NCBI GenBank assembly: GCA_030539035.1
Contig: JAUNSU010000001.1
Coordinates: 24,641-88,640 of the forward strand
Length of the DNA stretch: 64,000 nt
Reading direction: 5' to 3'
DNA from: Planctomycetia bacterium
GTDB lineage: Bacteria; Planctomycetota; Planctomycetia; Pirellulales; Thermoguttaceae
Below, piece by piece: positions 1 to 64,000 of this stretch (its first letter is position 1; each line of letters begins with the position of its first letter). A program made the translations under genes and the position numbers. A model generated the notes under the pieces. That model saw only the letters and a list, made by a program, of their open reading frames with translations, was not told the origin of the DNA and made no database searches.

Positions 1-431
1 CGCAGATCGAAAAACTGCCCCGATTTATCGAAGCACGCCGGAAAAATTGGCAGTTTCTTCGATCGCAGCTGGATTCCCTTTCGGAATACTTTATCTTGCC
101 GGAACCGGAGATCCATTCGGTTCCTGCCTGGTTCGGCTTTTTATTGACGGTGCGGGAAAATGCTCCTTTCACCAGAAATGAGATTGTTCGGTTTTTGGAA
201 GTGAATCAGGTTCAGACCCGAATGCTCTTTGCCGGAAATCTGATCAAACATCCCTGCTTTGATTCCCTGAGAAACAATGGAAACGGATACCGAATCGCCG
301 GAGATCTTGTTCATACAGATCAGATCATGAACTGCTCTTTCTGGATCGGAGTCTATCCCGGCATGAGCGAAAAAATGCTCGATAAAATGGTGCTCCTGAT
401 ACGGAATTTTGTTAAGGAGAACCGAAGATGA
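1..431 (+). CDS. rfbH: RfbH-like CDP-4-keto-6-deoxyglucose-3-dehydrase, C-terminal fragment
   Basis: The reading frame is open from the window edge (first whole codon at 3) to the TGA at 429-431, so this is the 3' end of a gene that starts outside. The visible ~142 residues contain TRMLFAGNLIKHPCF and FWIGVYPG, which are hallmarks of the C-terminal domain of the RfbH/E1 branch of DegT-type PLP/PMP enzymes. That family removes the 3-hydroxyl of CDP-4-keto-6-deoxyglucose using PMP and a [2Fe-2S] cluster on the way to 3,6-dideoxyhexoses. The iron-sulfur and PMP-binding parts are not in the window. The TTG at 96 is an internal codon, not a start. It is first in a + strand run of sugar genes. A tiny ATGA-overlapping frame (428-472, 14 codons) follows and looks meaningless. 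A related DegT-family sugar enzyme is the alternative. Confidence 0.75.
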   Translation, partial: QIEKLPRFIEARRKNWQFLRSQLDSLSEYFILPEPEIHSVPAWFGFLLTVRENAPFTRNEIVRFLEVNQVQTRMLFAGNLIKHPCFDSLRNNGNGYRIAGDLVHTDQIMNCSFWIGVYPGMSEKMLDKMVLLIRNFVKENRR

Positions 432-600
432 GTCCTGAACAAAAATCTTCCTGGATCAAAGGACTTGAATAGACCGTCGTTTTTTGATAAAATCAAGGAT
501 ACCGAAAACGGTGATCCTGATTCGAAAATGATTGAGAAGAACCTGTTTGATTGTGCCGCGGCGAGTTTGAGCGGATCCCAATACATAATGAGGCAATATC

Positions 601-2127
601 ATGGACACGAAAATTTTTGACCGGCTTGTGATTTTGGAAATGGCCAATAATCATATGGGCAGTATCGATCACGGATTGCGGATCATCGAGGAGTTTTCCA
701 AACTGATCCCGGAATTTTCCTTTCGGCTTGCAATTAAATTTCAGTATCGCGATCTTGATACCCTGATCCATCCCGATTACCGTTCGCGGATGGATATCAA
801 ATACATCAAGCGGTTTTCGGAAACACGCCTGCGTCCGGAAGATTTTCTCCGCATGAAGGAAGAAGCGGAACAGCGCGGTTTTTTAACGCTCTGCACTCCG
901 TTCGATGAACGATCAGTCGATCTTGTGATCGAACATGGTTTTCCGATCATTAAAATCGCGAGCTGTTCCTTTAATGATTGGCCGCTTCTGGAAAAGATCG
1001 CGAAAACTGATCGGCCGATCATTGCGTCAACGGCGGGTGTTCCCCTCGGCGAGATCGATAAAGTTGCCGACTTCTTCGAACATCGGAAAAAAACGTTCGC
1101 TCTGATGCACTGCGTCGGAAGCTATCCGACTCCGGACAGCGAACTGGAATTGAATCAGATCGATTTCTTCAAACGGCGCTATCCGGATGTTCCGATCGGG
1201 TTTTCGACCCATGAGGATCCCAACGCGTTGGATCCGGTAAAAATCGCGGTCGCCAAAGGTGCGGAAATTCTCGAACGGCATATCGGATTGGCAACGGATC
1301 AGTATTCTCTGAACGCGTATTCTTCTACTCCGGATCAGATCCGGCGTTGGCTGCAAGCCGCGGAAAGTACAAAAGCGATGTGCGGCGTTTCCGGAAAAAG
1401 ACGATCCATTTCCGAAAAGGAAGCAAGCGATATTCGAGGATTGCAGCGCGGTGCGTTTATTCGGGAAGGGATCCAGGCAGGACAGACCGTTCATTCGAAA
1501 AATGTGTTCTTCGCAATGCCAAACGTTCCCGGCCAGCTGATCGCAAATGATTTTTCCAAATACTGCGCCTTTACTTCTTCAAAAGATCTTGCGCCGGGAT
1601 CGCCTCTCATACTCGATCAGCTGATCCGATCCGATCATCGCGATAAAATCATTCATATCGTCAATGATCTTTGCGCTCTTTTGAAAGCGGGAAATATCAA
1701 ATTGCAGGATAAACTCGATTTCGAACTTTCCCATCATCATGGAATTGAACATTTTTACGAATACGGATGTGCGATTATTACCTGTGTGAACCGGGAATAC
1801 TGCAAAAAGATCATTCTGGTTCTGCCCGATCAGAAGAATCCTGTCCACGCGCATTTCAAAAAAGAGGAAACGTTCCATGTCCTTCATGGAGATCTTGATC
1901 TTACACTGGACGATGAGAAAAGAACGTATACGGCCGGAGATATCGTTGTGGTCGAACGGGGAAAGAAACATGGTTTCTCGACGAAGAAAGGGGTGATACT
2001 GGAAGAGATCTCAACGACCCATTATCCCAATGATTCGTATTATGATGATCCCGATATCGGCCCGACAGAGAGCCGCAAGACATTTATGACCTTTCACGTA
2101 TCGTGGATGGACGGCGACATACATTAA
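601..2127 (+). CDS. NeuB-family sialic/nonulosonic acid synthase fused to a cupin
   Basis: The 508-residue protein has three parts. Residues ~1-275 form a NeuB-type TIM barrel (EMANNHMGS near the start, later TLCTPFDE and KIASCSFNDWPLL). Residues ~280-340 resemble an antifreeze/SAF-like domain (RGAFIREGIQAGQ). Residues ~410-475 form a cupin with the histidine pair HAH and a later KKHGF. NeuB enzymes condense phosphoenolpyruvate with an N-acylated hexosamine to give nine-carbon sugars such as N-acetylneuraminate or pseudaminate. The cupin may bind a metal or sugar, as in sugar isomerases, but its role here is inferred only. The usual NeuB is ~340-350 residues, so the fusion is the oddity. ATG at 601 is chosen because the frame is closed just upstream at ~568. 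It sits 20 bp before the TPP enzyme gene, in an apparent operon. Confidence 0.8.
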   Translation: MDTKIFDRLVILEMANNHMGSIDHGLRIIEEFSKLIPEFSFRLAIKFQYRDLDTLIHPDYRSRMDIKYIKRFSETRLRPEDFLRMKEEAEQRGFLTLCTPFDERSVDLVIEHGFPIIKIASCSFNDWPLLEKIAKTDRPIIASTAGVPLGEIDKVADFFEHRKKTFALMHCVGSYPTPDSELELNQIDFFKRRYPDVPIGFSTHEDPNALDPVKIAVAKGAEILERHIGLATDQYSLNAYSSTPDQIRRWLQAAESTKAMCGVSGKRRSISEKEASDIRGLQRGAFIREGIQAGQTVHSKNVFFAMPNVPGQLIANDFSKYCAFTSSKDLAPGSPLILDQLIRSDHRDKIIHIVNDLCALLKAGNIKLQDKLDFELSHHHGIEHFYEYGCAIITCVNREYCKKIILVLPDQKNPVHAHFKKEETFHVLHGDLDLTLDDEKRTYTAGDIVVVERGKKHGFSTKKGVILEEISTTHYPNDSYYDDPDIGPTESRKTFMTFHVSWMDGDIH

Positions 2128-2147
2128 AAAAAAGAAGGAAGTGATTT

Positions 2148-3941
2148 GTGGAAAAAGTTTCCGATTATCTGTTTCGTATTATCGCGGAAAAGACCTCTGT
2201 CCGGCATATATTCATGCTGCCGGGCGGAGGCTGTATGCACCTGGTTGATTCTCTCGGACGGCGAAAAGATCTCTCTTATATCTGCAATCTTCATGAACAG
2301 GCCTGCGCCATTGCCGCGGAAGCTTACGCGCAGAATAATAATGAGCTTGGCGCGGTGCTGGTAACCGCAGGTCCCGGCTCGACAAATGCGATTACTGGAG
2401 TTGCCGGAGCCTGGATCGATTCCACTCCGCTTCTGATCCTTTCCGGACAGGCCAAACGGGAAGATCTGATGCTGAAGTACGGAGTCCGCCAAATGGGCAT
2501 TCAGGAAGTCAATATTGCCCGGATTGCTGCCCCGATTACCAAATACGCAAAATGTGTTCTGGATCCCGATCAGATCCCTTATGAATTGGAAAAAGCGCTC
2601 CATTTGGCAACGACCGGAAGAAGGGGCCCGGTTTGGCTCGATATTCCCCTTGATGTTCAAAGCGCGATGATTGATCCGGATCGCCTTGAACATTTCGTTC
2701 CTGAAAAAGAGCCGGAGGATTCTGCGGAAGTAAATGCCGCGGCGGATCAGATCCTTGCCGCGTTAAAAGAATCGAAGCGCCCCGCGATTTATGCGGGCAA
2801 CGGAATTCGCGCCGCTCATGCTGTTCCGGAATTCCTCGATTGGGCCGAATCTCTTCAGATCCCGATCCTTACCAGTTGGAAGGCTGCCGATTTTCTTCCG
2901 GAAGATCATCCCCTCTTTGCCGGACGGCCCGGGATCGTCGCACAGCGCGGAGCCAATTTTGTCCAGCAGGGCGCGGATTGTCTGATCCTCCTTGGGACCC
3001 GTCTTGATCTTTGCCAAACCGGTTTCAATCATCCCTGCTTTGCTCCGAACGCAAAAAAATTCGAAATCGATATCGATCCTGCGGAAGCCGGTAAACTGAA
3101 TATGAAGCTGGAAGGCAAATTCGTTCTCGATGCCGGAAAAGTGATTCGCGCCTTGCGGAAAAAATCGGATTCGATCCGGGTCGATTACTCCGATTGGCTT
3201 CGTCAATGCAAGGCTTGGCAGGCGAAGTATCCTGTGATATTGCCCGAATATCTGAACGAGGAAAAAGCGAAAGTCAATCTTTACCATTTGATCTCCGTTT
3301 TATCCGATCAGTTGGGATCGGACGATCTGCTGGTGCCGGGAAGTTCCGGAGCCTGCGCGGAGATCACCATGCAGGCGATTAAGGTCAAAAGCGGACTTCG
3401 TATTCAGAATACGCCCGGTTTGGGATCGATGGGATTCGGACTGCCGGCCGTGATCGGAGCCTCTCTCGCGTCCGGAAAGAAAACCGTCGGAATTGTCGGC
3501 GACGGCGGACTCCAGCATAATATTCAGGAACTTCAGACGCTGAAGAATCTGGATCTTCCCATTAAATTGTTTGTTCTGAATAATGGAGGATACGGTTCCA
3601 TCGTCAATATGCAGCGCGCCCGATTTCAGGGAAATTATGTTGCCTGCAATGAACAAAGCGGTCTTCATCTTCCAGATCTGGAACGGCTTGCAAACGCTTA
3701 TCGGCTTCCTTTTATCCGGATCTCTTCTCCGAAAGATCTTGCGGATCAGGTTCGCCGGGTCTTGGAGAAGCCGGGAACGGTATTATGCGAAGTCGTTTCC
3801 GATCCCGATATTCCTTCTGCGCCCCGATTGATCACCGACACCTTGCCGGATGGCCGTATGGTTTCCCGTCCGATGCAGGATCTTGCCCCTTCCATTCCGG
3901 AAGAAGAATTTCGTGATATCTCAAATCGATATTTTACTTGA
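2148..3941 (+). CDS. Thiamine-diphosphate enzyme, acetolactate-synthase-like
   Basis: The 597-residue protein follows the three-domain plan of the acetolactate synthase/pyruvate oxidase family. The N-terminal PYR domain carries the activating glutamate in LHEQACA (about residue 49), a middle domain follows, and the C-terminal PP domain has the ThDP/Mg motif beginning VGDGG near residue 450 and ending LNNGGYGS. In a polysaccharide cluster, and downstream of an RfbH-like dehydrase, a plausible job is adding a two-carbon unit from pyruvate to a keto-deoxy sugar, as YerE does in yersiniose A synthesis; this is inference. A housekeeping acetolactate synthase is less likely because no ilvN or ilvC neighbour is seen. 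The start is GTG at 2148 with the purine-rich AAGAAGGAAG at 2131-2140 as ribosome site. Its stop overlaps a possible TTG start of the next frame. Confidence 0.8.
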   Translation: MEKVSDYLFRIIAEKTSVRHIFMLPGGGCMHLVDSLGRRKDLSYICNLHEQACAIAAEAYAQNNNELGAVLVTAGPGSTNAITGVAGAWIDSTPLLILSGQAKREDLMLKYGVRQMGIQEVNIARIAAPITKYAKCVLDPDQIPYELEKALHLATTGRRGPVWLDIPLDVQSAMIDPDRLEHFVPEKEPEDSAEVNAAADQILAALKESKRPAIYAGNGIRAAHAVPEFLDWAESLQIPILTSWKAADFLPEDHPLFAGRPGIVAQRGANFVQQGADCLILLGTRLDLCQTGFNHPCFAPNAKKFEIDIDPAEAGKLNMKLEGKFVLDAGKVIRALRKKSDSIRVDYSDWLRQCKAWQAKYPVILPEYLNEEKAKVNLYHLISVLSDQLGSDDLLVPGSSGACAEITMQAIKVKSGLRIQNTPGLGSMGFGLPAVIGASLASGKKTVGIVGDGGLQHNIQELQTLKNLDLPIKLFVLNNGGYGSIVNMQRARFQGNYVACNEQSGLHLPDLERLANAYRLPFIRISSPKDLADQVRRVLEKPGTVLCEVVSDPDIPSAPRLITDTLPDGRMVSRPMQDLAPSIPEEEFRDISNRYFT

Positions 3942-3973
3942 TATATTTCCCTTTGACAGAAAATACAAAATCC

Positions 3974-4648
3974 ATGAGTCAATACAAAACCCTGTTTTTC
4001 GACCTTGACGGAACCCTTCTGGATACAGAAGGAGACATCAAGGCCTGTATGAGAGAAGCCCTGAAAGAGCTTGGACTTTCCACCGCCGATTTTATGCGTA
4101 ATTTTCTGATCGGCCCGCCCCTTTTTGAAGTTGCGAAAGAATCTTTGCCCGACGCTTCGGATGAGATGATAGAGACGTTCATTCGACTTTTTCGCGATAA
4201 GTATGATCAGATCAATTATCCGCAAACGTTTATTTATCCCGGGATGGGCGATCTTTTGTCGTGCGCGAAGAAGAATGGACTCGCCCTTTATATTGCGACC
4301 AATAAACGGGAAACACCGACCCGGCGTCTTTTGAACCGATTCGAATGGACCGGTCTTTTCAATGGAGTCTATGCGGTCGATTCCTTTCCTTATGAAAAGA
4401 AGGGGAAGACGGGAATCCTTGCCCAGGCTCTTGCCGATCTGAATTGCCGCCCGGAAGAATCCGTAATGATTGGCGATACAATCGGTGATATCAATGCCGG
4501 CAAAGATCTCGGACTTGCGACGATCGCTTTTGATCGCGGATACGGCGATCCGAATGATTTGAAGAACCTGAATCCTTCCCTTCAAACGTCCGACGCGGAT
4601 CAGATCGCCCGATTTCTCGGTTTACGGAATTTTCCAAAACAGAATTAA
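3974..4648 (+). CDS. HAD-superfamily phosphatase, phosphoglycolate-phosphatase-like
   Basis: This HAD hydrolase has motif I DLDGTLLDTEGD near its N-terminus, motif II threonine in IATNK, a motif II lysine region in the middle and motif III GDTIGDINAGKDLG near residue 160. A helical cap of the Gph/PGMB type lies between motifs I and II. Such enzymes remove phosphate from small sugar phosphates. In this cluster it may dephosphorylate the 9-phosphate product of the NeuB-type enzyme or another sugar intermediate (inference). A TTG at 3938 would add 12 residues that do not look like a HAD start (IYFPLTENTKS), so ATG 3974 was chosen although no strong Shine-Dalgarno precedes it. It is 10 bp before the methyltransferase gene. 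Confidence 0.75.
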   Translation: MSQYKTLFFDLDGTLLDTEGDIKACMREALKELGLSTADFMRNFLIGPPLFEVAKESLPDASDEMIETFIRLFRDKYDQINYPQTFIYPGMGDLLSCAKKNGLALYIATNKRETPTRRLLNRFEWTGLFNGVYAVDSFPYEKKGKTGILAQALADLNCRPEESVMIGDTIGDINAGKDLGLATIAFDRGYGDPNDLKNLNPSLQTSDADQIARFLGLRNFPKQN

Positions 4649-4658
4649 GGGATCATAA

Positions 4659-5789
4659 ATGGATAAATGCCGAATTTGCGGAAAAGATTTTTACCCGGAT
4701 CCGCTTCTCGAACTGCTGAACATGCCCGCCGCTGCCCAGAATTTCCCAGTTTGGGAAACTTTGGATCAGGATCGGGGAATCGCAATGAACGTGCGGCAAT
4801 GCTCCGGATGCGGTGTCGTTCAAATCGATTCCGAGCCCGTTCCTTATTATCGGGAAGTGATCCGCGCCTCCGCTTATTCGCCGGAAATGAAATCCTTCCG
4901 TTTAAAACAGTTCGCCGATTGGGTCAAAAAATACGATCTCCAGAACAAAAAAGTCCTTGAAGCTGGGTGCGGAAAAGGGGAATATCTGGATCTGATGAGT
5001 CAATCGGGACCTCGATGTTTTGGAACGGAATATTCGTCCGAATCCGTTCAGATCTGCAAGGAAAAAGGACTCAACGTTCAAAAAGTTTTTTTTGAAAAGG
5101 GATGCGAAGATCTCTCCGAAGCCCCTTTTGACGCCTTTTTTATTCTGAACTGGCTGGAGCATATTCCGGATCTTTCGATTTTTTTGAAAATTCTTTCGAA
5201 TCAGCTGATTCCGGAAGCGCCCGGCTTGATCGAAGTTCCGAATTACGATATGATTAAACAGAATGGTTTATTGACTGAATTTACCGCGGAACATTTATAT
5301 TATTTTACGGAATCGACGCTGGAAGGGACCCTTGCGGCGCATGGATTCGATGTCCAGGAATACCGATCCGTTTGGGATCATTATATCCTTTCCGCGGAAG
5401 TTCGAAAACGCAGACAGGATGATCCAAACCGATTTTCCGATCAGAAAAAAAAGATCAATTCCCAGGTGCGCGGATTCCTTTCACGCTATCCGAAAACGGT
5501 CGTTTGGGGAGCAGGACATCAGTCCTTAATGGTTCTCGCAATGCTGGGCCTTACTGAAAACGAGATCCGATACGTAATCGATTCCGCTCCGGTCAAGCAG
5601 GGAAAATTCACGTTCGTCTCCCATCTTCCGATCGTTGATCCCTCGTATCTGGAATCCGATCCGCCCGACGCGGTAATGATTATGTGCGCAGGATATTCGG
5701 ACGAAGTTGTTCGAATGATTCGAAAAAAACAGGGAAACCGTTTTGCTTTGGCCATTATGAGAGAAAACGGACTGGAAGAACAATGTTGA
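4659..5789 (+). CDS. Zinc-binding SAM-dependent sugar C-methyltransferase-like protein
   Basis: The 376-residue protein has an N-terminal zinc-binding module (C4, C7 in CRICG and C47, C50 in CSGCG), a class I methyltransferase core with the SAM-binding motif VLEAGCGKG at ~98-106, and a C-terminal domain (VVWGAGHQSLMVLAMLG, ~285-301) like the C-methyltransferase domain of the TylC3/NovU group. That architecture is typical of NDP-ketosugar C-methyltransferases, which place a methyl group on a carbon next to the keto group and make branched-chain deoxysugars. The substrate cannot be read from sequence. It continues the polysaccharide operon; the gap to the next gene is 50 bp. Confidence 0.75.
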   Translation: MDKCRICGKDFYPDPLLELLNMPAAAQNFPVWETLDQDRGIAMNVRQCSGCGVVQIDSEPVPYYREVIRASAYSPEMKSFRLKQFADWVKKYDLQNKKVLEAGCGKGEYLDLMSQSGPRCFGTEYSSESVQICKEKGLNVQKVFFEKGCEDLSEAPFDAFFILNWLEHIPDLSIFLKILSNQLIPEAPGLIEVPNYDMIKQNGLLTEFTAEHLYYFTESTLEGTLAAHGFDVQEYRSVWDHYILSAEVRKRRQDDPNRFSDQKKKINSQVRGFLSRYPKTVVWGAGHQSLMVLAMLGLTENEIRYVIDSAPVKQGKFTFVSHLPIVDPSYLESDPPDAVMIMCAGYSDEVVRMIRKKQGNRFALAIMRENGLEEQC

Positions 5790-5839
5790 CAAAGGATTTT
5801 TAATCAGTTCCTTAATGTTTTATTTTAAAGGAAAACAAT

Positions 5840-6904
5840 ATGCCGGAAAATTTAAATTCAGTAGAACAGGGCCGCCGCAATTATCTCAAAGAGACCAAGC
5901 CCCGTGTGTATGAAAAAGTATCGCACTTTTCAGAGAAAATCGCGAGGGGAGAAAGTATTGCGATTATTCAGTTTCAATACGACTTTACCTGTAATTTGCG
6001 CTGCCAGCATTGTTCGGTCAAGCGTTTTCAGGGAAAAAAGGATGCGCGTTTTTTTACTCTCGATGATGTAAGGGAACTCAGCCGGCAGGCCGATGAACTC
6101 GGGTTGGCGAACTTCGTGATCACCGGCGGGGAACCGCTCGTCTTTCCTGATTTCGATCAGCTGGTCGAAGCGATTGATCCGCAAAAATTCTATATCGTGA
6201 GTGATTCGAACGGATGGTTCCTGGATGCCGAACGCGCAAAACATCTTAAGAGTATTGGTGTCGACAAGATCCAGCTGAGCCTGGACAGTCTGGATCCTCA
6301 AGAACATGATTCCTTCCGACGGCATGATGGATCGCACGCAAGGGCGCTCCGGGCCATTGACGCCTCTCTCGATGCCGGACTGAACATCATTCTTTCGACC
6401 GTGGTGACCCATCAGAGAATTCATTCTGAAGAATTTATCGAATATCTGGAGTTTGCGAAATCCAAAGGGGTGGGAACCTTCGTTACCTACGCCAAACCGG
6501 TCGGATCCTGGGAAGGAAAATTCGATATGCTCGTTACCAAAGAAGATATGGACTTCATGAGGAATGTCCTGGAGAAGAAGTATAATGTCTTTACCCATCT
6601 TACTCCCTCTTATGGACTGGATCTCGGCTGCATTGCTGTAAAGCGGATGATCTCCATTACAAAATACGGCGATGTAATGCCCTGTCCTTACATTCATACA
6701 TCGCTTGGAAATTTCTTTAAGGAACCGCTGAAGGATATTATCGAACGCGGTCTGAATATTCGATTTTTCGGTGAACATGTTGATACATGTCTGATCGCGC
6801 AGGATCGGGACTTTATCAATAAATACATCGTTCCAACGTATTCGAAGACCCTTCCTGTTCCTTATGATCAGATCTTTTCGGGAGAAGATATGATCCGAAA
6901 ATAA
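5840..6904 (+). CDS. Radical SAM enzyme in polysaccharide cluster
   Basis: C51, C55 and C58 form the CX3CX2C site (CNLRCQHC) that binds the [4Fe-4S] cluster in radical SAM enzymes. The ITGGEP motif at ~96 contacts SAM, as in the MoaA/PqqE group. The C-terminal ~100 residues contain only scattered cysteines (CIAVK, CPYIH, CLIAQ), which may hold a single auxiliary cluster (twitch/SPASM-like) rather than a full SPASM domain. ATG 5840 follows AAAGGAAA at a proper distance. Its placement between a sugar methyltransferase and a GT2 transferase suggests a sugar- or lipid-modifying role (for example radical epimerisation or dehydration), but the product is unknown. I cannot assign a specific family. 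Confidence 0.75.
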   Translation: MPENLNSVEQGRRNYLKETKPRVYEKVSHFSEKIARGESIAIIQFQYDFTCNLRCQHCSVKRFQGKKDARFFTLDDVRELSRQADELGLANFVITGGEPLVFPDFDQLVEAIDPQKFYIVSDSNGWFLDAERAKHLKSIGVDKIQLSLDSLDPQEHDSFRRHDGSHARALRAIDASLDAGLNIILSTVVTHQRIHSEEFIEYLEFAKSKGVGTFVTYAKPVGSWEGKFDMLVTKEDMDFMRNVLEKKYNVFTHLTPSYGLDLGCIAVKRMISITKYGDVMPCPYIHTSLGNFFKEPLKDIIERGLNIRFFGEHVDTCLIAQDRDFINKYIVPTYSKTLPVPYDQIFSGEDMIRK

Positions 6905-6980
6905 ACCGGTTCCGGCAATTTGTTTTTAGTGTCCGAAAGTTTTCTCAGAAAAGTATTGTTTTATCGATCAGGAAAATATC

Positions 6981-7946
6981 ATGTCCGATGAAAAGAAAAA
7001 AATGATCAGTGTATCGACCGGCTGTTTTAATGAGAAAGATAATATTCCGGAATTTTATGAAAGAATAAAAAAGATCTTCGAACAGCATCCGCAGTACGAT
7101 TGGGAAATGGTAATCAGCGATAATTGCTCCACGGACGGAACACGGGAATTGCTTAGGGACATTGCCGCAAAAGATAAACGTGTTCGTGTGATTTTGAATT
7201 CGAGAAATTTCGGCCAGCTTCGATCCCCTTACAATTCCATTTTACATACACGGGGAGACGCCGTATTCATTTTGGTATCGGATCTTCAGGAGCCGCCCGA
7301 GATGCTTCATGAGTTTATCAAAAAGTGGGAAGAAGGATATAAAGTCGTTTGCGGAGTTCGGTCGGGCACAAAAGAAAATTTTCTGATGGCGGCCCTGCGC
7401 GGTATTTATTACCGGCTGCTGAGTTTCTTTTCCGATGAGATCAAAGTTGTCCGATATTATACCGGATTCGGACTGTATGATCGACAGGCGATTGATGCGC
7501 TGAAATCTTTTCATGAACCGTATCCTTATTTAAGGGGGATTTTATCCGAAGTCGGATTTTCCCGAATTGAGATCCCTTTTGTTCAGGAGCGGCGAAAAGC
7601 GGGAAGAACGAAAAACAACTTTTTTTCCCTGTATGATGTCGCAATGACCGGATTTGTCAATCATACGAAGTTCCCTCTTCGAATGGCTGTCTTTTTCGGA
7701 TTTATTACTGCGTTTATCAGTTTTCTTATTGCGCTGGGATATCTGATCGTCAAGCTCATTTATTGGGATTCGTTTTCTTTTGGATTTGCGCCGCTCATGA
7801 TCGGATTATTCTTTTTCGCGTCGATTCAGCTGATCTTTATTGGCATTATCGGGGAATACGTCGGCGCGATATGGACCCAGGTAAAAGATCGGCCTTTGGT
7901 GATCGAAGAGGAACGGATCAACTTTGACGAAGAGAGCAAGGAATAA
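6981..7946 (+). CDS. Family 2 glycosyltransferase, polyprenyl-phosphate sugar transferase type
   Basis: The 321-residue protein has a GT-A domain of the DPM1/GtrB/ArnC kind: a nucleotide-binding start (VSTGCFNEKDNIPEF), SDNCSTDGT and VSDLQEPPEM, where the D and Q/E residues replace the usual DAD/DLQ metal site. Two hydrophobic stretches at ~232-258 and ~265-292 anchor it in the membrane, as in GtrB-like enzymes. Such proteins move a sugar from a nucleotide carrier to undecaprenyl phosphate on the cytoplasmic face. The start ATG 6981 follows AGGAAA. It is the last gene of the polysaccharide run and is followed by a degenerate dispersed repeat on the other strand. Confidence 0.85.
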   Translation: MSDEKKKMISVSTGCFNEKDNIPEFYERIKKIFEQHPQYDWEMVISDNCSTDGTRELLRDIAAKDKRVRVILNSRNFGQLRSPYNSILHTRGDAVFILVSDLQEPPEMLHEFIKKWEEGYKVVCGVRSGTKENFLMAALRGIYYRLLSFFSDEIKVVRYYTGFGLYDRQAIDALKSFHEPYPYLRGILSEVGFSRIEIPFVQERRKAGRTKNNFFSLYDVAMTGFVNHTKFPLRMAVFFGFITAFISFLIALGYLIVKLIYWDSFSFGFAPLMIGLFFFASIQLIFIGIIGEYVGAIWTQVKDRPLVIEEERINFDEESKE

Positions 7947-7984
7947 AAACGGCAAGCGCCGGAGGGCCTCCCCGAAAAACGTGA

Positions 7985-8150
7985 ATTCTTTATAAACGAT
8001 GATCACCCATTAAACCGGGGAAGCGGAAAAAACGTTGCTTTTTGAATACGGTTGGAATTCGAACGCTGGGACGGTGCCCATCTTGGGCACCCGGCGGCGG
8101 AGCCGCCGTAGGGACAGGATGCAGGCTGCATCACTCGCTAATCACTAATA
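7985..8150 (-). repeat. Dispersed repeat family A, copy 1
   Basis: Read on the minus strand, this stretch matches 44015-44130 and 44362-44465. Shared blocks are a GC-rich start (GCCGCCGGGTG), a hairpin GGGTGCCC/GGGCACC, TCCCAGCG, TTCCAACCG and CTTCCCCGG followed by TTAATGGGTGAT. Arms and loops differ between copies but the hairpins are kept. It fills the space between the GT2 gene and the convergent regulator gene and contains no plausible gene. Confidence 0.7.
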
Positions 8151-8188
8151 AAGGGGTTCATCCGGGATTGATATTCACCATTTCAATT

Positions 8189-9118
8189 TCAGAGTAATCC
8201 AAGTTTGTGCATTCGGGCGCGAAGGGTATTGGGGTGAATCGCCAACAATTGCGCCGCGCCCTGATCGCCGTCGATCCTGCCATGGGATTTTTCAAGCGCT
8301 TTGCGAATGTGATCTCTCATCGCATCGTCCAATGTCGGAAAAGAATCGTCTTCCTTTTCTTTCGTTGACGGAATGATCGGCGATTCTTCCGAATCTTCCG
8401 CGGATTCCTCCGAAAGCGCTTCCGAAATCGCAAGCCGCTGGCCCCGTCCTGAAAGAAGTGCGCGGTAAAGGACTCTGTTCAGCTGTTCATGATTTTCCGG
8501 CCAATCGAAATCACACAGAATTCGATATTCATTTTTCGTGAGAGGGAGAACCGGAAGAGCCAAGAGCTCCGCGTTGCAAGCAAGATACCGGTCGATCAGA
8601 CGCGGAAGCTCCAAAGGACGATCTTTCAATGAAGGAATCCGAATCGGCCAGGAGAGTATTTCATGCTCGAAAACAGACAGATCTTCGGCTAAAGAGGATT
8701 CGATCGGATTGCGAAAGGAAATAATAAACCGAATGTCCGTATTTTCTTTTGTACTCAAATAAGGAAGAATTCCGGTTTTCAGCCCATCAGATAAAAGATC
8801 TGCGTTTTCAAGGAACAGAGTTCCTCCCCAAGTTTGCCGCAATCGGCCGGGAAGATGATCTGTTCCTGGATCTCCGAAAAGAAGAGACCGGCAGTCCTGA
8901 TCCGAATAAAGAGAACAATCGAATCGATGATAAGGGAAAAGTTTGCGGCAGGACCGATCATGAATGATTCGGGCAATTCCGTTTTTATCCGTTCCCGGCG
9001 CTCCGATCAGGAACACCGGAACATCGGATGATGCGGCAATTCGAATTCGGGAACGAACCGAATTACCGCAAAAAGAATACGATCCCTTATTATCGGGAGG
9101 CAAGAACGGATTTTTCAT
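8189..9118 (-). CDS. Degenerate sigma-54-activator-like AAA+ protein with Fis-type HTH
   Basis: The 309-residue protein resembles the AAA+ core plus C-terminal Fis-type helix-turn-helix of bacterial enhancer-binding proteins, with no N-terminal sensory domain. Key sites are damaged. The Walker A region reads GAPGTDKN (residues 39-46) instead of GxxGxGK[ST]. The Walker B region reads GGTLFLENADLL instead of GGTLFLDE. The GAFTGA loop that contacts sigma-54 is absent between LLFGDPG and the Walker B strand. It is therefore unlikely to hydrolyse ATP or activate sigma-54 polymerase; a DNA-binding regulator of the adjacent rhamnose gene is the simplest inference. The start chosen is ATG at 9118 inside the end of rhaA (29-bp overlap). 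A further upstream frame exists but only reads antiparallel to nothing conserved. The HTH (AAQLLAIHPNTLRARMHKLGL) is well preserved. Confidence 0.7.
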   Translation of the reverse strand: MKNPFLPPDNKGSYSFCGNSVRSRIRIAASSDVPVFLIGAPGTDKNGIARIIHDRSCRKLFPYHRFDCSLYSDQDCRSLLFGDPGTDHLPGRLRQTWGGTLFLENADLLSDGLKTGILPYLSTKENTDIRFIISFRNPIESSLAEDLSVFEHEILSWPIRIPSLKDRPLELPRLIDRYLACNAELLALPVLPLTKNEYRILCDFDWPENHEQLNRVLYRALLSGRGQRLAISEALSEESAEDSEESPIIPSTKEKEDDSFPTLDDAMRDHIRKALEKSHGRIDGDQGAAQLLAIHPNTLRARMHKLGLL

Positions 9119-10343
9119 ATTCTTTGACCTTTTCGATCCACTTTTCCCCGATCGGAACATTGTTTTCGGAACAGTAGTAGTCCCATACGGAGGAGATCGG
9201 CATTGATCGCAGTTCTTCAAGCATTGCGAGCCGTCGGGAATAGTCCCCTTCTTTTTCCCATTGACGCATTTGGGCAAGCGGTTCCAGAAGGGCCATCAGA
9301 AGACTGCGGAGCATCGCACGGGTCCCAATTGTCCAAGCAGCGATTCGATTGATCGTTGCGTCGAAATAATCGAGTCCGATATGGACCCGATTCAGGAGAT
9401 TATTGCGGACCAGTTCTTCCGCGATCGCCTTGAGCTCATCGTTCCAGATCACGACATGATCGCTGTCCCAGCGAACGCCCCGGCTTACATGAAGAAGCAT
9501 TTCTTTTACATAGAGAGAAATACTGGAGAGTTTATCGGAAATCGTTTCTGTCGGATGAAAATGTCCGGAGTCCAGGCAGAGCAGTTTATCGTTTTTCATC
9601 GCGTATCCCATAAAGAATTCATGGCTTCCGACGACATAGCTTTCGCTGCCGATTCCGAACAGTTTGCTTTCGACCGCGTCGAGGACGTGCTTATAATTTC
9701 CTTCTGCGAAGATTTCATCCAGGGACTGTTCCATTCTTTTTCGAGGGGCAAGGCGATCGACGGGAATATCTTTATATCCGTCGGGCATCCAGAAGTTGAT
9801 CACGGCGGGCGATCCGAGCTGTTTGCCCATCGCTTCCGCGATTTTTCGGCAGCAGATCCCATGCTGAACCCAGAACTTGCGGATCTTGCTGTCCGCCGAG
9901 GAAAGTGTAAAGCCGGCGTTGGCTTTGGGATGAGAGAAATAGGTCGGATTAAAATCGAGTCCGAGTTTATTGCTTTTTGCCCAATCGATCCACCCTTGGA
10001 AATGGGCCGGTTCGATTTCGTCCCGATCGACTTTTTTGCCATTATTTTCGAGATAAATGGCGTGAAGATTGAATCGATGTTTTCCGGGGATCAGGGAAAA
10101 AGCCAACTCCGCGTCTTTACGAAGTTCGGCGACAGTTCGCGCCTTGCCGGGATAATTTCCCGTTGCGAGGATTCCGCCTCCTTGAAGCCCGTCTCCCGAC
10201 TCAAAACCGCCGACATCGTCTCCTTGCCAGCAGTGAAGAGAGATCTTGATTGTCGCGAGCTTTTTCAGCGCTTTATTTACATCGACGCCGATTTCCGCAT
10301 ACCGTTCACAAGCCATCTGATAATTTTGGGCAATTTTATCCAT
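9090..10343 (-). CDS. rhaA: L-rhamnose isomerase
   Basis: The 417-residue product matches RhaA across its length (E. coli RhaA is 419 residues). It begins AQNYQMACERYAEIGVD, followed by ISLHCWQGDDVGGFE, and carries the metal-site segments around LCLDSGHFHPTE, WDSDHVV and HIGLDYFDATINR. The enzyme interconverts L-rhamnose and L-rhamnulose in the cytoplasm with Mn/Zn. ATG at 10343 is preferred over a TTG 15 bp upstream because GGAAAGG lies at the right distance. No rhamnulokinase or aldolase gene is in the window. The downstream gene overlaps its end and likely forms an operon with it. A palindromic operator-like site lies ~100 bp upstream. Confidence 0.95.
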   Translation of the reverse strand: MDKIAQNYQMACERYAEIGVDVNKALKKLATIKISLHCWQGDDVGGFESGDGLQGGGILATGNYPGKARTVAELRKDAELAFSLIPGKHRFNLHAIYLENNGKKVDRDEIEPAHFQGWIDWAKSNKLGLDFNPTYFSHPKANAGFTLSSADSKIRKFWVQHGICCRKIAEAMGKQLGSPAVINFWMPDGYKDIPVDRLAPRKRMEQSLDEIFAEGNYKHVLDAVESKLFGIGSESYVVGSHEFFMGYAMKNDKLLCLDSGHFHPTETISDKLSSISLYVKEMLLHVSRGVRWDSDHVVIWNDELKAIAEELVRNNLLNRVHIGLDYFDATINRIAAWTIGTRAMLRSLLMALLEPLAQMRQWEKEGDYSRRLAMLEELRSMPISSVWDYYCSENNVPIGEKWIEKVKEYEKSVLASR

Positions 10344-10438
10344 TTTCAGCCTTTCCAAAGAAATTATTAAACATTATAATCGAAATAACCGATATATACC
10401 GAGAAGGAACGATTCCTTACATGATTCAAATATTAAAA

Positions 10439-10462
10439 TGTGTAAACAAGGTAATTTACACA
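10439..10462. promoter_or_regulatory. Perfect inverted repeat, candidate operator between rhaA and lipoprotein gene
   Basis: TGTGTAAA at 10439-10446 and TTTACACA at 10455-10462 are perfect 8-bp arms around an 8-bp spacer. The site lies in the divergent region between rhaA (start 10343, leftward) and the small lipoprotein gene (start 10521, rightward). The spacing suits a dimeric repressor or activator, possibly sensing rhamnose (inference). Confidence 0.5.
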
Positions 10463-10520
10463 AGATATAAAATCGAATGATTTCTATCATTCTTTATATT
10501 GTACACGGAAGTGAATAAAA

Positions 10521-10673
10521 ATGGAATACCTCAAAATGAAATGGATGTCAATATTCTTGGTTGTGATCATGATTTTTTCCTGTTTTGCGTTTACAGGTTG
10601 CCAATCGACTCAATCCAAAAAGAAGAACGACATGACCGTTGCTGATTTTTTGAGCCAGGAAAAACCTCGCTGA
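10521..10673 (+). CDS. Small 50-residue lipoprotein
   Basis: A 50-codon frame runs from ATG 10521 to TGA 10671-10673. It has a positively charged start (MEYLKMKW), a hydrophobic stretch (SIFLVVIMIFSCFAF) and a lipobox-like FTGC at residues 24-27, followed by a polar tail rich in K, S and Q ending TVADFLSQEKPR. That is the plan of a lipid-anchored exported peptide. A strong terminator hairpin follows at once, which supports a real transcription unit. I do not recognise a function. It could share regulation with divergent rhaA through the palindrome at 10439-10462. Confidence 0.6.
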   Translation: MEYLKMKWMSIFLVVIMIFSCFAFTGCQSTQSKKKNDMTVADFLSQEKPR

Positions 10674-10697
10674 AAAAGAATGCGGGAATATAAGAAT

Positions 10698-10740
10698 AAA
10701 AAAAGAGAGTTCCTTTTGCGAAAGGGAGCTCTCTTTTTTT
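10698..10740. terminator. Bidirectional intrinsic terminator
   Basis: A long hairpin (AAAGAGAG...CTCTCTTT with an inner TTCCTTT/AAAGGGA stem and a TGCG loop) is flanked by A-runs on the left and a T-run on the right. It can stop the small lipoprotein transcript on + and the metK transcript (ending at 10778) on -. Confidence 0.85.
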
Positions 10741-10777
10741 GCATCTGCATTATAAACGGGAAATGGGATAAAAAGGA

Positions 10778-11929
10778 TCAGAAGGCTTTTTTGAGTTCTT
10801 CCGCCTTATCGGTTTTTTCCCAAGTGAATTCGGGTTCGTTTCTTCCGAAATGGCCGCCGTAGGAGGTCTTTTCGAAGATCGGCTGCCGAAGCTGGAGGTA
10901 TTCAATAATTCCGCCGGGTGAAAGCGGAAAGATCTCCTGGATTACTTTGCTGAGTTTCTCTTCACAAACTTTACCTGTTCCGGCGAGATCGACCAGAACG
11001 CTGACCGGTTTTGCAACTCCAATCGCATAAGCGATCTGGATTTCGCAGGAGTCGGCCAATCCGGCGGCAACGACATTCTTGGCGACATACCGCGCCATAT
11101 AGGCCGCGCTTCGGTCGACTTTGGTCGGATCTTTTCCGGAAAAAGCGCCACCGCCGTGTCGAGCCCATCCGCCGTAAGTATCGACGATGATTTTACGTCC
11201 GGTCAAGCCGCAATCTCCATGGGGTCCGCCGACGATAAACTGACCGGTCGGATTGATGAAGTAATTGATCCCGTCTTTAGAAAGATCTTCAGGAAGACAG
11301 GGATTGATGATGTTCGGAATGGCCCATTCGGCGATTTTTTTCTGATCGACGGACGGATCATGCTGAGTGGAAAGAACAACGGAATCGATTCGAACCGGCT
11401 TGTTTCCCTCATATTCGACGGTTACCTGGCTCTTGCTGTCGGGTCGAAGCCAATTGACCTTCTCCGCAAAGCGGGCTTCGGTCAACTTGTTGGTGATTCT
11501 GTGGGCAAGGGCGATCGGAAGCGGCATGTATTCCTCGGTCTGATTGCAGGCGAATCCGAAAACAAGGCCTTGATCTCCCGCGCCGATATCCTTGGTTGGT
11601 GTTGCGTTGACGCCCATCGCGATATCAGGGCTTTGCCGGTCCAGGGAGACCATTACCGCACAAGTATCCGCGCAGATCCCCCATTGATCGTCGGTATATC
11701 CGACCCTTCGAATCGCATTTCGAACAAGAGTTTGATAGTCGAGACGGGCATTCGTTGTGATTTCGCCGGCAATAATGGCAACTCCAGTGGTTACCATGGT
11801 CTCACAGGCAACCCGACTCATCGGATCTTCTCTTAAACAACCATCCAAAACGGTATCGGAAATACGGTCCGCCAATTTGTCCGGATGGCCCATACTTACC
11901 GCTTCACTGGTGAAAAGTCTTTTTCCCAT
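10778..11929 (-). CDS. metK: S-adenosylmethionine synthetase
   Basis: The 383-residue protein matches MetK throughout: [20 protein letters not shown] at the N-terminus (ATP/methionine site), [14 protein letters not shown] in the centre, the P-loop-like [13 protein letters not shown] and [19 protein letters not shown]. It makes SAM from methionine and ATP in the cytoplasm. The start was set at ATG 11929 (MGKRLFTSE), with AGAGGAG upstream. A longer frame to 11998 adds a basic stretch absent from MetK proteins. It is a single gene ending at a strong terminator. No SAM riboswitch is apparent in the 300 bp upstream. Confidence 0.97.
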
Positions 11930-12126
11930 CTTTTTCAAGCTCCTCTTGCGTCTTTCCAGGGAGTCAAATTTCCCTTTAAATGAATCCGTTTCCCGCATTT
12001 TTCCTTATCATAAAATGAAAGAAAAGGCGAGAGTACTCCATAAAAGATTTATCGTACATCGGAAGACGATTTCCGGCAAGAGGAGTTTCCCGATTTTTTC
12101 TCCTTTTTTACGAAATTCGAGTCAAA

Positions 12127-12193
12127 ATGGCAGAAAAGTACTATTAAATGGCAAAATAATACTATAGACAATCGAAATACTTTTGAGTATATT
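12127..12193 (+). promoter_or_regulatory. Promoter with two 21-bp-spaced direct repeats upstream of the HzsA-related gene
   Basis: TAGACA (12165-12170), 17 bp, TATATT (12188-12193) form a sigma70-like promoter ~45 bp upstream of the ATG at 12237. Two copies of ATGGCA-N6-TACTAT start at 12127 and 12148, exactly 21 bp (two helical turns) apart. The second copy abuts the -35 box. That geometry suits an activator or repressor bound on one face of the DNA (inference). Confidence 0.5.
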
Positions 12194-12236
12194 ATATTTT
12201 GTAAACTTAAACACACGATCATAAGGGGAGATAAAA

Positions 12237-15200
12237 ATGAAAAACCGCTGGATTGTCCTGTTGGCTTCAGTTCTTTTTGCGAATTTGTCCGTTTTTGCCT
12301 GCGCGGAAGAGGGGGAATTGATCCCGAAATCCGTTTGGACAGATCAGGAAACCGCGGTTGCGAAGAAGATCTCCTATGGAGTGAACAGTATGATCGATGA
12401 GGATCCGGATACGTTCGCTTCCTTTTTCGACAGTACGCGGACCGGATCGGATCCGAAGGCGGTTCCGGCAAACGGAAATTTCCCGATCACAACGGAATTC
12501 GTTCTGGATCTTGGTCTAAAAGCGAAAATCGTCGGAGTCCGATTCCAGTCCCGTAATGCCTGGATTACGACTTCGGTGAAAAATGTGAGCGTTTATTCCT
12601 GCGATGATCCGAAAGGAAAGACGAATGTTAAGCCGCTTCTCGAAAATGAAGAACTTTTGCCGACCAACAGTTCTTTTTCAGCTTATGTTCTTTGGAAAGA
12701 GCCGGTATCGGTTCAATATCTGCTCGTAAAGGTCAATGATGCGTATCAGAATCGGAATCGTCGGGTCGATTTTCCTGTTCTTCGGATCTTTCAGGCACAA
12801 ATCGCGGAGATCCGATGTTTAACGCAGCAGCCCTCCGATCCGTGTAAAAAGAATCCCGCAAATGTTGCTTATCCGCTTCCGCGATTGCATAAAGACTGGA
12901 TGATGCAGGATCACGGACCGGATGTATCGTCCTGTTTCCGGTCGGGAACAGACGCGAAAATCGAGCAGGCAATGGTTGCTAAGGTTCTTTCGGAAATCGG
13001 AAAATCCTCCGATATTTCCGCGTTCAAAAAGATCGAAGACGATCTTGTAAAAGAAAAGTGCCCGGGTTCAGATCCGCGATGGCGCGATCTCTATTTCAAA
13101 GCGTGTGAAAAGCGCCGCAATCTTCGACTGGAATTTCTGCGGGAAGAAACGGACCGGATCGTTTATACAAAGCATTATGTATTCGGCGGAACGGAAGGAT
13201 TGACCGGAATGCCGCAGGGATCCGATGAACAGCATATCGACTTGACTTCGGAACGGCGGCATGGATCCCAGCTTTGCATGATCACGCTGAACGACGATGG
13301 ATCGCTCAAGCACGAGGTTCTGATCGAAAAGCCGGAAGGGGTTATTCGGGATCCGTCTCTCTCTTTTGATGCCAAAAAGCTCCTTTTCTCCATGAGAGAC
13401 AATTTCACGAAAGACGATTATCATATCTATGAAATGGATCTTGCCAACCGATCTGTTCGAAAGATCACGTCCAATCCGGTCGTGAACGGAAAAGAGTATC
13501 CTTGTGTTGATATGGAGCCCTGCTTTGCGCCATCGGGCGATATTCTGTTTTCCTCAACACGGCATGTTCAGATCAATGATTGCTGGCCGAACGCAAATAC
13601 AAATATCTATACTTGCAAACCGGACGGATCTTTTGTTCGCCGGCTGGGATACGATGAACTCGATGTCAATTTTCCGCAGATCCTTCATGATGGACGAGTC
13701 CTTTTTACCCGTTGGGAATACAGCGATCGGAACGCCTTCTTTCTTCATCCGCTTTGCACAATGAATCCGGACGGAACCACACAAACCGAGTATTGCGGAA
13801 ATAATTCCATGTTCCCGTCTTCTTACATTCAGGCGCGGCCGATTCCCGACTCGACAAAGCTGATCGCAACGATCAGCGGACATCATGTTCTTCATAAAGG
13901 GAAGATGGCTCTGATTGACCGTTCGCTTGGAACCCAGGATGGGAAGAACATCGAATTTGTCGCCGGATCTTCTCCGGACGGGACGCCCGGCCGACTGCGG
14001 TCCTCAATTAAAACGACAGGTGTTCACGATTCTTCCGTCGACTTTTTCGGACAGAAAGGGCCTCAATACCAGTATCCTTTTGCCCTCGATGAAGATCATT
14101 ATCTGCTCGCATATTGTCCCGAAGGCTGGTTGTATGATTACGGTCCGTTCTGTCCGCCGTTCGGAATTTACTTCATGTCCGCGGCGGGAGAACGCGAACT
14201 TTTGGCTTTCGATTGGCTGATCTCCAGCGGACAGCCGGTTCCGATTATCGAAAGGGAAGTTCCTCCTGTCCGGCCTTCCTCGATCGACTTTACAAAGAAT
14301 ACAGGTGTATTTGATATTCAGGACATATATATCGGGCCGGGTCTGAAGGGAATTAAACGGGGAACCGTTAAAAAACTGCGTGTGGTCGCGCTGGAATACC
14401 GCGCCGGAAAAATGGGGAAGGGGACCAACGCCGGAGAAGTATCAAGCGGACTTGCTCAAACGCCAATCTCTTTCAACAACGGTTCCTGGGATGTTAAGCA
14501 TGTCTTGGGCGAAGTCAATGTTGAAGAGGACGGGAGCGTTGCCTTTGAAGTTCCTGCTCGAACTCCGGTCTATTTTCAGCTCCTCGACGAGAAAGGCTAT
14601 TGCGTTCAAACGATGCGCAGCTGGGCAACCTTGCAGGGCGGAGAGCATTTCTCCTGTCTGGGGTGCCATGAGGACAAACTTGATACGCAAATGATGACCC
14701 AGGGGCGATCCGCGTCCATTGCGATGCAGCATCCGGCGCAAAAATTACGTCCGATCGGCGTGAAAAAACATCCGTTCATGGAGCGTTTGGAAAAAGAGAA
14801 TTGTCTGGATTCCGTGGAGGCTTATCTCGGAGTCAACGCGCCTCCTGTCAATGCGGATCCTTACGCACAAGTTGCCGGATTCAGCTATCGGCAGGAGATC
14901 CAGCCGATTTTGGACAAGCATTGTGTCAGCTGCCATCAGGGCGATACGAAAAACGCGGATCCGAAAAAACGTTCCTCTCTCGATCTGCGGGGAACCTTGA
15001 TCCCAGTCGATCATCTGAAAGTGAGCTGGGATGATGATTATAAACGCCTGTTCTCCCAATCGTATCTGAATCTTACCAATCAGGGAAGAAATAAAGGAGG
15101 CAAATGGATCCAGTTTCTTGAAGTTCGAAGCCGATCCGACATTTTGCCGCCTTATCACACAGGATCCAGTAAAAGTGCGCTGATGAAGTACCTGGAACCG

Positions 15201-15407
15201 GATCATTACGGTGTTCAGGTGTCCGATTCCGAAAAACGGACGATCGCCTGCTGGATCGATATTCTGATCCCTTATTGCGGATCGTATGTTGAAGCGAATA
15301 CCTGGACCGATCAGGAAAAAGAGGAATATCTCTATTATGTCAAAAAACGAAGAGATATCGCGGATCTGGAGCGGCAAACGATCCGGGAATCGCTTAAGAA
15401 GAAATAG
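12237..15407 (+). CDS. HzsA-related secreted protein with beta-propeller and two heme c motifs
   Basis: The 1056-residue protein has a signal peptide (MKNRWIVLLASVLFANLSVFA), a discoidin-like beta-sandwich (~35-185), a TolB/WD40-like propeller (~300-560, repeats such as DPSLSFDAKKLLFS and EPCFAPSGDILFSS), a middle region like that of the hydrazine synthase alpha family, and two CXXCH heme c sites at C807-H811 (CLGCH) and C896-H900 (CVSCH). The second is followed by features of planctomycete cytochrome c domains. True HzsA serves anammox bacteria. This protein has an extra discoidin domain and no hzsB/C neighbours, so hydrazine synthesis is not claimed. An exported electron-transfer or carbohydrate-oxidising enzyme is more likely. 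It stands alone behind its own promoter. Confidence 0.75.
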   Translation: MKNRWIVLLASVLFANLSVFACAEEGELIPKSVWTDQETAVAKKISYGVNSMIDEDPDTFASFFDSTRTGSDPKAVPANGNFPITTEFVLDLGLKAKIVGVRFQSRNAWITTSVKNVSVYSCDDPKGKTNVKPLLENEELLPTNSSFSAYVLWKEPVSVQYLLVKVNDAYQNRNRRVDFPVLRIFQAQIAEIRCLTQQPSDPCKKNPANVAYPLPRLHKDWMMQDHGPDVSSCFRSGTDAKIEQAMVAKVLSEIGKSSDISAFKKIEDDLVKEKCPGSDPRWRDLYFKACEKRRNLRLEFLREETDRIVYTKHYVFGGTEGLTGMPQGSDEQHIDLTSERRHGSQLCMITLNDDGSLKHEVLIEKPEGVIRDPSLSFDAKKLLFSMRDNFTKDDYHIYEMDLANRSVRKITSNPVVNGKEYPCVDMEPCFAPSGDILFSSTRHVQINDCWPNANTNIYTCKPDGSFVRRLGYDELDVNFPQILHDGRVLFTRWEYSDRNAFFLHPLCTMNPDGTTQTEYCGNNSMFPSSYIQARPIPDSTKLIATISGHHVLHKGKMALIDRSLGTQDGKNIEFVAGSSPDGTPGRLRSSIKTTGVHDSSVDFFGQKGPQYQYPFALDEDHYLLAYCPEGWLYDYGPFCPPFGIYFMSAAGERELLAFDWLISSGQPVPIIEREVPPVRPSSIDFTKNTGVFDIQDIYIGPGLKGIKRGTVKKLRVVALEYRAGKMGKGTNAGEVSSGLAQTPISFNNGSWDVKHVLGEVNVEEDGSVAFEVPARTPVYFQLLDEKGYCVQTMRSWATLQGGEHFSCLGCHEDKLDTQMMTQGRSASIAMQHPAQKLRPIGVKKHPFMERLEKENCLDSVEAYLGVNAPPVNADPYAQVAGFSYRQEIQPILDKHCVSCHQGDTKNADPKKRSSLDLRGTLIPVDHLKVSWDDDYKRLFSQSYLNLTNQGRNKGGKWIQFLEVRSRSDILPPYHTGSSKSALMKYLEPDHYGVQVSDSEKRTIACWIDILIPYCGSYVEANTWTDQEKEEYLYYVKKRRDIADLERQTIRESLKKK

Positions 15408-15437
15408 CGTATCCGTTCCTTAGGGACAATGGAATAA

Positions 15438-15476
15438 TTCCCCTCTTCCGTTCGTTTGCGGTCGGAAGAAGGGGAA
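15438..15476. terminator. Hairpin between convergent HzsA-like and SecA-like genes
   Basis: TTCCCCTCTTCCG (15438-15450) pairs with CGGAAGAAGGGGAA (15463-15476) around a 12-nt loop with one bulge. It lies between two convergent gene ends. There is no T-run on either side, so it may act as a factor-assisted terminator or RNA-stabilising hairpin. Confidence 0.5.
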
Positions 15477-15517
15477 AGAGCGGAAGGCTCTGTTTCTTAT
15501 TTTTCCTCGAATTATTT

Positions 15518-17482
15518 TTAGTTCGGGGTATCCAGATAAGGATCCTGTCCCATTCCGCGCTGCATTTTTTTACGTTCTTTTTCGTAATAAAGCATTGTTT
15601 TTCGATTTCGATAGCTTTTCCGTTCCACGATTCTTTGAGCGCGGTAGAAGGTTCCTTTTTTATTTTCAAAATGTTCGTCGGGCGCGTTTTCGCCCAGATT
15701 TTTAAGTTTATTTGCCTTTTTGGGACCGTAGGCCTTTTCCAAAATCTCATCTTCGAGAGAAAGATACTGCCGGTAAGATCCGGGATCGCCCTGTCGACCG
15801 CATCGGCCGATCAGCTGGCGGTCAATTCGCGCGGATTCATGAAGTTCTGTACAGATCACGTGAAGTCCGCCGGCGGCAACAACTTCTTCGGGCAGCTTGA
15901 TATCGGTTCCTCGCCCGGCCATATTTGTAGAAACGGTTACCTTGCCCCATTCGCCCGCTTTTTCCACGATTCCCGCCTCTTCTTCCACATGATTTGCGTT
16001 GAGAACCTGATGTTCGATTCCGCGTTCGCGCAAAAGAGAGGAGAGAATTTCCGATTTATCAATCGTTCTTGTTCCGATCAGAACCGGACGTCCAAGATCA
16101 TGCAGTTCGACGATCTCCTTTAAAATTGCTTCCCATTTGCTTTTTTCTGTACTGTAGATCTGAAGGGGAAGCTCGACCCGTTGTGGAGGTTTGTTGGTGG
16201 GAACAGGGATCACCTTGCATTTATAAATCCGGCGTAATTCGGTTCGGGACGCGTAAGCGGTTCCGGTCATCCCGGCCAGGTGCGCAAATCGAAGGAAGAA
16301 ATCCTGAACGGTGATTCGCGCGGCTTGCCCGGTTGCGACCGTAATTTTTACCCCTTCTTTTGCTTCAACGGCCTGATGGATTCCTTCGCGCCATTTTCGG
16401 CCTTCTCCCAATCGCCCGGTAAATTCATCGACAATTACGATTTCTCCATTCCGAACAACGAATTGCTGATCCAGTTTGAATTCCCGATCGACTTTGATCG
16501 CCCTTTTAATATATTCATAGACATAGAAAAGTCCGATCGTGTCCATTGCGTCCGGTTTTGGAAGCTGACGGGCCTTGAGACGTCCTTCCCGTGTTAATTC
16601 AACCGATTTTTTTTCATGATCGTATTCGTAATCGACATCTTCGATGAACTCGTAAACTTTATCGGCGGCCCATTTATAGGCTTCAACTTCCTTTTTCTGT
16701 TCTTCCGTGGGAAGCGCGCTGATGATCAAAGGAGTACTTGCCTCATCGATCAGAATACTGTCGGCTTCGTCCACAAGGCAAAAATAAGGCTCTTGGCGCT
16801 GGGTCGGTTTTTCGTTGGAAACACGGCCGCCGGTTCCTTCCAGCATTGCTCCGATCACATCCGCTTCTCCTTCCCGAATTCTTCTTAAAAGAAGACGGTC
16901 GCGGAGAAAGTCGAATCCGAATTCCTTTGCCGTTCCATAGGTAATATCGCAATCATAAGCCTTTCGCCGCTGATCGGTCGGCTGCTGGCTCTGGATCACT
17001 CCCACCTTCATTCCAAGGGCTTTATAGATGGGATCCATCAGCTGGGCATCGCGTGCGGCAAGATAATCGTTGACGGTTGCGAGCAGAGCGCCTTTTCCCA
17101 AAAGGGCATGAAGATAAAGAGGACAGGTTGCCGTCAACGTTTTTCCTTCCCCGGTTTGCATCTCGACGATGGAATTATGAAACATTGCGATTCCGCCAAG
17201 GATCTGGACATCGAAATGGCGCAAGCCAACGGTCCGCCGGCCCGCTTCACGAACCAGAGCGAACGCCTGCGGCAAGAGACGAACCAACGGAACCCCGCTG
17301 CGCGCTTGATAGCGAAGGGAAAGACTCTTCTTCTTCAGTTCCTGATCGTTCAGTTTACGAAAATCTTCTTCGAGAGCCTGGATCTTGTCCAACTCGAAAG
17401 ACCAACGCGCAAGATCCCCTTTCGTCGAAAAAGGAAGATAGCTTTCAAGTTGCCTTTTTGTTCCACTGGGGATCGCTTCCAA
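15518..17482 (-). CDS. Short SecA-family translocase ATPase (paralogue-like)
   Basis: The 654-residue protein has the SecA DEAD motor: Walker A MQTGEGKTLTA (GEGKT at 111-115), DEAD box VDEADSILIDEAST (DEAD at 238-241), the preprotein cross-linking region between the two halves of NBD1, and NBD2 motifs MAGRGTDIKLPE and IDRQLIGRCGRQGDPGS. SecA is normally ~840-900 residues. This one stops soon after NBD2, lacking most of the helical scaffold/wing and the C-terminal zinc linker. It may be a specialised SecA paralogue or a SecA-like helicase for a planctomycete export system. It is transcribed away from the lipoprotein gene upstream (88 bp gap), with which it may form an operon. Confidence 0.85.
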   Translation of the reverse strand: MEAIPSGTKRQLESYLPFSTKGDLARWSFELDKIQALEEDFRKLNDQELKKKSLSLRYQARSGVPLVRLLPQAFALVREAGRRTVGLRHFDVQILGGIAMFHNSIVEMQTGEGKTLTATCPLYLHALLGKGALLATVNDYLAARDAQLMDPIYKALGMKVGVIQSQQPTDQRRKAYDCDITYGTAKEFGFDFLRDRLLLRRIREGEADVIGAMLEGTGGRVSNEKPTQRQEPYFCLVDEADSILIDEASTPLIISALPTEEQKKEVEAYKWAADKVYEFIEDVDYEYDHEKKSVELTREGRLKARQLPKPDAMDTIGLFYVYEYIKRAIKVDREFKLDQQFVVRNGEIVIVDEFTGRLGEGRKWREGIHQAVEAKEGVKITVATGQAARITVQDFFLRFAHLAGMTGTAYASRTELRRIYKCKVIPVPTNKPPQRVELPLQIYSTEKSKWEAILKEIVELHDLGRPVLIGTRTIDKSEILSSLLRERGIEHQVLNANHVEEEAGIVEKAGEWGKVTVSTNMAGRGTDIKLPEEVVAAGGLHVICTELHESARIDRQLIGRCGRQGDPGSYRQYLSLEDEILEKAYGPKKANKLKNLGENAPDEHFENKKGTFYRAQRIVERKSYRNRKTMLYYEKERKKMQRGMGQDPYLDTPN

Positions 17483-17570
17483 AACCGGGTTCCTCTATCG
17501 TATCGGTGTTCACGCCAAAACCGGATCACGGAATTTTATTCCGGATCCGATTCAAAACGGCAATTTCGGT

Positions 17571-18473
17571 TTATTCAACAATTGTTCTGAAATGGACTTC
17601 CCGCAATTTGGCGGGTTCCGCAAGGAGGGCTTGGGACGATTGCGAGGAGACCGGAATCATCATCGGACGAACCGGCTCCAATGAATTCGGATGAACCGGA
17701 GCGGAGAATGTCTGATGGGACGGATCCGGAGATTTCGCCGCGTCGGGTGTTCCCTCTTTGCTCTTATTATCGCCTTTTACAGAGGGTGTGGGAAGTGGGT
17801 TCCCCGAGATTTCTTCGGGCTTTTCTCTCTTTGAACCGACGGATGAACTGTTTGTTTCCTTTTTTTCTCTTTCCTGTCCGGTATTGACAAACGCGGGCTT
17901 GCTAACGGGCTTATGATTATCCGCATAGGAACCGAAATCGGAGTTGTCCTTATTCTCTTTCAAATCCTTGTTTTCCTGCTTCTTCGGGAGAATCGGGAGA
18001 ATGTTCCTTTCATCTTTTTTCGGAAGATCCGCAGAGACCGGCTTAACGGAAGATTCCCTGGAATCGGGGCCATCATAGACCGCTGTCTGAATTTTTTCTT
18101 TTTCCGGCAATGTCTGTGAAGCCTGAGGTGTTCCCTGGGAATCGGCTTTTTGAGTGATACTTCCATTCGGAATCTGTCCGGAACTGTCCGGATACACGAT
18201 TTTTGTATTGGATCCGCCCGGCGGGAGCGGCGGAGGGGTCGGAGTCGGCGCGGGCGCAATGGTCGTATTTATAATCGGCTTCGGAAGCGGTTCCGGGGGT
18301 TGAGGAGGAACAACAGGACCCGAACCGGACGGCGCGGACGGTGATTGCGCTGCCGGCGGAACGGTGTTGTTGAAGGGATTATGGGACTGGTTGTTTGGCG
18401 CGGTTGCACACCCTCCTTCAAAAAGGACGGATAAAGCCAAAAACAACAGGGCGCTGTATTTACTGGGATTCAT
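17571..18473 (-). CDS. Proline-rich low-complexity lipoprotein
   Basis: The 300-residue protein starts MNPSKYSALLFLALSVLFEGGC, a lipoprotein-like signal whose cysteine at residue 22 is preceded by GG (a weak lipobox). The rest is low complexity: a proline-rich stretch (~35-90), then K/E/S-rich polar sequence to the end, with no globular domain I can recognise. ATG 18473 is chosen with GGAGAG as ribosome site. An upstream extension to 18590 would put a basic non-signal segment first. It precedes the SecA-like gene on the same strand. It may be a periplasm-spanning linker protein (inference). Confidence 0.6.
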   Translation of the reverse strand: MNPSKYSALLFLALSVLFEGGCATAPNNQSHNPFNNTVPPAAQSPSAPSGSGPVVPPQPPEPLPKPIINTTIAPAPTPTPPPLPPGGSNTKIVYPDSSGQIPNGSITQKADSQGTPQASQTLPEKEKIQTAVYDGPDSRESSVKPVSADLPKKDERNILPILPKKQENKDLKENKDNSDFGSYADNHKPVSKPAFVNTGQEREKKETNSSSVGSKREKPEEISGNPLPTPSVKGDNKSKEGTPDAAKSPDPSHQTFSAPVHPNSLEPVRPMMIPVSSQSSQALLAEPAKLREVHFRTIVE

Positions 18474-19019
18474 TTTTCTCTCCGCGTTTTGGATTGAATG
18501 AATGGGACCGGAATATTTCGGTCTGTTCAAGAATCTTCTTAGGAAGGATCTTTTGAAGTCGAAATGGTAAATCTCGATCTTACCATCCAATATTATTTAT
18601 CAAAAATGAGAATCTTCAAGTTTTTTTCGCACAGATTTTCAAATTTTTACATCATTTATGGATTATTAGTCCGTTTGTGTCAATTATTTAAGTGCGGCAA
18701 ATTAGGAAATATTGTAAATCGTATCAATTTTAATTATACAAGCAGAATAAAAAGTATCCTGAAAGGTTAATGAATCGCATTTTGTAATGGGATCTGGGTC
18801 CGGAAAGGAAGGGATTCTCCTGTTTTTGCCCGCTTGATAATCGTTAATAAAAGAAAATTGAAGAAAAATCCCCTCAAATTTCAGAAAATTATATATATTT
18901 TACATAAATTTTCTAAAATACCTATATACACAAGTCGATTTAGTGATTATTATAATAGGTAGAGAAGGAATTATAGGATGTATAGTATGGATAAAAAGTA
19001 CAGATAAGGAGAATAAGCT
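18474..19019. other. AT-rich divergent intergenic region with csrA leader
   Basis: No gene is apparent. The left two thirds are AT-rich without a clear structure. The right end holds a TATAAT at 18951-18956 without a good -35, followed by the csrA leader. In that leader four GGA triplets lie at 18967, 18976, 18989 and 19008. The last is part of the ribosome site AAGGAG (19006-19011). Repeated GGA in a short leader is the pattern bound by CsrA itself. Confidence 0.5.
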
Positions 19020-19250
19020 ATGTTAGTACTGTCAAGATACAAGGATCAGAGTATTTATATTGGCGATGATATCGTTATTACCGTTGTTGATGTCCGCGGA
19101 GATCGAATTCGCTTGGGAATCGAAGCGCCCGCTGATGTTCCGGTCCATCGGGAAGAGATCTACGAAGCGATTAAAAGGGACAAACTTTCCCTCGAACTGG
19201 ATAATTCTTATAAAGGAAACGATAAAGTTCTCGAATTTTCTCTTCGCTGA
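19020..19250 (+). CDS. csrA: Carbon storage regulator CsrA
   Basis: The 76-residue product opens MLVLSRYKDQSIYIGDDI and continues with RLGIEAPADVPVHREEIYEAI, the CsrA core with the RNA-contacting VHREE. It forms a dimer that binds GGA-containing hairpins in mRNA leaders and usually blocks translation. The C-terminal ~18 residues extend slightly past the typical ~60-residue proteins. A perfect ribosome site AAGGAG precedes the ATG. Position directly before flhA fits its common link with flagellar control. Its own leader has four GGA motifs, suggesting autoregulation. Confidence 0.95.
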   Translation: MLVLSRYKDQSIYIGDDIVITVVDVRGDRIRLGIEAPADVPVHREEIYEAIKRDKLSLELDNSYKGNDKVLEFSLR

Positions 19251-19283
19251 ATGGAAAGATCGTTTATGATCGTATTCTGAACT

Positions 19284-19316
19284 TGCCCGTATAAAAAAGA
19301 AGTGTTTATACGGGCA
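19284..19316 (+). terminator. Hairpin after csrA
   Basis: TGCCCGTATAAA (19284-19295) and TTTATACGGGCA (19305-19316) form a perfect 12-bp stem with a 9-nt loop. It starts 33 bp after the csrA stop. No T-run follows, so it may attenuate rather than fully end transcription before flhA. Confidence 0.65.
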
Positions 19317-19533
19317 GGCTTCCAGTTGATCTATTAGAACAGACCGGATATTCTTTCTTGAAATCAGGGAATATTTATCGGATCGGGCCTTATTTTCCCG
19401 AAGTTGCTCTGGACAAAAAACGCATTTTCCTGTATTCTTCCTTTTGAACTTCTTTTTTCGGAAATGCTGGAAGAAGAATCCCTGATCAGGATATATACGT
19501 ATTGAAATATGTGTTTGGAGCAAATAAACGAAT

Positions 19534-21636
19534 ATGGAAAAGAAATTGTATGGAATCGGAATCCAGAATTTTTTGGTTCCCTGTTTTGTTGCGGCGACCC
19601 TTCTGGTTGCTCTTATTACGCTTCCAAGTTCCATTATGGACCTTCTTTTGTCGGTTAATCTTGCCTTTGGCGTGATCATTCTTCTTACAACATTTTTTGT
19701 TCGAAAACCGCTGGATTTCAGTATCTTTCCGACCGTTCTTTTAATTACGACTTTATTCCGGCTGGTTTTGAATATTGCGACGACCCGTCTGATCTTGACC
19801 CGGGCAGGTGAATACGGGGATCTTGCCGCCGGCCATGTGATTAAAAGTTTTAGCGGATTTGTGAGCGGGGAAAGCCTTGTGGTCGGAATTGTCATTTTTT
19901 CCCTCTTCATTATTGTTCAGTTCGTCGTAATCACCAAAGGAGCGACCCGAATCAGCGAGGTTGCTGCCCGATTCACTCTCGACGCGATGCCGGGTCGGCA
20001 AATGGCGATCGATGCGGATCTTCGTGCGGGCGAAATTACGGATAAACAGGCGCGAATCCTTCGCGAAGAATTGACAGAACAGTCCGACTTTTTCGGGGCG
20101 ATGGATGGGGCAAGCAAGTTCGTTCGGGGAGACGCGATTGCATCGTTGATCATTACTTTTATCAATGTGATCGGCGGTCTTTTCGTCGGGGTGATTCAGG
20201 ATAAAATGCCGCTTTCGGACGCATTAACACTCTACACAACATTGACGATTGGCGATGGACTCGTATCGCAGATCCCCGCGCTGCTCATCTCCATTGCAAC
20301 CGGAATACTCATTACCCGAAGCCGGGAATCGAAAGATCTTCCGAGTCTGGTTCTTGCGCAGTTGTTTTTCCGGCCGGAAGTCCTGCTGATCACCGCCCTG
20401 TTTTTATGTATTTTGGCGTTGACCGGAATGCCGCCTGTTCCGCTTTTGGCGATTGGTCTTTGCTGTTTTGTCTTTTCTTTTGTCCTGAAAAACAAAAAGA
20501 AAAATTGGGATAAGGAAGCGGAATCTTCCAAAGAAAAAGGGGATTTGGATCCCAGCGAAAAAAAAGGTCCGGAGCGAATCGAAAATTACCTTGCGATTGA
20601 TCCGATGGAGCTTGAACTCGGAATTGGACTTCTTGCAATCGCGGATCCCGATCAAGGGGGAGATATTTTGGATCGGATCCGCCGAATCCGGGAACGAATC
20701 GCATCGGAATTGGGACTTCTGCTTCCCAAAGTCCGAATACGGGACAGTCTTCTTCTGGACGATAATCAATATCGGATCCGAATCGATGGAGAAGAGGTCG
20801 GATTCGGGATGATTTATCCCATGATGTATCTCGCGGTTCAGGAAGCGGGATCGCGGGAAAAACTCGATGGTCTGCAAACGACCAGCCCGATCGACGGTCA
20901 ACCGGCATATTGGATTGAAGAAAAACAGATCGAAAAAGCGAAAGCCGCCGGATACGATGTTCTTGATCCAAAGACGATCATTGAACAGCACCTTTTTAAA
21001 ATAATTCAGCGGGAGGCGGGCCATTTTTTGACGCGGGATGCCGCTAAACATCTTTTGGATGAATTGCACTCGATTTCGCCTGCTGTCGTTGATGAACTGA
21101 TCCCGGATCAATTGAGTATCGTTCAGGTTCAGCAGATCCTTCGTCTTTTACTGGATGAAAATGTATCGATCCGTCAATTGGGAACAATTCTGGAAACGGT
21201 TGGCGATTTCATTGCCCGAACACAGGATCCTGTTCTTTTGGCTGAACAGGTCCGGCAGCGGCTTGCGCGAACCTTATGCGGTAAACTTCGGGATCCGGAC
21301 CGCTTCCTCCACGTTCTTCTTTGTTCTCCGGAATGGGAACAGATCGTTCAGGATGGAATCACTTCGAGCGATCAGGGATGGGAAACCCGGCTGGATCCCA
21401 TTATGGTCAAAGGTTTTTTGAAAAATCTGGGCCTTGGACTTGCCGGAATGAAAGCGATGCGCTTTCCTCCTGTTCTGCTGGTAAGTCCGGGAATCCGGTT
21501 TGCCGTTCGAAATTTGACCCGACCGGAATATCCCGATTTGAATGTTTTGAGCTTTAAAGAGATCTCCTCCGATACAAAGACAATTTCGGAAGGAACAATA
21601 TCATCCGAAATGGAAGAGGAAGGAAAGTCTTCATGA
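19534..21636 (+). CDS. flhA: Flagellar export apparatus protein FlhA
   Basis: The 700-residue protein has the eight-helix FlhA/SctV membrane domain with the FHIPEP-type signature region (LFRLVLNIATTRLIL), the cytoplasmic loop motif DAMPGRQMAIDADL, and a C-terminal cytoplasmic domain with the HLFKIIQREAGHFLTRD segment. It forms the nonameric gate of the flagellar type III export machine in the inner membrane. SctV of injectisomes is the homologue, but the neighbouring csrA and absence of injectisome genes favour flagella. ATG 19534 lacks a strong ribosome site. Its TGA overlaps the next gene's ATG (ATGA), so the two are co-translated. Confidence 0.92.
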   Translation: MEKKLYGIGIQNFLVPCFVAATLLVALITLPSSIMDLLLSVNLAFGVIILLTTFFVRKPLDFSIFPTVLLITTLFRLVLNIATTRLILTRAGEYGDLAAGHVIKSFSGFVSGESLVVGIVIFSLFIIVQFVVITKGATRISEVAARFTLDAMPGRQMAIDADLRAGEITDKQARILREELTEQSDFFGAMDGASKFVRGDAIASLIITFINVIGGLFVGVIQDKMPLSDALTLYTTLTIGDGLVSQIPALLISIATGILITRSRESKDLPSLVLAQLFFRPEVLLITALFLCILALTGMPPVPLLAIGLCCFVFSFVLKNKKKNWDKEAESSKEKGDLDPSEKKGPERIENYLAIDPMELELGIGLLAIADPDQGGDILDRIRRIRERIASELGLLLPKVRIRDSLLLDDNQYRIRIDGEEVGFGMIYPMMYLAVQEAGSREKLDGLQTTSPIDGQPAYWIEEKQIEKAKAAGYDVLDPKTIIEQHLFKIIQREAGHFLTRDAAKHLLDELHSISPAVVDELIPDQLSIVQVQQILRLLLDENVSIRQLGTILETVGDFIARTQDPVLLAEQVRQRLARTLCGKLRDPDRFLHVLLCSPEWEQIVQDGITSSDQGWETRLDPIMVKGFLKNLGLGLAGMKAMRFPPVLLVSPGIRFAVRNLTRPEYPDLNVLSFKEISSDTKTISEGTISSEMEEEGKSS

Positions 21637-24026
21637 TAAAAATAATGGCCCCGGCAGGGGATAAAGAACGAATGATCGCGGCGATCAAAGCGGGAGCCGA
21701 TGAACTCTATATGGGAATAGCCGGCTTTGGTGCCCGGCGATTTGCCCAAAATTTTTCCGTTGAGGAATATTGCTCCGCGATTGATCTTGCTCATCAGTAC
21801 GGTGTTTCTGTTCATCTTACTTTGAATACGATCCTTTCAGATCGGGAGATGGACGATCTTTACAACGATCTTTCCCGGCTTTATCAAGCCGGACTCGACG
21901 CGGTGATCGTTCAGGATTTCGGCGTTGTTCGTTTCCTCCGGTCAAATTTTCCCGGCCTTCCCCTTCACGCGTCAACACAGATGTCCATTTCCCATCCGGA
22001 AGAGATCGAATGGCTTGGGGAACAGGGCTTTAAAAGAGCGGTTCTTGCCCGCGAACTTTCTTTGGATGAGATCGAAAACATGCGGGCGGCCGCACAGGGA
22101 AAAATGGAACTGGAGATCTTTGCTTCCGGATCCCTTTGTCTTTCCTGTTCCGGAAAATGCTATCTGTCCAGCTTTATCGGCGGCCGGAGCGGGAATCGGG
22201 GAATGTGTACTCAGCCTTGCCGGCAGTATTATAAACGATTATCTCCCGAACCGCAGCGCGAGGGCTTTTTTCTTTCTCTCAAGGATCAATTACAGGATGA
22301 AAAGGATCTTGAAAAACTCGCGAAGATCGGAGTCGATTCGATCAAGCTCGAAGGCCGAATGAAATCGCCTGTTTATGTTTATGAGATTGTCCGCTATTTT
22401 CGCGCACTGCTGGACAAGATCCAGATCCCAAAAGGAACCGAATCGCCCATCCGCCGAGCGATCAAGGGTGAGATCCTTCCCAACGAAAAAGCCGATCGGA
22501 ACCGAATCGTTTCCCTTTTTAACCGCGGATACGATAAAGGATATCTTTATGATCATGATCCCGATATTGTCAATGAAAAATTTTCCGCCAACTTCGGCTT
22601 CGAAATCGGAAAAGTCCGCGGAAAGACCATTCTCCTTTCCCGTCCGGTTTGCAATGGAGACGGAATCGTCTATCTCGATTATGATATGCAAAAACTCGGA
22701 GGAAAAAATGTGGATTGGATCGATCTGATTCATTCCTCAGGCAATCGGAAAAAAGTGGATTCGGCGAAAGCGGGAGATCAGGTCGTTTTTGATGATCCTC
22801 CCCCGGAAAGGGCCGTTTATGTTTATAAGACCAATGATTTCCTTTTGAATAAGGAGATCTCGAATCTTCTGCTTCAGGTCCAGCGCTATTCTCCCGTAAA
22901 CGCGCGGTTAAGCGCCCGGCTCGGGAAACCTCTGAAATTGACTTTGCAAAATGATCGGGAATCCATTACTGTTGAATCGGATTCTCCGGTGGAAAAGGCA
23001 AAAAAAATCGCGATGAATCCGGATTCGCTCCGCGATGCTTTCGATCGCTTCGGTGAATCGCCTTATTGGTTGAACGACTGCAAAATCGAAATGGATCCCG
23101 ATATCTTTATTCCGAAATCCGCTTTGAACAAACTTCGGCAAGAGGCAACGGAAGCTCTTCAGCGGAAAACCGGGGAATCCTATCGGCGATCGAAGCCGGA
23201 ACCGCCAAAGCGCGCTTCTTCTTCGGTCAAAAGTTCCTGCCCGGATACGAAAGCAGATCCCGCGGAAGATTCCCTGATGAAGTATTTGGCCTGCGCTGTT
23301 CGTACTCCGGAGCAATTTCAGGCCTGTATGAAGTTTGGAATATCAAAGATCTATTATCTTGCCCATCCCGTATTTTTTTCCGGGCAATCAGGTGAAAAGG
23401 CGGAGGATCAAGAGAAAAAACCGGACGGAGATCTATCGGACCAGCTGCCTGATCTGCTTGCCGGATCCCTGTATGATGCGATCACGTTTGAAAAGCGTGG
23501 AAAATCTTTTACCGCCGATTGGACCTTTAATGTTGGAAATGCAGAATCGGTCCAATATCTGAATGAACGTTTTACACATCTGGAAACACTTTATCTTTCT
23601 CCGGAGCTTTCGGAAAATGCTCTTGCCGAGATCATTGACAAGATCAAAGGGAATAAAAAAGTCCGTCCGATTCGATTTGGACTTCCCCTTTACGGATATC
23701 TTGCGGGAATGTATACGCGAAAGACCCTTTTTTCCGATCGGGAAGTCGTTTTGGAAAATCCGACAGGACATAAAATCATCGCGGTCAATAATCGAAAGTG
23801 GTATCAGGATGGAAAATCGTTGTCGGGAAGTACGATCCTGGACGAGGATCCGCTCGATATAATCGATGCGATTCCCTGGATTCGTAAAACGGGATTTGAT
23901 GAAATACGGCTGGACTTTACACGGGAAAGCGCGGCGGAGATCCTCTCGATTCTTAAACGGACGACGTCCGGACATTTTGAATCTTACAAGATTCATTCTT
24001 ACGGATTCGGAAAAGGAATCTTTTAA
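21633..24026 (+). CDS. U32-family protein, RlhA/TrhP-like with DUF3656
   Basis: The 797-residue protein begins MAPAGDKERMIAAIKAGAD and contains the U32 signature FASGSLCLSCSGKCYLSS with clustered cysteines, then RGMCTQPCRQYY and the C-terminal part typical of long U32 members carrying a DUF3656-type domain. Relatives hydroxylate 23S rRNA (RlhA) or tRNA wobble uridines (TrhP) using prephenate and an iron-sulfur cluster; older annotation calls them collagenases. It overlaps flhA by 4 bp, with GAGGAAGGAAAG before the ATG. The flagellar neighbour may be chance. The target RNA cannot be told from sequence. Confidence 0.85.
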   Translation: MIKIMAPAGDKERMIAAIKAGADELYMGIAGFGARRFAQNFSVEEYCSAIDLAHQYGVSVHLTLNTILSDREMDDLYNDLSRLYQAGLDAVIVQDFGVVRFLRSNFPGLPLHASTQMSISHPEEIEWLGEQGFKRAVLARELSLDEIENMRAAAQGKMELEIFASGSLCLSCSGKCYLSSFIGGRSGNRGMCTQPCRQYYKRLSPEPQREGFFLSLKDQLQDEKDLEKLAKIGVDSIKLEGRMKSPVYVYEIVRYFRALLDKIQIPKGTESPIRRAIKGEILPNEKADRNRIVSLFNRGYDKGYLYDHDPDIVNEKFSANFGFEIGKVRGKTILLSRPVCNGDGIVYLDYDMQKLGGKNVDWIDLIHSSGNRKKVDSAKAGDQVVFDDPPPERAVYVYKTNDFLLNKEISNLLLQVQRYSPVNARLSARLGKPLKLTLQNDRESITVESDSPVEKAKKIAMNPDSLRDAFDRFGESPYWLNDCKIEMDPDIFIPKSALNKLRQEATEALQRKTGESYRRSKPEPPKRASSSVKSSCPDTKADPAEDSLMKYLACAVRTPEQFQACMKFGISKIYYLAHPVFFSGQSGEKAEDQEKKPDGDLSDQLPDLLAGSLYDAITFEKRGKSFTADWTFNVGNAESVQYLNERFTHLETLYLSPELSENALAEIIDKIKGNKKVRPIRFGLPLYGYLAGMYTRKTLFSDREVVLENPTGHKIIAVNNRKWYQDGKSLSGSTILDEDPLDIIDAIPWIRKTGFDEIRLDFTRESAAEILSILKRTTSGHFESYKIHSYGFGKGIF

Positions 24027-24096
24027 AAGCCTTTTGAAGATCATGGGTCCGATCCATGATCTTCGGATAAATACGGATGGGAATTCTCCTTTCCGG

Positions 24097-24966
24097 TCAG
24101 CGGTCTTTTTTCTTTTGATATTCCCGGCTTGCGCGCCGGAGTGTTTCCCGTTCCTGTTCCGTTAAGGCCGCTTCCCCGTATTGCGAGATCTTTCTCAGAA
24201 GCCGATCCACTTCGGCTTCCATTTCATTGGAGGGACCGGGATCTTCCCGATGAACGGAGAACGTTCGCGGGGAGTATTTTCCCTTTTGCTTTTTAAAGTT
24301 GCCGAGAGCGGTGAATCGTATTCGGGAAAAGAAATAGATCAAGGCAAAAGCGGCGCCAGCAAGATGAACTTCGTGCGCGATGTTTCCTTTTCCTTCCCAA
24401 GCACCCATAGTATCATAGACGATATATCCGATCCCGAGCAACCAGGCGGGAACCGGAATGATCCCATAAATATAAAGCATCATATTCGGGTAATTCAAAA
24501 TAAAAAGGATCACCGTTGCGGAAACGGCTCCGGAAGCGCCGAGCATCGCCCCTTCTCCGCCCATGTGCAGAAATCCCCAGATCAGGCCTCCAACAATAAT
24601 CGCGATGAGATAAAAAATGAGAAATTCTTTCCGTCCGTATCGCTGTTCAACCGGAGGCCCCAAAAAGAACAGCGTAAACATATTCGCGAGAATGTGCATG
24701 AAATTACTCGGATCCTGAACAAATCCGTAGGTCAAAATTTGGTACCAGTAGAGAGGATGTCCAAAATTCTCCGCTTTCATCATCAAAGAGTTGGTGATCA
24801 GGTTGTTTTCCGGAGTAAGGAGCGCGTTTAAAAAATAAAGGGCAACATTGATAATAATGATCCAGGTAACGGCGGACAGGGAAGAACGAGGAGTTCTTCG
24901 GCGGATCCCTCGTCTGTTCTCATCGGAACGGTCTTCCCTAAAATAATCCCGATCATAGATTCCCAT
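24097..24966 (-). CDS. Rhomboid-family intramembrane serine protease
   Basis: The 289-residue protein has a basic cytoplasmic start (MGIYDRDYFREDR), six hydrophobic segments, the catalytic-serine motif GASGAVSA and a histidine in HEVHLAG in the last core helix. These are the Ser-His dyad of rhomboid proteases, which cut membrane proteins within the lipid bilayer. The asparagine-containing L1 region (HILANMFTLFFLG) is also present. A polar tail with a coiled E/R-rich end follows. The start was set to ATG 24966 with AGGAG upstream; an in-frame extension to 25008 is not rhomboid-like. It is transcribed alone. Confidence 0.9.
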   Translation of the reverse strand: MGIYDRDYFREDRSDENRRGIRRRTPRSSLSAVTWIIIINVALYFLNALLTPENNLITNSLMMKAENFGHPLYWYQILTYGFVQDPSNFMHILANMFTLFFLGPPVEQRYGRKEFLIFYLIAIIVGGLIWGFLHMGGEGAMLGASGAVSATVILFILNYPNMMLYIYGIIPVPAWLLGIGYIVYDTMGAWEGKGNIAHEVHLAGAAFALIYFFSRIRFTALGNFKKQKGKYSPRTFSVHREDPGPSNEMEAEVDRLLRKISQYGEAALTEQERETLRRASREYQKKKDR

Positions 24967-25165
24967 TTTCAACTCTCCTGAATATTCTTCAAAATCACCT
25001 CTTTTCAAGTTCAGTAAAGATCAAAAAGAGGGATCATTTCAACAGTACGAATATTTTGATGATGCCTGCGGTAAGCAATCACTCAAATTTTATTATACAT
25101 GATTATGGATATTGCATACCCCGTCCGGTCAAGATTTTCGATTGTTGGAGGAAAGATAAAAAAGA

Positions 25166-26290
25166 TTATGGTTGTTCGGAAATCCCGGAATAATCCTTTC
25201 CGGCCCCTCCCTCATAAAGGGAAAAATCGGCCCAAAGGGGACGATGAACAGAGATCTTTTTGGCTTGCTCCGGACTGATTTTCAGAAAAACGGAAAGATC
25301 CGCAATTCCGAACCGCTCCATGTACTCGGAAAGGGCATTGTTTTCAAAGAGAATATTGTCGGTTGAGGATCCGTCCAGTCGAGTCGCTTTGTCGAGATGA
25401 ACAGCAACAAGGTTCGGAATCCTTTGGAAAGCGCTCAAATTTCCCGAAGTTCGGCAAAGGGTTCCCAGTATAATAATGTCGTCTTCTTCGGGAAATCCGC
25501 CGTGTCCCGACCGTTTTCGCGCCGCTTCATAGAGATCGGAAAACGCGGCTTCCTTTTCCTGATTCTGAATGTTTTCCAGATCAATATTGATCAGAATAAA
25601 AGTAAAGGCTTTTTGCGGAGAAACGGTAATCGGACGAAAAGAGGAGATCAAGGCATCAAGGGGGGACTCTCCTCCGGGGACTTCAAGAACACAGGAGAAT
25701 TCCCGGTCCGGACAGATCCGATCCGTATTAAAGAGAAAAGCGGCGGAAGGTGCGTTTTTGCTTTTTCTGCAGCTCCAGATATAATCATAATGTTTGCCTT
25801 TTTTTTCCAATAAGTAAACAAGCATATCCAGTACGGAAGAATTTCGGGAAAGAATTCCCTGGAGCGCGATCAAATCGAATTCGGCGATTACGGAGGCAAT
25901 TCCGGATCCGCAATCCGGATCATTGATCTTCGCAAAATCCAGCGGAAAAAGATTCCAGGTCGCAATGCGAAGAACCTGAAGATTTTTCGGAACCGGATCG
26001 TTCTCTTGACCGATGTTCTGCGGTAAAAGGGAAAAAGGATGAGAAATGGTGTTCTCTGCAAAATTTTCTGATCTTTTTTTGATCGGGAACAGACTGATTT
26101 TATTATTTCCCCTGTATTTAAAAAAGAGAAACAGAAAGATCAGGATAAAGATCAAAAAAATGATTCGCGCCATCGGCATTGAAGATCCTTTTTTCTCACT
26201 GGATTCTTTCGGATCGGGTGATGAGCTTTTTTTGTTTTTGCCTTTGGTGTCTGTTTTCATTCCTATTTCAAGGCATATTTTTTTACCCAT
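25166..26290 (-). CDS. Membrane-anchored EEP-fold protein with lost catalytic residues
   Basis: The 374-residue protein has a polar K/S-rich N-terminus, one transmembrane helix (~44-60, IIFLIFILIFLFLFF) and an exported domain with the endonuclease/exonuclease/phosphatase layout: ATWNL, then LQGI where active members have LQEx, IILGTLC where they have GDFN, and SVHRPLWADF where they have SDHxPV. Three of the metal or catalytic acidic residues are thus changed (E to G, D to T, D to V), so it is likely a pseudoenzyme with a binding role. ATG 26290 was chosen because AAAGGAA sits 8 bp upstream; ATG 26260 is a weaker choice. Confidence 0.6.
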   Translation of the reverse strand: MGKKICLEIGMKTDTKGKNKKSSSPDPKESSEKKGSSMPMARIIFLIFILIFLFLFFKYRGNNKISLFPIKKRSENFAENTISHPFSLLPQNIGQENDPVPKNLQVLRIATWNLFPLDFAKINDPDCGSGIASVIAEFDLIALQGILSRNSSVLDMLVYLLEKKGKHYDYIWSCRKSKNAPSAAFLFNTDRICPDREFSCVLEVPGGESPLDALISSFRPITVSPQKAFTFILINIDLENIQNQEKEAAFSDLYEAARKRSGHGGFPEEDDIIILGTLCRTSGNLSAFQRIPNLVAVHLDKATRLDGSSTDNILFENNALSEYMERFGIADLSVFLKISPEQAKKISVHRPLWADFSLYEGGAGKDYSGISEQP

Positions 26291-26970
26291 GATTTTATTC
26301 CTTTCTCAGTGAACGGGAACGGATTCGGCGGTGTCCTTATCCCTTTCGGAATCTGCGGCGGGAATTCTTGAAAGCATGAAGAAAAAGTCCGAATATCGAT
26401 AAGGGTCCGCGAAGATTTTACCGGCTCATATGTATATATTTTACCATAATAGCAAATATAAAATAATCGAAAGAATACCATGAAAAAGGGGGCGGAAAAA
26501 TATCTCAAGAACGGTTTACAATCAAAAAATTCAACGGGTGCATTCATTACAAAGAGATTTTCTTCCGCAAAAATTGCTCTTCAACAGAAAAAGGATTCTG
26601 TTAAGATAATCCTGTCTGAAGAGAATTCGGAAGAGATGAAAATTCAATCGTTTGAAATGTATTTGATAATAATGTAAAATATAAACATTTTGGAGATCGC
26701 TGTCATCTTTTTATTCCCGCGGAAATTCTTTCCGTGTAAAGAGTTCTGTTTACGGCAAAAATCGCGAAATGTCCTGTTTTTTTCAAAAAGTGCGGATATT
26801 TCAGGCCGATAGATAAAGGTGCAAGGACAAATTTACCATTTATTTTTTCGTGTCTGTAAAGTGCAATCGGATTCCGAAAATTCGCGGAACGGATTACCTG
26901 AAAAGGAAGAGGAACCGATTTCAAAAATACAGCGCGAGTCAACACAATTCAACCATGGAAGAGGTGAGAA
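26291..26970. other. 680-bp gap without a convincing gene
   Basis: Short frames occur on both strands (for example 26480-26677 on + and 26703-26945 on -) but lack ribosome sites, domain-like sequence or neighbours' codon habits. The left part is AT-rich around 26430-26470 and could hold the promoter of the leftward gene. I see no repeat family or RNA gene. Confidence 0.4.
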
Positions 26971-28518
26971 ATGAGTACATCCTACTATCAGGAAACAATG
27001 CCCGGAAGCGAAGTCAATTATCTTGAAGAAAAAGAAGGAAGCGGAATGAATTGCGCAGTTTCCGAAATGAGAGAAGAGAAGGATCTTTATTTACGTGAAC
27101 GTCAAGAGAGCGGTCCATCGATGCAACGGGGAGAATCAAGATCGTCCGGACAGCAAAATTCGATACAGGATTCCGTTCTGCTGTTTTGTCCGGATCCGGT
27201 ATCGCGGTCCGCAATGTCTCATTTTTTGGAAATGGAGAATATCAAGGTATCAGAAACAGAAGCCGGATCCGGAGTTCCCGACAGTATATCGTCCGATATT
27301 TCCCTTTTTCTTCTTGATGCCGCATCCTCATCCGATCTGGAGCAGTTTGCCCGGCAATTGGTTTCCCGATGGCCGGAAATTCCGATCATCATTATGGAAG
27401 AGCCTTCTGCGGATACGGAACTTCGAAAGAAGGTCTCCAAATACGCATTTGCGGCGATTATGAAACCGTGCGATCGGAATGTGCTCCTTCAGACGATCCG
27501 GCAAGCTCTTCGAATGAGCCGGTATGTTCGGGAAAATCGGTGTTTGCGGCAAACGATCGGAATGCCGATCCTTCCCGTCTCCATTGCGGGAATCTCCGCA
27601 ACGATACAGACTCTGCGCAAACAAATCGAAGCGTTTGCCCGATTGGATAATACGATTCTGATTTCCGGAGAAAGAGGGACCGGCCGGAGTACGATCGCGC
27701 AGATGATTCATCAAACAGGGCCCCGGGCAAAATATCCATTTCTCGTCGTCTCTTGCAGCGCGCTTCCGCAGGATGTTCTGGAAGCGGATCTTTTCGGAGT
27801 TGCCCGGGGAGCGATTCAGGGAATTTCAACAGATCGGCCCGGAAGGATTGAACTTGCGCATCGCGGAACGATTTTTCTGGATCATATTGAATCGCTTTCG
27901 CCTTCACTCCAAAAAAGACTTTTTCATTTTCTTCAGGATCGGACAACGAGTCGGGTCGGTTCTTCGGAATTGCGCCGGGTCGATACCCGTATCATTGCAT
28001 CGACGAGCAGTGATCTTGCGATTGCCTGTGTTCAGGGCCGTTTTCGGGACGAGCTTTATTTTCGACTGAACGCGTTGACCCTGAACGCTCCTTCCCTTCG
28101 CGATCGGACGGAAGATATTCCTTCCCTTTCCCGGGAGATCCTTTCCCGGCTGGCGCGGGCTTCCCATCGAAATCTTTCCATTCTTTCGACGGCGGCGCTG
28201 AATAAATTACGCCAATACTCTTGGCCGTATAATATAAGAGAACTGGAGTCGGTTCTTGAAAAGGCAATGAAAGCAGCCCCGGACACTGTAATTACGGAAA
28301 ACGATATTTCTTTTGACACCATGATTCAGGACAGCCGGTCCGCAGACGGCGCGATGGGGCTTGCGGGCCTTACAATGGCCGAGATCGAACGGCGCGCGAT
28401 TATAGAGACGATCAATGCCTGCGGCGGGAATCGGGCGCAATCTGCACGAAAACTCGGGGTAAGCGAAAAAACGATCTATAATAAAATCAAGCAGTTTAAA
28501 CTTCGCGGGATTGTCTGA
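26971..28518 (+). CDS. Response-regulator-like protein with degenerate sigma-54 AAA+ domain
   Basis: The 515 residues comprise a polar N-terminus (1-65), a receiver-like domain (~67-185; aspartate in SLFLLDAAS and lysine in AAIMKPCD kept, but the paired acidic start is LLFCPDP), an AAA+ domain (~195-420) and a Fis-type HTH (~465-510; GGNRAQSARKLGVSEKTIYNKI). The Walker A reads GERGTGRST (lysine replaced by arginine, ~233-241), and ARGAIQGIS stands where GAFTGA should be. Sensor-like segments (DTRIIAST) remain. It is probably a DNA-binding regulator that no longer drives sigma-54 polymerase. The start ATG 26971 follows AGAGG. Confidence 0.75.
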   Translation: MSTSYYQETMPGSEVNYLEEKEGSGMNCAVSEMREEKDLYLRERQESGPSMQRGESRSSGQQNSIQDSVLLFCPDPVSRSAMSHFLEMENIKVSETEAGSGVPDSISSDISLFLLDAASSSDLEQFARQLVSRWPEIPIIIMEEPSADTELRKKVSKYAFAAIMKPCDRNVLLQTIRQALRMSRYVRENRCLRQTIGMPILPVSIAGISATIQTLRKQIEAFARLDNTILISGERGTGRSTIAQMIHQTGPRAKYPFLVVSCSALPQDVLEADLFGVARGAIQGISTDRPGRIELAHRGTIFLDHIESLSPSLQKRLFHFLQDRTTSRVGSSELRRVDTRIIASTSSDLAIACVQGRFRDELYFRLNALTLNAPSLRDRTEDIPSLSREILSRLARASHRNLSILSTAALNKLRQYSWPYNIRELESVLEKAMKAAPDTVITENDISFDTMIQDSRSADGAMGLAGLTMAEIERRAIIETINACGGNRAQSARKLGVSEKTIYNKIKQFKLRGIV

Positions 28519-28568
28519 TTTTTATCAATTTGTTTTATGAAAAGGGAGCTCTTCCCGGGCCAAAAATC

Positions 28569-28596
28569 TTGACGCACTCTTGAAAAAGGATACAAT
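28569..28596 (+). promoter_or_regulatory. Candidate pyrF promoter
   Basis: TTGACG (28569-28574), 16 bp, TACAAT (28591-28596) is a good sigma70-like match. It lies just after the regulator gene's stop and ~50 bp before the pyrF ribosome site. Confidence 0.55.
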
Positions 28597-28653
28597 AAAG
28601 GGATAGATGTTGTCTGTCCCCCGATGTTTGGATCATTTTCAGGAGGTTTACCG

Positions 28654-29592
28654 GTGAGCTCTTTTTCCTTTCGATTAACGAACGCAATTCGTTCCAAAAA
28701 AACGCCTGTTCTGGTTGGGCTGGATCCACGCTGGAATATGCTGCCCAAAATCTTTACGGAAGGGAAAAAAAATCCCTCTCCTTCGGAAGCCGCTGTTGCG
28801 TTTGAATCTTTTTGTCGGAATATCATTGATATTGTATCGCCTCTGGTTCCGATTGTAAAACCTCAGTCCGCTTTTTTTGAGCAATACGGTCCGGAAGGAA
28901 TGATCTGCCTGCAAAAGGTGATTCAATATGCGTCGAAAAATGGACTTCTTGTCCTTCTGGATGCGAAGAGAAACGATATCGGATCAACCGCTTCCGCTTA
29001 TGCAGCCGGCCTGATCGGATCACAAGGACAAAGTCCCTGGGGAGCAGACGCGTTGACGGTAAGTCCCTATCTCGGTGACGACAGCCTTATTCCTTTTGCG
29101 GAAACTGCTCGGGCCCGTGAAGCGGGGATCTTTATCCTTGTAAAAACCTCCAATCCCGGCGGCGCCCTGTTCCAGGATCTTTTGATCGAGGGAAAACCTC
29201 TTTACCGGCGTGTTGCCGATTTCGTGGAAAAACTTGCGGCCGAAAACAGGGAAGATATGTCCGAAGAAGGACTCGATTATTCCTCAATCGGCGGCGTTGT
29301 TGGAGCAACTTGGCCCGATCAGCTTACCGAACTGCGAAAAGTAATGAAAAGAACCTGGTTTCTCGTTCCCGGATATGGAAACCAGGGCGGAGGGGCCAAA
29401 GATGTCGCCGGAGCATTCGATGAGGCCGGACTGGGAGCAATCATTAATAATTCCCGCGGAATCCTTTTCGCGCACCAATCCAAAAAATATGCGGAAACGT
29501 TCGGAGAATCCCGTTGGGAAGACGCGGTGGAAGCGGCAACGAAAGATATGATCGCAGCGCTGGCCGCGGAGACACCCGCCGGGCGGCTGTAA
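28654..29592 (+). CDS. pyrF: Orotidine 5'-phosphate decarboxylase (type 2)
   Basis: The 312-residue protein carries VGLDPRW near the N-terminus and the catalytic LLDAKRNDIGSTASAYA segment (the K and D of DxKxxD, about residue 103), followed by VKTSNPG and VGATWP. It belongs to the longer type 2 PyrF group, which decarboxylates OMP to UMP in the cytoplasm. The start is GTG 28654, because AGGAGG at 28641-28646 is spaced 7 bp from it. An ATG 30 bp upstream would place that ribosome site inside the gene. Confidence 0.92.
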   Translation: MSSFSFRLTNAIRSKKTPVLVGLDPRWNMLPKIFTEGKKNPSPSEAAVAFESFCRNIIDIVSPLVPIVKPQSAFFEQYGPEGMICLQKVIQYASKNGLLVLLDAKRNDIGSTASAYAAGLIGSQGQSPWGADALTVSPYLGDDSLIPFAETARAREAGIFILVKTSNPGGALFQDLLIEGKPLYRRVADFVEKLAAENREDMSEEGLDYSSIGGVVGATWPDQLTELRKVMKRTWFLVPGYGNQGGGAKDVAGAFDEAGLGAIINNSRGILFAHQSKKYAETFGESRWEDAVEAATKDMIAALAAETPAGRL

Positions 29593-29686
29593 TCCCCGAT
29601 CCCTGAGGTCGAACAGTATTTGTGTTCCGAATTGACAGACCCTCATTCCTTTATAATGGAATCAGAAAAGTATTGCGAGAAAACTG

Positions 29687-30994
29687 ATGAGCCGAAAATA
29701 TATCATTATCATTCCCGATGGATTTGCGGACGATCCTCTCCCTCAACTTGGCGGAAAGACACCGATGCAGTACGCGAAAACGCCTCATATGGATCATCTT
29801 GCGGAACGGTCTTTTTTGGGACGTTCCCATAATGTTCCCGGCGAATTTGTTCCGGGATCCGATGTTGCAACCTTGAGTCTGCTGGGATACAATCCCGCAG
29901 AAGTTTATACCGGCCGCGCTCCGCTGGAAGCCTGTGCTCAGGGAATCGCTCTGGGAGAGGATGATTGGGCCTTTCGATGTAATCTCGTTTCCCTTCAGAA
30001 TGATATTATGAAGAGCTTTACCGCCGATCATATTTCAACGGAAGAAGCAACGGATCTCTTGCAGAGAGTACAAAAAGCGATTGCGCCTTCCTGGAATGAT
30101 CTTGTGAAAGAGGCCGCGGCTGCTGATCCTTCGTTCAGAGAAGAGGATTATATCGGATCCATTGAATTTTTTCCGGGGGTCAGCTATCGGAATCTGATGA
30201 TCTTTCGGCCGGATCGAAAAGGATCACCTTTTTCCATGGAAACAAAGACGTTTCCGCCGCACGATTACACGGATCAGAAGATCAGCGGAGTCCTTCCGCA
30301 GGGAAAAGGATCGGCAGTTCTTCGATTGCTCATGGACCGGATCGCCCGGCTTTTTGAATCGGATCCTGTTAATAAAAGTCGAATCGCGAACGGTAAACTG
30401 GCGGCAACGCACGCTTGGCTTTGGGGACAGGGCCAGCGTCCGCGGATCGTTCCTTTTGCGGATCGGTTCGGAGGGATCAAGGGATCCATGATCACCGCAG
30501 TCGATCTTCTTCGCGGGATTGCGAAGTGCCTGGACTGGTCGATCATCCATGTTCCCAACATTACCGGATATGTCGATACCGACTTTGCGGCAAAAGGAAA
30601 ATACGCCGCCGATGCTCTGGATCAGTTCGATCTCGTCTGCGTTCATATCGAAGCGACCGATGAAGCCGGACATGAAGGGAGCGTGGAAAAGAAGATCAAG
30701 GCGCTTGAGGATATCGATTCGAAGACGCTCCCCCCTTTGCTGGAAAAGTTGAACGATTTTTCCGATTGGCGTCTTTTGATCACGCCGGATCATCCGACTC
30801 CGGCCGCGATTAAGACCCATTCCCATGGGGAAGTTCCCTGGATGCTTGCCTCTTCCGAATCACGTCAATTGCGGAAAGATCAGAAATACGACGAGATCTC
30901 GGCTTCTTCATCGAAAAACTATTTTGAACAGGGCTGGGAATTGATGGAACATTTTCTTCATTCTCCCCTCGAATTTTTTGACAAGGATAAATGA
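29687..30994 (+). CDS. apgM: Cofactor-independent phosphoglycerate mutase, archaeal type
   Basis: The 435-residue protein opens with KYIIIIPDGFADDPLPQLGG and contains VPGSDVATLSLLGYNP, which has the catalytic serine of the alkaline-phosphatase-like fold, then GRAPLEACAQGI and, near the C-terminus, LLITPDHPTP with the metal-binding D and H. It interconverts 3- and 2-phosphoglycerate in glycolysis without bisphosphoglycerate. ApgM is common in archaea and in Planctomycetota. It overlaps galE by one ATGA junction (30991-30994), so they are likely co-transcribed. Its ribosome site is weak (GCGAGA). Confidence 0.9.
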   Translation: MSRKYIIIIPDGFADDPLPQLGGKTPMQYAKTPHMDHLAERSFLGRSHNVPGEFVPGSDVATLSLLGYNPAEVYTGRAPLEACAQGIALGEDDWAFRCNLVSLQNDIMKSFTADHISTEEATDLLQRVQKAIAPSWNDLVKEAAAADPSFREEDYIGSIEFFPGVSYRNLMIFRPDRKGSPFSMETKTFPPHDYTDQKISGVLPQGKGSAVLRLLMDRIARLFESDPVNKSRIANGKLAATHAWLWGQGQRPRIVPFADRFGGIKGSMITAVDLLRGIAKCLDWSIIHVPNITGYVDTDFAAKGKYAADALDQFDLVCVHIEATDEAGHEGSVEKKIKALEDIDSKTLPPLLEKLNDFSDWRLLITPDHPTPAAIKTHSHGEVPWMLASSESRQLRKDQKYDEISASSSKNYFEQGWELMEHFLHSPLEFFDKDK

Positions 30995-31998
30995 TCATGG
31001 AAAATAAATTAAGAGTATTGGTAACCGGAGGAGCCGGATATATCGGATCCCACGCGGTAAAAACGCTTCATGAAAAAGGATATTATGTCGCCGTTCTGGA
31101 CAATCTTTGCCGGGGACATCGCAAGGCGGTTCCGGAAGATGTTCCGTTTTTTCAAACGGATCTTCAGGAGACGGATCGGATCGAAGAGATCCTTCGCGAG
31201 AATAAAATTGACGTTGTAATGCACTTCGCGGCCTTTATGGCGGTTGGCGAATCGGTTCAATGTCCGATCGAATACTATCGGAATAATACCGGAGGCGCGT
31301 TGAGTCTTCTTTACGCGATGAAGAAGGCGGGCGTTTGCCGATTCATTTTCAGTTCGACGGCGGCAACCTACGGCGAGCCGGAAACGACTCCGATCTATGA
31401 AGATCAGCGCCAATTGCCGGTCAATCCCTATGGATGGTCGAAATGGATGGTTGAACGGATTCTGAAGGATTACGGAAAGGCAAATCCGGAATTCGGCTTT
31501 ACGGCCCTGCGCTATTTTAATGTGGGAGGATCGGCGGAAGACGGATCCATTGGCGAAGACCATCGCCCGGAAACCCATCTTTTACCAAAGATCATTTATG
31601 CCGCGCTGGGAAAAGATGAAAAGCTGACGGTCTTTGGAACCGACTATCCGACGCCCGACGGTACTTGTATTCGTGATTATGTTCATGTCGAAGATCTGAT
31701 CGCGGCGCACATTCTCGCAATGGAAGCGATCAAACCGGGCGATCAGAAGTTCTATAATCTCGGAATCGGACATGGATATTCCGTAAAGGAAATGCTTGAT
31801 GCAGCCGAAAAAGTTCTCGAACGAAAGATCCCTGTCGTTTACGGGGAACGCCGGCCCGGTGATCCCGCCCGGCTTTACGCAAACTCCGATAAGGCTCAAA
31901 AAGAACTCGGATGGAAACCTCTTCATACGGATGTTGCCGATATGATCGAAAGTGCCTGGAAATGGTATAAAAATCATCCGAACGGATATCCGGACTAA
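30991..31998 (+). CDS. galE: UDP-glucose 4-epimerase
   Basis: The 335-residue short-chain dehydrogenase-fold protein has the NAD-binding VTGGAGYIGSHAV, the catalytic serine in FSSTAATYG, and Y147-x3-K151 in YGWSKWM. TALRYFNVGG and GDPARLYANSDKAQKELGW are typical of GalE. It interconverts UDP-glucose and UDP-galactose for galactose use and surface sugars. It is translationally coupled to apgM (ATGA). The ATG at 30997 could also be the start. Confidence 0.93.
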   Translation: MIMENKLRVLVTGGAGYIGSHAVKTLHEKGYYVAVLDNLCRGHRKAVPEDVPFFQTDLQETDRIEEILRENKIDVVMHFAAFMAVGESVQCPIEYYRNNTGGALSLLYAMKKAGVCRFIFSSTAATYGEPETTPIYEDQRQLPVNPYGWSKWMVERILKDYGKANPEFGFTALRYFNVGGSAEDGSIGEDHRPETHLLPKIIYAALGKDEKLTVFGTDYPTPDGTCIRDYVHVEDLIAAHILAMEAIKPGDQKFYNLGIGHGYSVKEMLDAAEKVLERKIPVVYGERRPGDPARLYANSDKAQKELGWKPLHTDVADMIESAWKWYKNHPNGYPD

Positions 31999-32025
31999 TC
32001 GGTTTCCTTTCTTCTTTCAAAGATC

Positions 32026-32880
32026 ATGAAAAAAAGAACGAAAAACTGGATCATGGATGTTCCCTCCGATCAATGGGCAAAGATCGCCGATCTTATGTCG
32101 GAGGGACTTCTTTTTTGCGATAAGTATTTTCGGATCGTTTATGGAAATACGTCCGCACAGAATTTATTTTCCCGATTGGGCAAAAAGAAGATCCTCGGTT
32201 CTCCCCTGTTTTCTCTCGATCCCGTTTTTTTTTCTTCCTTTCAAATGGCCGACGGATCCCCCTTGCGGATTCATGAAGAACCGGATCCCGATCCGTTGGA
32301 GGCAACGGGCTTTTTTTTATCGCCCGTCAAAAAAGGAATTCGTTCTTTCCTCTGCGGATTAAAGATCGTTCGCCTGGAAGAGGATCCTTTCTTTTACGCT
32401 GTTCTTGTTCATGAAGAGCCCGACATTGATCTTACAACGGAACTTCCGACCCGACGGTCGCTTGATCCTTATTATCGATTTGTCTGCTCTTCCGAAAAAC
32501 GAAAAAAAGGATCCCTGCTCTTTTGCGATCTGGAGCATTTTAAAAGGATCAATGATTCCTACGGACATCTCAAAGGCGATTCTGTTCTTCGGGAAACCGC
32601 ACGATCTCTTCGGACGTTTTTCCCTTATCCGGCTGTTCCTTTCCGATTCGGCGGAGATGAATTTGTGATCGTCGCTCCCGATTCAACGGAAAAGGAATTA
32701 GCGCAAATCATAAACGATCTGAACGAATATCTTAAAGACAAACGGTTCAAATACCTGCGGTCTTCGGAAAGGATCCGCCTGAACTTCGGAATCTCTTCGC
32801 TTATTTTCGGCGAAGATCTTAATCTCGCGCTTGATCGGGCAGATCAGGATTTTTACCGCAAGAAAAATCCTGATCAATAA
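32026..32880 (+). CDS. Diguanylate cyclase with PAS-like sensor
   Basis: The 284-residue protein has a PAS-like N-terminal domain (~15-125, ADLMSEGLLFCDKYFRIVYGN) and a GGDEF domain (~130-280) with an intact RFGGDEFVIV signature at ~207-216, plus CDLEHFKRINDSYGH metal/substrate motifs. It should make cyclic di-GMP, with activity set by the sensor. No membrane helix or signal is seen, so it is cytoplasmic. It follows galE by 27 bp. Its last codons lie inside a 13-bp hairpin and inside one copy of the direct repeat that flanks the element at 32887-33395. Confidence 0.88.
   Translation: MKKRTKNWIMDVPSDQWAKIADLMSEGLLFCDKYFRIVYGNTSAQNLFSRLGKKKILGSPLFSLDPVFFSSFQMADGSPLRIHEEPDPDPLEATGFFLSPVKKGIRSFLCGLKIVRLEEDPFFYAVLVHEEPDIDLTTELPTRRSLDPYYRFVCSSEKRKKGSLLFCDLEHFKRINDSYGHLKGDSVLRETARSLRTFFPYPAVPFRFGGDEFVIVAPDSTEKELAQIINDLNEYLKDKRFKYLRSSERIRLNFGISSLIFGEDLNLALDRADQDFYRKKNPDQ
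32842..32875 (+). terminator. 13-bp hairpin in the 3' end of the GGDEF gene
   Basis: GATCAGGATTTTT (32842-32854) and AAAAATCCTGATC (32863-32875) form a perfect stem with an 8-nt loop. The hairpin overlaps the last ten codons of the gene. No T-run follows, so it may be an mRNA-stabilising 3' hairpin or a factor-aided terminator. Confidence 0.55.
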
Positions 32881-33410
32881 AGATCAGCACTTTCCCCGGA
32901 ACGTTAAGTTGCTAAATGGGTTAAACAGCGCATATTTTAGTTCGTTTAATATTTTCGGGCTCTCTTTGCACTGCCCTTACAGGGCGCTGCTTTTTTGTGG
33001 TCCGTTGACCCGGGGGGCCGCACAAACATTTCATGTTTATGCTCTGCCCCGGGCTGGCGGCGAGGCGCCGCTCCCAGTACGCGCTGCCGCGCGATAGGCA
33101 AATAATCGCTTCCTTCATTGACGGTATCCCCCTTCGGGGCACCGGTTTTCGGCCATTCCAACTGGGTTAAGTAATACGGTCTTTCGGCCAAACACCAATG
33201 ATCTGTTTTCGATATTGTACCCGAATCCTGCGGGCTGAAAGCCCAATGCCTTCCAGCCCCGGGCAAGGGAGCGAAGCGACCGGCACCCCGGGTTTGCTTC
33301 CCCCATCTCCGCAGCGCCCTGTAAGGGCAGTGCAAAAAATATTGCGATATGCCAGCATCCATAAGGAAAGTTCCAACCGCATAAAATCGGGGAAAGATCA
33401 ATAAAGATCA
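32872..33410. mobile_element. MITE-like insertion: paired inverted repeats flanked by a 15-bp duplication
   Basis: GATCAATAAAGATCA occurs at 32872-32886 and again at 33396-33410. Just inside are short inverted ends TTTCCCCG (32890-32897) and CGGGGAAA (33388-33395). Deeper inside are perfect 26-bp inverted repeats at 32965-32990 and 33311-33336 (core CTGCCCTTACAGGGC), each followed by related GC-rich hairpin sequence (CCCCGGGCTGG). No transposase or other gene is present. The structure suggests a small non-autonomous element, or two copies of one dispersed repeat in opposite orientation, inserted at the end of the GGDEF gene. Confidence 0.6.
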
Positions 33411-33448
33411 AAACGGTTTGATATAATCCATTTTTCTCTCAGAAAAAA

Positions 33449-36400
33449 TCACTTTTGCAGCTCAATGATCATTTGAGCGATTGCCGCACGTTTTTGATAA
33501 ATCGGGCCGGGAACCTTTGTAAAGCTGATCATCGATTTGGTAATCGAATCGAACTGGAAAAGGGCCTCGATTTTCGATTTTTGATCGGGCGTTAAACGTT
33601 TTTCGTTCTTCTTGATCAGATCGGAAAGAATGGTGAGCATTTCATAATCTTCGATTCCTTCGCGAAGGATCTCCCAGCGAATACTGCAAACCGGCTCTTC
33701 AAGAATCGGCTTTCCGTTGTTCAGGCCGGGAACAGCGGCCGCCAAAGGAGGATAAACGAATCGCCCGTCCCCGTTGCCCCAATAGGCTTTTGTATTGATT
33801 GCCGAGGAACTCACATATCCCATCGGATCAAGATAAGGATTTTGCGGAGATTTTGGAAAAGCGGAACGGCTCGTCCAGTAATTGGAAGCCCAAACGAGAA
33901 TTCCTCCGATCTTGCGCTTGTATGTTTGCCAAAGCCAAACGCGCATTTCCGTTCCCGGATGATCGATAAAAAGAGTGCAGTACGGCGCTTTGGGACCGGT
34001 GCAGACATACCACCAGAACCGTTCCTTTTTCTCCATTCGTTTTTCCGCTTCCGAGGAAGAAAAATTGGAACTGACAGGACACCATATATCCAGGGACGTT
34101 CCTTTCTGATCGAGAATATCGCAGAGTTTACTCCCCGGCTCTTCCGTCAACATACGGGAGATCTTCGGTCCGTATTTTTTCAGCCGCGCAAAACCATCGG
34201 CAACGAATTCATAATCCTTTTCATCCGGTTCATCGAACCAATAAGCGTAAGCGCCTTTTAAAAGTCCGGCCTTTTCCAATTCCGTCTGAAGTTTATTCAG
34301 ATAATCGGAGAATAAAAGTTTGTACTCTTTTGTCGATTCATCGAATTTGCCAATTTGCGGCGGATATCGTTTTTCAAAAGTGCCTCCGCCCATCCCGTGA
34401 AGGTGCAAACGGAAGTTCGTGAAATGATATTTATCGAAGACCCTTTTCATTTCCGGAATGTAATGGGAAAGATCCAGATCCGCGGCGGGCGGATTCGCAG
34501 TCGTGTTCCATTTGACCGAATAAGAATCGAAAGGTGCCGGATCATAAGGACTGATGCGATGTTCGCCGAAATTCTTCAGATAGAGTTCGTAAACCGCACG
34601 CTGATCTTCTTTTGTCTTGCAATTATGATATTGAACGATTGTTCCGGCGGAAAGGCCGAATGCGGTTTCCAGCCGATTGATTTTCGGAAGGGCAAAATCC
34701 CATACTTCAAGTTGATAAGGGATTTCCAGCGCAAGTTCTCCCTTGGAATCATTGAGAGAAACCGATCCGCGATAGATCCCGCTTTGGACCGATTCATCAA
34801 TGGAAACGGTGATCCAGATCGGGAAATTGCAACCGGCCTGTATGTTCAGGGGCGATCCGTATCCATCCGATCCTTTTTTCATGGGAACAAGCGCGTCCGG
34901 CCAATCGGCAACGAGTCCTTCCGAGTCGGTGGTTCTTTCCACAAAATGATAATACGCGTATCTTAACTGGATCTTCGAGGAAGAAATTCGGTTTCCCTTT
35001 TCATCGATCAGATCGGATGCTTTTCCCTTTAATCCGACAAGATCTTTTGTGTTTGCATCTCTTCGGAGAACGATCTGGAAAGATTCGAAATCATTTTTGG
35101 GGGCGGCGATTTTGATCGTCTCTTTCGGCATTGATCGGGCCGCTTTGGTTCTTTTCAGAATTTTGTTTTCCGGTTCACACCAGAACACAGAGGTCGATCC
35201 GCTCTTGCCTTTAAGATCGGGAATTCCCTTTGCGCAGTTGGAGAGAAGAATTGCCGGAAATTTGAAGGAAACGGCAAGTGATGTGTCCAGATCGGCCGAC
35301 AGTTCATATTCCGTAAGATCGGAAGGAACTTTTTGACGAACGATGGCCGTCGATTCCGAAGGGATCATCGTCTTCACAACAGGAAGCTGCTGAACAGATT
35401 GCGCTTTATCCGGGGATCGAACAGAAAAGACCGGAGCCCAACTCAGCGGTTTCTTCGATTGATTCTGAACAAAATAGACGAAGTTCATTTCCGGATCAAT
35501 AAAATAAGGGCCGGTCTTAAAGGTCTTTTCCGTTTGAAGATCCTTGCTCTTCTTTTCCGCAAAACAGGTCGATCCCTGTCCGGCGTAATTTTTGTCTTTC
35601 AGATCCAAAAGAACTTTCATGGAATCTATTTGAAGAGTTGTTTTTCCTTTTTCATCATTTTGAACAGACATACGAATCCAGAGATCGGAGAGATCCTTCT
35701 TTTGCCCGAAAAGAGCAGAATCAATTTTGCAGCAGATCGATCCTTTTTGAGAATTGGATCCCAATTCTTTCCAGCTCTTGCCGTCAATGCTTCCTTCAAC
35801 GATACAGCGTCCGCCGATATAATATCCGACATTGATCTCAACGGATCCGCCGGAAAAGGGAAGGGCGGCTGCTGCTTCCGGATTGATCGGATTCCCGTTT
35901 GCACTCGCATTAGGATCGGCGCTGGATCGCGAAGTCAACCGGATCGGCTGAAGACAAAAACGATAAACGACAGATTGATTTTTATATAAACACCATCGGT
36001 TTGTATTGAACGAAGCGGTTGAAGAGACGAGCGGACGGGAAAAATTGCCGTCTTCGACCCGACCGAATCCATTGAAGCGATATTGTCCGTTTATAATGGA
36101 TTCATTATTGCCAAGAGGAAGATATTGCGGATCACTGGAACCCTTGCTTTCGATAAGCGTATAAACCGGGTCCACGGGAATCAGTTCCGGCTGATGAAAT
36201 CGAAAAGATCCGGTTGCATACCAATGCCGCAAAACAAAAGAGGCGCGGTTCATTTCGGAAGAGGTAAAAAGAACATGCGAAAATTCCTTGAACGTTTTTC
36301 CGAAATCCGTTGAGATTGTGTAATCGCGGGAAAGACCGCCCAGCCCCATTGGCAAGGAGCCTTTCGGACCGTCTGTAAGAAACTCAACACCGACTTTAAA

Positions 36401-36601
36401 TCGGTAAAGAGAGTTGGGAACAACCGGAAACGAAGAACTGCTCCATCCGCCGGTTTCTCCTGCCGCGAAAAGATCAAGGGTCTTTCCTGTCTGGACTCCC
36501 GCCTTTGATGAGGAGATCTTCCATTTAAGCGGTTCCGCCGATTGCAAGGAACTGCCAAGAATCAAAAAGACCACAAGGGAAATAAAAAATCGGTTTTTCA
36601 T
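33449..36601 (-). CDS. Secreted DUF4091 / GH123-like carbohydrate-active protein
   Basis: The 1050-residue protein has a signal peptide (MKNRFFISLVVFLILGSSLQSA), beta-sandwich-rich N-terminal half, and a C-terminal half resembling GH123-like catalytic regions: YAYWFDEPDEKDYEFV (paired acidic residues DEPDE), a C-terminal DUF4091 segment with WEILREGIEDYEMLTIL. Family relatives cleave N-acetylgalactosaminide linkages in glycans. It is exported, probably to degrade host or plant polysaccharide. It stands alone between the MITE-like element and a repeat-bearing gap. Specificity cannot be read from sequence. Confidence 0.75.
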   Translation of the reverse strand: MKNRFFISLVVFLILGSSLQSAEPLKWKISSSKAGVQTGKTLDLFAAGETGGWSSSSFPVVPNSLYRFKVGVEFLTDGPKGSLPMGLGGLSRDYTISTDFGKTFKEFSHVLFTSSEMNRASFVLRHWYATGSFRFHQPELIPVDPVYTLIESKGSSDPQYLPLGNNESIINGQYRFNGFGRVEDGNFSRPLVSSTASFNTNRWCLYKNQSVVYRFCLQPIRLTSRSSADPNASANGNPINPEAAAALPFSGGSVEINVGYYIGGRCIVEGSIDGKSWKELGSNSQKGSICCKIDSALFGQKKDLSDLWIRMSVQNDEKGKTTLQIDSMKVLLDLKDKNYAGQGSTCFAEKKSKDLQTEKTFKTGPYFIDPEMNFVYFVQNQSKKPLSWAPVFSVRSPDKAQSVQQLPVVKTMIPSESTAIVRQKVPSDLTEYELSADLDTSLAVSFKFPAILLSNCAKGIPDLKGKSGSTSVFWCEPENKILKRTKAARSMPKETIKIAAPKNDFESFQIVLRRDANTKDLVGLKGKASDLIDEKGNRISSSKIQLRYAYYHFVERTTDSEGLVADWPDALVPMKKGSDGYGSPLNIQAGCNFPIWITVSIDESVQSGIYRGSVSLNDSKGELALEIPYQLEVWDFALPKINRLETAFGLSAGTIVQYHNCKTKEDQRAVYELYLKNFGEHRISPYDPAPFDSYSVKWNTTANPPAADLDLSHYIPEMKRVFDKYHFTNFRLHLHGMGGGTFEKRYPPQIGKFDESTKEYKLLFSDYLNKLQTELEKAGLLKGAYAYWFDEPDEKDYEFVADGFARLKKYGPKISRMLTEEPGSKLCDILDQKGTSLDIWCPVSSNFSSSEAEKRMEKKERFWWYVCTGPKAPYCTLFIDHPGTEMRVWLWQTYKRKIGGILVWASNYWTSRSAFPKSPQNPYLDPMGYVSSSAINTKAYWGNGDGRFVYPPLAAAVPGLNNGKPILEEPVCSIRWEILREGIEDYEMLTILSDLIKKNEKRLTPDQKSKIEALFQFDSITKSMISFTKVPGPIYQKRAAIAQMIIELQK

Positions 36602-36789
36602 TTTTTGTTTTTTTCCTGAAATGGTGATGGCGAGAAACCGGAGCGGTCCCCGATTTACTGAATTTGAGAAAATGGGAAGTAAACCACGATTTCTTCCCGC
36701 TGAGTGTATTATATCAGAAACGAAGAGAGAAAAAAAGAACCGCGTCTCTTAAATCGAAGATTATCGAAGATTACCGCGAATTTATTGAC

Positions 36790-36835
36790 GCAGGCCCGTA
36801 ATGGAGTAAGCGGCGGTGAACGAAATGAGGGAACG
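36790..36835 (+). repeat. Dispersed repeat family D, copy 1
   Basis: This 46-bp stretch with GCCCGTAATGGAGTAAGCG and AATGAGGGAAC matches 43875-43919 (GCCCGTAATGAAGTGAGCG, AATTAGGGAAC). It lies between typA and the DUF4091 gene and has no coding sense. Confidence 0.55.
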
Positions 36836-36893
36836 AACCGGTCCTTAATGAACAAAAATTTCTGTTCCCTCTGCGAAAACCGGAGGTTTATGA

Positions 36894-38711
36894 TCAGGAG
36901 GCGCGATAAGCGCGGCGGCGATCCACTTCTTTAAGGAGGATCTTTCGGAGCCGAATTGATTTCGGGGTTACCTCGACCAGTTCATCGTCCTCAATATACT
37001 CGAGAGATTCTTCCAGGGTCATTTTGACCGCGGGCTTGAGAATGATGTTTCGATCGCTTCCGGAAGCACGCATATTAGTCAATTTTTTCTCTTTGGTGGG
37101 ATTGACATCCATATCGCCCGTTCGGGCATTTTCTCCGACAACCATTCCTTCATAGACGACATCGCCGGGAGAGACAAAGAGACGCGATCGGGCCTGAAGT
37201 CCATCGAGTGCAAAAGCATTTGCGCGGCCGGGAACACAGGAAACAAGAACACCGTTCGGACGGCTCGGAATCGCTTCTTCACGCGGTTTATAGCATTCAA
37301 AACGATGATTGATCACGGCTGTTCCCTGGGTAGCGGTGAGCATTCGCGTTCGCAGTCCGATCAAACCTCGGGCCGGAATCGAAAAGATCAGCATGGTAAA
37401 ATTCCCTCGCGGCGACATTTCCAGAAGCTGTCCGCGGCGGCTGCCCGCCATTTCCATGATAGGTCCGGTCATGTTTTCCGGGACTTCGACCACAAGTGTT
37501 TCAAACGGCTCTTCGACCACGCCATTCTTCTTTTTAAAGATCACTTCGGGCTTTCCGACAGAAAGTTCATACTGCTCGCGGCGCATCGTTTCTATCAGGA
37601 CGGAAAGATGGAGAACACCGCGACCGGAAACGACAAACTGATCCGAATTTTCGATCGCTTCAACTCTCAATGCGACATTTCTTTCCAGTTCACGGAGCAA
37701 TCGATCGCGAATATGGCGCGTAGTAACATACTTTCCCTCTGTTCCGGCAAGAGGCGATGAATTGATTCCAAAGGTCATTCGCAGCGTCGGTTCATCGACC
37801 GAGATCCGGGGCATTCGGCGCGGATGGATCGGCGATGTCAATGTATCTCCGATCTCGACAAAAGGAAGTCCGACAACCGCGACAATATCGCCCGCGTCTG
37901 CTTCATGGACTTCCGATCGGCCCAGATTGCTGAATGTATAGAGAAAAACGATCTTTCCCGGTGTTGATTGATCGTCTTTTTGCATTACCTGGATCGTTTG
38001 TCCTTTACGGATCGTTCCCGACTGGACCCTTCCAATCGCGATTCGGCCGACAAATTCGGACCAGTCGATTGTGGTAACCAGCATCTGAAGAGGTTCTTCA
38101 AGTTCGACAAGAGGAGCAGGGATCTTTTCCAGAATCAGATCCAGCAGCGGAAGGATCGAATCGGTTCGGACATCGGGATCATCGGTCGCGTATCCTTCTT
38201 TTGTACTTGCGAAGATATACGGAAATTCAGCGATATCATCATCGGCGCCCAAATTGATGAAGAGATCGAACATCTCATCGACGACCTCTTTTGCGCGGGA
38301 ATCTTTTCGATCGATTTTATTGATCACAACGATCGGTTTAAGTCCGAGTTCGAGGGCCTTGCTCAGAACAAAACGGGTCTGCGGCATCGGTCCTTCCGCG
38401 GCATCCACGAGAACCAGACAGCCGTCGGCCATTTGAAGAACGCGTTCGACTTCCCCTCCGAAATCGGCGTGCCCCGGGGTGTCCATGATGTTGATCTTAA
38501 CCCCTTTGTAGTTGACCGCGATATTTTTCGCAAGGATCGTGATTCCCCGTTCCCGTTCGAGATCGTTTGAATCAAGGATCTGTTCGCCCTGAAGCTGATT
38601 GTCCCTGTGCTCCACGCATTGACGCAAAAGACAGTCAACCAATGTCGTTTTTCCATGATCGACATGGGCAATAATAGCGATATTTCTTAAATCCTGGCGT
38701 CTTTCCGACAT
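36894..38711 (-). CDS. typA: Translational GTPase TypA/BipA
   Basis: The 605-residue protein matches TypA throughout: G1 AHVDHGKTTL, G2 region ERERGITILAKN, G3 DTPGHADFGGEV, G4 NKIDR, then the EF-G-like domains and the TypA-specific C-terminus (SRGQLLEMSPRG, VVGENARTGDMDVNP). It is a ribosome-associated GTPase that aids 50S assembly and growth under cold or stress. It is full length for the family. It stands alone; the tandem 128-bp repeat block lies upstream of its promoter. Confidence 0.97.
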   Translation of the reverse strand: MSERRQDLRNIAIIAHVDHGKTTLVDCLLRQCVEHRDNQLQGEQILDSNDLERERGITILAKNIAVNYKGVKINIMDTPGHADFGGEVERVLQMADGCLVLVDAAEGPMPQTRFVLSKALELGLKPIVVINKIDRKDSRAKEVVDEMFDLFINLGADDDIAEFPYIFASTKEGYATDDPDVRTDSILPLLDLILEKIPAPLVELEEPLQMLVTTIDWSEFVGRIAIGRVQSGTIRKGQTIQVMQKDDQSTPGKIVFLYTFSNLGRSEVHEADAGDIVAVVGLPFVEIGDTLTSPIHPRRMPRISVDEPTLRMTFGINSSPLAGTEGKYVTTRHIRDRLLRELERNVALRVEAIENSDQFVVSGRGVLHLSVLIETMRREQYELSVGKPEVIFKKKNGVVEEPFETLVVEVPENMTGPIMEMAGSRRGQLLEMSPRGNFTMLIFSIPARGLIGLRTRMLTATQGTAVINHRFECYKPREEAIPSRPNGVLVSCVPGRANAFALDGLQARSRLFVSPGDVVYEGMVVGENARTGDMDVNPTKEKKLTNMRASGSDRNIILKPAVKMTLEESLEYIEDDELVEVTPKSIRLRKILLKEVDRRRAYRAS

Positions 38712-38882
38712 GATGGCGAGCTGTCCTTTCCCGGTTCAACTTAATATCCGGTAATGATCTTATTAGTAAATCAAATATAAGATCACTTCCCGGACCTGAA
38801 CCGCCCAATGAATGATAAAACACGGAGTCAATTCTACTAATCCTACCGCAAATCGAACTTTTTTCAAGGTCCTGTCCCCGAG

Positions 38883-39295
38883 CCGCAGATTTATTTTTTA
38901 GTTGGATTTTCGAAAAATTTTTGGTTTGTTCGTTTAGGCTCTTTTTGGAACCACGGATGAACACGGATAAGCACGGATGGGCCTTTTGGCGGATCTGGGC
39001 CAGTTCTGAACCGCGGATTTATTTTTTAGTTGGATTTTCGAAAAATTTTTGGTTTGTTCGTTTAGGCTCTTTTTGGAACCACGGATGAACACGGATAAGC
39101 ACGGATGGGCCTTTTGGCGGATCTGGGCCAGTTCTGAACCGCGGATTTATTTTTTAGTTGGATTTTCGAAAAATTTTTGGTTTGTTCGTTTAGGCTCTTT
39201 TGGAACCACAGATGGACACGGATAAGCACGGATGGGCCTTTTGGCGGATCAGGGGTCTGTTCTGAACCGCGGATTTATTTTTAGTTGGATTAGCC
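38883..39295. repeat. 128-bp tandem repeat, three full copies and a partial fourth
   Basis: Units begin CCGCAG/CCGCGG-ATTTAT at 38883, 39011, 39139 and 39267, exactly 128 bp apart. Each has ATTTTTTAGTTGGATT, then AACCACGGATGAACACGG, then CACGGATGGGCC and GGCGGATCTGGGCCAG. The third copy carries a few changes including compensating one-base indels, and the fourth stops near 39295. Related pieces occur near 43820-43850, 44495-44530 (inverted) and 50965-51040. The block contains no gene and fills the 593-bp gap between typA and the DUF1207 gene. Confidence 0.9.
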
Positions 39296-39304
39296 GATCT
39301 GCGG

Positions 39305-40432
39305 TTAAAAATCGAACCAGAGTCCATATCCGATCTGTTTTTCCATCCGATTATAGAATTGATATTGATCGGCGTGTCCGGACATCATATAAAGACCGGT
39401 CCGAAGAGTATGCTGATAAAGAGTTTTCCATTGCCAGCCGGCTTCAAAGGCAACATAAGTATTCCAATCGTTTTCCTCATTCCAGTTCAAATGAACGGCG
39501 GCAAACGGGGATCCGTGAACACCGGGAAGCAAAATGGGACTGTACTCGGCGCCCGCTTCAAGCTGCCAAGGTTCCGCGCCGTCTTTTGTATAGAATCCGT
39601 AATCGCCTCCGAGATAGAAACGCCAATTCGCGTCGGGCCGATAGGCAACTCCGAACATAAGACAGTCCCGAACGTAATTACGCCGATAAACTTCACCGGT
39701 CTCTTTATAATGTTCGACGATCCATTCATCGCCCATATGGGAACTGATGTGATAATATCCCAGTTTCCATTCGAAATGATCTTTTCGATAGGCCAGCGGA
39801 ATTCCGAACCGATAATCGGTTCCATGAATGTCCCGTACTTCATTCAAGGTTAATCGAGCCAGCGCGGCCCCTTCCAGATCGATCTGGAATCCTTCCGGAT
39901 AGAGGCGGCTCTGATTTCCAAAGCGAAGTAAAGGGATCTTTCCGCCGAGAACAGGATCCCAATAATCTCTTCCCAATTTATCTTCATGAACGAAATGGAT
40001 TCCGAGTCGAGCTTCCCGATTACTTGCGAAATACGATCGGAACAGCTCTCCTTCCGGCATCCATTTCCATTTCCAGGGCGCGGAAGAGTCGATCGGCAGA
40101 TCGGGCCCTTGGCCGGGAATCTGCTTGCGCAATTCCGAATCCCATCGGGCAAATGGAAGTTCTTCTGATGTATAAACTGAATCGTCCGCGTAAGATGGAT
40201 AATTAGACTTGTAAGAAATAGGATCCGCGTGGACTTCCCTGGATTCAAGACCCGGTTCGTAAAAAACTTCGGACGGCATTTCAAAATCCGCCTGTTCCGC
40301 TCTCTGATTCCATAAGGATTCCCTGTCCGATCCGAAAAGATTCGGCTGGGAACATAATAATAAAGCAATACTTGCCGAAAGCAGGTGCAGGTAAATATAA
40401 TAGATTTTCTTTGAAGTAAACATTGTCTTCAT
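39305..40432 (-). CDS. DUF1207 outer-membrane-like protein
   Basis: The 375-residue protein has a signal-like hydrophobic start (~10-30, LHLLSASIALLLC) and the DUF1207 pattern: LFRSYFASNREARLG, WDPVLGGKIPLLRFG, PEGFQIDLEGAALARL, DYRFGIPLAYR, YYHISSHMGDEW, ending with the aromatic-rich YGLWFDF. Alternating polar and aromatic residues and a terminal phenylalanine fit an outer-membrane beta-barrel. The family is largely found in Planctomycetota; its role is unknown. It has no clear ribosome site. ATG 40423 (MFTSKK) is an alternative start. Confidence 0.8.
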   Translation of the reverse strand: MKTMFTSKKIYYIYLHLLSASIALLLCSQPNLFGSDRESLWNQRAEQADFEMPSEVFYEPGLESREVHADPISYKSNYPSYADDSVYTSEELPFARWDSELRKQIPGQGPDLPIDSSAPWKWKWMPEGELFRSYFASNREARLGIHFVHEDKLGRDYWDPVLGGKIPLLRFGNQSRLYPEGFQIDLEGAALARLTLNEVRDIHGTDYRFGIPLAYRKDHFEWKLGYYHISSHMGDEWIVEHYKETGEVYRRNYVRDCLMFGVAYRPDANWRFYLGGDYGFYTKDGAEPWQLEAGAEYSPILLPGVHGSPFAAVHLNWNEENDWNTYVAFEAGWQWKTLYQHTLRTGLYMMSGHADQYQFYNRMEKQIGYGLWFDF

Positions 40433-40610
40433 TGTTTAAACATCAGGAATCCATGATATTTTGTTTGGTTGGATAAAACATATTCCCGGATTTACGAAAG
40501 GAAAGGCCCTTTCTCCAGGAACAAATAGTTTATGTATGATAACCAATTATCTCCGTCGGGTCAAGGGAAATTTCAAATACCTAAAGGAAATATTTGATAT
40601 TTATCGACTC

Positions 40611-40643
40611 AACCTGTCTGAATATGGATAATTCAGACAGGTT
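40611..40643 (-). terminator. Hairpin after the GH2 gene
   Basis: AACCTGTCTGAAT (40611-40623) and ATTCAGACAGGTT (40631-40643) form a perfect 13-bp stem with a 7-nt loop, ~50 bp beyond the GH2 stop. No T-run is present in either direction. It may end or stabilise the GH2 transcript. Confidence 0.6.
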
Positions 40644-40694
40644 TGAAAGAATAGATAAACAGATCTTGTCGCTTTAAATCAATAAGCGATGGGA

Positions 40695-43604
40695 TCAGCG
40701 GCCCATGAACGCTTTGGAAAGGTTGACAGAAGAACTCGCAACTCCTTTGGAGGAGACCTTTACCTGAACGGATCCCGGATTTTTCGAGGAGCGTAAAACG
40801 ATCATTGCCTTTCCGAAGAAAAGGGGATGTTCCGCGTCGGTGATCCGATCATATCCGATCGGGTTTCCGTTTCCGATTCCGACGAGATCCGCCGGACCGG
40901 TTAATTGAACGGAGATCGTTCGTGTATCAAGCGGACAAGGATTTCCTTCTGAATCGACAGTTTCCGCGAGGATGTAGATGAGATCATCATCGGAGCGGAA
41001 GACCGTTTTTTCCGGTGTCAATCGGATCTTGACGGGCGCTTGGGCCGTTTTTACCATTTCTCGTCCGATCTCCTTGCCGTTTTTCCATGCGACTGCTTCC
41101 AGTGTTCCCGGCTGATATTCGACATCTTCCCAGCGGATCCGATATTTATCGATTGCTTCATAATACTCCGGGAGCCGATTCGATTCCACCGGTTTGTCGT
41201 CGAGAACCATGGAACGGACGGAGGCCCAGATTCCCGGCTTCAAGGCTTTGAAAACGACCTTGAAGTATTGGGCGGGGATCGGCTGTTCGAAATAAAGTAT
41301 TTTACTCGATCCGGACTCGGTGAATTCTTTTTGCGAGCAGACGTTTTTCCAGTTCAAACCATCGGAAGAGACCATGAGATCAAATTGATATTTACTGAGG
41401 GCGTTTTCGAAAACGACTTCCCAGCAGGAGATCTTTTTTACAGATCCCAGATCAACAGTCAACCATTGATCCGGCGACGGGCTGGATGCGCACCATCGAG
41501 TTGATCGATCAGGATCCAATACGTTCTCCGCTTTATTATGGATTCCTCTTGGATCTTTTCGTTCTTCACTGCTTGCAGATACTTTGGTTTTTGGATTGAC
41601 GGCGATATTCCTTCGCGTTGGAAGTTCTTTGAGTTTGGATTTTTTCCCAAGAGATTTTCCGTTCAGGAAGAGCTCCGCGCAGTCGCCGTTGGTATAGACA
41701 TAAACCGGGATCTTTTTCAGGCCGGAATTTTCCCAATTCCAATGGGGAAGGATATGAACGGTTGTTTTTTCGGGATTCCAATAGCTTCGATAAATGAAAA
41801 AGCGGTCTTTCGGGATTCCGCAAAGATCAACGATTCCGAAATAGCTGCTTCGGGCTTCCTCATTGAACGGAGAGGGTTCACCGAGATAATCGAATCCGGT
41901 CCATACGAATTCGCCCGCGCAGTAGGTATCATTGGCCATTCGTTCAAATTCCGGGTCGGGAATATCGCCCCAGGGAACGGAGGAAAAATCGTATCCGTCT
42001 ACTTGAATCGTCTTTTTATTATAGATCGCCTTCCCTTTTGGATGAGGGAGTTCGTAGTATCCGCGCGTTGAGACTGCGGAAGCCGATTCACTGTAGACGA
42101 GAGCCATCTTCGGATAGACTTTGCGCGCGTTCTGATATTGCGCATTGTAATTCCAGCCGGTAATGTCAAGAGAATCGCGGACTCCGTTCGCACAGGTTCC
42201 GCTCACACAGCATCCGAGTCCGACTTGACGCGTCGTATCGTATTTTCTGAAGCAGTCCGCCGCGTATTTGACCCGATCCGCCGCTTTGTTGTCCGGATTT
42301 GAACTTCCGATCTTGTTTCCTTCGATATCCGTGATCTCATTGCCGATCGACCACATGGAAACAGAAGGACGATTCCTGTCCCGATTGACGAATTGTCGAA
42401 CTTGCCGATCGATGAAGGGCTCGAAGTTCTTTTGATCAAGAAGATCCGCCGTGTTGTTCCATTTATCGAACAGTTCGTTCCATACGATGAAACCGAGTCG
42501 ATCACACGCGTCCATAAAGGCGGGAGAATTCGGATTATGGCTCGTTCGAACCGCGTTGACGCCCATATCTTTCATGATGAGGAGCTGCCGTTCAATCGCG
42601 GCCGGATGGGACGCGGCGCCGAGAATTCCCTGATCATGATGAAGATCGACTCCGTAAAGCTGGAGCCGTTTCCCGTTCAGATAAAATCCGTCGTCCGCCG
42701 TATACTTCACCGTTCGAATTCCGAAAGGGAACACGATTTCATCGCAGAGTTTTTGATCCGCGTACAATTTGGCCTGAACCGCGTAAAGTGCGGGGGAGTC
42801 CGGACTCCAGAGAATGGGATCCGGGATCAGCTCTTCAAAGCAAACAGATCCGGAATCAATTGATCGTGTAAAGGAAAAAGATTTTTTCGTCTTCGGATGA
42901 ACAAAAACGATCTTCGCGGAAAGATTGGACTTTCCTTTTTGTTCCGGAGTAATTTTTACATGGATTTTCGCTTTGTCCGGATCGATTTGCGCGGTGGAGA
43001 TGAAAACAGCGCCTTCGGGGAACCATGCGATTTTCGAACGCTTGATCATTTGAACGGACCGGTAAATTCCCGCGCCGGGATACCATCGGGATCCATGCTG
43101 ACGGGTATCGCATCGAACCTGAATTGTATTTTTCGAACCGAATTTGAGATAAGGGGTTGCGTCGATCTGGAAGCCGAGATAGCCGTAGTCCCATCCGCCC
43201 GCGTATTTACCGTTTATATAGACTTCCGGAAAGGCCATACAGCCTCCGAAATCGAAGATCACGGCTTTATTTGCGTCTTTTTGATCGAGATCAAAGGATT
43301 TAGTGTAGAGTCCGGCTCCGCGCCAAGGGAGTTTTCCTGTTCCGCCGTTTTTATCTTTCGCGTTGAACGGTCCGCTGATCGCCCAATCGTGCGGAAGACG
43401 AACGGAAATCGATTTTTCATACTGTTCGATCTCCAACGGATCGCCCGGCTTTTTCATATTGACCGGAGTTTTTCGTGCTCCGTCCGCTTTGACCGATTGA
43501 AAGGTCCAATCGTCGTTGAAATCGGTTGTTGTTCGGACAGGCTCCGCTCCCTGGACAAAGGAGACCAGCGCCAGTGTACACAAAAATAGAAGGACTCTCT
43601 TCAT
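40695..43604 (-). CDS. Secreted GH2 beta-galactosidase-like enzyme with discoidin domain
   Basis: The 969-residue protein has a signal peptide (MKRVLLFLCTLALVSFVQGA), GH2 sugar-binding and sandwich domains (RLPHDWAISGPF, GAGLYTKSF), and a GH2 TIM barrel with NAVRTSHNP, acid/base E423 in IGNEITD and nucleophile E565 in GEFVWTGFDY. A DUF4982-like sandwich follows, then an F5/8 discoidin domain (~680-800, STRWCASSP, WLTVDLGSVKKISCWEV) and a C-terminal Ig-like domain. This is the layout of exported beta-galactosidases of glycan degraders. It probably trims terminal beta-galactose outside the cytoplasm. It is transcribed alone. Confidence 0.92.
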   Translation of the reverse strand: MKRVLLFLCTLALVSFVQGAEPVRTTTDFNDDWTFQSVKADGARKTPVNMKKPGDPLEIEQYEKSISVRLPHDWAISGPFNAKDKNGGTGKLPWRGAGLYTKSFDLDQKDANKAVIFDFGGCMAFPEVYINGKYAGGWDYGYLGFQIDATPYLKFGSKNTIQVRCDTRQHGSRWYPGAGIYRSVQMIKRSKIAWFPEGAVFISTAQIDPDKAKIHVKITPEQKGKSNLSAKIVFVHPKTKKSFSFTRSIDSGSVCFEELIPDPILWSPDSPALYAVQAKLYADQKLCDEIVFPFGIRTVKYTADDGFYLNGKRLQLYGVDLHHDQGILGAASHPAAIERQLLIMKDMGVNAVRTSHNPNSPAFMDACDRLGFIVWNELFDKWNNTADLLDQKNFEPFIDRQVRQFVNRDRNRPSVSMWSIGNEITDIEGNKIGSSNPDNKAADRVKYAADCFRKYDTTRQVGLGCCVSGTCANGVRDSLDITGWNYNAQYQNARKVYPKMALVYSESASAVSTRGYYELPHPKGKAIYNKKTIQVDGYDFSSVPWGDIPDPEFERMANDTYCAGEFVWTGFDYLGEPSPFNEEARSSYFGIVDLCGIPKDRFFIYRSYWNPEKTTVHILPHWNWENSGLKKIPVYVYTNGDCAELFLNGKSLGKKSKLKELPTRRNIAVNPKTKVSASSEERKDPRGIHNKAENVLDPDRSTRWCASSPSPDQWLTVDLGSVKKISCWEVVFENALSKYQFDLMVSSDGLNWKNVCSQKEFTESGSSKILYFEQPIPAQYFKVVFKALKPGIWASVRSMVLDDKPVESNRLPEYYEAIDKYRIRWEDVEYQPGTLEAVAWKNGKEIGREMVKTAQAPVKIRLTPEKTVFRSDDDLIYILAETVDSEGNPCPLDTRTISVQLTGPADLVGIGNGNPIGYDRITDAEHPLFFGKAMIVLRSSKNPGSVQVKVSSKGVASSSVNLSKAFMGR

Positions 43605-44688
43605 GATAGAATTCTCTTTCTCTTGTCTTTGGAAATTTTCTGAAGGTCTATGAAATGGAGCGAAGTTCCGTTTTTTGAATCATTGCATGAGTCGTATCGG
43701 CGTACTTTTCCTCCGGACTTCCATTATATCAAGAGAATTTTTGAATGTCAACAAGAGTAAATTCGGACATTGGCTTTACAAAGAGGTACCTTCACCGCCC
43801 TGAGGAGTTCCCATTCCGCCCCGCAGATTTATTTTTTTGTTGGTTTAGCCAATAAGCGTTGCCGGGCGGCCGACCGCAAGCCCGTAATGAAGTGAGCGAA
43901 GCGAACGGAATTAGGGAACTTATAATTAGTGATTAGTGAATAGTGGGGGAACAACGTCTCCGGCGCTTGGTTAATGGGTGATTATCGTTTTTTAGAAATT
44001 TTAACCCTTTTACAGAGCGACGGCGTTACCGCCGGGTGTCCGGGACGAACACCCTCCCAACGCTCGGATTCCAACCGCACACACAAATCTTTGTTTTTCT
44101 CCACTTCCCCGGGTTAATGGGTGATTAACTCTTTTAAAAATTCTACGTTTATCGAGGAGGGCCCTCTGGTGTTGCCGTTGGGAAAGAGCGGCCGAAAGAC
44201 CAGCCTGGAACAGGCGGCACCATGCATAACCCCATGCGCAAGCATGGGGTATAGACCTCGCGCTCCAAGAGCATCGAAGATGCGGCACAATAAAAAAGAG
44301 TAAAACAAAAATCCTTGAGAAGAATTCGAATCACAACGTTTTTTAGAGATTTTAACTCTTCGACCACGGCGGCGTTGCCGCCGGGTGCCCGGAACGAGCA
44401 CCCTCCCAGCGCTCGGATTCAAACCGTGTTCCGGGAGCCTTGTTTTTCTCGGATTCCCCGGTCTTCTCAAAAAACATCGCTTTTCAAAAAAAACATCCGT
44501 GGTTATCCGTGAATATCCGTGGTTTCAAAAAGGGGATGGGACTCCTGGGACGACAGGAACAGCTGTGACAGCTGGGACTATTGAATCTGCGGTTTAAAAT
44601 CTCAACGCTTTTAGAAAATGAACATCGCTCGGGGTGTCCGGGACGATCGCCCTCCGTATGCGGCTGCGCCGCTGATCCCCGCTAAACA
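43605..44688. repeat. 1.1-kb non-coding cluster of dispersed repeats (families A, C, D)
   Basis: No gene is seen. Read from left: the GH2 upstream region, a family C piece (43820-43850, GCAGATTTATTTT), a family D copy (43875-43919), family A copies at 44015-44130 and 44362-44465, an inverted family C piece (44495-44530, CCGTGGTTATCCGTG) and a shorter family A relative (~44620-44700). The A copies share GCCGCCGGGTG and CGGATTC-AACCG. Their hairpins are GGGTGT/ACACCC at 44034-44053 and GGGTGC/GCACCC at 44383-44403. Short frames inside are by-products of the repeats. Confidence 0.75.
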
Positions 44689-45759
44689 CTAATCACTAAT
44701 TCCGCCTTCTTTGGCTTCGATCAGGACAAGGACGTTATAATAAATTGATTTGCCGGAAACCATTTTCGAAAGATTGCCCATCAGTGTGTTCTGATTCTGT
44801 GGATTTTCAATAAGAAGGGGAATCATTCCGAGATCAAACAGAAAAACAAGATCTTTCGGAAATGAGATCTTTTCCTTTCTTTCTATATTAAGGATCTGCG
44901 GAAGTTCGGCCTCCAGCTGCTGTCGAGGCGCGTTCTTCGTCGGGATCTTCAAATGAAATGAAAGCATCTTTTCCACTACCGTCGATTGACAACGGAACGC
45001 GATTTCAACCTGTGTCCCGTCCGTCGAAAGAAGCGGAGTCGCCTCAATGCGATATCCTTCATCAACCGATCCGCTGTCGGCAATGTATCCTATCGGCTGA
45101 TCTGCGGCGATCTGAATGTCCCTTACAAATTTTTTGGGAGCGCCCGCCAGAACCCAACCGTATGTTTCTCCGTGCGGAACCTGATTCTTCGCCGTATTTA
45201 ATTCCAGAAAATCGGATCGTTTGGCCAACTCGGCAACAAAGGTATTCCGGATCTCTTTCCGAAGCAGCCAACCTTGTATGTCTTTCGATTTGACCGGCCA
45301 AGGGCGGATCCATTCGGCAGCTCTGGTTCGCCAGTCCGGTGTTTGCACGAGAAGAATCCGTATGGAAAAAAACTCGTTCTTCTTTTTCGGATCCATAAAA
45401 CGGTCAAGAACATTCGATACGTATTGCTGAACCTGCGGCGTGTGATAGACATACAAGCGATTCCGATCGGCCGTCAAAACGGAAAAAGGCTCCTGATGCC
45501 AAAAATCCGGACCGGTATCCAAAAGGATCCAATTCAATAAAGTCCGCTGCGGATTCGATACGTTCGGATAGTTTTTCGTATAAGAAGATATGTCATAAGA
45601 GATCCAGATCTGCCCTTCCTTATTAGGAAGTACGGAAAGACCCTTCTCAAACGGCAGATGAACAGGACCGGTAAACGGTTTATTCGCCTGGGCAAAAAGA
45701 AAAGGAATCTGTAAAAAGAGCAAAATCGCAATAAAAACGGTTCGTGCTTTTTGTATCAT
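44689..45759 (-). CDS. Secreted protein with distant secretin N-domain resemblance
   Basis: The 356-residue protein starts MIQKARTVFIAILLFLQIPFLFA, a clear signal peptide. I do not recognise a family with confidence. The segment ADRNRLYVYHTPQVQQYVSNVLDRF resembles the alpha/beta N-domain repeats of secretins (hydrophobic strand, T-P-x-VQ-x-V helix), and the rest has many short strands, as seen in planctomycete secretin-like proteins without the pore. ATG 45759 is chosen (AAGGAA upstream); a longer frame overlaps fabF and is not signal-like. It is last in the rpmF-fabD-fabG-acpP-fabF run and starts only 1 bp after the fabF stop, so it is co-transcribed. Confidence 0.6.
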   Translation of the reverse strand: MIQKARTVFIAILLFLQIPFLFAQANKPFTGPVHLPFEKGLSVLPNKEGQIWISYDISSYTKNYPNVSNPQRTLLNWILLDTGPDFWHQEPFSVLTADRNRLYVYHTPQVQQYVSNVLDRFMDPKKKNEFFSIRILLVQTPDWRTRAAEWIRPWPVKSKDIQGWLLRKEIRNTFVAELAKRSDFLELNTAKNQVPHGETYGWVLAGAPKKFVRDIQIAADQPIGYIADSGSVDEGYRIEATPLLSTDGTQVEIAFRCQSTVVEKMLSFHLKIPTKNAPRQQLEAELPQILNIERKEKISFPKDLVFLFDLGMIPLLIENPQNQNTLMGNLSKMVSGKSIYYNVLVLIEAKEGGISD

Positions 45760-45760
45760 T

Positions 45761-47002
45761 TTATTCCTTGAAACGTCCGACAGCAATACAGGCATTATGC
45801 CCGCCAAAGCCGAAGCTGTTGGAGATCGCTGTCTCGATTTTCTTTTCCTTCGCGGCAAGTGGAGTAAAATCAAGATCGCAGTCGGGATCCGGCTCTTCAA
45901 GATTCAGTGTCGGCGGAATGATCCCGTCCCGTATGGTCAACAGGGAAAAGATCAATTCGACCCCGCCGCTTCCTCCGAGAAGGTGCCCGATCGCGCTCTT
46001 TGTACTGGAAATCGATAATTTTCGGGCATGATCGCCAAACGCCTGCTTGATCGCGTTCGTTTCCGCAGGATCCCCGAGCTTTGTACTCGTTCCGTGCGCA
46101 TTGATATAATCGAACTGATCCGGATTCAGACCCGATGATCGGAAAATTCCCTTGATCGCATGGCTTGCATAAATTCCTTGATCATCCGGCTGGGTAATAT
46201 GGCTCGCATCGGAAGAGACACCGTATCCGAGAACTTCACCCAGAATCTGTGCGCCTCTTTTTTTCGCGTGATCCAGTTCTTCAAAAACAAGGATCCCCGC
46301 ACCTTCTCCGATCACAAAACCGTCCCTGTTTTTATCGAACGGACGACTTGCCTTTTCCGGCTCATCATTTCGTTCGGAAAGGGCGTGCATCGATCCGAAT
46401 CCGGAGAGACCGAGCTGGCAAACCGCCGCTTCCGTTCCTCCGGTAATCGCGAGATCGACTTCATCGTCGCGAATCATTTTGAGCGAATCGATCATTGCGT
46501 TATTTGCGCTCGCACAGGCAGTGGAAACACCGTAAGAGGGTCCGTGAATTCCATAATAGATCGAAATAAGACTGCTCGCGGCGTTCAACATGATCTTCGG
46601 AATGGTAAGCGGCATTACCTTATTGAACCCGAGATCGCGGAGCCGATCCTGCTGGACTTCGATTTCCCGCAGTCCGCCGACTCCGCATCCGACAATGGAC
46701 GCGGTTCGTTCGACCGCTTCTTTTGAGAAATCGATTCCGGACTGATCTACCGCATCCAATGCGGCGGCAAGCGCCATTTGAGAAAATCGATCCATTCTTT
46801 TCGCTTCTTTGGGATTCAGACGTGCTTCGGGATCAAAATCGGAACAAACGCCCGCGATTCGGGACCGATACCCATGATAGATTTCGTCCGGCAGGGCAAC
46901 AATACCGCTTTCGCCGTTGCAAAGCCGCAGCCAAACCTTCTCCAGATCGTTCCCCAAAGGAGAAACGAGTCCCATCCCGGTGATTACTACACGTCTTCTC
47001 AT
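45761..47002 (-). CDS. fabF: 3-oxoacyl-[acyl-carrier-protein] synthase II
   Basis: The 413-residue thiolase-fold enzyme has the catalytic cysteine C163 in GVSTACASANNAM, histidines in NAHGTSTKLGD and KSAIGHLLGGSG, and the closing SFGFGGHNAC. It extends acyl-ACP with malonyl-ACP in fatty acid synthesis. It lies downstream of acpP in the usual fab order. No separate ribosome-site oddity is seen. Confidence 0.95.
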   Translation of the reverse strand: MRRRVVITGMGLVSPLGNDLEKVWLRLCNGESGIVALPDEIYHGYRSRIAGVCSDFDPEARLNPKEAKRMDRFSQMALAAALDAVDQSGIDFSKEAVERTASIVGCGVGGLREIEVQQDRLRDLGFNKVMPLTIPKIMLNAASSLISIYYGIHGPSYGVSTACASANNAMIDSLKMIRDDEVDLAITGGTEAAVCQLGLSGFGSMHALSERNDEPEKASRPFDKNRDGFVIGEGAGILVFEELDHAKKRGAQILGEVLGYGVSSDASHITQPDDQGIYASHAIKGIFRSSGLNPDQFDYINAHGTSTKLGDPAETNAIKQAFGDHARKLSISSTKSAIGHLLGGSGGVELIFSLLTIRDGIIPPTLNLEEPDPDCDLDFTPLAAKEKKIETAISNSFGFGGHNACIAVGRFKE

Positions 47003-47109
47003 AGATTTAAAAAATGTTCGGTTTTCTTTTTACAGTACGAGATCATTTTCCATTTTAAGTTCAAAAAATAAAATGGAAAAATGAAAGAATGAAAAAGAGA
47101 ACAGTATAA

Positions 47110-47349
47110 TTACTGCTTCAGAGCGGAATTGATATGATCAATTACCTGTCCGACCGTGTTTACATTCTGCGCGTTTTCTTCGTCGATATTGATGTCGAAC
47201 TGTTCTTCCAGAGCGATCATCAGTTCCGCGATATCAAGGGAATCGGCGCCCAGATCGTTTGCGATATCGGTTTCCCGATTGATCTTTTCCTTGTCAACGT
47301 TCAACTGTTCCGAAATAATGTCAATTACTTTTTCCTCAGTGGAGGCCAT
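47110..47349 (-). CDS. acpP: Acyl carrier protein
   Basis: The 79-residue acidic helical protein carries the phosphopantetheine serine in DLGADSLDIAEL (S37 with this start). It shuttles acyl groups for fatty acid and lipid synthesis. ATG 47349 (MASTEEK) is preferred because GAAAGG is then at a proper distance; ATG 47355 would leave only ~3 bp. It lies between fabG and fabF. Confidence 0.97.
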   Translation of the reverse strand: MASTEEKVIDIISEQLNVDKEKINRETDIANDLGADSLDIAELMIALEEQFDINIDEENAQNVNTVGQVIDHINSALKQ

Positions 47350-47506
47350 GTTCATTACCTTTCATTAAAATAATGATTGAAATTAAGTTTTACAAGACTC
47401 TTCAGGCGATCTTAAAATATCTTTTTTTGATTATATGGAATGAACGTCTGTAAAAACGCCATTCTGCAAAAAGGGAAATTAAAAGATCACTGGTTGTTTG
47501 TTGATT

Positions 47507-48256
47507 CTAATTGATCATACCGCCGTCGACGGCCATGATCTGTCCTGTGATAAACGACGCTTCTTCACTCACGAAGAAGAGGACGGCGTTTGCGATATCT
47601 TCGGGTTTCCCGATTCTTCCGACCGGGATTCGATCCTTGATGCCCTGAATAAGGACATCACTTAAAGCGGCGGTCATATCGGTATCGATAAAGCCGGGCG
47701 CGATTGCGTTTACGGTGATATTCCGATTGGCGAGCTCTTTTGAGATCGTACGGGTAAAGCCGATCACGCCCGCCTTGGACGCGGAATAATTTGCCTGGCC
47801 TGGATTTCCGATCAAACCGCTGATGCTCGAAATATTCACGATTCGTCCCCATTTGCTTTTGCGCATGGATTCGACAAAGGCCCGTGTAATGTAAAATGTT
47901 CCGTTAAGATTGACTCCGATCACATCGTTCCACTGTTCGTCGGTGATTCTTCGCATCAGCATATCCCGGGTAATTCCGGCGTTATTTACAAGAATATCGA
48001 CTTTTCCGAAATCCGTCAAGATGAGTTTGGCAGTCTCTTTGACTTTTTCGGCGTTGGAAACATCACAGATATAAGCTTTTGCGGATCCGCCTTCGGAATT
48101 GATCTGATCGACCGACTTGGACAATTTTTCTTCGTTGGTTCCGATACAGGCGACTTTTGCGCCGCATTTTGCCAAACTTCGCGCAACTTCGAATCCAATT
48201 CCTCTGGTTGCTCCGGTTACTACGGCCGTTTTTCCTTCGAGTTGAAGCTGGATCAT
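47507..48256 (-). CDS. fabG: 3-oxoacyl-[acyl-carrier-protein] reductase
   Basis: The 249-residue short-chain dehydrogenase has the NADPH-binding VTGATRGIGFEVA, NNAGITRD, the catalytic S-Y-K set (ISSISG, YSASKAG) and a C-terminal TGQIMAVDGG typical of FabG. It reduces 3-oxoacyl-ACP in the elongation cycle. GGAGGAC precedes ATG 48256. It lies 60 bp after fabD on the same strand. Confidence 0.95.
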   Translation of the reverse strand: MIQLQLEGKTAVVTGATRGIGFEVARSLAKCGAKVACIGTNEEKLSKSVDQINSEGGSAKAYICDVSNAEKVKETAKLILTDFGKVDILVNNAGITRDMLMRRITDEQWNDVIGVNLNGTFYITRAFVESMRKSKWGRIVNISSISGLIGNPGQANYSASKAGVIGFTRTISKELANRNITVNAIAPGFIDTDMTAALSDVLIQGIKDRIPVGRIGKPEDIANAVLFFVSEEASFITGQIMAVDGGMIN

Positions 48257-48316
48257 CCCTGTCCTCCTCTGTTAGTAATTGAAATCTTCAAAAGATTCAG
48301 TAAATTATATCCGGTT

Positions 48317-49219
48317 TTATTCCTTATTTGTTTTCATGGACCGATCGATTCTTTTCATGAGTCCGCGAAGAACTCTTCCCGGCTCTACTTCATGGTAATA
48401 ATCGACCCCATCGGCGATCATGGCACGAATACAGCTTTCCCAACGGACAGACGAACAGATCTGCGCAAGAAGCGTAGTTCGAATATCGTCCGGATCGGAA
48501 TGCGGTTTCGCGTCAACATTACTGATCACAGGGATCCGCGGCGCATTGAACGGAATATTTTGCAAAACTTCCTTCATCTGCTCCATCGCGGGCCGCATGA
48601 GATCTGTATGAAACGCGCCGGCAACGGTAAGAGGTATCGTTTTGATCGCTCCCGCCTCCCGGGCAAGAAGAATCGCTTTTTCACAGGCCGTTTTTGTTCC
48701 CGACACAACGTAATTTTTCGGACAAAGGAAGTTGGCAACCGTCAACAGATCACCGCTGCCCGCCGCATCGGCGATTTCCAGTACTTTTTCTTCCGGCAGT
48801 CCGATAATGCTTACCATCCCGCCGTTCGACTGCTCCGATGCCTGCTGCATCGCCTTACCGCGAAGGCTCACAAGACGCAAACCATCTTCAAAAGAGATCG
48901 CACCTGCATAAACAAGCGCGGAATACTCTCCCAAGCTGAGCCCCGCTGTGTATTCAAAAGATTTTTCGAGATCCGGATTATTTTCCCTTGTCGCGAGAAT
49001 CGCTCCCATACTTGTGAGAAAGATCGCCGGTTGACTCTGCTCTGTTGTATTGAGGCGGTCTTCCGGTCCGCTGAAAATCAACTGGGCAAGATCATAGCCA
49101 ACTATCTCATTAGCTCGGGCATACAGTTTCCGTACGGACGGATAAAGATCGTAATCCATCTTTCCCATTCCGACAGACTGCGCACCCTGTCCCGGAAATA
49201 ATACTGCACCCTTTCCCAT
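48317..49219 (-). CDS. fabD: Malonyl-CoA:ACP transacylase
   Basis: The 300-residue protein has LFPGQGAQSVGMGK at the start, the nucleophile motif GLSLGEYSAL (GxSxG), the arginine-bearing SLRGKAMQQAS and the catalytic histidine in VAGAFHTDLM. It loads malonyl groups on ACP. The usual neighbours plsX and fabH are missing between it and rpmF. Confidence 0.95.
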   Translation of the reverse strand: MGKGAVLFPGQGAQSVGMGKMDYDLYPSVRKLYARANEIVGYDLAQLIFSGPEDRLNTTEQSQPAIFLTSMGAILATRENNPDLEKSFEYTAGLSLGEYSALVYAGAISFEDGLRLVSLRGKAMQQASEQSNGGMVSIIGLPEEKVLEIADAAGSGDLLTVANFLCPKNYVVSGTKTACEKAILLAREAGAIKTIPLTVAGAFHTDLMRPAMEQMKEVLQNIPFNAPRIPVISNVDAKPHSDPDDIRTTLLAQICSSVRWESCIRAMIADGVDYYHEVEPGRVLRGLMKRIDRSMKTNKE

Positions 49220-49323
49220 GGAATCTCCTTACTCCGCCAAGAGAATAAACGGCAGGGAATCACTTCTTTTCGAAAAAAAGAATCTTTCGAAAACCCCTGA
49301 AGCGACTCTCTTCCGAAAAATTC

Positions 49324-49509
49324 TCAGGATTTTTGTTCTTCCGCAACAACTTCACGTCCCATATAATTACCGCAATTCGGGCAAACAACATGGGTCGGGA
49401 TCATTTTGTTGCAATTGGGGCAAGGAGCCAAACCAACAGGCTTTTTGAAATCGTGAGAACGACGGGATCCTGTTCGGGCATTGCTGTGTTTTCTTTTTGG
49501 AACTGCCAT
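49324..49509 (-). CDS. rpmF: 50S ribosomal protein L32
   Basis: The 61-residue basic protein starts MAVPKRKHSNARTGSRRSHD and has a four-cysteine zinc ribbon (CPNC, CPNC). It is the zinc-binding (C+) form of L32. It heads the fatty-acid gene run, a frequent arrangement in bacteria. Confidence 0.96.
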   Translation of the reverse strand: MAVPKRKHSNARTGSRRSHDFKKPVGLAPCPNCNKMIPTHVVCPNCGNYMGREVVAEEQKS

Positions 49510-49741
49510 TTTTCAACCTGCAAATAAAAAAATTTTTTTGGAACGTAAGTTCGTTATTTTTTGTATTTTACATTTTTTCTTCCTGATTTAATAAACCAGG
49601 AAAAATGGATAACGAACATTGGGAATAAGGGGAGAACCCCATAATTTAACAATGACATAATATCAGAAAATGTCAACGAGTCAAGTCGGGGCGGGGCGGG
49701 AAACCCTCTTTTCTCTCTAATTTTATTATGAAAACCGAAAA

Positions 49742-50767
49742 TTAAAAGCCTCTTGCGGCCCGAATATCGTCGAAATCGCGAAGATGATATCGGATCCCGA
49801 CATAATCCAGAACCTTGCAAAGAGCGCGAAGAGCAACTCCCAGCCCATCGCAGCCGCTGTATCCGCCGAACTGTCCGCCGCCCTTTACGTGCGGTTCGAG
49901 ATCAAGGAAAACGCCCGGAATTCCACGCCCTTTGAGTTTTTCACGCAAGGAGGGAACGATCTTGGCAAAATCGCGCAAAATTGCTTCATGTCCTGCATAT
50001 CCCTGATCGGAAGGAACAAAACCGGCCATCAGATCCTCTTCAAAGTGTCCGCCGGGCGTCTCCTGAAGCGATTTGATGTAATCTTTGATATGGATCCAGC
50101 CGAGGCCCGGCTTCATTGCTTCATACTGTTCATAGATCTCTGCGGAAGTATATCCCTGGACGATCAGATTGGCCGCGTCAAAGATCAAAAGCATTGCCGG
50201 ATGATTGACCTGGCGAAAGATCTCTGCGAGAATATGTCCGTTTTGTCCGACGAGATTCGCTTCCACTTCCAGACCGAACGTAAGATCTGATCGATGGCAA
50301 ACTTCCGCGATTTGACCGAGCCGATCGATCACCTGCGGAAGATAATCTTCCGGTTTTTTTCCCTTGGGATGGTAAAAGGAGAATCCCCGGATCAATTTCG
50401 TTTCAAACTGATGGGCAAGATCACAGACTTTGCGAACGTCGTTAGCCAGATAATCTTTGAAAGGAATATAGACGTTTTTCGTTCCGTCGTCAATATCTTC
50501 CAGTTTGATCTTTCCGATCGGAGATCCGATCGAAGAGACATTAAGTCCGTATTGATTCTGCATTTCGCGAACCGACTGGATCTCGTCGGGCGTTAATTTC
50601 ATCACATTTTTAACGCCGTTGCCGAGATTAACGAATCGAATACTGTAGTATTGCAGTCCCAACGCGGCAAAGGTCGAAAATTGCTCGACCAGTGTCTTTT
50701 CATTGGAACATTCGTCCGAAAAACCGGTGAGAATAACCTTGGGTTTGGATTCTTTTTTAGGGCTCAT
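49742..50767 (-). CDS. Xylose-isomerase-like TIM-barrel sugar isomerase/epimerase
   Basis: The 341-residue protein has the AP-endonuclease-2/IolE/IolI fold pattern: GFSDECSNEKTLVEQ, a central LEVEANLVGQ (metal-ligand glutamate), FDAANLIVQG, HIKDYIKSL (histidine ligand) and a late FLDLEPH. Such proteins isomerise or epimerise keto-sugars or inositol-derived compounds. The substrate is unknown. It is transcribed alone towards rpmF. Downstream (~49577-49602) a short imperfect hairpin TTCCTG/CAGGAA might act as its terminator. Confidence 0.75.
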   Translation of the reverse strand: MSPKKESKPKVILTGFSDECSNEKTLVEQFSTFAALGLQYYSIRFVNLGNGVKNVMKLTPDEIQSVREMQNQYGLNVSSIGSPIGKIKLEDIDDGTKNVYIPFKDYLANDVRKVCDLAHQFETKLIRGFSFYHPKGKKPEDYLPQVIDRLGQIAEVCHRSDLTFGLEVEANLVGQNGHILAEIFRQVNHPAMLLIFDAANLIVQGYTSAEIYEQYEAMKPGLGWIHIKDYIKSLQETPGGHFEEDLMAGFVPSDQGYAGHEAILRDFAKIVPSLREKLKGRGIPGVFLDLEPHVKGGGQFGGYSGCDGLGVALRALCKVLDYVGIRYHLRDFDDIRAARGF

Positions 50768-51321
50768 GGAAATTTCTTTCTTTTCTTTTATGAAATTTTA
50801 GGGATCGAACCTTTGCTTTTTGAATCGCGCAGGCCCTTATTAGGGTCAATGAGTTCAAAGGATTCCGACGGGAACGCTTCAAATATCTTTGTCGATCAGT
50901 TCCCGTGTACTTTATTATAATGGCAAAGGGGGCGTTCTGTCAATCCGAGTTGCCGATCCTTTTGAAAATCCTTTTGAAACCGCAGTTTTTTTTGAAATCG
51001 CGGAGGAGTCTTTTGGCGGACCAGGGATCTGATTGAGCAGTGGAAGAACGTTGTTTACAGATTGAAATTAGCTCATTTTTGTTGTGAATAATACTAATAT
51101 AGATAAAATAGGTATTTTAAGAGCTTTAGATCTATTCGATTTTTGAGAAATTTATTGAATATTTTGCGTTTTTTGTCCATGTTGGACAGAATATGTCCCT
51201 GTAAAATTTGACATGGGAAATAATTTAATTCATAATCAGAGTTTGTTCCTTTTCGTTTTGAATATCCGTTAAAAAATAGACCGTTAAGGACATTTATGGA
51301 AGTGTATACAGGAGAAAAATT
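50768..51321. other. Intergenic region upstream of cas3 with degenerate repeat
   Basis: A relic of repeat family C lies at ~50965-51040 (TCTTTTGGCGGACCAGGG). Composition then turns AT-rich, marking the edge of the CRISPR-Cas block. Right of it are an inverted repeat TGTCC-ATGTT-GGACA (51174-51188), the cas3 promoter (51208-51236) and two CCGTTAA copies 15 bp apart (51266 and 51281). The second extends to CCGTTAAGG, a 9-mer that also occurs in the CRISPR repeat. No gene is seen. Confidence 0.55.
51208..51236 (+). promoter_or_regulatory. cas3 promoter
   Basis: TTGACA (51208-51213), 17 bp, CATAAT (51231-51236) is a near-consensus sigma70-like promoter ~85 bp upstream of the cas3 ATG at 51322, which has AGGAG at the right distance. 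The TGTCC inverted repeat at 51174-51188 sits ~20 bp upstream of the -35 and could bind a regulator. Confidence 0.65.
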
Positions 51322-53784
51322 ATGAACCTGCTGCTCGCTAAAAGTATTAAGAAAGACAATTTGAATCCTAATAATCAATACTGTACTTTACGTTCCCATT
51401 TACGATTGACATTTGTTGCCGCGAAGACAATTTATGAATTGACAGGAAAACGTCAAATTGAGGCAATCGGCCTTGATTCCAAAGATTATCTGATTCGGTA
51501 TAAAACGATTTTTCTTTTGGCTGCGGCAATTCATGATCTCGGCAAAGCGAACAACCATTTTTATGAAATGGTAAATAATGAAGCGGGCGGTCAATCAATA
51601 CGCCATGAATGGGTCCTTTATCTGCTTCTGCGTTTTTCGCCTTTAGGGAAATGGCTCAAAAAGTGCTTTCCAATGGAAACACGGGAAGAAGATTTTAATT
51701 GTTTGGTTTGGGCAGTTACCGGTCATCATCGTAAGCAACAAGGAAAAGAAGTGAATGATTATGGCCAAAATATGGAATTATTAATTGACCCTGCTGAATA
51801 CGATTTTTTTGAAATACTGAAGTGGATTGCTGGAATTGAAGAATTTGCACTTCCTTCCATTGATTTTTCCTGTTCTGATCTGTTAAATTCCAAAGTTTTT
51901 TCTTTTGGAACAATACGAGATTTCATCGCCTTGCCCGGAGGAGAAGGTCTAAGATCAAAAATACTCGAATTGTGTGATGAGTTTGAACCGGATGGTGAAG
52001 AAGAGGCTCTTTTTGTCAAGTCTGCTTTTATGGCTTCTGTTCGAAGTTCACTTATGGCAGCGGATGCCGCCGCTTCCGCTATGGGAGAAGCTTATTTGCA
52101 GGAGGATGTTGAAGAAGAAACGAGCCGAAGGCTTTCTGTTTATCTGGCTAATCTTCCCGATGTTATTGATTATCAAAAAATTATCACTCGAAAAGAGACA
52201 GAATTGAAAACAGCTTCGCATGATGATCTTGCACTTTCGCGCCGGAAATTTCAAAATCAGACAGCGGAATCGCAAAGCCGAATCACACTGTGTATTGCCG
52301 GCTGCGGCAGCGGTAAAACTTTTGCCGCTTGGAAGTGGGCACTCAATCATTGCCAGAAGGACGGGAATCGTCTTTTCTTTTGTTATCCTACTACCGGTAC
52401 CGCTTCCGAAGGTTTCATGGATTATTTGATCGATAATGGTGATTTGATTCACTCCAGATCGAAAATCGATAATAAGCTTTTAGAGAGACTTCGCGGACGT
52501 AAAAAGAATGAAGATGATCTTGATGTTGACAATGTAATAAAATCACTCGAATTCTGGAATTCACGCATCGCATGCTGTACGGTTGATACCGTTTTAAAAA
52601 TGCTCGTGGGCAGTTATTCCGGTCATTTGGTTTGGCCTGCTCTGGCTCAGGCTCATTTTATTTTCGATGAAATCCACTCTTATGATAATACCCTTTTTGA
52701 ACGTTTGCTCCAGTTCCTCGAAAATATCAAAGGGGTAAAAGTTTTGTTGTTGACCGCAAGTTTGCCCGATGAGCGTTTGAAAAGACTGCGTAAAGTTGTT
52801 AAAAAAAATAAAATCAACGGTATCCCCGAAAAAATCGAAATCATTAATGGTCCCGAAAAATGGGAAAAAGTTCTTCGATATCAAAAAATACAATCGTCTT
52901 TGGATCCGATTGACCTTGTTCTCGAAAAATATCAAAAAGGACAAAAAATACTGTGGATCTGTAATACGGTGGACCGTGCGATGAAAACAAGGGAAGAAAT
53001 CGTCAGCCGTCTGAAAGAAACCGATAATTATGGGAATTTTAACGAAAATAATATTCTTATATACCATTCCCGATTTAAATATAAGGATCGAGTAAAACGC
53101 CATGAAGATTGTATCAACGCGTTCAAAAGCAGGGAACCGGTCATTTGCATTACGACACAGGTCGCGGAAATGAGTCTCGATATTTCCGCAGATTTTTTGG
53201 TTACCGATTCCGCTCCGATCCCGGCTTTGATTCAACGTTTGGGGCGGCTCAACAGGAAAGCGTTATTCGACGATCCGAAGCCGTTCCTTGTTATTATTCC
53301 TGCCGACGATCAAGGAAAAACGCTTACTCTGCCTTATTCCTCTCATGATGATAACTGGCTGAAAAAAACTTCAATGTGGATCGACTTGCTTGGGGATAAC
53401 GCATTGTCTCAAAAAGATCTTACGGATTTTTGGCTCCAGGTTGGTGAAACAGGCCTTCCCGCGGATCAAACTTCTGATTGCGCCCTCCCCTGGATTGCTC
53501 CAGGACCTTGGATGAGTGAAAGTAATTTGAGAGATCCGTCTGTTGCCGTTTGTAATGTCCTTCTCTGTGAAGATATTGATTCCGTAAAACGTGATGGACC
53601 TGGAGAATATCTTATTCCAATGCCAAAATGTTCGAAATCTTTAGATAAATGCGACAAATATAACTGCTATATTGCAAAAAATGGAGGAGTTATCTTTTAT
53701 GATGAAAAAATCGGGGGAAAATGGATCAATGAGAAAAACGAAAAGGAAACGCCTGACGGCATCAAAGAAATTCAGATCTTTTAG
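51322..53784 (+). CDS. cas3: CRISPR-associated nuclease-helicase Cas3
   Basis: The 820-residue protein has an N-terminal HD nuclease domain (H26; H71-D72 in HDLGK; later VTGHHRKQQ) and a superfamily 2 helicase (Walker A AGCGSGKT with K332, DEIH at 449-452, LTASLPDERL, QRLGRLNRK motif VI). It is recruited by the crRNA-effector complex to unwind and shred target DNA. It has its own promoter and is separated from the other cas genes by 252 bp. Its last ~10 codons coincide, on the opposite strand, with a repeat-like sequence of the hidden mini-CRISPR. Codon and base use are AT-richer than the genes to the left. Confidence 0.95.
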   Translation: MNLLLAKSIKKDNLNPNNQYCTLRSHLRLTFVAAKTIYELTGKRQIEAIGLDSKDYLIRYKTIFLLAAAIHDLGKANNHFYEMVNNEAGGQSIRHEWVLYLLLRFSPLGKWLKKCFPMETREEDFNCLVWAVTGHHRKQQGKEVNDYGQNMELLIDPAEYDFFEILKWIAGIEEFALPSIDFSCSDLLNSKVFSFGTIRDFIALPGGEGLRSKILELCDEFEPDGEEEALFVKSAFMASVRSSLMAADAAASAMGEAYLQEDVEEETSRRLSVYLANLPDVIDYQKIITRKETELKTASHDDLALSRRKFQNQTAESQSRITLCIAGCGSGKTFAAWKWALNHCQKDGNRLFFCYPTTGTASEGFMDYLIDNGDLIHSRSKIDNKLLERLRGRKKNEDDLDVDNVIKSLEFWNSRIACCTVDTVLKMLVGSYSGHLVWPALAQAHFIFDEIHSYDNTLFERLLQFLENIKGVKVLLLTASLPDERLKRLRKVVKKNKINGIPEKIEIINGPEKWEKVLRYQKIQSSLDPIDLVLEKYQKGQKILWICNTVDRAMKTREEIVSRLKETDNYGNFNENNILIYHSRFKYKDRVKRHEDCINAFKSREPVICITTQVAEMSLDISADFLVTDSAPIPALIQRLGRLNRKALFDDPKPFLVIIPADDQGKTLTLPYSSHDDNWLKKTSMWIDLLGDNALSQKDLTDFWLQVGETGLPADQTSDCALPWIAPGPWMSESNLRDPSVAVCNVLLCEDIDSVKRDGPGEYLIPMPKCSKSLDKCDKYNCYIAKNGGVIFYDEKIGGKWINEKNEKETPDGIKEIQIF

Positions 53785-53851
53785 TAAAGACCTTGATACA
53801 CCAACAAAATAAATGCTCAACGCCTCTCGGCTATCTGTATAGGACAATAAT
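53747..53851 (-). ncRNA. Degenerate mini-CRISPR: crRNA-like guide RNA targeting the cas6 promoter
   Basis: On the minus strand three parts follow each other. The first repeat-like part (53851-53813) keeps GGCGTTGAGCA of the array repeat, a GCC-GAGA-GGC hairpin, and an 8-nt handle TTGAGCAT (array: TTGAGCAC). A 37-nt pseudo-spacer (53812-53776) follows, within the array's 33-39-nt range. The second repeat-like part (53775-53747) matches the first 30 nt of the array repeat at 26 positions with two mismatches and two single deletions, keeping the hairpin TGCC-GTCA-GGCG. Pseudo-spacer nt 1-20 (TTATTTTGTTGGTGTATCAA) match the plus strand at 53975-53994, differing only at positions 6, 12 and 18; beyond 20 the match is lost. 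A minus-strand TATAAT (53894-53889) lies upstream without a clear -35. Confidence 0.85.
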
Positions 53852-53927
53852 CGAATACGATGCACTGTAAAACTGCTTTCACCCAAGTATTATACCCTGT
53901 TTTGCAAAAAATAAAATATTTATCGAA

Positions 53928-54011
53928 AAAAATCGATTTTTATGCTTGCAAATAACGAAAATGAGATTATAATGTTATTATGTTGATGTATAAATAAACT
54001 ACTTTGTGTTT
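53928..54011 (+). promoter_or_regulatory. cas6 operon promoter and guide-RNA target site
   Basis: TTGCAA (53946-53951), 16 bp, TATAAT (53968-53973) is the only good promoter before cas6. A 14-bp palindrome AAAAATCGATTTTT (53928-53941) lies just upstream of the -35. The target of the pseudo-spacer, 53975-53994 (TTATTATGTTGATGTATAAA), begins one base after the -10 box and covers the expected start site. A full-length effector footprint would reach ~54011. The bases next to the target on its 5' side are ATG (53972-53974), the presumed PAM side. Binding here would block transcription of cas6-cas8-cas7-cas5 and perhaps further. Confidence 0.8.
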
Positions 54012-54036
54012 ATAAAAATTACGAAAGGAGGTTTTA

Positions 54037-54669
54037 ATGATTGTTGATGTAAAATTTTTACTTCAAGCGCAAGGAAAAGTGATTCCTGCCGATCATGCTT
54101 ATTCTCTCTACTCGGCGATATCGAAAATTGTCAAAACGATCCACGAGGAAGGAGATATAGGTATTCATTCTATTACCGGGACGCAAACCGGGGATCGAGG
54201 ACTGTTGCTGGGCAAGTCCAGTTGTCTTGTCCTTCGTCTGGATTCCGATCGAATCAGTGAAATTCTTCCGTTAGCGGGAAAGTGTCTGGCGGTAGAGGGA
54301 ACCGTATTGCCTGTCGGAATTCCGTCTGTTTATGTTTTATCACCATCGCCTTTTTTGCGAAGCCGGCTTGTTACCATTAAAGGTTTTATGGAAGAACCTG
54401 TATTGAAAGACGCAATACTTCGTCAATGTGAAGAAATGGAAATTTCAAACTCGATTAACATTGCGCTCACTAAAAGACGTACTCTGCGGATTCACAATAA
54501 GGATATTGTCGGTTATGAAGTCTATCTTTCAAATTTGACGGAAAGTGAATCCATTCGACTTCAGGAAAAAGGGCTTGGCGGTCGGCGAAAAATGGGCTGC
54601 GGAATCTTTCTTCCTTGTCAGAGGATTCCCGTCAGGTCTGAACTGAATGATTTCGAAGGAGGTAAATAG
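54037..54669 (+). CDS. cas6: CRISPR repeat endoribonuclease Cas6, MYXAN type
   Basis: The 210-residue RAMP-fold protein has an N-terminal IPADHAYSLYSAISK, which holds a conserved histidine of this Cas6 branch, and the glycine-rich loop GLGGRRKMGCGIFLP at the C-terminus. It should cut each repeat at the base of its hairpin, leaving an 8-nt 5' handle TTGAGCAC. ATG 54037 follows AAAGGAGG. It is first in a tight operon, 3 bp before cas8, and lies under the promoter that the mini-CRISPR guide matches. Confidence 0.88.
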   Translation: MIVDVKFLLQAQGKVIPADHAYSLYSAISKIVKTIHEEGDIGIHSITGTQTGDRGLLLGKSSCLVLRLDSDRISEILPLAGKCLAVEGTVLPVGIPSVYVLSPSPFLRSRLVTIKGFMEEPVLKDAILRQCEEMEISNSINIALTKRRTLRIHNKDIVGYEVYLSNLTESESIRLQEKGLGGRRKMGCGIFLPCQRIPVRSELNDFEGGK

Positions 54670-54672
54670 CTT

Positions 54673-56361
54673 ATGCCTGTGAAAAATTCTTCCAATACGA
54701 AAAAAACAGCATCCAAAGAAAAAACAAAAAAGGAAAAGCCAGCGTTGAAATCCGCTCCTGTTTCTGTTGTTCTTTCGTTTGCGACTCCAGGTATGTCCGC
54801 TTTGCATCGGACAGGCTTGGGAGGGTTGGCCGCTGTCCTCCATTGTCTCGATAAAATTAAAGAAAAAATCGATGAAGAAGAGCCGGAATTTCCTTTCGAC
54901 AGTCCTCTTTGGAGAGAGGATTTTGCATGGAAAATCGACAAAAATTCGGTCGAATTGAATTTTGGCAAACCGGAAAACGCCGCTTTGTTTTTGGAATGGC
55001 TCTTTCAATTCGCGTTTCAAATTAAAGATGAAATGATTTTTTTGCCGGCCCTGTACGGAGTGAAAAATGGAAAAATTAATGTAATCCCCATCGAAGTGAG
55101 ATCTCGTTTGCAAAAAGGGATTACCTTGACATTTTTACAGCATGGGCAAACAAGAAAATTAGGATCTGAACAGACGAAAGAATACGAGGTTGACGGAAAA
55201 AAAATCTCTTATGAGCATAAAGATTGTTTGTCCTATACTCACCAGACAGCGTGGAAAGAATGGGTCAATAATAAAGGAGAGTTGGTTCTGAAAAATTACT
55301 CTGTTCAAGGGCCAATCCACCCCGGCGCAGTCGTAAGGCATGCCGCTTATACATCCTCTTCTCTGATTGCACAACCGCTTGAGTTGGTTTTGCCGCTGAT
55401 ATTCGCTTTAGTCGGAACTCTTTCTGTTCCCATCAATAATGGGGTGGGTGTCCTGATTATCCCCTATATTGACGATCTCGTCTCTTTTTCTCAAAATTGG
55501 CACCGTGTCTGTCCAAAAACTGTTAAAACTTCCATGATTGCAGGATTGGGAGACGCATCGATCCAGTTTGAACTCCGGCGCCGAGGGGAATCGTTAAAAA
55601 ATCGAGTAAAAATTCCCGGCTGTGAAGCAGTCTGTTTTCGCCCAATGCCATGGGCAACTCAACAGAAATCCCGTTGTGATACTTTGACGCTGGAACATAT
55701 TGATCCCGATATTCTCGATTTGTACGACAGAGTTTTAAGTTATTTTCCCCCCCGTCTTATTGAAAACAAAAAAAACAAGAAAGAGGGAAAAGGAAAAAAT
55801 GCCGTTGTTACAGAAACGGTGGAATACTTTTTGGCAGACTCCGTCGTGCGCCCGTTTATCGCGGATAATCTTGCTCGGGGAAATTATTGGTTCAAGGGAT
55901 TCACTAAACAAATGACAGCTTACGACGCAGTCTCGAAAAAACCGCTTCGTGAGAAAATCAAATTTGAAAAGGAAGGATTGAATAAAATGATCAATGATGA
56001 AAAATTGGATTGGAAACTTGAAGGGGCCCAATCTGTAGTCTTAGCTGTTCAGGAATCTTTAAAGTTTCTTTATGGGAAAAAGATTGCTGAATCCAAAAAT
56101 CTTTCTCAAGAAGGTAAGAATAATCGTCTTGAAGGTGAGTATGAAAAATGGCGTATTGCTTTTTCTGGGGCAAAAACACAGGAACAATTTCGTTTCGCTT
56201 TGTCCGATATGTTCAGTCGGGCGAAAGGCATTCCCGTACTTCAAAATGATTGGCAATCTGTTATGAAAATTGTTGTTCAGGATTGGCAGCTCGCACGTGA
56301 TTTGGCTCTGATCGGATTGGCAGCCTATAAAGGAAAGAATGAAGGAAAGAAAGAGGAATGA
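54673..56361 (+). CDS. cas8: Large effector subunit Cas8, DevT/Csx13-like
   Basis: The 562-residue protein resembles the DevT/Csx13 large subunit of Dev-type systems, including an N-terminal SFATPGMSALHRTGLGGLAA and a central WKEWVNNKGE region. Its role is to recognise the PAM and hold the 5' end of the crRNA in the effector. No nuclease motif is seen. The start is an ATG preceded by AGGAGG and overlapping the cas6 stop region by design (3-bp gap). In Myxococcus xanthus the homologous devT is needed for development. Cas8 proteins vary greatly, so identity rests on order and the N-terminal segment. Confidence 0.8.
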   Translation: MPVKNSSNTKKTASKEKTKKEKPALKSAPVSVVLSFATPGMSALHRTGLGGLAAVLHCLDKIKEKIDEEEPEFPFDSPLWREDFAWKIDKNSVELNFGKPENAALFLEWLFQFAFQIKDEMIFLPALYGVKNGKINVIPIEVRSRLQKGITLTFLQHGQTRKLGSEQTKEYEVDGKKISYEHKDCLSYTHQTAWKEWVNNKGELVLKNYSVQGPIHPGAVVRHAAYTSSSLIAQPLELVLPLIFALVGTLSVPINNGVGVLIIPYIDDLVSFSQNWHRVCPKTVKTSMIAGLGDASIQFELRRRGESLKNRVKIPGCEAVCFRPMPWATQQKSRCDTLTLEHIDPDILDLYDRVLSYFPPRLIENKKNKKEGKGKNAVVTETVEYFLADSVVRPFIADNLARGNYWFKGFTKQMTAYDAVSKKPLREKIKFEKEGLNKMINDEKLDWKLEGAQSVVLAVQESLKFLYGKKIAESKNLSQEGKNNRLEGEYEKWRIAFSGAKTQEQFRFALSDMFSRAKGIPVLQNDWQSVMKIVVQDWQLARDLALIGLAAYKGKNEGKKEE

Positions 56362-56450
56362 ATGGGGAAAGCGGAGAATAATAAGCTTCCAGATAAATAA
56401 TGTTGGATTATTTGTCAAATATTTAAATTTGTATTTTAAGGAGAATAATA

Positions 56451-57374
56451 ATGACGCTTCATGTTTTTGCTAATATCGTTACACCTTACGGAACCGCTTC
56501 GAACAATCGCGGAGAAAAAGGGGGAAATACGACAACACTTCAAAAGTTGCTTTGGAAATCCCAGGTTCACACCACCGTCAGCGCGGAATCCATCCGATTT
56601 GCCATTCGACGTCTTTTCGCGGAAAACGGTGAAAAAACAAATCGCTTTTGGGATGATTCAGAACAGGCAAATGCCTGGATTGATCCCGAATTTAAAAGTT
56701 GGAGCGAAGGAAAGAATGCGACATTTATCGATGATGATCTGTTTGGATATATGAGAGCAGACGCGCCTAAGGAAGAAGCAAAAGCCGGTACAGCAACCAT
56801 TCGTCGGGGAATTCTGGAAATTACCCGTGCGGTCTCTTTGACACCTTGGAGCGGCGATGTTTCCTTTAACGCCGCTTCTCCAGGTGCTGCTCCTTCCGCC
56901 GCTAAAAACAAAAAGGATCCCGAATCCAAAAAACAAAATCCTGTTCCTTATAACGCGGAAATTCATGCTACTCGATATCAGTTTGGATTGGCAATGACGC
57001 CGGAAAAACTGGCCGATCCTTCCCGGGCCGCAAAAGCATTGAATACCATTGGCACTTTGCGTTCTGTCGCAGGAAATCATGGACGCTTTTTGTATGATTT
57101 CGCTCCGGAAATGATCGTGATTCGAATTACGGACGATCCCGCTCCGAGAATCCTGTATTGCTTCGATACCGAAGATGGCGGTAAAACCGTTTCAGCTGAT
57201 TCTTTGATCGCACGAATTGATTCCGGTGATGTTCTTGCCAGTGAACTCTTCGTTGGCGTTTCGGATCTCTCGCTTCCAATCGTCGAATCACTTAAAAATA
57301 AGGGAGTCAAAGTATTTGGTGTTCGAAAAGCCATTGCCGATGCAAGTGATTCCATTCTGAAAGGCATGAAATAA
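56451..57374 (+). CDS. cas7: Effector backbone subunit Cas7, DevR-like
   Basis: The 307-residue protein has the DevR/Cst2 pattern: LHVFANIVTPYGTASNNRGEKGG at the start (only part is conserved), ESIRFAIRRLF, EIHATRYQFGLAMTP with the family's R-Y-Q-F, and LNTIGTLRSVAGNHGRFLYDF. Cas7 subunits polymerise along the spacer part of the crRNA; their thumbs flip out every sixth nucleotide, which is the basis for reading the mini-CRISPR match. AAGGAG precedes ATG 56451. An 89-bp gap separates it from cas8. Confidence 0.88.
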   Translation: MTLHVFANIVTPYGTASNNRGEKGGNTTTLQKLLWKSQVHTTVSAESIRFAIRRLFAENGEKTNRFWDDSEQANAWIDPEFKSWSEGKNATFIDDDLFGYMRADAPKEEAKAGTATIRRGILEITRAVSLTPWSGDVSFNAASPGAAPSAAKNKKDPESKKQNPVPYNAEIHATRYQFGLAMTPEKLADPSRAAKALNTIGTLRSVAGNHGRFLYDFAPEMIVIRITDDPAPRILYCFDTEDGGKTVSADSLIARIDSGDVLASELFVGVSDLSLPIVESLKNKGVKVFGVRKAIADASDSILKGMK

Positions 57375-57386
57375 GGAGGTTGTTTT

Positions 57387-58043
57387 ATGATCGGCATAAA
57401 AGTGTCGCTTCCTATCGCCAGCTTTCGAAAAGGAATGGCGCGTGAGTACCTTGAAACACATGAACTGCCGCCGCCCTCTACGTGTTATGGTTTTCTCTTG
57501 TCCCTTGTCGGTGAAACGGACAGATTAGCCCATACAGGTGTGCGAATCACGGCGGTTGTTTGCGGTAATCCCGCAATAAGTGTTGTTTTAAGAACTGTCT
57601 GGAGGGTAAAAAAGACTCCGCTCGGAAGTTCCGGTAATACTCGTCCGGATTATCAGCAGCTGATGACAAATATCGAGTTGATTATTTGGCTTGACAGTTC
57701 CGGCGAAATACTGGACAAAGAAAAAATGTCCTTGGAAGATCGCGTACGGCAGGCATTTGATCCGGAACGTCGAGGAAGTATTGATCGTTTTAGCGGTCTT
57801 TCTCTTGGTGAAAGCACTCATTTGATCAATGATATTTCAATATACCATCGCGCAGATGATACGGAGGATAATCATTCTGAATCTGCTAAAATATTTCTCC
57901 TTGACAAAGAGGGAACAACAACACTTCCGGTTTGGGTTGATCATGTAGGCGGTGAAAAAACTCGATACGTTACAGGAAATATTATTTTCGGAGGTTTGAC
58001 GCCTCCTGATCCAAAATTCATGCCCATTATTGATTGGCAATGA
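57387..58043 (+). CDS. cas5: Effector subunit Cas5, DevS-like
   Basis: The 218-residue RAMP protein starts IGIKVSLPIASFRKGMAREYLETHELPPPSTCYGFLLSLVG, the DevS/Cmx5 N-terminal pattern that binds the crRNA 5' handle (only short motifs should be relied on: SFRKGMAREY and PPSTCYGFLLSL). AAGGAGG lies before ATG 57387, 12 bp after cas7. In M. xanthus devS is implicated in negative control of its own operon. Confidence 0.88.
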   Translation: MIGIKVSLPIASFRKGMAREYLETHELPPPSTCYGFLLSLVGETDRLAHTGVRITAVVCGNPAISVVLRTVWRVKKTPLGSSGNTRPDYQQLMTNIELIIWLDSSGEILDKEKMSLEDRVRQAFDPERRGSIDRFSGLSLGESTHLINDISIYHRADDTEDNHSESAKIFLLDKEGTTTLPVWVDHVGGEKTRYVTGNIIFGGLTPPDPKFMPIIDWQ

Positions 58044-58048
58044 TTTGG

Positions 58049-58082
58049 CGGTATTCTGCTTCTTTTATCGAACAGAATACCG
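58049..58082 (+). terminator. Hairpin between cas5 and cas4/cas1
   Basis: CGGTATTCTG (58049-58058) and CAGAATACCG (58073-58082) form a perfect 10-bp stem with a 14-nt loop 6 bp after the cas5 stop. ACTTTATT follows. It may attenuate transcription so that the adaptation genes are expressed less than, or separately from, the effector genes. TTGACA at 58148-58153 might serve a separate promoter but lacks a good -10. Confidence 0.6.
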
Positions 58083-58189
58083 ACTTTATTCATGTTTTCA
58101 TTTGTGATATTTGATATTATAGCCGCATGTGAATAAATTAGGGATATTTGACAATTTGGCAGTTCATAAATTAGCAAAAGGATGTACTC

Positions 58190-59881
58190 ATGTCATTACT
58201 CAATAATGGTTGTGCTTTACAATCAGAGCATGAAGAGCCGCTTCGTATCATGGCCCTTCATGCTCTGGATTATTGCCCCAGGCTTTTTTATTTGGAAGAA
58301 GTGGAAGAAATTCGGGTGGCGGACGATCGCGTTTATGCTGGCCGTGCGCTTCATGAAATTGTCGCCCCGGATAATTTTGACGGAAAATTGATGACGCAAG
58401 TTGAGTTGACAGGCGAAAAACTCGGTTTGACGGGGAAAATCGATTGTCTCTGTCGCCGGAATGGAACACTGATCCCTTATGAACACAAAAGGGGAAAATC
58501 TCGCCGAATTGACGGTAATCCAGCTGCCTGGTCCTCTGATGCCATTCAGGTATCCGCATACGGTCTCTTATTGGAAGAGGCTCGTAAAATGGAGGTCAAA
58601 GAAGGGAGAATTCGATATCATGCTGACAACCAAACCGTCCGTGTGCCGCTTGATGACACCATGCGAAAAACTGTGTTCGATCTGATCGCGGAAGGAAGAC
58701 GGCTTCGTGCATCGACAGAACGTCCGCCTGTAACCCCTCATGAAAAAAGATGTATCCGGTGTTCTCTTGCGGCAGTCTGTTTACCGGAAGAAGAAAGGCT
58801 TGCATTGGATTCATCGCGTAAGACTCTCCGACTTTTTCCTGAAGATCGTCAAAAATCAACCGTTCATGTCATTACGGCCGGGTCTCAAATAAGCAAAACG
58901 GGTGAATCATTTCTTTTAACTTCGGCGGAAGGCCAGAAAAAACACTATCCAGTTGCGGACGTAGACAGTTTTGTGATTGACGGTTTTTCACAGATTACAA
59001 CACAGGCGCTTCAACTTTGTGCGGTTAATGATATTTCTGTTCATTGGCTCACTTCATCTGGTTCGTATATGGGAACTTTTGCATCAGGCACCGGTCCTGT
59101 TCAGCGTCGGATTCGTCAGTACAAGGCCTTGAATGATGAATCCATTCGTTTAAGACTGACACGTCTTTTGGTTCAATCGAAAATTGAACAAACTTTAAGA
59201 TATATTCTGCGATGTACGAGAGAATGTTCGGAAAATAATGTCCGGCGTCCCGATAAAGATATAAGATTGGCAGTTAGTCGAATTCGGTCCCTTTTGCATG
59301 ATCTCGATAAAACGGATAATGTTGATGCGATACGCGGTTTGGAAGGACTTGCGGCAAAAGAATATTTTGGCCTTTTTCCCCATTTATTAAAAGAAAATAT
59401 TCCAGAAGAAATGAGGCCGCAAGGGAGATCAAGACGTCCTCCTAAGGATCGTTTTAATGCAATACTCAGTTATCTTTATACTCTTTTATATACCACTGTT
59501 CTGCAATCGACCTTGACAGTTGGATTGGAACCGGCATTTGGATTTTATCATACTCCGAGGAGTTCAACACCACCGCTTGTTCTTGATTTAATGGAATTGT
59601 TTCGTTTGATAGTCTGTGATATTCCGCTTATTGGTTCTATAAACAGACTGCATTGGAATATCAGAGAAGATTTTGATATTACGGGCGAAAAAGTTTGGTT
59701 GTCCAAAACCGGAAAAAGGAAAGCGGTAGAACTTTATGAACGAAGGCTTCAGGATAAATGGAAACATTCAGTCATTGGATATTCCCTGTCTTATGCTCGG
59801 CTCATCGAATTGGAAGTACGTCTTCTTGAAAAAGAATGGACCGGTGAAGAGGGGCTTTTTGCGAAATTTCGTATTCGATAA
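58190..59881 (+). CDS. cas4-cas1: Cas4-Cas1 fusion integrase
   Basis: The 563-residue protein joins Cas4 (1-~205) and Cas1 (~220-563). The Cas4 part has C29 (ALDYCPRLFY) and C188, C191, C197 (CIRCSLAAVC) for an iron-sulfur cluster and the RecB-type EHKRGK motif. The Cas1 part has the acid site in LEGLAAKEYF and the histidine/aspartate segment GFYHTPRSSTPPLVLDLMELFR (read as GFYHTPRS then LDLMELFR). Cas4 trims prespacers and checks the PAM, and Cas1 integrates them at the leader end. The fusion is typical of MYXAN-type and some I-G loci. AAGGA precedes ATG 58190. Confidence 0.93.
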   Translation: MSLLNNGCALQSEHEEPLRIMALHALDYCPRLFYLEEVEEIRVADDRVYAGRALHEIVAPDNFDGKLMTQVELTGEKLGLTGKIDCLCRRNGTLIPYEHKRGKSRRIDGNPAAWSSDAIQVSAYGLLLEEARKMEVKEGRIRYHADNQTVRVPLDDTMRKTVFDLIAEGRRLRASTERPPVTPHEKRCIRCSLAAVCLPEEERLALDSSRKTLRLFPEDRQKSTVHVITAGSQISKTGESFLLTSAEGQKKHYPVADVDSFVIDGFSQITTQALQLCAVNDISVHWLTSSGSYMGTFASGTGPVQRRIRQYKALNDESIRLRLTRLLVQSKIEQTLRYILRCTRECSENNVRRPDKDIRLAVSRIRSLLHDLDKTDNVDAIRGLEGLAAKEYFGLFPHLLKENIPEEMRPQGRSRRPPKDRFNAILSYLYTLLYTTVLQSTLTVGLEPAFGFYHTPRSSTPPLVLDLMELFRLIVCDIPLIGSINRLHWNIREDFDITGEKVWLSKTGKRKAVELYERRLQDKWKHSVIGYSLSYARLIELEVRLLEKEWTGEEGLFAKFRIR

Positions 59882-59895
59882 GAGGTATTGACAAT

Positions 59896-60183
59896 ATGAC
59901 GAAAAAATGGTATCTTGTAGCATATGATGTTCGTGATCCCAAAAGACTCCGGCAAACAGCAAAAAAGCTTTTAGGTTATGGGACTCGGGTACAATACAGT
60001 CTGTTTCGATGCCGATTAACTGCGGAAGATTTGGAACGTTTAAATTGGGAGCTGATAAAGATCCTTTCAGAGGAAGATGATCTTTTGATTATTGAGGTGT
60101 GTGATCGCTGTGCAGCCAAGATAAGAGATAGTTCAGGAAGGACAGATTGGGATTCCGAAGTAAAAACTTACGATTTTTTTTGA
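59896..60183 (+). CDS. cas2: CRISPR adaptation protein Cas2
   Basis: The 95-residue ferredoxin-fold protein begins KKWYLVAYDVRDPKRLRQTAKKL, the Cas2 signature (shared short motif YDVRDPKR), then RVQYSLFRC and LLIIEVCDRC. It bridges two Cas1 dimers in the integration complex. It starts 14 bp after cas4/cas1 and ends at the leader. It is of normal length. Confidence 0.93.
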   Translation: MTKKWYLVAYDVRDPKRLRQTAKKLLGYGTRVQYSLFRCRLTAEDLERLNWELIKILSEEDDLLIIEVCDRCAAKIRDSSGRTDWDSEVKTYDFF

Positions 60184-60451
60184 TTTTTTCTGTTTTCAAG
60201 TATCAATGTTTTTTCACGATATTTTAGGAAAATTTTTCATTTGAGTCCTGTTTTTGCGATAAAAATGCAATAAAAATCGTTTGACAGATGCTTGAATTAT
60301 GAAAATAGAACATAACATCTTAAAATTCATAGAGATAACAAAAGGAGAGGAGACAAAATAATGTTAAAATTGTACAAAAATAAATTTTTTATACTGGTAC
60401 TTGATAAATCCTTCATAAGTGTATATAATTCTTACAGTTGGATGCGGTAGA
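60184..60451 (+). promoter_or_regulatory. CRISPR leader with array promoter
   Basis: This AT-rich 268 bp lies between cas2 and the first repeat. TTGATA (60401-60406), 17 bp, TATAAT (60424-60429) predicts a transcript starting at ~60436-60440, just before the first repeat at 60452 and reading into the array on +. A ribosome-site-like AAAGGAGAGGAG at ~60340-60352 precedes a 29-codon frame from ATG 60361 to TAG 60450 that ends one base before repeat 1; it spans the array promoter and may be fortuitous. Leader length and composition fit the site where Cas1-Cas2 inserts new spacers. Confidence 0.8.
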
Positions 60452-63400
60452 CTGAAGTTTCTATGATGCCGTTAAGGCGTTGAGCACATATTAAAAAAAC
60501 GCCGTAAAAACAAGGATATTTGTCTGAAGTTTCTATGATGCCGTTAAGGCGTTGAGCACATTCACACGAGGGAAAAACTGCTGATTCAGGGCCTTCTGAA
60601 GTTTCTATGATGCCGTTAAGGCGTTGAGCACAAAAAGGATTTGGCGCTTTTTTTAATCCCCTTGATCTGAAGTTTCTATGATGCCGTTAAGGCGTTGAGC
60701 ACATATTTCTTTATGTGATATTGCTTTTAATTCCCCTGCTGAAGTTTCTATGATGCCGTTAAGGCGTTGAGCACATTTTGGATATCAGAGATATTTGCAG
60801 CTTATGCAGGCTGAAGTTTCTATGATGCCGTTAAGGCGTTGAGCACACTCCATGTTTGACGAAACTTTTGAAAGAGATGTAACCTGAAGTTTCTATGATG
60901 CCGTTAAGGCGTTGAGCACGAGTATATCTGCGTTGATTATTATTTTGATAATCGCGTCCTGAAGTTTCTATGATGCCGTTAAGGCGTTGAGCACGCTCCA
61001 GTGTCGGTAACGGCTTTAGCAAGATTTCCGACTGAAGTTTCTATGATGCCGTTAAGGCGTTGAGCACATTTTATATCATTTTTGCGGATCTAAAACTTTT
61101 ACCCTGAAGTTTCTATGATGCCGTTAAGGCGTTGAGCACTTCTGGGCGCTGTTGTTAGCGGTCGAAACCAAAATCTGAAGTTTCTATGATGCCGTTAAGG
61201 CGTTGAGCACAACTACTCGATTTTGCGAAAAATCTTTCTTTTTCTGAAGTTTCTATGATGCCGTTAAGGCGTTGAGCACATCTTGATCCGATCTTGATTC
61301 CAGTTGACAAACTCCCTGAAGTTTCTATGATGCCGTTAAGGCGTTGAGCACTTCTTGGATCTTTCTTGATCTTGATATTGATCTTGCTGAAGTTTCTATG
61401 ATGCCGTTAAGGCGTTGAGCACATCGAGCCGGACCGGGATCGACTGAGCTTCAACGACCTGAAGTTTCTATGATGCCGTTAAGGCGTTGAGCACCTATTA
61501 TTATCACGATTGGGGATCGCCCCAATCACTGAAGTTTCTATGATGCCGTTAAGGCGTTGAGCACGCACAGACACAGATTAATCAGATTATTGGATTATTC
61601 TGAAGTTTCTATGATGCCGTTAAGGCGTTGAGCACATAAACAGTGAGTACCAACGAAATAAAACATTTCCTGAAGTTTCTATGATGCCGTTAAGGCGTTG
61701 AGCACATAAACAGTGAGTACCAACGAAATAAAACATTTCGCCTGAAGTTTCTATGATGCCGTTAAGGCGTTGAGCACAAGGAAGTTCCCACAGTGGAAAA
61801 CCGCTCATTTGTTCTGAAGTTTCTATGATGCCGTTAAGGCGTTGAGCACATACTATTATAACGATTGAGGGAGGTGCCCTCAACTGAAGTTTCTATGATG
61901 CCGTTAAGGCGTTGAGCACATAACGCTTTTTTGTGGGAGGTCAAACAAAATTTTCTGAAGTTTCTATGATGCCGTTAAGGCGTTGAGCACATTTTTTTGT
62001 TTTGTTTTGCGTACTTGCCGTGCACGGCCTGAAGTTTCTATGATGCCGTTAAGGCGTTGAGCACATTCGAACACCCTTCCCAGATCGCTCTGTCTTGGAA
62101 CCTGAAGTTTCTATGATGCCGTTAAGGCGTTGAGCACGACACTACTACTTATAATCAGATCATTAACTTGCTCGACTGAAGTTTCTATGATGCCGTTAAG
62201 GCGTTGAGCACGACACTACTACTACTTATAATCAGATCATTAACTCTGAAGTTTCTATGATGCCGTTAAGGCGTTGAGCACATTTCGATATTAACACGAT
62301 TGACGTCCAGTGGTTTCTGAAGTTTCTATGATGCCGTTAAGGCGTTGAGCACCTGTTATTATCACGATTGAGGGAGGTGCCCTCAATCACCTGAAGTTTC
62401 TATGATGCCGTTAAGGCGTTGAGCACCTACTATTATCACGATTGAGGGAGGTGCCCTCAATCTGAAGTTTCTATGATGCCGTTAAGGCGTTGAGCACCTG
62501 GAGTTGTGGCGGGATCACTACGCGGCGACTGATCCCTGAAGTTTCTATGATGCCGTTAAGGCGTTGAGCACAAAACGTTTAAGGACAAGGCCGGGAATAC
62601 CTGGACCTGAAGTTTCTATGATGCCGTTAAGGCGTTGAGCACTGCCAGAAGAAACTCCGACTTCAGGGCCGACAATAACTCTGAAGTTTCTATGATGCCG
62701 TTAAGGCGTTGAGCACTAAATCAAACAACCAGCGTTGGAACAGATCCAAACTGAAGTTTCTATGATGCCGTTAAGGCGTTGAGCACAAAAAGACAGTCCC
62801 GTATCGCGGGACGAGCAGAACCTGAAGTTTCTATGATGCCGTTAAGGCGTTGAGCACAAAAAAGAAAGCAAAGATAAAACAGTGGAAAAACTTCTGAAGT
62901 TTCTATGATGCCGTTAAGGCGTTGAGCACAAGTGGGCAAGACAATATGGATATATTGTCAATGATCTGAAGTTTCTATGATGCCGTTAAGGCGTTGAGCA
63001 CAGTGTAAGACATGCAATCTCTAAACAAGATGGAAGTCTGAAGTTTCTATGATGCCGTTAAGGCGTTGAGCACATAACAATACGGTACACCTTTCTTTTA
63101 CTATGCCCTGAAGTTTCTATGATGCCGTTAAGGCGTTGAGCACGTGTTAATCTTGCTCTGTTTGCCCGTGAAATGTTTGGCTGAAGTTTCTATGATGCCG
63201 TTAAGGCGTTGAGCACTCAGTTATACAATTATTTTTGACTTTTTTATATCTTCTGAAGTTTCTATGATGCCGTTAAGGCGTTGAGCACCTCCCAGTCCTT
63301 CGGTTCGATCCCGTCCACGCCTACCTGAAGTTTCTATGATGCCGTTAAGGCGTTGAGCACAGTTGCAAGTACCTCTCGCATCCAAAGTCGTAGCCGTCTG

Positions 63401-64000
63401 AAGTTTCTATGATGCCGTTAAGGCGTTGAGCACAGAGTAAAACTTGAACGGTGCTGCGAGACGGATTGCGGCTGAAGTTTCTATGATGCCGTTAAGGCGT
63501 TGAGCACATGAAACGCGGGAAAAGGTCCACGCCGAAATTGCTCTGAAGTTTCTATGATGCCGTTAAGGCGTTGAGCACAACATCAAAATCAAACAAAATC
63601 GGCAGATGCAGATTCTGAAGTTTCTATGATGCCGTTAAGGCGTTGAGCACGCACAGACACAGATTAAGACTCAGACACAGAAACTGACTGAAGTTTCTAT
63701 GATGCCGTTAAGGCGTAGAGCACATACTGTTATCACGATTGGGGGGCGGCCCCCAATCCTGAAGTTTCTATGATGCCGTTAAGGCGTTGAGCACATAAAA
63801 TTTTATACTTGACTTAAAAAAACATCAAACTGAAGTTTCTATGATGCCGTTAAGGCGTTGAGCACACTTACTTCCCCGCCGATCATTACGCGCTCTGACG
63901 GCTGAAGTTTCTATGATGCCGTTAAGGCGTTGAGCACCAAGCAAAAAAATACAAAAAAGTCAAAAATAATTGTCTGAAGTTTCTATGATGCCGTTAAGGC
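60452..64000 (+). CRISPR. CRISPR array, 49 complete 36-nt repeats plus a partial one, 49 spacers
   Basis: Repeats begin CTGAAGTTTCTATGATGCCG and end GGCGTTGAGCAC. The first is 60452-60487; the last complete one is 63902-63937; a fiftieth starts at 63974 and is cut by the window end. Spacers are 33-39 nt, mostly 35-37. All repeats read alike except the one at 63688-63723, where position 30 is A instead of T. The stem TGCC-GTTAA-GGCG is closed by a U-G pair on + but would be a C-A clash on -, and the leader promoter reads +, so crRNAs are read on +, with an 8-nt handle TTGAGCAC. Thirty-one of 49 spacers begin with A. Related spacers are at 61495, 61850, 62353, 62427 and 63724 (hairpin family); 61636/61706; 62138/62212; 61565/63651. 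Confidence 0.99.

Follow-up and report, generated by a model that had tools for sequence, protein, structure and literature searches.

The region between cas3 and cas6 of a type I-MYXAN CRISPR-Cas locus from a member of the Planctomycetia carries a hidden mini-CRISPR whose spacer-like element matches the promoter of cas6; it had been pointed out in an initial annotation and its presence was confirmed here. The element is located on the minus strand, at positions 53747-53851 of the window (the whole stretch of 64,000 nt that was analyzed), and encodes a predicted crRNA-like guide that, judging from the sequence, very probably directs the I-MYXAN Cascade onto the cas6 promoter, thereby repressing its own operon. 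The earlier interpretation of this element as an autorepressor is supported by our analysis, and by analogy it is best read as an autorepressor of the CreR type, i.e. of a kind that is already known.

The locus corresponds to a complete I-MYXAN system, a type that some authors class under I-B according to a review (PMC8730458), in which cas3 is located upstream and cas6-8-7-5-4/1-2 downstream of a gap of 252 nt (Table 1). The intervals of the CRISPR array have a length of 33-39 nt in 46 of 47 cases and of 108 nt in the other one. One or more further array pieces sit on another contig of the assembly.

Table 1 Features of the I-MYXAN locus and its mini-CRISPR, in positions of the window
Feature	Position	Strand	Remarks
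cas3	51322..53784	+	TIGR01587
psiR2, second degenerate repeat	53747..53775	-	top-scoring repeat-like site outside the array (60 kb scanned)
psiS, 37-nt spacer-like guide	53776..53812	-	overlaps the end of cas3 (stop at 53784)
psiR1, first degenerate repeat	53813..53851	-	next after psiR2 in the same scan
Possible -10 of the guide RNA gene (TATAAT)	53889..53894	-	putative; no good -35, absent from the promoter-scan list
cas6 promoter, TTGCAA-16-TATAAT	53946..53973	+	promoter scan, 10/12 matches
ATG, PAM-like motif 5' of the target	53972..53974	+	same flank in 21/22 strict loci
Target (protospacer-like)	53975..53994	+	17/20 matching guide nt 1-20
cas6/cmx6	54037..54669	+	TIGR02807
cas8a1/cmx1 (DevT type)	54673..56361	+	TIGR03485, TIGR03486
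cas7/DevR	56451..57374	+	TIGR02585, TIGR01875
cas5/DevS	57387..58043	+	TIGR02586
cas4-cas1 fusion	58190..59881	+	TIGR03983
cas2	59896..60183	+	TIGR01573
CRISPR array	60452..64000	+	48 exact repeats in the window, reaches the window end

The two repeat-like sequences flanking a 37-nt pseudo-spacer, as described in the initial annotation, were verified in their coordinates and letters. A repeat scan of both strands of positions 1-60440 placed psiR2 (alignment score 20 against the array repeat) and psiR1 (score 13) as the top two sites, the next one reaching a score of 12, and the length of psiS is normal in comparison with the array intervals. The best part of psiR1 comprises positions 53813-53835; its 3' end retains the handle TTGAGCAT, its stem is reduced to GCC-GAGA-GGC, with three G-C pairs, and the folding of this hairpin in the window was no better than that of shuffled sequences (z -0.19). 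In psiR2 the handle is lost. This second repeat, which runs antisense within the 3' end of cas3, includes a hairpin followed by a T-rich stretch, and it is the sole terminator-like match in the promoter/terminator scan of the region. The minus-strand TATAAT, which was not part of the initial annotation, precedes the psiR1 stem by approximately 50 nt (53894-53889).

The first 20 nt of the guide match the plus strand at the cas6 promoter with mismatches solely at positions 6, 12 and 18, as had been claimed. The target begins one base downstream of the -10 region (TATAAT, 53968-53973), and its ATG flank had gone unmentioned. Of 200 shuffled spacers, not one equalled this match in the surrounding region (p 0.005, the lowest value attainable). 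In addition, a search of the 4.245-Mb assembly for ATG followed by the 20 nt, leaving the 6n positions free and allowing at most three mismatches, detected two sites, the cas6 promoter (0 mismatches) and the pseudo-spacer itself (3 mismatches). The promoter had also been presented as the only good one for cas6-8-7-5; it is indeed the only plus-strand promoter-like match in 53500-54200, but promoter-like matches in this interval are no more frequent than in shuffled sequence (3 found vs 2.8 expected). It is followed only by cas6; the 62-nt leader that precedes the start codon contains no separate ORF, and no toxin gene lies under this promoter.

The occurrence of similar pairs was analyzed in other MYXAN loci, which were gathered via Cas6, 80 of 110 confirmed contig matches being taken in. 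The repeat core GATGCCGNNAGGCGTTGAGCAC recurs, with variants, in arrays from several phyla. The first pass dealt with 40 loci, which supplied 57 candidates, and targets were sought without regard to the PAM; at a score of at least 11 with an ATG flank, 16 of the 57 matched their own locus vs 0 of 3152 cross-locus comparisons, while without the ATG condition the counts were 17/57 and 17/3152. The second pass covered the 113 type I-MYXAN loci (101 of them distinct) for which 250 nt or more of upstream sequence was present, with the ATG required and the repeat threshold lowered; from 268 candidates, 19 reached a score of at least 11 in their own locus, each in a different one, vs 22 of 70,762 cross-locus comparisons. 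These own- vs cross-locus statistics, together with the shuffles, led us to reject a chance match. An isolated repeat-like element accompanied by a nearby ATG-flanked site was thus present in 19/113 loci. In the remaining 94 no strict pair was detected, for which loss, divergence or another location are possible explanations; a good isolated repeat without a match was observed in L086 (perfect core, p 0.50), L068 and L074. The strict set was completed by hand with L023 (GTG flank), L152 and L088, giving 22 loci; weaker pairs, in L074, L117, L108 and L029, were kept outside this set.

The strict set comprises Planctomycetota (12), Myxococcota (4), Gammaproteobacteria (3), Cyanobacteria (2) and one MAG labelled Bacillota, with the phylum of some loci assigned by kinship or genus set; the length of the match varies from 14 to 23 nt. 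The initial annotation had called for related loci that keep the two repeat-like parts along with a match, spaced by 6n, that tracks the promoter, and such loci were found, both in these 22 from five phyla and, at closer range, in the two same-genus loci with cas6 (L022 and L023). The latter carry the same mini-CRISPR and an 11/12 promoter just upstream of the target; their guides and promoters differ in sequence from those of the window yet each guide matches its own promoter, with mismatches at positions 6 and 14 in L022 and at 6 and 18 in L023, which indicates that guide and promoter changed together. All five stem pairs are retained in 13/25 elements. A pair is also carried by L053, from the cultured Thiocapsa roseopersicina DSM 217. 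A further gene separates the target from cas6 in several Planctomycetes; in L046 it encodes a sigma-70 region-4 protein. In the gammaproteobacterial loci L067 and L085 small ORFs are present between target and guide. The genome G497 contains an orphan mini-CRISPR (L174), for which a search of that genome gave no exact target with an ATG flank; four matches were returned, all with three mismatches, one of them being the element itself.

The orientation of the element bears on the idea that the repeat-like hairpins are mere Cas6 sites in the cas leader, at which Cas6 trims its own mRNA. Four cyanobacterial loci (L068, L074, L078 and L082), with sense-strand hairpins before cas6 and no seed match, would agree with this idea. 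The element is on the sense strand in the gammaproteobacterial, cyanobacterial, Bacillota-labelled and Myxococcus loci. In contrast, in all 14 listed Planctomycetes loci with a pair, the window included, the element is opposite to the cas6 strand and hence is not within the cas6 leader, and we regard this explanation as very improbable.

The distribution of the mismatches in the strict set follows the sixth-base periodicity. Mismatches were found in 16/22 loci at position 6, in 17/22 at position 12 and in 9/12 at position 18; together, 42/56 of these positions are mismatched vs 18/320 of the other positions from 1 to 18. A rate of 75% is the value expected for an unconstrained base. The 6n positions were masked in the search; when this was repeated unmasked as a control, the same site was recovered in 20/20 cases (L029 and L121 being one contig). 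Position 9 is also mismatched in 7/7 gammaproteobacterial and Myxococcus loci, for which the 6n rule offers no explanation. The sixth-base rule has been demonstrated by mutation for CreA of H. hubeiense, as reported in PMC8501985.

With regard to the PAM, the 5' flank of the target is ATG in 21/22 strict loci and GTG in L023, while the rate of ATG at the cross-locus best sites is 1.0%. In the myxobacterial data of PMC11237760, ATG was the most frequent predicted PAM of B-type spacers compared with IMG/VR (36.84%, with TTG at 13.16%), whereas in a smaller phage set the values were 17.39% for ATG and 21% for TTG; the plasmid interference assays of MxI-B reported there used an ATG PAM, and ATG is also used by PmcCAST I-B2 (PMC12719977). 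The spacers of the window array gave no match to phages from which a PAM could be obtained: a single spacer matched a Stenotrophomonas phage at 89.7%, with a 5' flank other than ATG, and one spacer-family pattern searched in viral contigs was not found. The array had matches in 3/99 genomes of relatives, its own included, and these were read as array pieces and not as protospacers.

From these data we consider it scarcely credible that the element is a functionless decayed array piece or a duplicated promoter fragment. The degeneracy of psiR1, the lack of the handle in psiR2 and the further array pieces in the assembly would fit a relic. Nevertheless, guides and promoters differ among the window, L022 and L023 while each guide matches its own promoter, the mismatches are concentrated at positions 6, 12 and 18, and, among the Myxococcus loci described below, guide and target of L088 show matching changes at positions 7, 8 and 11 with respect to the other three. 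Moreover, the ATG found beside 21/22 strict targets, with GTG beside the remaining one, would not be accounted for by a duplication. The relic or duplicated fragment was rejected on the basis of this co-variation of guide and target.

Following the autorepressor reading, the guide would be transcribed from the minus strand, starting from the TATAAT described above, and the transcript would be cut by Cas6 at the psiR1 stem, with its 3' end set at psiR2 or at the T-rich, terminator-like end of this repeat. Once loaded into Cas8-7-5 with the handle TTGAGCAT, the guide would allow Cascade to bind the ATG and about 17 bp, through approximately nt 20. A pairing that ends near nt 20 should be too short for the recruitment of Cas3, leaving the chromosome uncut while RNA polymerase would be blocked sterically at the cas6 promoter. 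Repression by binding without Cas3 cleavage is what we infer; in H. hispanica, repression without interference is reported for spacers of up to 24 bp (PMC10989794), in line with the 14-23-nt matches of the strict set. Repression may be lifted when Cascade is drawn off by canonical crRNAs or by anti-CRISPR proteins, as reported for CreR.

CreR-type guides (Liu et al. 2023, Cell Host Microbe) had been ascribed in the initial annotation to haloarchaeal I-B systems, a scope that proved too narrow, given that the reviews PMC12737573 and PMC13131331 list them in I-B, I-E and V-A. As in the CreR systems that these reviews outline, a mini-CRISPR near the cas genes has a partial match to a cas promoter and is here predicted to bring about Cascade-guided autorepression; unlike them, the system is of type I-MYXAN with an ATG motif, and in the Planctomycetes the element lies antisense over the end of cas3. 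The Class 2 systems of S. pyogenes (long-form tracrRNA of Cas9) and Francisella (scaRNA) also repress a promoter through a guide with a short match and without cutting, but with Cas9 as effector (PMC8730458). The anatomy of the element also resembles that of CreA of the CreTA modules of Haloarcula hispanica and Halobacterium hubeiense, which according to PMC8501985 and PMC9458426 shares the order psiR1-psiS-psiR2, the seed of positions 1-5 and 7-11 with 6 and 12 free, a PAM beside the target, and a psiR1 more degenerate than psiR2. The same sources describe for CreA a PAM TTC, 10 paired bases and a toxin as target, in contrast with ATG, up to 17 paired bases and a promoter that drives cas genes in the window.

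The anatomy, equal to that of haloarchaeal creT-creA operons, raises the question of a CreTA/CrePA module, in which the guide restrains a toxin that is released upon loss of Cascade; the toxin candidates would be an unrecognized RNA or peptide in the 62-nt leader of the window, DevI in Myxococcus, and a small protein in the Gammaproteobacteria. The location of devI between target and guide in L154, L152, L157 and L088, and of the small ORFs in L067 and L085, speaks for such a module, while in the window the target promoter leads directly to cas6. As a general account it is improbable, and a plain CreTA was ruled out for the window, where no ORF is placed between target and cas6.

The dev operon of M. 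xanthus shares with the window the subtype, the effector proteins and self-repression, and relatives that carry devI also have the pair; for M. xanthus itself no guide was found described in the reviews or in the account of MxI-B given in PMC11237760. Among 20 Myxococcus-family loci, none of them recognized as M. xanthus, the pair is present in the four with devI (L154 from G520, L157 from G508, L152 from G511 and L088 from Myxococcus sp. RHSTA-1-4) and was not found in the 16 without it. This part of the analysis is post hoc: the first threshold gave 0/20 of these loci, psiR1 being too degenerate, L154 and L157 surfaced when the threshold was lowered and the ATG required, and L152 and L088 were recognized by reading the upstream sequences. 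The ORF of L154 is 93% identical to a Myxococcus virescens protein named "CRISPR-Cas system negative regulator DevI", and a tblastn search of the 20 loci with this ORF (E up to 1) detected devI in those four alone. In L154 the gene order is a SAVED gene, devI, cas6, cas3, cas8, cas7, cas5, cas4-cas1. DevI is reportedly a protein of 40 residues. In the four loci, the gap between the devI-like ORF and cas6 contains a psiR2-like remnant in addition to a degenerate psiR1, which ends in GGTGTTGAGCAA, and a guide of the form TTGGTG...CAGGT. The DNA matched by this guide has an ATG flank and is located either at the start of devI or immediately before it; in each of the four loci none of 2000 shuffles was as good, and in comparison with real 26-mers p was 0.0005-0.0027. 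Position 9 is mismatched in 4/4, a point against the pair.

In these loci, the gene under the target is devI, whose product is a sporulation inhibitor according to the literature. We lean towards a reading in which a crRNA-like RNA from the devI-cas6 gap guides DevTRS (Cascade) to the devI start, with an architecture common to five phyla; in this way devI and the dev operon would be kept repressed, and loss of Cascade would free DevI, a tame CreP-like inhibitor that blocks sporulation. The mechanism of Dev autoregulation is called unknown in a review (PMC8616872); an antisense RNA is mentioned in another (PMC8730458), which speaks against this reading. The initial annotation had suggested a guide of this sort as the general basis of Dev autoregulation; this is in part borne out by the pair in 4/20 loci, exactly those with devI, but sits poorly with the statement in PMC8616872 that the activities of Cas6 and Cas3 are not needed. 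The apparent dispensability of the dev cas6 might be due to another Cas6.

In Myxococcus alone, the likeness of guide and target could be due to a peptide common to the two reading frames (LVSAQV or LVLVQV) and not to pairing, since the mismatches that the match contains in the four dev loci affect the third base of codons and, in the ATG frame, leave the amino acids unchanged. However, the ATG frame is not continuous with that of DevI in L152 and L154, a repeat-like sequence flanks the element, and in the Gammaproteobacteria the target is on the opposite strand, with an in-frame stop in L067. This explanation, by which the window is untouched, appears to us unlikely.

Our literature search found no description of a guide of this kind for MYXAN or Dev, and the tables of Liu et al. 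2023 may list one. The element described here would extend RNA-guided self-repression to type I-MYXAN and provides independent evolutionary evidence that sixth bases go unread and that ATG is the PAM. It also offers a concrete guide and target for Dev autoregulation and may tie a developmental inhibitor, DevI, to the logic of CRISPR addiction modules; if this is true, Dev would be a CreA-guided module that developmental genetics met before its guide was seen.

Among the 22 strict MYXAN loci, those in which the predicted crRNA-like guide and its target form a clear pair, a mismatch at guide position 9 was found in all seven of a group comprising the gammaproteobacterial loci L053, L067 and L085 and the devI-bearing loci of the Myxococcus family, L152, L154, L157 and L088; it was present in none of the remaining 15. 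At position 6, one of the bases expected to be unpaired, the planctomycete and cyanobacterial loci mostly have an A in the target and a base other than A in the guide.

In the window, psiR2, one of the degenerate repeats flanking the guide, is antisense to the PDGI codons of cas3, and a PDG(I/V) end is also present in L022 and L023, which belong to the same genus. In the cyanobacterial loci L068, L071, L074, L078 and L082, sense-strand repeat-like hairpins without a clear seed match lie 5' of cas6, and are possible Cas6 sites within the cas leader. L174 (G497:C209), which lies away from cas6, is an orphan mini-CRISPR of two repeats whose guide is dev-like; no exact ATG-flanked target of this guide was found in its own genome. 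Several spacers of the window array closely resemble one another as variants (e.g. ...ATTATCACGATTGAGGGA), as if one recurring target had been sampled repeatedly.

Coordinates of repeat features in the window
Feature	Position	Details
GC-rich inverted-looking stretch	44018-44655	repeated
GC-rich repeat, copies	44018; 44367	60 nt, 88% alike
GC-rich repeat, partial copy	44632	
psiR2	53747-53775	
CRISPR array	60452-64000	

The region upstream of cas6 carries additional genes in several loci. In L046, L012, L125 and L108 a short gene separates the target from cas6; that of L046 matches sigma-70 region 4 (Pfam), and the other three resemble it by eye only. In L095 and L154 a SAVED-domain gene adjoins the Myxococcus MYXAN cas genes, and a gene for a WYL regulator is found upstream in L053 and L067. 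Given that in L053, L067 and L085 small ORFs (77 codons in L067 and about 78 in L085) sit between the target and the guide, these loci may represent small-protein modules resembling devI, the developmental inhibitor gene that occupies this place in the Myxococcus dev loci.
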